Source of the DNA: a virus
IMG/VR virus record: IMGVR_UViG_3300013104_000085
Span: 1 to 20,482 of that record
Length of the DNA stretch: 20,482 nt
Reading direction: 5' to 3' (one strand)
In this document: positions 1 to 20,482 of the stretch, one piece after another
Layout: each line of letters begins with the position of its first letter
Numbering within the stretch: the stretch's first letter is position 1
Notes under the pieces: model-generated
Told to the model about the DNA's origin: nothing
The model's input: the letters and a program-made list of their open reading frames with translations, nothing else
The model's database searches: none
Program-made: the position numbers and the translations under genes

Positions 1-1
1 A

Positions 2-1450
2 AATACTGAACATCAAGCTTACGCGGACATGAAAGAGCGTTGGAAAACTATCAACGATGTCTGTGAAGGCTCAACCAAGATTAAAAAGCGTGGTGAGTAT
101 TACTTACCTAAGCCAAATGTTACAGCAGATGCTACTCAAAACGACCAGTATTATTTAGCGTACTTAACGCGAGCTGTGTTTTACGAGATTTCAAAAGACA
201 CATTAAATAAGATGGTAGGTGTGGTATTTGCGGAGGATCCAACATTCGAACCGGATGGAATGGATTTTCTTAAGTACGATGCAGATGGTACAGGTAAATC
301 AATTTACCAAGTGGGGCAATCATGCCTACAAGGTTTATTAAAACATGCACGTGGTGGTCTATTTGTTGACTATCCAACTACCGACGGCAATGTATCTGTA
401 CAGCAAGCAGAAAACTTAGGTATTCGCCCAACAATTGTTTTCTATGATGCTCTAAATATTATCAATTGGAGCGTCAAGCGTGTTGGATCTGTTTATAAGC
501 CTGATTTAATCGTTTTGTATGAAAAATCTACAGTAAAAGATCCAGAAGACGAGTTTGCTAAAAAAGAAGTAAATACTTACCGAGTATTACGTCTTGATGG
601 GAAAAATGAATATAACGTTCAAGTTTATTCGGATCAGTTGGGCGATTTACAGGGCGGTGAAATTCACTACCCAACTAATTCATTAGGCCAAAGATGGAAT
701 GAAATTCCTTTTATTCCTTTGGGGGCTTTGGCTAATGATTGGAATATTGACTCAATTCCATTGGAACCAATTGTCACCATGAACTTGGCCCATTATCAGA
801 ATAGTGCGAGCTATGAAGAGATGGTGTTCATATGTGGTCAGGCTCAACCAGTAATTAATGAACTAGATACCGATTGGCGTGACTGGCTTCAAAAAAATGG
901 TGTCCGCTTAGGTTCTAAAAATCCTTTAATGCTTCCGAAAGGCTCATCATTTGACTATAAGCAAGTCACTGAGAGCACCTTAGCTAAACAGGCTATGGAG
1001 GGTAAAGAAAAGTACATGCAAGCGCAAGGCGCTAAGTTATTTGAGGTTGAGCAAGGCAATAAAACGGCTACTCAATCCAATAACGAAAAACTTGCACAAT
1101 ACAGTGTGCTTTCTCTTTGTGTGGCAAACACTAATGAAGCTATGGAATATGCGCTGAAATGGTGTGCAGAGTTCTATGGTTCTGGAAGTAAAGCTAAGCT
1201 AACCATTAAGCAAGACTTTGCTAAAGGCAAGATTGATCTTGATACGCTTAAGTTCTATTGGGAAATGGTGCTTGCTAATCGCATGAGTATGGAAACATTC
1301 CATGAGATTCTAACTACAGGAAAAGTTCCTGAAATTAGTTTTGAGGATGAGCAGACCCGTATTGAAAGCGAAGCAGTTAATCGGCCTATGGTTGGATATG
1401 TACCGGGAGTGACAAATGAACAGCCAGTTGTCACAACAAGCACTACTTGA
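2..1450 (+). CDS. Phage portal protein, DUF4055 family (5' partial)
   Basis: Portal protein: the dodecameric ring at the capsid vertex through which DNA is packaged and to which the neck attaches. The reading frame is open to the left edge of the window: codons before the first ATG at 29 read NTEHQAYAD and continue smoothly into MKERWKTIND, so the true start is outside the window and position 29 is probably internal. The visible part (about 482 residues) resembles DUF4055 portals: an N-terminal region in which a conserved W leads into a 'D-V-C-E-G' segment, a central mixed region, and a long helical C-terminal part from about residue 320 containing QGNKTATQSNNEK. The next gene begins inside its last 35 bases, which implies translational coupling and agrees with the portal/minor-head pairing seen in tailed phages. 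Family assignment is by recognition of sequence style, not by a search. Confidence 0.85.
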   Translation, partial: NTEHQAYADMKERWKTINDVCEGSTKIKKRGEYYLPKPNVTADATQNDQYYLAYLTRAVFYEISKDTLNKMVGVVFAEDPTFEPDGMDFLKYDADGTGKSIYQVGQSCLQGLLKHARGGLFVDYPTTDGNVSVQQAENLGIRPTIVFYDALNIINWSVKRVGSVYKPDLIVLYEKSTVKDPEDEFAKKEVNTYRVLRLDGKNEYNVQVYSDQLGDLQGGEIHYPTNSLGQRWNEIPFIPLGALANDWNIDSIPLEPIVTMNLAHYQNSASYEEMVFICGQAQPVINELDTDWRDWLQKNGVRLGSKNPLMLPKGSSFDYKQVTESTLAKQAMEGKEKYMQAQGAKLFEVEQGNKTATQSNNEKLAQYSVLSLCVANTNEAMEYALKWCAEFYGSGSKAKLTIKQDFAKGKIDLDTLKFYWEMVLANRMSMETFHEILTTGKVPEISFEDEQTRIESEAVNRPMVGYVPGVTNEQPVVTTSTT

Positions 1451-2501
1451 TGCTTTAGTCTCTCATCAAGCTTATCTTTATCGCTTGTCATCTAGTGAAA
1501 TCACAAAGCTTGTTTCTCAGTTTGATTCAATATCGGGCGATATGCTGTCACAGCTTAGAGATTTGCTAGATGAGTTAAGCGATGCTGAAAGATCGGCTTT
1601 GATGGCAGGACAATACACAACACCTGCTTTAAAAGAGATTCGGACAGTTATCCAATCATGGCAAAGTACGGTAGCGTCAACGCTTATTGAGAGCTTCTCT
1701 GTAAGCGCAACGGCATTGGCGGTATATGAAGCTTCATATCAAGCTAAAACTCTTGCTGAGAAGCAAATAGAGCCAAATGGCAATACATTGCTTAATAAAG
1801 CAAAGAAAGCCCCGTTAAGTGGCGGTGTGCTGCTTGATTCTATCTTTGCTCGAATTGCCGATGATACCCGTCTCAGAGTGGAGCAGGTAATTCGTGATGG
1901 TTTATCTAATGATCAGACCAATCAGCAGATCATCCAAAGGATTAAAGGTAAGAAAGCCCTTAATTATCAAGATGGGCTACTTGAGCAAAGCCGATCACAG
2001 ATATCTACAATGGTTCGTACTGCTAGAAGTCATGTATCTAATGTGGCCTTGAATGAAACGTACACTGCCATCGGTGTTGAGTATGTAAAGTTCATTGCAA
2101 CACTGGACAGTCGTACTTCTAAAATCTGTATGGGATATTCGGACAAGGTATACAAGAAAGATGAGCCGCATCCAGTACCCCCATTACATCCTAATTGCCG
2201 ATCATTATTAATTCCTGTCACTGATGAGCATGGTAAAACTATTGGTAAGCGACCTTTCAACAACAAGGTGAATGGTGAAGGTGAAATAGGTGTTGTTGAT
2301 TCAAACACAACATTTAAAGGTTGGTTTGATAAACAAGATGCAGCTTTTCAAAAGTCTTGGCTTGGCCCTGCAAGATACAAGCTATTCAAAGAGGGTAAAT
2401 ACTCTCTAGATAAGTTTGTAGATCCTTTGACTGGTCAGCCATTCACTCTTGCTGAGCTTAAAAAGCTTGATGAAGAAATGTTTAAGAGGTTGGGGCTATG
2501 A
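1416..2501 (+). CDS. Phage minor head protein (MuF / SPP1 gp7-like)
   Basis: Head morphogenesis protein of the MuF/SPP1 gp7 family, 361 aa, a minor capsid component packaged near the portal. The diagnostic part lies at residues about 160-270: a helical stretch with MVRTARSHVSN, then TLDSRTSKIC and PPLHPNCRS, the D-x-R-T-S...C...HPNCR pattern of the family, with Cys/His residues that may bind metal. The N-terminal 150 residues are predicted mostly helical. The start at 1416 is supported by GGGAG at 1405-1409, six bases before the ATG, although this places the start 35 bases inside the portal gene. Its stop codon overlaps the next small ORF (ATGA at 2498). No toxin domain is visible at the C-terminus, unlike the large MuF polymorphic-toxin fusions. 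Confidence 0.88.
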   Translation: MNSQLSQQALLDALVSHQAYLYRLSSSEITKLVSQFDSISGDMLSQLRDLLDELSDAERSALMAGQYTTPALKEIRTVIQSWQSTVASTLIESFSVSATALAVYEASYQAKTLAEKQIEPNGNTLLNKAKKAPLSGGVLLDSIFARIADDTRLRVEQVIRDGLSNDQTNQQIIQRIKGKKALNYQDGLLEQSRSQISTMVRTARSHVSNVALNETYTAIGVEYVKFIATLDSRTSKICMGYSDKVYKKDEPHPVPPLHPNCRSLLIPVTDEHGKTIGKRPFNNKVNGEGEIGVVDSNTTFKGWFDKQDAAFQKSWLGPARYKLFKEGKYSLDKFVDPLTGQPFTLAELKKLDEEMFKRLGL

Positions 2502-2647
2502 TCTATTTCTTTTGTGTTCTTCTCTTTGTTGCGCTTTTATATGGAAAAGCTGACGGCATAGGGGCTTTTGCCTTAGCAATTGTTGATTTGGCATTAATTG
2601 CTGCAATCCTATTTTTATGGTGTGCAGATAAAAAGGTATTCCTATGA
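2498..2647 (+). CDS. Small two-helix membrane protein (49 aa), unknown function
   Basis: A 49-residue ORF starting MIYFFCVLLFVALLY and ending CADKKVFL. It starts in an ATGA overlap with the minor head gene and ends in an ATGA overlap with the next ORF, so translation is probably coupled. It holds two hydrophobic stretches (about residues 2-15 and 22-41) separated by GKADGIG, which suggests a membrane hairpin. I do not recognise a family. Its position between head genes is unusual for a holin or other lysis gene, and it has no clear Shine-Dalgarno of its own beyond 'AGAGG' about ten bases upstream. Evidence for a real gene is the perfect overlaps and the sensible amphipathic layout; conservation was not tested. 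Confidence 0.5.
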   Translation: MIYFFCVLLFVALLYGKADGIGAFALAIVDLALIAAILFLWCADKKVFL

Positions 2648-2712
2648 TCACATCCGAACAGCAACTTATTAATGACCTAATCCTATGGTCTTGGACTATT
2701 CCAAGAAAATAA
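2644..2712 (+). CDS. Tiny coupled ORF (22 aa), hypothetical
   Basis: Begins in an ATGA overlap with the 49-aa membrane ORF and encodes MITSEQQLINDLILWSWTIP plus RK before TAA. It ends 15 bases before the terminator hairpin at 2728. The C-terminal half is hydrophobic and tryptophan-rich with a basic end. Short length makes chance occurrence possible; the case for translation rests only on the exact start/stop overlap and on filling the space up to the terminator. No function can be assigned. Confidence 0.25.
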   Translation: MITSEQQLINDLILWSWTIPRK

Positions 2713-2727
2713 CAGTTTTAAAACCTT

Positions 2728-2749
2728 AGCACCTTCGGGTGCTTTTTTA
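2728..2749 (+). terminator. Rho-independent terminator after minor-head cluster
   Basis: Stem AGCACC (2728-2733), TTCG tetraloop, GGTGCT (2738-2743), then a run of T to 2748. It separates portal/minor-head transcription from the scaffold gene, whose ATG lies 45 bases downstream, so it is probably partial or subject to late antitermination. Confidence 0.85.
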
Positions 2750-2792
2750 TTGCCCGCAGTTTGTGACTGCAAAACCGCTCAGGGAGCAAAAC

Positions 2793-3518
2793 ATGAAATA
2801 CAAACTCGATAGCCTAGAGGGCTTATCTGATGAAATGAAGGCACTTTATGAAGAAAAAGACGGTGCATTTTATTTAAAAGTTGAAGGTCTGCCGCAGCAA
2901 GACAATTCAGAGCTTGATGGGTTAAAGCGAAAAGTTGAAGAACTTCTTGGAGAAAAGAAATCTGCTCAACAAAAACAACGTGAAGCAGAAGAAAAAGCCC
3001 AAAAAGAAGCTGAAGAAGCGGCCCGTAAAAAAGGTGATGTTGCTGCAATTGAAGCATCTTGGAAAGCCAAGTTAGAACAAGCAGAAGCTAAACATGCCGA
3101 AGCAACCAAAGCATTGCAAGACCAAGTCTACAAATTAACTGTCGGGCAAACAGCACAATCTTTAGCAAGTGAGCTTTCTATCAAAGGCTCGGAGGCAGTA
3201 TTGCTTCCACACATTACAAACCGTCTTCAAGTTGAAACTGATGAAAACGGTGAAGTCAAAGTTCGAGTACTAGATTCGCAGGGCAAACCTAGTGCAATGA
3301 ACATTGATGATCTTAAAAAAGAGTTCCGCAGCAATGTGGCATTTAAGCCATTAATTGTTGCTTCAAATGCGTCAGGAAGTGGGGCTTCTGGCGGTGGTTC
3401 AGGTGGTGGAGCTGCTAAGAAACCAAGCGAAATGACACCTCAAGAACGTTTGGATTTCCAAAAGAGTGACCCTCAAGGATTCCAGTCTGCGTTGGCGAAT
3501 GGTGACTTTAATAATTAA
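2793..3518 (+). CDS. Capsid scaffolding protein
   Basis: A 241-aa protein directly before the major capsid gene, with the make-up of a phage scaffold: acidic N-terminus (MKYKLDSLEGLSDEMKALYE), a long charged coiled coil at about residues 40-115 rich in K/E/Q, a middle region containing a DENGEVKVRVLDSQGK turn, a very flexible Gly/Ser/Ala linker at about residues 191-209, and a short C-terminal helical piece (PQERLDFQKSDPQGFQSALA) that could be the capsid-binding tail. Scaffolds nucleate procapsid assembly and leave or are degraded before maturation. The start at 2793 is chosen because AGGGAG (2781-2786) lies upstream with a six-base gap; an in-frame upstream start at 2739 would fall inside the terminator hairpin. 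Assigned by position and composition; no protease motif is visible. Confidence 0.8.
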   Translation: MKYKLDSLEGLSDEMKALYEEKDGAFYLKVEGLPQQDNSELDGLKRKVEELLGEKKSAQQKQREAEEKAQKEAEEAARKKGDVAAIEASWKAKLEQAEAKHAEATKALQDQVYKLTVGQTAQSLASELSIKGSEAVLLPHITNRLQVETDENGEVKVRVLDSQGKPSAMNIDDLKKEFRSNVAFKPLIVASNASGSGASGGGSGGGAAKKPSEMTPQERLDFQKSDPQGFQSALANGDFNN

Positions 3519-3535
3519 TTTTTAGGAGTATATCC

Positions 3536-4552
3536 ATGCCTTCTTTAGTAGAAGTATTTAACCGTGACGTAGTTTTATCTTATCTGCGTCCGAACCCTGT
3601 GGCAGTGTCGCCTCTCGTACAATCTGGTGCATTCGCGTCTGATGACCGCTTACGTCCTTTGTTAACAAGTGGTTCTTCAACTTTCATTGTTCCCTATATC
3701 AATGGTATCGATGGCAACGTTGAGCAGAACTATGGAAACACCATTCTGACTGATATTGCAATGCCACGAACTATTGATGCTGGTTCAATGACTGGCCGTG
3801 TCGCGTATATGAACGAAGGTTTTGTTGAATCCACATTGGCTCGTTACTTATCACAAGTAAATGCACTTGAATTAATTGGTGGCATGCTTAACAAGTACTG
3901 GCTCGATGCTGCTGAAAATCGTGCACGAGCAACAGTAATTGGCTTGCGTAATTATGACCAAGCTAATAATAAAGTGCTTACAACAGACATCTCAGCTTCA
4001 ACTGCAACTGATGCTACACGATGGTCAGTAGATGCTTACATTGATGCAGAAAGCACCATGAAACAAGCATTACGTGGCCGTGGTGTGATGTTTGTACATT
4101 CGCGTATTGCAGCGAAGATGCGTAAACAGCAACTTCTTGAGCAAGTGACCACTAGCGATAACTTGCCACCTATCACTGTTTATAACGGTCGTGCGGTAAT
4201 TGAAACTGACTTCAATACACAGATCGGAACTGGTGCAAACGCTAAGTTCATTACGATCCTAGCAGGTCCGGGTGCTTTCTCTTTTGACTCGGTGCCGGGT
4301 CCAGAAGATTTAGAAATTGAACGTACTGCTGCAACTGGTAACGGTGCTGGTCATCGTTGCTTATGGACTCGTCGCAATATGCTAATCCACCCACAAGGGT
4401 TTAGCTTCATTGCTCCAGAAAATACGCTTAGTGGCGGTACGGAAACAGAAGCATTAAGTGCATCTTGGGCCGACTTGCAGAAAGCTGAAAACTGGAAACT
4501 GGAAACAGCAGCAGAAGACACCTCAATCCGCTTCCTAATTACTAACCTTTAA
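3536..4552 (+). CDS. Major capsid protein
   Basis: A 338-aa protein 17 bases after the scaffold gene, preceded by a good Shine-Dalgarno (AGGAG just before the spacer to ATG 3536). Begins MPSLVEVFNRDVVLSYLRPN. It is the expected size and position for an HK97-fold coat protein that works with a separate scaffold rather than a fused delta domain. The middle has IVPYINGIDGNVEQNYGN and an alanine/asparagine-rich helix (LNKYWLDAAENRARATVIG) that would fit the spine helix; the C-terminal third contains the turn motif GPGAFSFDSVPGPEDLEIE and RNMLIHPQGFSF, a pattern common near the end of coat proteins. GC and codon use are slightly more even than in neighbouring genes, in keeping with high expression. 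Confidence 0.9.
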   Translation: MPSLVEVFNRDVVLSYLRPNPVAVSPLVQSGAFASDDRLRPLLTSGSSTFIVPYINGIDGNVEQNYGNTILTDIAMPRTIDAGSMTGRVAYMNEGFVESTLARYLSQVNALELIGGMLNKYWLDAAENRARATVIGLRNYDQANNKVLTTDISASTATDATRWSVDAYIDAESTMKQALRGRGVMFVHSRIAAKMRKQQLLEQVTTSDNLPPITVYNGRAVIETDFNTQIGTGANAKFITILAGPGAFSFDSVPGPEDLEIERTAATGNGAGHRCLWTRRNMLIHPQGFSFIAPENTLSGGTETEALSASWADLQKAENWKLETAAEDTSIRFLITNL

Positions 4553-4563
4553 GGAGAGCAGTC

Positions 4564-4749
4564 ATGGCTGAGAAGCAACCAGACTACAAATACCAATATC
4601 CAACAGACCGCCGATATGCTGATGATGCAACAGACACATTAGCAGCGGGTACGATGTTTGATCCTGCAAAGACGGCAGGCGATTACGGCATTAAGGACCC
4701 TGAAGTAGCGGTTCCAGTACCAGAAGCTCCGCTTAACGGTGGCGCTTAA
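4564..4749 (+). CDS. Small capsid-adjacent protein (61 aa), unknown
   Basis: Sixty-one residues starting MAEKQPDYKYQYPTDRRYAD, rich in D, Y, A and P, with a proline-rich end (VAVPVPEAPLNGGA). It follows the coat gene by 11 bases, has a strong site (AAGGAGAG) before its ATG and is followed by a hairpin, so it is co-expressed with the coat protein. I do not recognise a family. Position suggests a decoration, head-fibre or head-completion accessory role, but there is no motif to support a choice. No membrane segment or signal peptide. Confidence 0.7.
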   Translation: MAEKQPDYKYQYPTDRRYADDATDTLAAGTMFDPAKTAGDYGIKDPEVAVPVPEAPLNGGA

Positions 4750-4757
4750 CTCAAGTA

Positions 4758-4780
4758 GGGCGGCTTTCGAGCCGTCCTTC
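4758..4780 (+). terminator. Hairpin after capsid genes, weak terminator
   Basis: Stem GGGCGGCT (4758-4765), TTCG loop, AGCCGTCC (4770-4777): eight pairs with one G-U. The following bases (TTCTTAATTAG) are a poor T-tract, so termination is likely partial; it may instead protect the abundant coat mRNA 3' end. Confidence 0.6.
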
Positions 4781-4805
4781 TTAATTAGATTTTTAGGATT
4801 AAGCT

Positions 4806-5192
4806 ATGAACTATGTGACAGTCGAAAGTGTGACTCAAAAGCTAGGGCCTAACTGGTGGGGTAATGGCGACCCTGTCATTGCAGTAATGCAGGCGAACGC
4901 GTGGCTTAATGCTAAGAATTTACCAGAATATCCAGGAGGTGAAGTTCCTGATTCTATTCTGACAGCAGGCGCATATCTGGCAAAGCTTGCATCAGCAGGT
5001 CAACTCTACACAACCAAAGAAGGCGTTGTATCCTCTAAAACCGTTTCTGCCCAATCTGGCACGTCTGTTAGCAAAACTTATGTTGCTGGCAAGGAAGAGT
5101 CAGTTAGCGGTGATATGCAATTCATTCTTGACCTTCTAGAACCATTCTTGAGTGAGAAGTATCACATCAACACTTATGTCATAACGGAGTAA
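4806..5192 (+). CDS. Head-tail connector (adaptor) protein, putative
   Basis: A 128-aa protein starting MNYVTVESVTQKLGPNWWGN, preceded by TTAGGA before ATG 4806. N-terminal part is helical and contains a residue pattern (AVMQANAWLNAKNLPEY...VPDSILTAGAYLAKLASAG) like the phage connector proteins often labelled 'DnaT-like ssDNA-binding domain' or gp6/gp15-type adaptors, which form the first ring below the portal. The second half has a Ser/Thr-rich segment (VSSKTVSAQSGTSVSKTY), then a short helix (MQFILDLLEPFL). It is the first gene of the neck block and lies four bases before the next gene. Fold assignment rests on family resemblance and gene order. Confidence 0.7.
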   Translation: MNYVTVESVTQKLGPNWWGNGDPVIAVMQANAWLNAKNLPEYPGGEVPDSILTAGAYLAKLASAGQLYTTKEGVVSSKTVSAQSGTSVSKTYVAGKEESVSGDMQFILDLLEPFLSEKYHINTYVITE

Positions 5193-5195
5193 GTC

Positions 5196-5588
5196 ATGGG
5201 AATGCGTGATGAGATTCAGCAGGAATTGGCAGCTGCGTTTGATGCTGAAGATGAACTGGCAGACGCTGTAGATTCCTTTACCTGTACTCGTAAGATTTTA
5301 ACAGGATCGAATCCTGCTACTGGCGAGGATACTTACACAGCATATGTATACGGTGGCAGAGGCGTCCTATTTGGCTCATATCTTAAAGATTTAGTGAAGC
5401 CTATAGATTACCGAGCCACTGACTCAAAAGCCGTGCTACTGCAAAATGAAGTGGTATCAAGTGATGGTGATTTAGTTGAGCCAGAAGTTAATGACATTTG
5501 GGTGATCGAAGGCGGAAATTATCGGGTTGTGAGTTGCGGGAAAGACCCCGCAGATGCGACATGGATTGCTCAGTTGAGGAAAGTGTAA
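5196..5588 (+). CDS. Head closure / head-tail stopper protein, putative
   Basis: A 130-aa protein starting MGMRDEIQQELAAAFDAEDE. After an acidic N-terminal helix it becomes beta-rich: FTCTRKI, YTAYVYGGRGVLFGSYLKDL, AVLLQNEVVS and DIWVIEGGNYRVVSC, a layout typical of the small beta-barrel stopper/head-closure proteins (SPP1 gp16 or lambda FII-like). Position as the second neck gene supports this. GGAG is found at the end of the previous gene, before ATG 5196; the alternative ATG at 5202 is also possible. Its TAA overlaps the next ATG (TAATG), so the next gene is translationally coupled. Confidence 0.65.
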   Translation: MGMRDEIQQELAAAFDAEDELADAVDSFTCTRKILTGSNPATGEDTYTAYVYGGRGVLFGSYLKDLVKPIDYRATDSKAVLLQNEVVSSDGDLVEPEVNDIWVIEGGNYRVVSCGKDPADATWIAQLRKV

Positions 5589-5884
5589 TGATTAACTTAG
5601 ATGATGGAAATTTGATTACCCAAGCTATTAATGAAGATGGTGTATATCATGTTGAAGTTCGCAAAGACAATTTACCAAAGAAAGTCATGATAGATGGTGA
5701 AGAGTGCAAGTTTGTAATTTTTGCTGACACAAACAAGGGTTATTTGATTCGCCATAAAACAACGCTAGAAGGACGTGTTGTGACAGTGTTTAACGAACCT
5801 GCTTTTGAGCTTCTTTTTGGAAAGGTGGAGGTGATCATTAATGGGCTGGACAAGCAAACCAACGAGCTTTATCCAAACTGTTGA
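5588..5884 (+). CDS. Hypothetical neck-region protein (98 aa)
   Basis: Ninety-eight residues starting MINLDDGNLITQAINEDGVY. The start at 5588 is chosen over an in-frame upstream ATG at 5498 because GAGGA lies at 5576-5580 and the start shares a base with the preceding stop (TAATG); the upstream choice would overlap 90 bases of the stopper gene. The sequence alternates short beta-like strands (YHVEVRKDN, KVMIDGEECKFVIFADTN, YLIRHKTTLEGRVVTVFN) and looks like a small soluble beta-rich domain. The last 44 bases overlap the next gene in another frame. I do not recognise it. It is an insertion into the usual connector-stopper-completion order. Confidence 0.7.
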   Translation: MINLDDGNLITQAINEDGVYHVEVRKDNLPKKVMIDGEECKFVIFADTNKGYLIRHKTTLEGRVVTVFNEPAFELLFGKVEVIINGLDKQTNELYPNC

Positions 5885-6263
5885 GGCAGACCTAACCAAA
5901 AGACAAAAAGATATTGTGATTGATGCCTTGGGTGGAGTGGTAATGCAAAGTCCAGTGGATACAGGTGCATTCCGAGCCTCACACAGAGTTAGCATTAACC
6001 AGCCTGACCAATCCTATAATGAAGCAGAAGAGGATAAAGGCGGAGCTTCAACAATCAGCAAGGGTACAAGTGCTTTATCTCGATTAGTTCCTTACTCGGC
6101 AGTCTACATTCAAACAAATAGCCCATATGGAACAAAGATTGAATACGGGAACTTCACGGACAAACCTTCCACTCCCAAAACAACTGGCGGCTACTCTAAA
6201 CAAGCACCTCAAGGCGTTTATTCCACAACCTTTAACTATATTGCTCAAAAATACGGTGGTTAA
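5841..6263 (+). CDS. Tail completion / neck protein, HK97 gp10-like
   Basis: A 140-aa protein starting MGWTSKPTSFIQTVEADLTK. The segment SPVDTGAFRASHRVSINQ (about residues 36-53) is the hallmark 'S-P-V-D-T-G-x-x-R-x-S' of HK97 gp10-like neck proteins, which help join the tail to the filled head. The later part (SPYGTKIEYGNFTDKP) fits the family's 'Y...iEyG' motif. A very strong ribosome site, GGAGGTGA at 5826-5833, precedes ATG 5841 although this start is 44 bases inside the preceding gene, so the overlap is genuine. It is followed two bases later by the tail terminator gene. Confidence 0.82.
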   Translation: MGWTSKPTSFIQTVEADLTKRQKDIVIDALGGVVMQSPVDTGAFRASHRVSINQPDQSYNEAEEDKGGASTISKGTSALSRLVPYSAVYIQTNSPYGTKIEYGNFTDKPSTPKTTGGYSKQAPQGVYSTTFNYIAQKYGG

Positions 6264-6265
6264 AA

Positions 6266-6661
6266 ATGGCAATGACACTAGATCAAGCTCGACAAGCCAT
6301 AATCACTCGAGCAATGGCATTTACTGGAATAGCTCAAACTCGGATTAAGTATCCAAATAAAGATTTCACAGTTCCGGCTGATGGACTTTGGTGTGACATT
6401 AATATTTTATGGGGACAGTCATTGATTGCTGGTGTTGGTGATACTCCATGCACACGCAGAACTGGTCTAATCTCAATTAACTGCATGGCTCGCTTAAATA
6501 CTCATGAAGTAGCAATCACACAGCTTGCAGATGCTTGGTTAAGCCACTTTGAATATTTCTCAACCGGTCAATTAGAAATACTTCAAGGCCAAGTGCAGAA
6601 CTTGGGTAATAACACGGACTTTGTTCAATATAATGTGTCGATTGGATTTAGGGTGAATTGA
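6266..6661 (+). CDS. Phage tail terminator protein (DUF4128-like)
   Basis: A 131-aa protein starting MAMTLDQARQAIITRAMAFT. The pattern of an N-terminal helix, a conserved tryptophan strand (DGLWCDINILWGQSL), a GVGDTPCTRRTGLISI strand pair and a later helix (VAITQLADAWLSHFE) matches lambda gpU/DUF4128-like tail terminators, which cap the growing tail tube and bind the neck. Its position after the HK97 gp10-like gene and before the tail tube gene is canonical, even though an accessory block of about 1.1 kb now separates it from the tube gene. Confidence 0.8.
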   Translation: MAMTLDQARQAIITRAMAFTGIAQTRIKYPNKDFTVPADGLWCDINILWGQSLIAGVGDTPCTRRTGLISINCMARLNTHEVAITQLADAWLSHFEYFSTGQLEILQGQVQNLGNNTDFVQYNVSIGFRVN

Positions 6662-6662
6662 T

Positions 6663-6884
6663 ATGAATGACTACCAAATGATTCTTAAAGAAATAGAGCA
6701 GAAAAAGGCACAACTTGAGCAAGAGTTGATGCAGCTTGTCAGTGCTAAAGTCAATGAATGGCAGAGTGTAAACAATCTACCAATCAAAAGTATTTACATT
6801 GATCTTGCTGATGTAACTTCACTAGGCGGGAATAAGAAATACATCGTATCTGCTGCTTCTGTAGACATAGACTACAAGCCTTAA
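6663..6884 (+). CDS. Hypothetical protein (73 aa)
   Basis: Seventy-three residues starting MNDYQMILKEIEQKKAQLEQ, one base after the tail terminator gene stop. The first 35 residues form a predicted amphipathic helix or coiled coil rich in K, E and Q; the rest (LPIKSIYIDLADVTSLGGNK, then KYIVSAASVDIDYKP) is beta-like. No family recognised. Because it is the last gene before a terminator and has no ribosome site stronger than 'ATTGAT', it is probably coupled to the gene before it. Confidence 0.65.
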   Translation: MNDYQMILKEIEQKKAQLEQELMQLVSAKVNEWQSVNNLPIKSIYIDLADVTSLGGNKKYIVSAASVDIDYKP

Positions 6885-6915
6885 TCGCACAACAAACCTA
6901 ATTTAATTTTAAACG

Positions 6916-6942
6916 AACCTGTCCTTAGCGGCAGGTTTTTTT
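6916..6942 (+). terminator. Rho-independent terminator after neck genes
   Basis: Stem AACCTGTC (6916-6923), loop CTTAGC, GGCAGGTT (6930-6937) with one G-U, followed by T-tract to 6942. It closes the head/neck transcript before accessory block A. Confidence 0.85.
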
Positions 6943-6944
6943 AT

Positions 6945-7040
6945 GCCTGAAATTCAGGCGAACACTGGCTAGAGCGACGGTTCGAAAGGAAGATGGTCAT
7001 TCGACTACTCATTGCATCTTCTTGCCAGTGATTTTTATTT
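6945..7040 (+). ncRNA. Candidate structured RNA element in the leader of accessory block A
   Basis: This stretch has more pairing than expected. A short hairpin GCCTGA-AAT-TCAGGC (6945-6959) is followed by a nested structure: outer arms CACTGGC (6963-6969) and GCCAGTG (7024-7030), and inside, a nine-pair stem 6987-6995 / 7015-7023 (one G-U) that stacks directly on the outer stem. A small CGA/TCG hairpin may occupy the remaining 6970-6986. A T-rich run (ATTTTTATTT) follows at 7031-7040. It could be a small RNA ending at that run or a 5' leader structure of the antirepressor-like gene. No known RNA family is recognised and expression is unknown. Confidence 0.35.
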
Positions 7041-7061
7041 ATGGGTAGTCGGAGCATATCA

Positions 7062-7619
7062 ATGAATGCAAAACCTAAAATTGAAAACACTTATCAGCAA
7101 ATGGTTGTTCCATTTCAGGACGCCAAGCTATCAATTATTGAATACAACAATCAACCCTATGTGCCAATGAAGCCAATTGTAGAAGGCATGGGGTTGGATT
7201 GGAAAAGCCAGTATCGAAAGATCACTAATAAATTTAAAACCTGCATGGTCAAAATGACCATTCAGCTTTTTGGTGACAGCCAAACTCGTGAAGTGGTAAT
7301 GCTGCCTTTACGAAAGTTACCAGCTTGGCTTTATTCCGTTGAACCAAACAAGGTAAAGCCTGAACTAAAAGACACAGTTATTAAATATCAAGAACAGTGT
7401 GATGATGTCCTTTGGAATCATTGGTCTGGGAAGTTGAGTGCTAGGCAGAAAGCCTTCGATGAACTTAATCAAATCGATATGGCTGACAAAGTTTCTAAAG
7501 AAAAAGCGACATATTTTAGTTTAGGCATGCACCAACGTAAGCGAGAAAAGAAAGTAAATGAGCAGAAGCGCCTTAATTGGCTAAATCAGAATCTCGGTGT
7601 GCTAGAGCTTGGAGTCTGA
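7062..7619 (+). CDS. Antirepressor-like protein with P22_AR_N N-terminal domain
   Basis: A 185-aa protein starting MNAKPKIENTYQQMVVPFQD. Residues about 15-120 match the phage antirepressor N-terminal domain: LSIIEYNNQPYVPMKPIVEG, MGLDWKSQYRKI, MLPLRKLPAWLYSVEPNKVK and YQEQCDDVLWNHW, in family order. Proteins with this domain bind DNA or phage repressors and can trigger or tune lytic growth. The C-terminal 60 residues are basic and helical with no known partner domain. Start 7062 is preferred over an in-frame ATG at 7041 because GGAG (7051-7054) lies seven bases upstream. The gene is outside the usual immunity region, between the tail terminator and tail tube genes. It has no stop-codon gap to the next gene (two bases). 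Confidence 0.85.
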   Translation: MNAKPKIENTYQQMVVPFQDAKLSIIEYNNQPYVPMKPIVEGMGLDWKSQYRKITNKFKTCMVKMTIQLFGDSQTREVVMLPLRKLPAWLYSVEPNKVKPELKDTVIKYQEQCDDVLWNHWSGKLSARQKAFDELNQIDMADKVSKEKATYFSLGMHQRKREKKVNEQKRLNWLNQNLGVLELGV

Positions 7620-7621
7620 TC

Positions 7622-7984
7622 ATGGATCTTTTGAATTTTGATGCTTACCTTATCTTTGCCTGTCGCTTAGCCAATGATTCTGATGAAGAAGTGGATTTTA
7701 TCTGCGATGAAGTTAAGTTTGTTGTTCAGGCTGCTTCTAAAGCAAATATGCAAACCTTTGAAGATAAGTATGAGCAAATTAAGCAAGCATTCCCTCACTG
7801 CAAAATCATCATGACTCATAGACCGCTATTCAACTTAATAGAAACCCTTGACCAATATGAACGCTTGCAAGCCGCAATGATTGCTGATGGCGATCTGCTT
7901 GATGGTGGTCCAACTGGACGCATCGCAGATGCTTTCCGATGGGAGCCAAAGCATGACGGAGCAAGGCAACGCGGACATTGTTAA
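7622..7984 (+). CDS. Hypothetical protein (120 aa) in accessory block A
   Basis: A 120-aa protein starting MDLLNFDAYLIFACRLANDS, two bases after the antirepressor-like gene, with GGAG at 7611-7614 seven bases before the ATG. An in-frame upstream start at 7577 would overlap the neighbour and lacks a ribosome site. It has an acidic N-terminal half (DSDEEVDFICDEVKFVV), a central alternating segment (CKIIMTHRPLFNLIETLDQY) and a conserved-looking C-terminal GGPTGRIADAFRWEP. I do not recognise a family and see no membrane segment or signal peptide. Operon position suggests a joint role with the upstream regulator, but this is only inference. Confidence 0.7.
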   Translation: MDLLNFDAYLIFACRLANDSDEEVDFICDEVKFVVQAASKANMQTFEDKYEQIKQAFPHCKIIMTHRPLFNLIETLDQYERLQAAMIADGDLLDGGPTGRIADAFRWEPKHDGARQRGHC

Positions 7985-8001
7985 TTATTTAAATATCCAA
8001 C

Positions 8002-8023
8002 GCCCTCAATTCGAGGGCTTTTT
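8002..8023 (+). terminator. Rho-independent terminator before tail tube gene
   Basis: Stem GCCCTC (8002-8007), loop AATTC, GAGGGC (8013-8018), then T5 (8019-8023). It ends accessory block A 28 bases before the tail tube start. Confidence 0.87.
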
Positions 8024-8050
8024 AATGCCCGAAAATTAAGGAGAACTTAG

Positions 8051-8971
8051 ATGAGTTCTGGTGCACGTCAGCTAACACAAATAGCAAAAGAAACCACAAT
8101 TGGTGTAACTCCAAGCCCATTTGACCGTCAAACATTCGAATTCACTGAAAATGCATTAGATGCGACTGTGACAAAAGAGTCATCTAATTCAATTGCTGAT
8201 TCACGCATTGCACGATCTTCAATGATCACAGGTGCAGAATATGCAGGTGATCTAACATGTGAAGCCAAATACAGCCCTTTGATTCAAGATTTAATGGCCG
8301 CTGCTGCTTTTAACAACTGGGCAACTGATGTATTAACTTTTGGCGGCAATGTTCGCCAGACCTTCAGTGTGTTGCGTGGCTTTACTGATGTGAATGACTA
8401 CCACATCTTTAAAGGTGCTCACGTAAATACCTTTGGAATTGACATTCCAGAACAGGGCCTTATCACCATGACATTCGGCCTTATGGCATTAGGTCGACTT
8501 GGTGCAACTACACCGCCTCTAGGAACAGTCACTCCAGCAGATGACAATCCTAAGATGTCGAACATTTCGGTTGGCGACATTCTAATTGATGGTGTTTCTC
8601 AAGCAGGCATTTCTTGCATTACTGCGTTCTCCTTCAACTGGGATAATTCAATGCAAGTTCAGCGCTGTTTAGGCAGTGGCATTGATCCTAAAAAGATCTT
8701 AGAAATGATTGCGGCTGGCACAGGTTCCTTTACAGCAGCTTGGTCTCAAAACACGTCTGAAATGTATGCAAAGCAATTCACTAATGCAAACATTTCATTG
8801 CGAGTTCCTATCACAGATAGTGAAGGTAATGAATATGAGCTATTCATTCCTAAAGTCGAAATTACTGCAAGCCTTCCATCTGGCGGTACAGGCGACATTT
8901 TAAATACTTCATTTGACTACACTGTTGTTGATGAAGCGCCAACAATCACACGTACACCAGCAACGCCTTAA
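8051..8971 (+). CDS. Phage tail tube (major tail) protein
   Basis: A 306-aa protein starting MSSGARQLTQIAKETTIGVT, with TAAGGAGAAC before ATG 8051. The N-terminal 'QLTQIAKETTIGVTPSP' and the later AGDLTCEAKYSPLIQDLMAA pattern are typical of siphovirus tail tube proteins (Phage_tube_2-type), which stack as hexamers to form the tail tube. The protein is beta-rich and ends in a threonine/proline-rich tail (TVVDEAPTITRTPATP). The length is within the family's usual range with no extra Ig-like domain evident. It directly precedes the frameshifted tail assembly chaperone pair, the order seen in lambda (V then G/GT). Confidence 0.88.
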   Translation: MSSGARQLTQIAKETTIGVTPSPFDRQTFEFTENALDATVTKESSNSIADSRIARSSMITGAEYAGDLTCEAKYSPLIQDLMAAAAFNNWATDVLTFGGNVRQTFSVLRGFTDVNDYHIFKGAHVNTFGIDIPEQGLITMTFGLMALGRLGATTPPLGTVTPADDNPKMSNISVGDILIDGVSQAGISCITAFSFNWDNSMQVQRCLGSGIDPKKILEMIAAGTGSFTAAWSQNTSEMYAKQFTNANISLRVPITDSEGNEYELFIPKVEITASLPSGGTGDILNTSFDYTVVDEAPTITRTPATP

Positions 8972-8985
8972 TAGAGAGAAAATAA

Positions 8986-9471
8986 ATGGCTTTTGATATT
9001 GTTGAAAAGAACAAAAACATCACTTTCCCTTTTGAATGGGTTGATTTTCCTAGTGGTGGAAAATTTAAAGTAAATGGGATTATGCAACCCGAGTTCCAAC
9101 GAGCATTAGAAATTTTTAATCAAGAAACAGCAGCGGAAGCGGCTGATCTTAATTTAATCTCGAATGATCGAATCGAAAACCGCAACGACAAATTTGCATA
9201 TGCAGTTGGTGTCTTTCTGGTGAATGACTGGAAGGGTATAGAGTTAAGTGATGGCACCTTATTAGAGTACACGCGTGAGAATGTTGAAAAGATCTTCTGC
9301 AAGTCTGCTCAAAAGACGCAATTAATTGACTTTGTGATTCAGGAAGCTACACGTATTCAAACTGAGTCATTAAAGGCTGCTAATGCTTTACTGGGAAAGT
9401 CTCAAACCTCTACGAGTGGTGCAAGTTCGGTTCAGAAGAAGAAGCGAACGACTACAGCAAAAAGCAAGTAG
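8986..9471 (+). CDS. Tail assembly chaperone, gpG-like (unshifted product)
   Basis: A 161-aa protein starting MAFDIVEKNKNITFPFEWVD, 14 bases after the tail tube gene. It corresponds to lambda gpG: it coats the tape measure protein during tail assembly and is absent from the finished tail. Residues 1-138 look folded; the last 23 residues after the shift site (SQTSTSGASS... and KKKRTTTAKSK) are low-complexity and basic, as expected for the part made only without a shift. A slippery heptamer G GGA AAG occurs in frame at 9393-9399 (codons for L-G-K, residues 136-138). Ribosomes that slip by -1 make the longer gpGT-like fusion listed next. Confidence 0.88.
   Translation: MAFDIVEKNKNITFPFEWVDFPSGGKFKVNGIMQPEFQRALEIFNQETAAEAADLNLISNDRIENRNDKFAYAVGVFLVNDWKGIELSDGTLLEYTRENVEKIFCKSAQKTQLIDFVIQEATRIQTESLKAANALLGKSQTSTSGASSVQKKKRTTTAKSK
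9393..9399 (+). promoter_or_regulatory. Programmed -1 ribosomal frameshift site (GGGAAAG)
   Basis: GGGAAAG sits in the X-XXY-YYZ phase of the G-like gene (last base of CTG, then GGA, AAG). It is identical to the slippery sequence known in lambda G-T. A -1 slip here joins the G-like frame to the open T frame, which begins at 9384 in the overlap. Confidence 0.9.
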
Positions 9472-9743
9472 CCATTGCTAAGGCTTTAAATAAAGAAGCT
9501 ACGAATATTTTGCAAAAGCCAAACTATTCGTATGTAGCAAACGCCATCCTTTCAGCCTACAACACCATTGCTCGTTCTAGACGATACGAGCAGGGTGTTC
9601 CATTGGCTATCGATATAGCTGCGATCAATTCTTACGTTGAGCAGTACGATTTACCGGTTGAACGATTCATCTTCAATGACTGTATATTTACGCTGGATAA
9701 CTTGTTCTTGGATGAAGCGCATAAGAAGACGAGTAAGAAGTAA
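9399..9743 (+). CDS. T domain of gpGT-like tail assembly chaperone, made by -1 frameshift
   Basis: The reading frame -1 to the G-like gene is open from 9384 to the stop at 9741-9743 and has no ATG in a sensible place; the first usable codon would be TTG at 9510, without a ribosome site. After slippage at 9393-9399 the sequence continues VSNLYEWCKFGSEEEANDYS, a well-formed domain start rather than noise, and extends 114 residues through NYSYVANAILSAYNTIARSR to KKTSKK. The full fusion (8986-9399 joined to 9399-9743) is about 252 aa. In lambda the T part recruits the tail tube protein to the tape-measure complex, and the G:GT ratio set by shifting matters for tail assembly. Confidence 0.88.
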   Translation, partial: VSNLYEWCKFGSEEEANDYSKKQVAIAKALNKEATNILQKPNYSYVANAILSAYNTIARSRRYEQGVPLAIDIAAINSYVEQYDLPVERFIFNDCIFTLDNLFLDEAHKKTSKK

Positions 9744-9812
9744 AACAATCTTGCAATACCCTAATTAAAACGGTAAATTTAAGACTCATAATCTGCTCAC
9801 TCTTTGAGTAAG

Positions 9813-9837
9813 GCCATCGTCGAAAGTCGGGCTTTTT
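9813..9837 (+). terminator. Probable terminator after tail assembly chaperones
   Basis: GCC(AT)CG (9813-9819) can pair with CGGGC (9828-9832), leaving a two-base bulge and loop TCGAAAGT, followed by T5 (9833-9837). The stem is imperfect, but the T-tract and position match the other terminators here. About 30 bases upstream, TTGCAA (9751-9756), 17 bases, TAAATT (9774-9779) is a weak promoter-like match. Confidence 0.55.
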
Positions 9838-9872
9838 ATTGTTGGTTGGTAATCCACTTAACAAAGGAAAGC

Positions 9873-10016
9873 ATGATGAATAACCTTACTCGTGCAGAAC
9901 CTAATTTCATCATGCGTGAAAAAAAGGAACTGCAAAAGAGGCTCTTAGATAAGAACAGCCAGCTATTAGAATTGATGCAAAGAGTTGAAAAATACTTGAT
10001 GAGGATAGAAAAATAG
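9873..10016 (+). CDS. Small basic coiled-coil protein (47 aa), unknown
   Basis: Forty-seven residues (MMNNLTRAEPNFIMREKKEL and a helical remainder QKRLLDKNSQLLELMQRVEK ending in RIEK). Two adjacent ATGs occur at 9873 and 9876; AGGA at 9865-9868 is four and seven bases away, so 9876 may be the actual start. A longer in-frame reading from a TTG at 9804 would run through the terminator hairpin and is not favoured. The C-terminal 30 residues have a leucine/methionine heptad pattern consistent with a short coiled coil. It faces the Arc-like gene across a bidirectional terminator. No family recognised. Confidence 0.6.
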   Translation: MMNNLTRAEPNFIMREKKELQKRLLDKNSQLLELMQRVEKYLMRIEK

Positions 10017-10033
10017 TTAGTTGTTTTTTCTAC

Positions 10034-10060
10034 AAAAAAGCCCGCCTAATCAGCGGGTTT
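10034..10060. terminator. Bidirectional terminator between convergent genes
   Basis: CCCGC (10041-10045), loop, GCGGG (10053-10057), flanked by A6 on the left (10034-10039) and a T-rich run on the right. The left A-run gives a full T6 tract for the minus-strand Arc-like gene, whose stop codon lies within the hairpin; the right side serves the plus-strand small gene. Confidence 0.8.
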
Positions 10061-10306
10061 ATTTGTTTCTAGTTCTTCAATTCTTGCCATAAGTTGATCA
10101 ATTAATTTCATTGATCGATTAATATTTTGTGTTGTCAGATTAAGTAGTTCAGAAAGCTCTGGTGATAGCCCCTTTTCTTCGCTAAAGCTCTCCTCAAGTC
10201 TGTATTGAGCTTCGGCATTAATTGATCGGCCACTCTCAGTTGCGGCTTGCTTAATCTTTTCCTTCAATTCCTCTGGAATACGTAGATTAAATTGAATATC
10301 AGCCAT
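10046..10306 (-). CDS. Arc-family ribbon-helix-helix repressor
   Basis: An 86-aa minus-strand protein starting MADIQFNLRIPEELKEKIKQ. It has the Arc pattern: an N-terminal beta strand (IQFNLRIP) whose Q/N/R side chains contact bases in family members, helix A (EELKEKIKQAATES), the GRSIN turn and helix B (AEAQYRLEESF). Residues 45-86 form an added coiled-coil-like tail (SELLNLTTQNINRSMKLIDQ) that could drive oligomers. It is the only minus-strand gene here and is divergent from a second ribbon-helix-helix gene at 10429. The shared 122-base gap holds palindromic operators and overlapping promoters, one of them over its own -10, so autoregulation is likely. Confidence 0.9.
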   Translation of the reverse strand: MADIQFNLRIPEELKEKIKQAATESGRSINAEAQYRLEESFSEEKGLSPELSELLNLTTQNINRSMKLIDQLMARIEELETNKPAD

Positions 10307-10336
10307 TTTTAAACAACTACATTGAAAGTTGTTAGC

Positions 10337-10365
10337 ATTATGCTATCAAAAACTCTTGACATCAA
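10337..10365 (-). promoter_or_regulatory. Minus-strand promoter of the Arc-like gene
   Basis: Read on the minus strand: TTGATG (10365-10360), 17-base spacer, CATAAT (10342-10337). Four of six and five of six consensus matches. The -10 lies inside the palindrome TAGCAT-T-ATGCTA (10333-10345). The start codon (10306) is about 30 bases further on. Confidence 0.7.
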
Positions 10366-10385
10366 TGTTAGCATACCGCTAACAT
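10356..10385 (+). promoter_or_regulatory. Plus-strand promoter of the small RHH gene and downstream operon
   Basis: A perfect -35, TTGACA (10356-10361), an 18-base spacer and TAACAT (10380-10385) as -10. The -35 overlaps the -35 of the opposing promoter, and the -10 lies in the right arm of the palindrome at 10365-10385, so the same repressor could block both. Confidence 0.7.
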
Positions 10386-10428
10386 AGCAAAACGCTAACA
10401 AATAGCGTTCAACCTAAAGGAGTAAGAG

Positions 10429-10584
10429 ATGAGTGCTGTTCAGATGAACACGCGAATGCCTGAAGAGCTTAAAGAGTTTTTATTAGAACAGGCAAAAAAA
10501 GAAGGGCGCTCTTTGAATAACTACTTAGTTAGACATTTTGAAGAGTTAAAAAAGAAGTTAACACAAGAGAGTGCGAAAGCATGA
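10429..10584 (+). CDS. Second ribbon-helix-helix DNA-binding protein (51 aa, Mnt/Arc-like)
   Basis: A 51-residue protein starting MSAVQMNTRMPEELKEFLLE and ending SAKA. It has the minimal RHH layout: strand VQMNTRMP, helix A EELKEFLLEQAKKE, turn GRSLN, helix B NYLVRHFEELKKK. It is related in plan to the Arc-like protein on the opposite strand (shared PEELKE and GRS-x-N) but differs in the strand residues that read DNA, so the pair may recognise different or overlapping sites. AAAGGAGTAAGAG precedes ATG 10429. It is the first gene of the plus-strand operon that leads to the ORF6N regulator. By analogy with P22 Arc and Mnt, it may set the level of the antirepressor-like gene. Confidence 0.82.
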   Translation: MSAVQMNTRMPEELKEFLLEQAKKEGRSLNNYLVRHFEELKKKLTQESAKA

Positions 10585-10602
10585 AATTTAACAGGCACAA
10601 AA

Positions 10603-10636
10603 AAACCTTGCCTTCCGCCAAGAATAAACAAGGTTT
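10603..10636 (+). repeat. Inverted repeat upstream of the 128-aa gene
   Basis: AAACCTTG (10603-10610) and CAAGGTTT (10629-10636), eight perfect pairs with an 18-base loop. CTTG (10607-10610) could instead pair with CAAG at 10619-10622, so two exclusive folds exist. It ends about 12 bases before the ribosome site AGAGGA and has no T-tract, so it is more like a leader control element than a terminator. Confidence 0.4.
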
Positions 10637-10662
10637 AGTTGTGTCACAGAGGACTAATAACT

Positions 10663-11049
10663 ATGGGTACTATACCATTCCAATTTAAAAGTGACAAGGT
10701 TCCAGACCTTCTAGACCTAATCACTCAAACACCAGATGCTTTATTTGAAAAAGTGGCTTGTAAACGAATTGCAGCCACAAATGAAGAAGAAAGCTTTCTT
10801 GAAAATGTAAGCAAAGCTGCTGAGAACGCTAACACACCTGTATTAATGGGAATTAGCGCAATCGGGGAATTACTTGCTCATGTAACAGATGAAGTTCGAA
10901 TAGAAGCCATTAATGATATTGGTTGGCTAATCCATTCACTAGGTATGCAAGCTAACGCAGTTTGCAAACTTAAAGAAGATGCAGAAGTTCTACTTGCTGA
11001 GAGTAGAAAAATCAAAATTGCTTCGGTTAATGGAGGGCTAATGTCATGA
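10663..11049 (+). CDS. Hypothetical protein (128 aa) upstream of antirepressor-like gene
   Basis: A 128-aa protein starting MGTIPFQFKSDKVPDLLDLI. Start 10663 is preferred because AGAGGA (10648-10653) lies nine bases upstream; an in-frame TTG at 10639 would fall upstream of that site. It is predicted mostly helical, with segments DLLDLITQTPDALFEKVACK, SFLENVSKAAENANTPVLMG and IEAINDIGWLIHSLGMQANA. The stop codon overlaps the ORF6N gene start (ATGA at 11046), so the two are coupled and possibly partners. No family recognised; no DNA-binding motif evident. Confidence 0.75.
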   Translation: MGTIPFQFKSDKVPDLLDLITQTPDALFEKVACKRIAATNEEESFLENVSKAAENANTPVLMGISAIGELLAHVTDEVRIEAINDIGWLIHSLGMQANAVCKLKEDAEVLLAESRKIKIASVNGGLMS

Positions 11050-11855
11050 ATGCAGCAGTTAACCAGTTAGTAGAAGTGGCAAATAAGCAAACAGCAATTA
11101 TTGAATATAATTCAATGCCAGTCATTACAACCGAGCAACTTGCGGATCTTTATTTCACAGAGATTATTAATATTCAGAAAAACTTTTCTAGAAATTCTGG
11201 ACGCTTTATTGAAGGTAAGCACTATTACAAGGTTGAAGGTGAAGAACTTCGAGAACTTAAAAGTACACTGACTGACTTTCAGGTAGTCAGTCCAAATGCT
11301 AGATCTTTAATGCTTTGGACGGAAAAGGGTGCAGCTCGCCATGCAAAGATTCTTGACACCGAGCAAGCATGGGAAGTTTTCGAGCAGTTGGAAGATTGTT
11401 ACTTCAATAAGAAGGAAGCATCTAAAAGTAGTTCGGCTAATGATTTAATCGCTTTGCCTAACTTCTTTGATCCTGCCGAAGCCGCTCGAGCATGGGCTGA
11501 TCAATATGAAGCAAAACAAATTGCCTGCAAAGAACGTGACCACGCAATAGAAACCAAAGCCCATATCAGCGACAAGAAAACAGCTACGGCTATGGCAACT
11601 GCTTCAGTTAAGAGTCGTCAGGCTGAGAAGTTGAAAGAGCAGATTGGCGAATCTAAGAACTATGCTTCGGTCAAAGCGGTTGAAAAGGTCGCAGGTGGCA
11701 AATACAACTGGCGCGAGCTTAAGAAATGGTGCCTAGCTCATGGCAAGAAGATTAAAGACATTGCCGATGCTAATTATGGATCTGTGAAGATTTACCATAA
11801 GGATGCATGGAAAGCCGTTTATGGAATTAATCTGACCGATTACTTTGCTGCCTAA
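11046..11855 (+). CDS. ORF6N-domain antirepressor-like regulatory protein
   Basis: A 269-aa protein starting MNAAVNQLVEVANKQTAIIE. Residues about 15-118 match the ORF6N/KilA-N-type phage regulator domain: IIEYNSMPVITTEQLADLY, IQKNFSRNSGRFIEGKHYYK, RSLMLWTEKGAARHAKILDT and AWEVFEQLEDCYF, in family order. After a basic linker (about 150-205) the C-terminal part (YASVKAVEKVAGGKYNWREL, then KKWCLAHGKKIKDIADANYG) looks like a small DNA- or protein-binding domain found on antirepressors. Such proteins relieve lysogenic repression or regulate late events. The start overlaps the preceding stop. Its position beside two RHH repressors repeats the P22 immI arrangement of arc/mnt/ant, though here it is within the tail gene cluster. 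Confidence 0.82.
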   Translation: MNAAVNQLVEVANKQTAIIEYNSMPVITTEQLADLYFTEIINIQKNFSRNSGRFIEGKHYYKVEGEELRELKSTLTDFQVVSPNARSLMLWTEKGAARHAKILDTEQAWEVFEQLEDCYFNKKEASKSSSANDLIALPNFFDPAEAARAWADQYEAKQIACKERDHAIETKAHISDKKTATAMATASVKSRQAEKLKEQIGESKNYASVKAVEKVAGGKYNWRELKKWCLAHGKKIKDIADANYGSVKIYHKDAWKAVYGINLTDYFAA

Positions 11856-11867
11856 ACTTTTAAAACC

Positions 11868-11901
11868 TATGTTATAAATACCCTCATATTTGAGGGTATT
11901 T
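11868..11901 (+). promoter_or_regulatory. Promoter-in-hairpin leader of the first lipoprotein gene
   Basis: Extended -10 TG-T-TATAAA (11870-11878) overlaps the left arm of an 11-pair perfect hairpin: AAATACCCTCA (11876-11886), TATT loop, TGAGGGTATTT (11891-11901). The right arm holds the GAGGG ribosome site; ATG follows at 11904. A transcript starting near 11885 lacks most of the left arm. The T5 after the stem could also make it a terminator. Confidence 0.55.
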
Positions 11902-11903
11902 TT

Positions 11904-12128
11904 ATGAAAAAGATTATTTTGTTGGGTCTAATGTTTGGACTCGTGGGTTGTGGCGAGTCTAAAAATAGCACAGGTAGTAATGACAATATTAGGGAGTGTG
12001 TGCAAAAAGGTGTTGCATACTATAAAGAAATAGGTTCATACCCAATGCTTAAATCAGAGAATATCTCCGCGGAAGATAAGGCTTTGCAAAAGTGTGAGAA
12101 CAGTTCAGTTGCGTTTGATTCGCTGTAG
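11904..12128 (+). CDS. Small lipoprotein (74 aa), probable lysogenic-conversion gene
   Basis: A 74-residue protein starting MKKIILLGLMFGLVGCGESK: a type II signal peptide with lipobox LVGC and lipidated Cys16. Position +2 is Gly, so outer-membrane sorting is expected rather than inner-membrane retention. The mature part is only 59 residues, with a Ser/Asn-rich linker and two further cysteines (Cys32, Cys64) that could form a disulphide in the periplasm. GAGGG at 11892-11896 lies seven bases before the ATG but is within a perfect hairpin. A lipoprotein has no role in virion structure; known prophage lipoproteins act on the cell envelope, for example in excluding other phages or in serum resistance. 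Which applies here is unknown. Confidence 0.78.
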   Translation: MKKIILLGLMFGLVGCGESKNSTGSNDNIRECVQKGVAYYKEIGSYPMLKSENISAEDKALQKCENSSVAFDSL

Positions 12129-12150
12129 TGATTAATTTTATTCAAAATTT

Positions 12151-12185
12151 TATGTTATAAATACCTTAAAAATAGGGGTATTTAT
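12151..12185 (+). promoter_or_regulatory. Promoter-in-hairpin leader of the DUF4236 gene
   Basis: The 15-base sequence TATGTTATAAATACC (12151-12165) repeats exactly that at 11868-11882. It gives TG-T-TATAAA (12153-12161) and the left arm ATAAATACC (12157-12165), which pairs perfectly with GGTATTTAT (12177-12185). The arm reaches the base before ATG 12186 and covers part of the AGGGG ribosome site (12174-12178). Confidence 0.55.
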
Positions 12186-12596
12186 ATGGGATTTAATTTT
12201 AGAAAGAGTATAAAAATAATACCTGGTGTGAAGCTAAATATAACGCAGAAAGGTATTAGTAGTGTTTCAGTTGGGAAAAATGGTGCTAGAGTCAATGTAG
12301 GGAAAAAAGGTGTGCGAACTACAGCAGGACTACCTGGTACAGGTCTTTCCTACACAACGCACAGTCCTTACAAAAAATCGGGAAAGTTTGATAAAGAGCC
12401 AAATTACCTATTAAGTCAGGAACAGGCTTCTAAAGGACAAAGAAGTATTTTAATGTCTATTCTTTTATGGATTGGAATCCTTGCTTTTCCATTTCTTTTC
12501 GCTTGGTTCACTCTACAAAAAAAATATACAAACATAGAGAGGGTTTTAGCATTTGGATGGTTGTTGTTAGTTGTCTTCGGTATGATTTCTAAATAA
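12186..12596 (+). CDS. DUF4236-domain membrane protein
   Basis: A 136-aa protein starting MGFNFRKSIKIIPGVKLNIT. Residues 1-55 are a clear DUF4236 domain: FRKSIKIIPGVKLNITQKGI, SVSVGKNGARVNVGKKGVRT and AGLPGTGLSYT. After a polar linker there are two membrane segments, about residues 88-110 (SILLWIGILAFPFLFAWFTL) and 119-134 (VLAFGWLLLVVFGMIS). DUF4236 proteins occur in chromosomes and mobile elements and have no known function. It has its own leader like that of the first lipoprotein gene and is followed nine bases later by a second lipoprotein gene, so the two are probably an operon acting at the envelope. Confidence 0.85.
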   Translation: MGFNFRKSIKIIPGVKLNITQKGISSVSVGKNGARVNVGKKGVRTTAGLPGTGLSYTTHSPYKKSGKFDKEPNYLLSQEQASKGQRSILMSILLWIGILAFPFLFAWFTLQKKYTNIERVLAFGWLLLVVFGMISK

Positions 12597-12605
12597 GGCA
12601 TTAGT

Positions 12606-12986
12606 ATGAAAAAGTTAGTTTTAATAAGCTCATTATTCTTGTTAGGCGGATGTGCTACAACTGCTAATTTCTATGAATTAACCCCTTCGCAAACAGTGAA
12701 CTATGGCTATTGGACTGGTGCACATTCGAATGTTTCAGTTGCGACCTTAAAATTAAATAAAGATGGTACGGGGGTTATTTGCCAAGACTATCAAGGTGAA
12801 GCAAAAGTACAATCGATCAAGAAAGTAGGCAATAAAGTTTATACACAAGATGGATCATTTTGGACTATTAAGGCAGAAACCAATACTAACCTTGAGCTAG
12901 CTTATGGCGCAGGGGGTAGCTACAAGCTAATTAAAGATGATCAGAAAACTAATATTACACCAGCCTGTAAGTCGAAATTGGATTAA
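12606..12986 (+). CDS. Lipoprotein (126 aa), probable conversion gene
   Basis: A 126-residue protein starting MKKLVLISSLFLLGGCATTA: signal peptide with lipobox LGGC, lipidated Cys16, Ala at +2 (outer-membrane sorting expected). The mature part is beta-rich (SNVSVATLKLNKDGTGVICQ, KVGNKVYTQDGSFWTIKAET, NLELAYGAGGSYKLIKDD), like a small lipocalin-like or META-like barrel of the kind that reports 'tested value versus reference' turns with DGTG and DGSF; this fold guess is weak. Two further cysteines, Cys59 and Cys121, could pair. AAGG (12595-12598) is seven bases before the ATG. It ends just before a strong terminator that closes accessory block B. Confidence 0.82.
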   Translation: MKKLVLISSLFLLGGCATTANFYELTPSQTVNYGYWTGAHSNVSVATLKLNKDGTGVICQDYQGEAKVQSIKKVGNKVYTQDGSFWTIKAETNTNLELAYGAGGSYKLIKDDQKTNITPACKSKLD

Positions 12987-13004
12987 TAAGCCGTATTAAA
13001 AAAG

Positions 13005-13027
13005 CCCGACCAAGTGTCGGGTTTTTT
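13005..13027 (+). terminator. Rho-independent terminator before tape measure gene
   Basis: Stem CCCGAC (13005-13010), loop CAAGT, GTCGGG (13016-13021), then T6 (13022-13027); A-run on the left could extend the stem. It isolates the accessory block from the tape measure gene, which starts 25 bases later. Confidence 0.9.
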
Positions 13028-13051
13028 ATTGCCTAGAATTTGGAGAATGAA

Positions 13052-15805
13052 ATGCCTGAATCTGTAAGTCGCTTGGTTATTGTGGTCGATACCAAAGATG
13101 GAAAAAAAGAAGTTGATGCTTTAGATAAATCTCTAGGTAATGCCGAGAAACAAGGTGATAAGACCGCAAAATCAATTAAAAATGTAGGTCAAGAAACAGG
13201 TAAAACTACTGATTTATTCTCGAAATTTAAGGATCAGATTAACTCATCTTTAGGTAACACTCGCATTGGATCTGTTATTGGTGATGTTACCCAAAAAGTT
13301 ACCGCATTAAGTGGAAGTGTAGGTATCGCTGCTGCTGGGCTTGCAGGTTTAGCAGTTGGTGGTGCTGCCGTTGCATTTGCGGGTCTTTCTGCTTTGGCAA
13401 TCCAAACAGCAAAAGCAGATGCTGAAATGATTGTGTTGGCAAATCGTGCAAACACCAGCACACAGAACTTTCAGATCCTTTCCCATGCTGCTGAACAGTT
13501 AGGCATGTCACAAGATGGCTTGGCGCAATCTTTAGCAGATGCTCAAGAAAAGCTAGGCGAATTTACAGCTAGTGGGGGTGGTGGTGAAGCTGCAGATTTC
13601 TTTGATGCTTTAAAAAATAACACCAAAATGACCGATGCTGAGATTCAAAAGTTTGCGAAGACTTTGCAGGGTAAAGATGGTGTTGAAGCCCTTCAGTTAA
13701 TGAAAGATAAACTTGATAGTGTTGGGGCATCTGCTCAAGAACAGAGATTTGTGTTTGAAAGTCTAGGTAATGATTTAGGTAATTTACTCCCATTATTCGA
13801 AAATGGTGGGGCTTTACTTGATCGTTATGGTGAAGCTTTAACTGAAGCAGGCATTATCAAAAGTAAAGAAGCCATTGAACAGTCTAGACTTCTTGCAGCT
13901 CAAACAAAGTCTGTGCAAACACGTTTTGAAGGATTCAAGACACAGTTAGCATCACAAATGATGCCTGTCTTAAATTCACTACTAAGCAGCTTTTTACAAG
14001 GTGCCGAGGATGGTGGGCAATTTGGTTCAGTCATTCAGTCAGTAGGAACTATAGCCAAAGGCGTAGCAGTTGGAATTATTGGTTTAGCAAGCGCAATCCA
14101 AGTTGTAATTCGACTAATCCAAGGGTTTGTAGAGCAGGCGGCAAATGTTGGTGCTACTTACGCAAACGTAATGACTGCTGACGGTGTTGTTGCTAAAGGG
14201 CAAGCACTGGTCAATGGCTTCAAAAATGGTTGGTCTATCGCCAGTGATACTGTAAATGATTCAGTAGCCACCATTAAAGGCTCTATGAAGGCTATGAATG
14301 ATGTACTCGATGCATCGGTTCCTAAACTTGATAAGCTTGGTCAACTGTATTACGACACAAGCGGTGCAATAGACAAAACCAACAAGGGCCTTAAAACTAA
14401 CGCAAAAGAAGCAAAAGATGCAGAGAATGCAGCCAAAAAAGCGGCTGAAGCCTCTAAAAAACATGCTCAGGAACTTGAAAAAATAAGAGAAGAGCAACTT
14501 AAGATTCAATATGAATATTCTGATAAATCCAAGCAAATAGAAATGGATTTGCAGAAAGAAATTGAACGCCTTCAAAAGTACGGAATGACTCAGTTTGTAT
14601 CTGTGGCAATCCAGAAGGCTAATGATGCCAAACTCATTAGTGACGCTCAGTTAGCTTATGATCTTTATTCTTTCAAGATGAATGAACAGGAAAAGCTAAA
14701 TGCTAAGACCAAAATTGAAAGCCTTAGAATCCAAAAGAGTCGTGAATACAATGCTGATGAGAAGAAGTCTCGCTTAAAGGCTCTTAAGGAGCAATATGAT
14801 TATGAAACCAACTTAATCAATCTTGCAGCGGAGCAAAGGAAGCGCGCTTATGAGCAAACTTACACTAACTCTTTAAAGGAAATCCAACAAGCTAGAGCAC
14901 TCCTTGCGGCACCAAAATCTGAACGTGAAGGCCTTTCGACTCAATTCGGAGAAAGCAATGCAATTTCTGACAACGATAATGCGTTATTGAATGAACAGGA
15001 CAGCTTGAAGGCTAAGCTAGCCAAAACCGAAATCGACACGATTGAGTACAATCGGAGGATTGAGGAAGCTGTAAAACTCCATGAGCAAAATAAATATAAG
15101 ATCCAAGAGGAATATGCGCAGAAATATCAAGATTTGCAGAAAGGTCAATATGAATCTCAGTTGCAAATCTGGTCAAGCCTTTTAAATCAAGGTCAATCTG
15201 TATGGTCTAACTTGACTCAATCGGTAAAGGATGCGAGTGGTGAGCAATCCAAGCGATATAAAGCTATGTTTGCCATGCAGCAAGCATTTGCAATTGCATC
15301 AACGATTGTTTCTGCGCATCTGGCAGCCGCACAAACTACTGCTGATATCACTCTTCCTTTCGTGGGTAAAGTTCCAGCAGCATCGGCAATTTTAGGTTTT
15401 GGTTATGCTCAAGCCGCAATGATTGCAGCTCAAGCTATAGCTGGCTTCTCATCAGGCGGCTACACAGGCGATATGGGCCGTGGTGATGTTGCTGGTGTTG
15501 TTCATGGTCAGGAATATGTATTGAATGCCGCTGCTACTAAACGAGTCGGCGTAGATACATTGAATGCTATTAACTCAGGTCAAAGCATTGAAAAGACATC
15601 TTCAAATCAGCCTATTGTGAATATTTATAACTTACCTGGTCAAACTGCCGAGGTCACTCAAAACAGTGACGGTACTTTAGACGTTCGCATTAGACAGATT
15701 GCTAGTGATGTGGCAGAGCAGACTATGTTGGCTGGATTGAATAATCCAAACAGCCGAATCAATAAGTCTATGAAACAAAACTTTAATGTCGCTCCTAAGC
15801 GCTAA
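13052..15805 (+). CDS. Tail tape measure protein
   Basis: A 917-aa protein starting MPESVSRLVIVVDTKDGKKE, by far the expected type for the tape measure, which sets tail length and is ejected ahead of DNA. Features: alanine/glycine-rich hydrophobic segment at about residues 87-117 (VGIAAAGLAGLAVGGAAVAF); second hydrophobic region at about 333-358; long charged coiled coil at about 450-520 and again 570-710; C-terminal GFSSGGYTGDMGRG...AGVVHGQEYVL (about 799-825), a motif shared by lambda gpH-like tape measures. Start 13052 is chosen because GGAG (13042-13045) is six bases upstream; the in-frame TTG at 13040 overlaps that site. No peptidase or lysozyme domain is evident. Confidence 0.92.
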   Translation: MPESVSRLVIVVDTKDGKKEVDALDKSLGNAEKQGDKTAKSIKNVGQETGKTTDLFSKFKDQINSSLGNTRIGSVIGDVTQKVTALSGSVGIAAAGLAGLAVGGAAVAFAGLSALAIQTAKADAEMIVLANRANTSTQNFQILSHAAEQLGMSQDGLAQSLADAQEKLGEFTASGGGGEAADFFDALKNNTKMTDAEIQKFAKTLQGKDGVEALQLMKDKLDSVGASAQEQRFVFESLGNDLGNLLPLFENGGALLDRYGEALTEAGIIKSKEAIEQSRLLAAQTKSVQTRFEGFKTQLASQMMPVLNSLLSSFLQGAEDGGQFGSVIQSVGTIAKGVAVGIIGLASAIQVVIRLIQGFVEQAANVGATYANVMTADGVVAKGQALVNGFKNGWSIASDTVNDSVATIKGSMKAMNDVLDASVPKLDKLGQLYYDTSGAIDKTNKGLKTNAKEAKDAENAAKKAAEASKKHAQELEKIREEQLKIQYEYSDKSKQIEMDLQKEIERLQKYGMTQFVSVAIQKANDAKLISDAQLAYDLYSFKMNEQEKLNAKTKIESLRIQKSREYNADEKKSRLKALKEQYDYETNLINLAAEQRKRAYEQTYTNSLKEIQQARALLAAPKSEREGLSTQFGESNAISDNDNALLNEQDSLKAKLAKTEIDTIEYNRRIEEAVKLHEQNKYKIQEEYAQKYQDLQKGQYESQLQIWSSLLNQGQSVWSNLTQSVKDASGEQSKRYKAMFAMQQAFAIASTIVSAHLAAAQTTADITLPFVGKVPAASAILGFGYAQAAMIAAQAIAGFSSGGYTGDMGRGDVAGVVHGQEYVLNAAATKRVGVDTLNAINSGQSIEKTSSNQPIVNIYNLPGQTAEVTQNSDGTLDVRIRQIASDVAEQTMLAGLNNPNSRINKSMKQNFNVAPKR

Positions 15806-15817
15806 GACGAGGCAATT

Positions 15818-16294
15818 ATGAACACATTAATGTATTGCTCAACACAAGAGGGTTACTCTGTTGCCTATAACAGCGGAGTAGGCTCACAGGCTTTAGATGG
15901 TGGTGCTGATAGATATCGCAGATTGAGTAAAAACAGTTTTCACACAGTAAGCGTTCAATGGAAAGTTCTTGAAAAAGGATTCCAGTATCTAGATGCTTTT
16001 TATAATGTATGGTGCGAAACACCAGGAGAGAAGTTTAATGCTTCTCTTCGAGTGAATGGACCTGAGTTTAAGCCCTATGAATGCTACTTTGTTCCTGATA
16101 GCTTTCAACTTACTAACATGCAGGGCCCGGTTTATACAGTTACTGCACAGCTAAAAGTTAAGCCAATAGTCGACTCAGAGTTAAACCACATTATCGTTGA
16201 AACTGGTAATGGTGGATCTGACTTAGCATCACTCGTCAATCCTCTAGAAAAGCTCGTTAATGAAGACCTGCCAAACGCTATGGAGGGGATTTAG
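15818..16294 (+). CDS. Minor tail protein, gpM-position
   Basis: A 158-aa protein starting MNTLMYCSTQEGYSVAYNSG, 12 bases after the tape measure gene with GAGG before the ATG. It is beta-rich (HTVSVQWKVLEKGFQYLDAF, GPVYTVTAQLKVKP) with a short acidic C-terminal extension. In lambda-like phages the gene after the tape measure encodes gpM or a similar distal tail component at the base of the tail; the layout SVQWKV...FYNVW...GEKFNASL is compatible with such a tail-tip protein. The assignment is by position and general composition. Stop and next start abut with no gap (16294/16295). Confidence 0.7.
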   Translation: MNTLMYCSTQEGYSVAYNSGVGSQALDGGADRYRRLSKNSFHTVSVQWKVLEKGFQYLDAFYNVWCETPGEKFNASLRVNGPEFKPYECYFVPDSFQLTNMQGPVYTVTAQLKVKPIVDSELNHIIVETGNGGSDLASLVNPLEKLVNEDLPNAMEGI

Positions 16295-16801
16295 ATGCCT
16301 GACTATACCTCTTTCTTTCTGAATTCAAGCAGTGGTGTGGTTCCGCTGGAATGTGTTGAGATTTCCCATCCTGATTTCACTGAACCATTTCGCTTTGTAA
16401 AAAACGATACGGAAGGTGTAACAGTAAAACATGAGTCGGCGGGGCCTGACATTCAATATGATTATCAAGCAATGTCCATTCAGCGCTCTACAGTCACAAA
16501 CGACCTTGACCAGAAGCTTAGCCTAACCATTGGCGATGTTGAAGATGAGCTTATTAAATCGGTTGTTTCTGCTCGTCGTGGCACTAACTGGAAAGTTAGA
16601 CCAACAGTAAAGTGGCGGCTTTATCGAGATGATGATTTAACAACTCCAATGGTTTCTCTACAGACATTAGAAGTTGCTTCCATGTCTAAAGATGGTTCAG
16701 GCAATTGTACTTTCGATGCTCAAGCACCTGAACTTAACAGTGTAAAAACTGGTGAGATATATGACCTTGAGCGGTTCCCATTATTGCGAGGCATGATATG
16801 A
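16295..16801 (+). CDS. DUF1833 family minor tail protein, gpL-position
   Basis: A 168-aa protein starting MPDYTSFFLNSSSGVVPLEC, directly after the previous stop, with GGAGGGG at the end of the preceding gene as ribosome site. The sequence VPLECVEISHPDFTEPFRFV, the middle SIQRSTVTNDLDQKLSLTIG and the pattern 'YDLERFPLLRG' at the end fit the DUF1833 family, a component of the tail tip in place of lambda gpL. Unlike gpL it shows no obvious Fe-S cysteine cluster. The last codons overlap the next gene (ATGA at 16798). Confidence 0.82.
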   Translation: MPDYTSFFLNSSSGVVPLECVEISHPDFTEPFRFVKNDTEGVTVKHESAGPDIQYDYQAMSIQRSTVTNDLDQKLSLTIGDVEDELIKSVVSARRGTNWKVRPTVKWRLYRDDDLTTPMVSLQTLEVASMSKDGSGNCTFDAQAPELNSVKTGEIYDLERFPLLRGMI

Positions 16802-17118
16802 ATCTTGATGACTTGCATAACCGTGTCTGGACCAAGGACTACACCTGCAATGAATTCCTATGTGAAGCTTGGGAACGAGTTACAGGTAAGGACTTAAAGA
16901 AACGTCTTGATCGATTTCTTAACGGTAAAGGCCGTTTTAAAAAGTTAACCGAACCAATTTCACCTTGCATTGTCTTTTTCACGAATGGCAAAAGAAGCTC
17001 AACACATGTTGGGCTTTTTTATTGCGACAGAGTTTTGCATTTGACGGGGCGAGGGGTGCAGTACGTACCGCTTGAGATTATTTCCATGAACTTTCGGGAA
17101 ACGAGGTTTTACACATGA
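16798..17118 (+). CDS. NlpC/P60-like cysteine peptidase tail protein, gpK-position
   Basis: A 106-aa protein starting MNLDDLHNRVWTKDYTCNEF. The 'Y-T-C-N-x-F...EAWE' segment places a candidate catalytic Cys17 at the head of a helix, and RSSTHVGLFYCDRVLHL gives His70 and His81 on adjacent strands, the Cys-His-His arrangement of NlpC/P60-type peptidases, which cleave peptidoglycan stem peptides during DNA entry. It is shorter than lambda gpK and lacks the N-terminal Mov34/JAB-type domain. Both neighbours overlap it by four bases (ATGA), so the three tail-tip genes form one tight translational unit. Confidence 0.8.
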   Translation: MNLDDLHNRVWTKDYTCNEFLCEAWERVTGKDLKKRLDRFLNGKGRFKKLTEPISPCIVFFTNGKRSSTHVGLFYCDRVLHLTGRGVQYVPLEIISMNFRETRFYT

Positions 17119-19973
17119 GTTTGAAAAAAGTCATCATCGTTCCTGATCCGTATAGTGAAGAGGGAAGGTCTGAGGCAGAAGTTGAAGATGTTCTTGCTTA
17201 TATATATCAACAGTTTTCAATCTGGCCTGAGAATGCTCGGATTTATCATAATGATATTGCCGATACTTGTGATGTAACACCAAGCAATCCTAGAAAAATT
17301 GATGAACAGATTCGTTATTTACAATCACTAGAAGGTACTTTTTATGTTGTGGTTAAGGGTGCAGTAATTTGGTGGTTGCCATATCTGTATTATGCAATTG
17401 TCGCAGCTACAGCAGTTTACAGCCTCTATACAGTGCTTACGATGCCGAAGCCACAAGCACAACAGGCAGGATCATCAAACAACGAATTAGCCCAACGCTC
17501 GAACCAAGCACGTATAAATGGTCGAATTCCTGACATCTTCGGACTTTTGCGCTCATATCCTGATTTAATTGCACAGACCTACACCATTTATAAAGATGGC
17601 ATCGAGATTGAAGAATGCTTGATGTGTATAGGGCGTGGTTATTATCAAATTTTGGATATGCGAGACGGGGACACAGATGTTGCGAATATTGCTGGTACAT
17701 CGGTTTCTGTTTACGACCCATTTACCTCGATAATTGGAACACCTATTTATCAAGTTGGCGATTCTTTTACTGAACTACCTAAGTTCGTACGAAACTCAGA
17801 TTCAATTAATGGGCAAACGATTGAACAACCAAATAGTGCAGTACTTGAGTCAAGCAATATCTGGTTTCAAAGCCCGAACTTAATTAAATCAACTGGCTTG
17901 GACTTCACACAGAAGTTTGCAGCGAATGATCGAATAGCTTTGAGTGGTGCTGTTTACGGTGTGCAAGATGTGAATCTATCAGGCTCAATCATGGTGAATG
18001 ATGACAAGATGGTCATCATCGAATCTTCCACCAATATTGATAATCCAAATCTGTTTAAGGGTTTGCTACTCACTGGTGCCTTGGTTGATATTGAAACAAC
18101 TTCAGGAACACCGCCAGTCACAGAAACAAATACACGTGATTTATCTGGGCAGTATGTAGTTTCAGGTGTTACTAAGACGGTTATTTCTGGTGGGTTTCAC
18201 TATGAAATTACTTTATCCAATCCTGAAAAGGTTAATGCCAACTGGCAGTATGTGAATAACAGCTACACCATTACAGCAGGGGCATCTTTAAATCGAAACT
18301 CTAATTCAATAACGCTAGATGACACTTACACAATCAATAGTGTAACGGCTGATACGATTGCCTTAGTGAATCCCTCAGCCATCAATAGTGATTGGGATAA
18401 GCTACTAACACTTCCGAACCAAAGCACCCAAGGACAAGACGTTTTAGTCCGCTTTGATGCTGTAAGTTCTAAGTATGTCGGCTGGTTCAACTTTGATATG
18501 CCTGAGGCAACTCAAGCAGTGTTTAACTTCTTCTTTCCTAATGGTCTGTTCTATCAAGACAGTAAAGGGGGTGTATGGGAAGAAAAGATCACAGTAATTA
18601 TTGAATTACAGGCGATTGATAGTAACGGTGATCCGGTTGGTGCTATCACAACCATTAATCAAGAGATTCGAGCTAACAACAAATCTCAGTTTGGTAAAAC
18701 GATTTATATCGACCTGCCAACAGCTGGATCTTTTCGATTCCGGTTAAGCCGTACCACTCCAACTCAAGCAGGTAAGACACAAGACACCTGCAAGATTAAG
18801 GCAGTGTATGGCATGACTGATTCGACTATTAGTGACTATGGCAATGTCACAGTTGTTCGTTCTCGCACAGTGGCTACAGATGGTGCTTTATCTATCAAGG
18901 AACGTAAGCTCAACTGTTTAGTCAATCGTAAGCTGCCAGTTGATGGAACAGGCCCTTTACAAGTCACACGTTCAGCAGGTCAAGCACTGATTAATCTTGC
19001 CTTAGATGAGTACATTGGCCGCCGAACAAGTGCAGAAGTCGACATTGCACAAATCAACGCTGAAATTGCAAAAGTTAATGCATATTTTGGCTCAGATGTT
19101 ATGTCTGAGTTCAATTACACCATTGACGATGACAATCTAAGTTTTGAAGAAATCGCGGGCATGGTTGCAAGCGCTGCATTCTGCGAGCCCTACCGGTTCG
19201 GAAGTCTTACTCGAATCAAGTTTGAGCAACCTCAAGAAAACTCAGTCTTACTTTTCAATCATCGAAACAAAGTGCCTTTAACTGAAAAAAGGTCCTCTAC
19301 GTTTGGGATTCAAAAGGACTATGACGGGGTGGAGCTTGAATACACATCTGATGTAGATGACGCTCGCATTAAATACTCAATTTATTGGGATGATGCGACA
19401 AATACAGCAAAAGAAGGTGTTCTTGCAAGAAATCCGCTAAAGATTACTACTACAGGTATTCGCAATGAAGAACAGGCGAAGACTCGCGCTTGGCGTGAGT
19501 GGAATAAGCTCCGCTACAAGTATGTTTCGTGTGAAGTGGAAGTGTTAGATGAGTCTGAATTACTGATCCGAAATGACCGAATCTTAATAGCCAATAATAC
19601 AGTTGTTGACACACAAGACGGTGAAGTCACTTGTGTAGAGGGTCTAACAGTGATGACTTCTCAGCCGTGCAAATTTGAAGTTGGGCATGAATACTATGTT
19701 CATCTGCAGATAGCCAATGCCACTGTCGACATGGTGCCATGTACTGTCGGAACAGATGACTATTCAATAGTTTTATCAAGACCTCCTGTGCAGCCACTTG
19801 TTGTAGATCCTGACCGATATGTGAAGACGCTTTATACATTGGTTAGAGCTGATCAAGCCGAGATTGATGCATTCATGCTCGAAGAACTTACACCACAAAC
19901 CCAAATGACCAACACGCTGAAGGCATCCAATTATGATGACCGATTCTATGAGCGTGACCACGACTTTATTTAA
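17115..19973 (+). CDS. Host-specificity / tip attachment protein, TipJ (gpJ-like)
   Basis: A 952-aa protein starting MSLKKVIIVPDPYSEEGRSE, overlapping the peptidase gene by ATGA. The N-terminal region includes a hydrophobic stretch at about residues 83-110 (WWLPYLYYAIVAATAVYSLY), then SSNNELAQRSNQARINGRIP and DIFGLLRSYPDLIAQ, the segment by which gpJ/TipJ proteins are recognised. The middle (about 260-480) is beta-rich and repetitive; the C-terminal part has a typical RxxEEQAKTRAWREWNKLRY helix. It forms the central tail-tip spike hub and probably carries the later fibre. No fibronectin-type C-terminal fibre is visible; host range is more likely set by the following fibre gene. Confidence 0.88.
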   Translation: MSLKKVIIVPDPYSEEGRSEAEVEDVLAYIYQQFSIWPENARIYHNDIADTCDVTPSNPRKIDEQIRYLQSLEGTFYVVVKGAVIWWLPYLYYAIVAATAVYSLYTVLTMPKPQAQQAGSSNNELAQRSNQARINGRIPDIFGLLRSYPDLIAQTYTIYKDGIEIEECLMCIGRGYYQILDMRDGDTDVANIAGTSVSVYDPFTSIIGTPIYQVGDSFTELPKFVRNSDSINGQTIEQPNSAVLESSNIWFQSPNLIKSTGLDFTQKFAANDRIALSGAVYGVQDVNLSGSIMVNDDKMVIIESSTNIDNPNLFKGLLLTGALVDIETTSGTPPVTETNTRDLSGQYVVSGVTKTVISGGFHYEITLSNPEKVNANWQYVNNSYTITAGASLNRNSNSITLDDTYTINSVTADTIALVNPSAINSDWDKLLTLPNQSTQGQDVLVRFDAVSSKYVGWFNFDMPEATQAVFNFFFPNGLFYQDSKGGVWEEKITVIIELQAIDSNGDPVGAITTINQEIRANNKSQFGKTIYIDLPTAGSFRFRLSRTTPTQAGKTQDTCKIKAVYGMTDSTISDYGNVTVVRSRTVATDGALSIKERKLNCLVNRKLPVDGTGPLQVTRSAGQALINLALDEYIGRRTSAEVDIAQINAEIAKVNAYFGSDVMSEFNYTIDDDNLSFEEIAGMVASAAFCEPYRFGSLTRIKFEQPQENSVLLFNHRNKVPLTEKRSSTFGIQKDYDGVELEYTSDVDDARIKYSIYWDDATNTAKEGVLARNPLKITTTGIRNEEQAKTRAWREWNKLRYKYVSCEVEVLDESELLIRNDRILIANNTVVDTQDGEVTCVEGLTVMTSQPCKFEVGHEYYVHLQIANATVDMVPCTVGTDDYSIVLSRPPVQPLVVDPDRYVKTLYTLVRADQAEIDAFMLEELTPQTQMTNTLKASNYDDRFYERDHDFI

Positions 19974-19991
19974 TTAATTAACAGAAATCTA

Positions 19992-20014
19992 AGCCCCTTA
20001 ACAGGGGCTTTTTT
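19992..20014 (+). terminator. Rho-independent terminator after tip protein
   Basis: Stem AGCCCC (19992-19997), loop TTAACA, GGGGCT (20004-20009), then a run of T to 20014. Separates the tail-tip unit from the fibre gene, 18 bases downstream. Confidence 0.9.
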
Positions 20015-20032
20015 ATTGGCTGGAGAAAAGTA

Positions 20033-20482
20033 ATGGCTGATGAAATCGTTACTCGTCAACAACTTGTAGATGCTGGGTTGGATGCTGAAAGCTTACAAAC
20101 GTTTATTAGCGGCTCGGATGTAGAAGATGTTTTAACTCGATTGGGGAAAATCTATCCTACTCTTGCTAAGCTAATCCGCATTTTAATGGAAACAGGGGGG
20201 TGGAAGGCTTATCAAACTGAAGCTGCACTACTTGCAACTCACCCAACAGTTAATCCATCAGTTGGCTATGCATTCGATACAAAGAAAATGTATTTGTGGA
20301 ATGGGACAAGCTGGGTTGATGAGGGGTTGAGCCCATTAGATTTGGCAAAAGCTTATACTGATAATTTACGTGATCGAGTGTTTTTTAATGCTATTAACAC
20401 CGACTTTAATATTCTGGGTTATATAAACTCATCAGGACAGTTAGCAGCATCAACCACAATTAAATCAACCGATTTTGTTGAG
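20033..20482 (+). CDS. Tail fibre / receptor-binding protein, N-terminal part (3' partial)
   Basis: The first 150 residues of a gene that runs off the right end of the window. It starts MADEIVTRQQLVDAGLDAES, with TGGAGAAAAG before ATG 20033. An N-terminal helical region with DVEDVLTRLGKIYPTLAKLI and METGGWKAYQTEA could attach to the tail tip. It is followed by a small repeat-like unit (VGYAFDTKKMYLWNGTSWVD), a 'label-value' motif with the W-N-G-x-x-W pattern common in phage fibres, and a beta unit (ILGYINSSGQLAASTTIKST) seen ahead of SGNH/GDSL hydrolase or carbohydrate-binding domains. The enzymatic or binding domain would lie beyond the window, so specificity cannot be judged. Confidence 0.75.
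   Translation, partial: MADEIVTRQQLVDAGLDAESLQTFISGSDVEDVLTRLGKIYPTLAKLIRILMETGGWKAYQTEAALLATHPTVNPSVGYAFDTKKMYLWNGTSWVDEGLSPLDLAKAYTDNLRDRVFFNAINTDFNILGYINSSGQLAASTTIKSTDFVE

Follow-up and report, generated by a model that had tools for sequence, protein, structure and literature searches.

Promoter-bearing hairpin leaders of cargo genes in Acinetobacter phages and their predicted effect on ribosome-site access

Two hairpin leaders within a phage tail region

The window, by which we mean the whole 20,482-nucleotide stretch of viral DNA analysed here, is a stretch of head and tail genes from a tailed phage that is probably a prophage. In homologue searches, the nearest named relatives of the part that carries the cargo genes were all Acinetobacter phages and plasmids. 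The tail gene at 8986-9471 and the tape-measure gene flank an insert that contains, in order, Arc-like repressor genes, an ORF6N antirepressor gene, two genes that are each led by a hairpin element, a gene for a lipoprotein of the J517_1871 family, and a strong terminator (Table 1). For the tape-measure gene, the ATG at 13052, which has GGAG ahead of it, is a likelier start than the TTG at 13040 in the ORF list. The Arc-like repressor genes, which lie on both strands, and the antirepressor gene fill positions 10046-11855 inside the tail gene cluster, a block that resembles the immI region of P22. The third cargo gene has an ordinary, hairpin-less start (opening energies 4.0/1.9), and a search with its product matched the Cor superinfection exclusion family weakly (phrog_1119, E 0.00037). 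A search of Rfam returned nothing above the gathering score and only sub-threshold matches around the downstream terminator, and models of defence proteins gave one marginal match.

Table 1. Positions of the leader elements, neighbouring genes and terminator in the window, and of empty cassettes in other contigs
Feature	Position	Strand	Remarks
ORF6N antirepressor gene	11046-11855		within insert, upstream of element 1
Extended -10 TG-T-TATAAA, element 1	11871..11878	+	from sequence; predicted start ~A11886, hairpin loop
Hairpin 1, 11 perfect pairs, loop 4	11876..11901	+	left arm overlaps -10
Shine-Dalgarno GAGGG, element 1	11892..11896	+	inside right arm, 7 nt before ATG; predicted anti-SD duplex -6.1 kcal/mol
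Cargo gene 1, 74-aa lipoprotein, phrog_32041 (unknown function)	11904..12128	+	ATG start
Extended -10 TG-T-TATAAA, element 2	12154..12161	+	from sequence; predicted start ~A12169
Hairpin 2, 10 perfect pairs, loop 11	12156..12186	+	2 more inner pairs in fold
Shine-Dalgarno AGGGG, element 2	12174..12178	+	in and beside right arm, 7 nt before ATG; predicted anti-SD duplex -6.6 kcal/mol
Cargo gene 2, DUF4236 protein, 136 aa	12186..12596	+	Pfam PF14020, E 1.9e-21; ATG start
Cargo gene 3, J517_1871 family lipoprotein	12606..12986	+	NCBIfam NF045606
Intrinsic terminator CCCGAC-CAAGT-GTCGGG-TTTTTT	13005..13027	+	closes cargo block ahead of tape-measure gene
Empty cassettes (three other contigs)	L231:2384-2450; L357 ~10075; L298 ~4886		terminator right after ATG; 10-aa or no reading frame

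An initial annotation had described a 15-base sequence shared by the two elements, a TG-N-TATAAA motif in the left arm of each hairpin and a Shine-Dalgarno sequence in the right arm, and all of these lie where it had placed them. The 15-mer, TATGTTATAAATACC, occurs at 11868-11882 and 12151-12165 and has no other exact copy in the window. The annotation's count of 11 pairs for hairpin 1 (AAATACCCTCA at 11876-11886 with TGAGGGTATTT at 11891-11901) was correct, whereas hairpin 2 (TATAAATACC at 12156-12165 with GGTATTTATA at 12177-12186), given as 9 pairs, has 10 perfect pairs; no U-tract follows its stem. A good -35 was not found at either window element. RNAs that contain both arms are predicted to fold at -15.5 kcal/mol (z -4.6) for element 1 and -10.8 kcal/mol (z -2.9) for element 2, and RNAs that begin at the predicted starts at -1.7 and -0.2 kcal/mol, respectively. 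An extended -10, a 9-bp perfect stem and a start codon are found together at two places in the window, compared with 0.0 per shuffle when both strands of 500 dinucleotide shuffles were scanned. Loss of ribosome-site access was compared for 24 candidate gene starts of the window. It was greatest at 11904 (11.4 kcal/mol), and 12186 ranked third (5.6); second was 10639 (6.5), a TTG that is less likely to be the true start than the ATG at 10663. The two elements had been counted as independent copies; they are probably not independent inventions, because the 15-mer is common to both and they are members of a single recurrent leader family.

A leader family ahead of diverse cargo genes

Relatives of the elements were gathered by pattern scans, homologue searches and phage records, and the loci form a pattern-selected sample in which Acinetobacter origin was judged by shared genes rather than by contig labels. 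The initial annotation had pointed to other Acinetobacter prophage accessory genes as places where the hairpin might recur, and the leader does recur in many phage contigs, as 30 distinct sequences in 47 contexts ahead of 19 cargo families in Acinetobacter phages. Two promoter types are present, TG-N-TATAAATACC...GGTATTT and TG-N-TAAATTACC...GGGTATTT. Both -10 variants (TATAAA and TAAATT) preserve one geometry, and the TAAATT type has a -35-like TTGCGC or GTGACA at a spacing of 17. With patterns that did not require it, TG was found in 9 of 10 TATAAA-type and 17 of 17 TAAATT-type Acinetobacter contexts, compared with 1 of 48 other contigs fitting the first pattern; five TAAATT matches without TG were judged to be unrelated. 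In the elements analysed, part of the extended -10 falls within the left arm, nearly all of the 30 distinct elements have an A at the predicted start, and the G-run and ATG are kept in every one.

Exact matches to the 15-mer were found in 104 stretches of viral contigs, nearly all by chance; those with a hairpin, besides the window, were limited to three Acinetobacter contigs (L076, L089 and L102) and the GIY-YIG endonuclease gene of another phage (L093). The pattern matched 69 times in genome contigs, once in Acinetobacter and otherwise in unrelated sequence. A loose pattern applied to 149 Acinetobacter genomes was uninformative, because its matches were not clearly above those of the reversed-pattern control. 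Strict patterns matched 1 of 176 and 4 of 176 genomes; of these matches, L370 and L374 appear genuine, and the others were dismissed because they lacked TG, a real stem or a gene. The chromosomal matches in L380 and L381 lie among tail genes. In a region of an Acinetobacter chromosome with no clear phage genes, two elements stand 700 bases apart (L379:8291 and 8997, minus strand). We found no prior description of such leaders in the open-access literature.

BLASTP clustering of the cargo proteins gave 20 clusters, one of which belongs to another phage, leaving 19 Acinetobacter families, and several of these are lipoproteins or exported proteins. Most elements lie between a tail gene or antirepressor gene and the tape-measure gene, and some just after the tape-measure gene; the cargo is co-oriented with the tail genes. 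Many cargo genes end in a terminator, often a strong one, and some also have one ahead. Like morons, the cargo genes have their own terminator, lie between phage genes and vary among relatives, and their promoter is recognised by sequence. Three contexts (L231, L357 and L298) are empty, the element and ATG being followed by AGCCCCGAAGGGCT-TTTTT. Several different cargo lipoproteins are alike only in their first 16-27 residues (MKKIILLGL..., for example at 11904-11951 of the window), as if leader and signal peptide were reused as one unit.

Predicted ribosome-site access and conservation of pairing

Across the 30 distinct elements, full-length RNA is predicted to fold at -5 to -16 kcal/mol, and the range is 0 to -2.5 kcal/mol when the RNA begins at the predicted start; these values apply to naked RNA rather than to co-transcriptional folding. 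The claim that read-through and local RNAs would differ in exposure of the ribosome site is supported by the predicted opening energies. In the 47 contexts, which were themselves selected for TG, the median cost of opening the ribosome site was 12.4 kcal/mol for RNA from -60 and 3.7 kcal/mol for RNA from -21, compared with 4.1 and 3.2 kcal/mol at 186 other starts in the same loci. The difference reached at least 5 kcal/mol in 85% of contexts versus 4% of controls. For long and local RNA in the window, the costs were 14.2 and 2.7 kcal/mol at element 1 and 9.6 and 4.0 kcal/mol at element 2. The exceptions that lose most of the energy difference are poorly paired (L340, the L107 lipoprotein gene and the second L370 element), and L351, L354 and L111 contain an unrepaired C-A.

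We consider it likely that the elements are self-insulating leaders of cargo ('moron') genes, in which read-through RNA would be folded shut and local RNA translated. Each would be the leader of a cargo gene placed within the tail region of a temperate phage, its left arm serving as a putative sigma70-type extended -10 promoter and its right arm bearing the Shine-Dalgarno sequence. RNA from upstream, whether from the late tail operon or from the arc and antirepressor genes, would have both arms and fold, hiding the ribosome site, whereas RNA from the local promoter would start in the loop, lack the left arm and be translated. The sequence, the conserved pairing, the recurrence, the position and the terminators are observed, and we infer the start sites, the translational block and the lysogen/lytic timing, by which the cargo's own promoter, presumably active in the lysogen, would drive its expression uncoupled from phage read-through transcription, and the cargo would be silent in lytic growth. 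Several elements have a terminator just upstream, which would cut read-through at that point unless antiterminated and counts against the model. The presence of the same cassette ahead of at least 19 cargo families suggests a reusable switch by which cargo is expressed only from its own promoter. Expression of prophage cargo apart from lytic transcription is usually explained by a promoter and terminator alone; a leader that ties promoter position to translation would, if true, add a second, compact layer on top of these, reused by genes that are unrelated, and it would provide a sequence signature for locating independently expressed cargo in Acinetobacter phages.

An unlikely alternative is that each element combines a promoter with a terminator, such that the hairpin stops incoming transcription before the cargo and its pairing with the ribosome site is incidental. 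In hairpin 1, TTTTT follows an 8-bp core (TACCCTCA/TGAGGGTA), a looser terminator scan classed this hairpin as terminator-like, a T5 run follows the stem in 20 of the 30 variants, and a Kuttervirus look-alike has been annotated as a terminator by depositors in some records. A pure terminator fits less well because the other 10 variants, including window element 2 (GGGGTATTTATATG), lack the U-tract while retaining the promoter, stem, G-run and ATG. Moreover, a consensus terminator scan flagged neither window hairpin, strong terminators are already present after the cargo, and a terminator ahead of the tape-measure gene would reduce tail gene expression unless antiterminated. Partial termination, an alternative that the initial annotation had raised for the first hairpin, may occur at the variants with T5, and termination and sequestration could act together at element 1, which is one of these.

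When the 30 elements were aligned with MAFFT, 86.5% of cells were paired, compared with 40-59% when the partner is slid by 1-3 columns. Compensatory changes between the arms, which the initial annotation had named as a sign to look for, are present, with both-side changes at 3 of 11 pairs together with U-G replacements. In a shuffle control on this 30-element alignment, the covariation score and the number of paired cells exceeded nearly all shuffles, and there was no excess in the count of both-side-changed pairs or in pair types. We regard the evidence from pairing conservation as moderate because these two counts do not beat the shuffles; moreover, the elements are related, and the covariation thus rests on few events. 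These data also bear on a reading that we judge very improbable, in which the element acts as DNA, either as an operator over the -10 to which a repressor of the phage or host would bind or as a recombination boundary, and the RNA fold is a by-product. Operators often overlap the -10, and an identical 36-bp element precedes several unrelated cargo genes; however, the letters of the inner stem vary with pairing preserved and the loop ranges from 3 to about 11, one-sided changes favour U-G, which pairs in the plus-strand RNA, over C-A (about 16 versus 8), and the G-run stands at a constant, short distance from the ATG, in keeping with a ribosome site. Also very improbable is shared ancestry alone, with promoter and leader copied along with the cargo and the hairpin having no regulatory effect: many copies are near-identical and some also share the signal-peptide start, but pairing is kept in diverged versions (right-arm TAATTT with left-arm AAATTA in L121, L363 and L157), as is the energy difference in most contexts.

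A further proposal, which we put forward tentatively and regard as somewhat doubtful, extends the self-insulating leader to a portable expression platform, a promoter-hairpin-start module with cargo swapped beside the tape-measure gene and with empty versions in existence. If so, an incoming gene would be expressed at once from its own promoter and be deaf to phage read-through.

Relation to T4-type leaders and other systems

In the leaders of T4 e, soc, 49 and I-TevI and of Aeh1 mobE, the ribosome site lies in a hairpin on long RNA started upstream, and for e and I-TevI the promoter-in-hairpin logic has been shown by experiment (PMC3014915, PMC2988022). Both the T4-type and the Acinetobacter leaders place the local promoter, a predicted one in Acinetobacter, within the 5' arm, which would be missing from RNA started there, and the core letters TATAAATA of the Acinetobacter element coincide with the T4 late promoter. 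In T4, these are gp55-dependent late promoters of a lytic phage and are linked to late-gene delay, whereas the Acinetobacter elements have a TG-extended -10 of putative sigma70 type, belong to temperate phages, lead interchangeable cargo and include the second, TAAATT type. The probable mechanism is the known logic of the T4 e type, here with a putative sigma70-type extended -10 promoter on moron genes of temperate phages.

A nearly identical hairpin that includes the Shine-Dalgarno sequence and start codon leads gene 24 of the Kuttervirus Det7, a Salmonella phage (L228, TGATTATAAATACCCCCAAAATTGGGGGTATTTTATG; opening energy 17.7 versus 8.7). Unlike the Acinetobacter leaders, it belongs to the Ackermannviridae, has no TG at the extended -10 and leads a phage gene (phrog_289/2114), and the resemblance is probably convergent. 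Lambdoid morons such as lambda lom are, as here, extra genes between phage genes with their own promoter and terminator. The hairpin is not shared by all morons: lambda lom is without one, and its opening energy is 4.1 in long RNA and 6.2 in short RNA. No usable moron start was present in the stretches of HK97 and N15 that were examined. In IS10 and IS50, read-through RNA folds over the transposase ribosome site and RNA from the element's own promoter does not. There, the end of the insertion sequence takes part in the pairing, whereas the Acinetobacter elements are without a transposase.

Look-alike hairpins on TATAAATA are also present in contigs that carry homing endonucleases and T4-like late genes (portal, head closure, head-tail adaptor and tail fibre). 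TG is absent from these, as from the Det7 hairpin, and all of them are best taken to be T4-type late promoters, and the Acinetobacter leaders therefore represent an apparent case of convergence with T4. In metagenomic T4-like contigs (L279, L287, L276, L280, L289, L292, L317, L330 and others), TATAAATACC...GGTATTT hairpins stand before late genes and GIY-YIG endonuclease genes, and hairpin-embedded late promoters seem to be common in such contigs.
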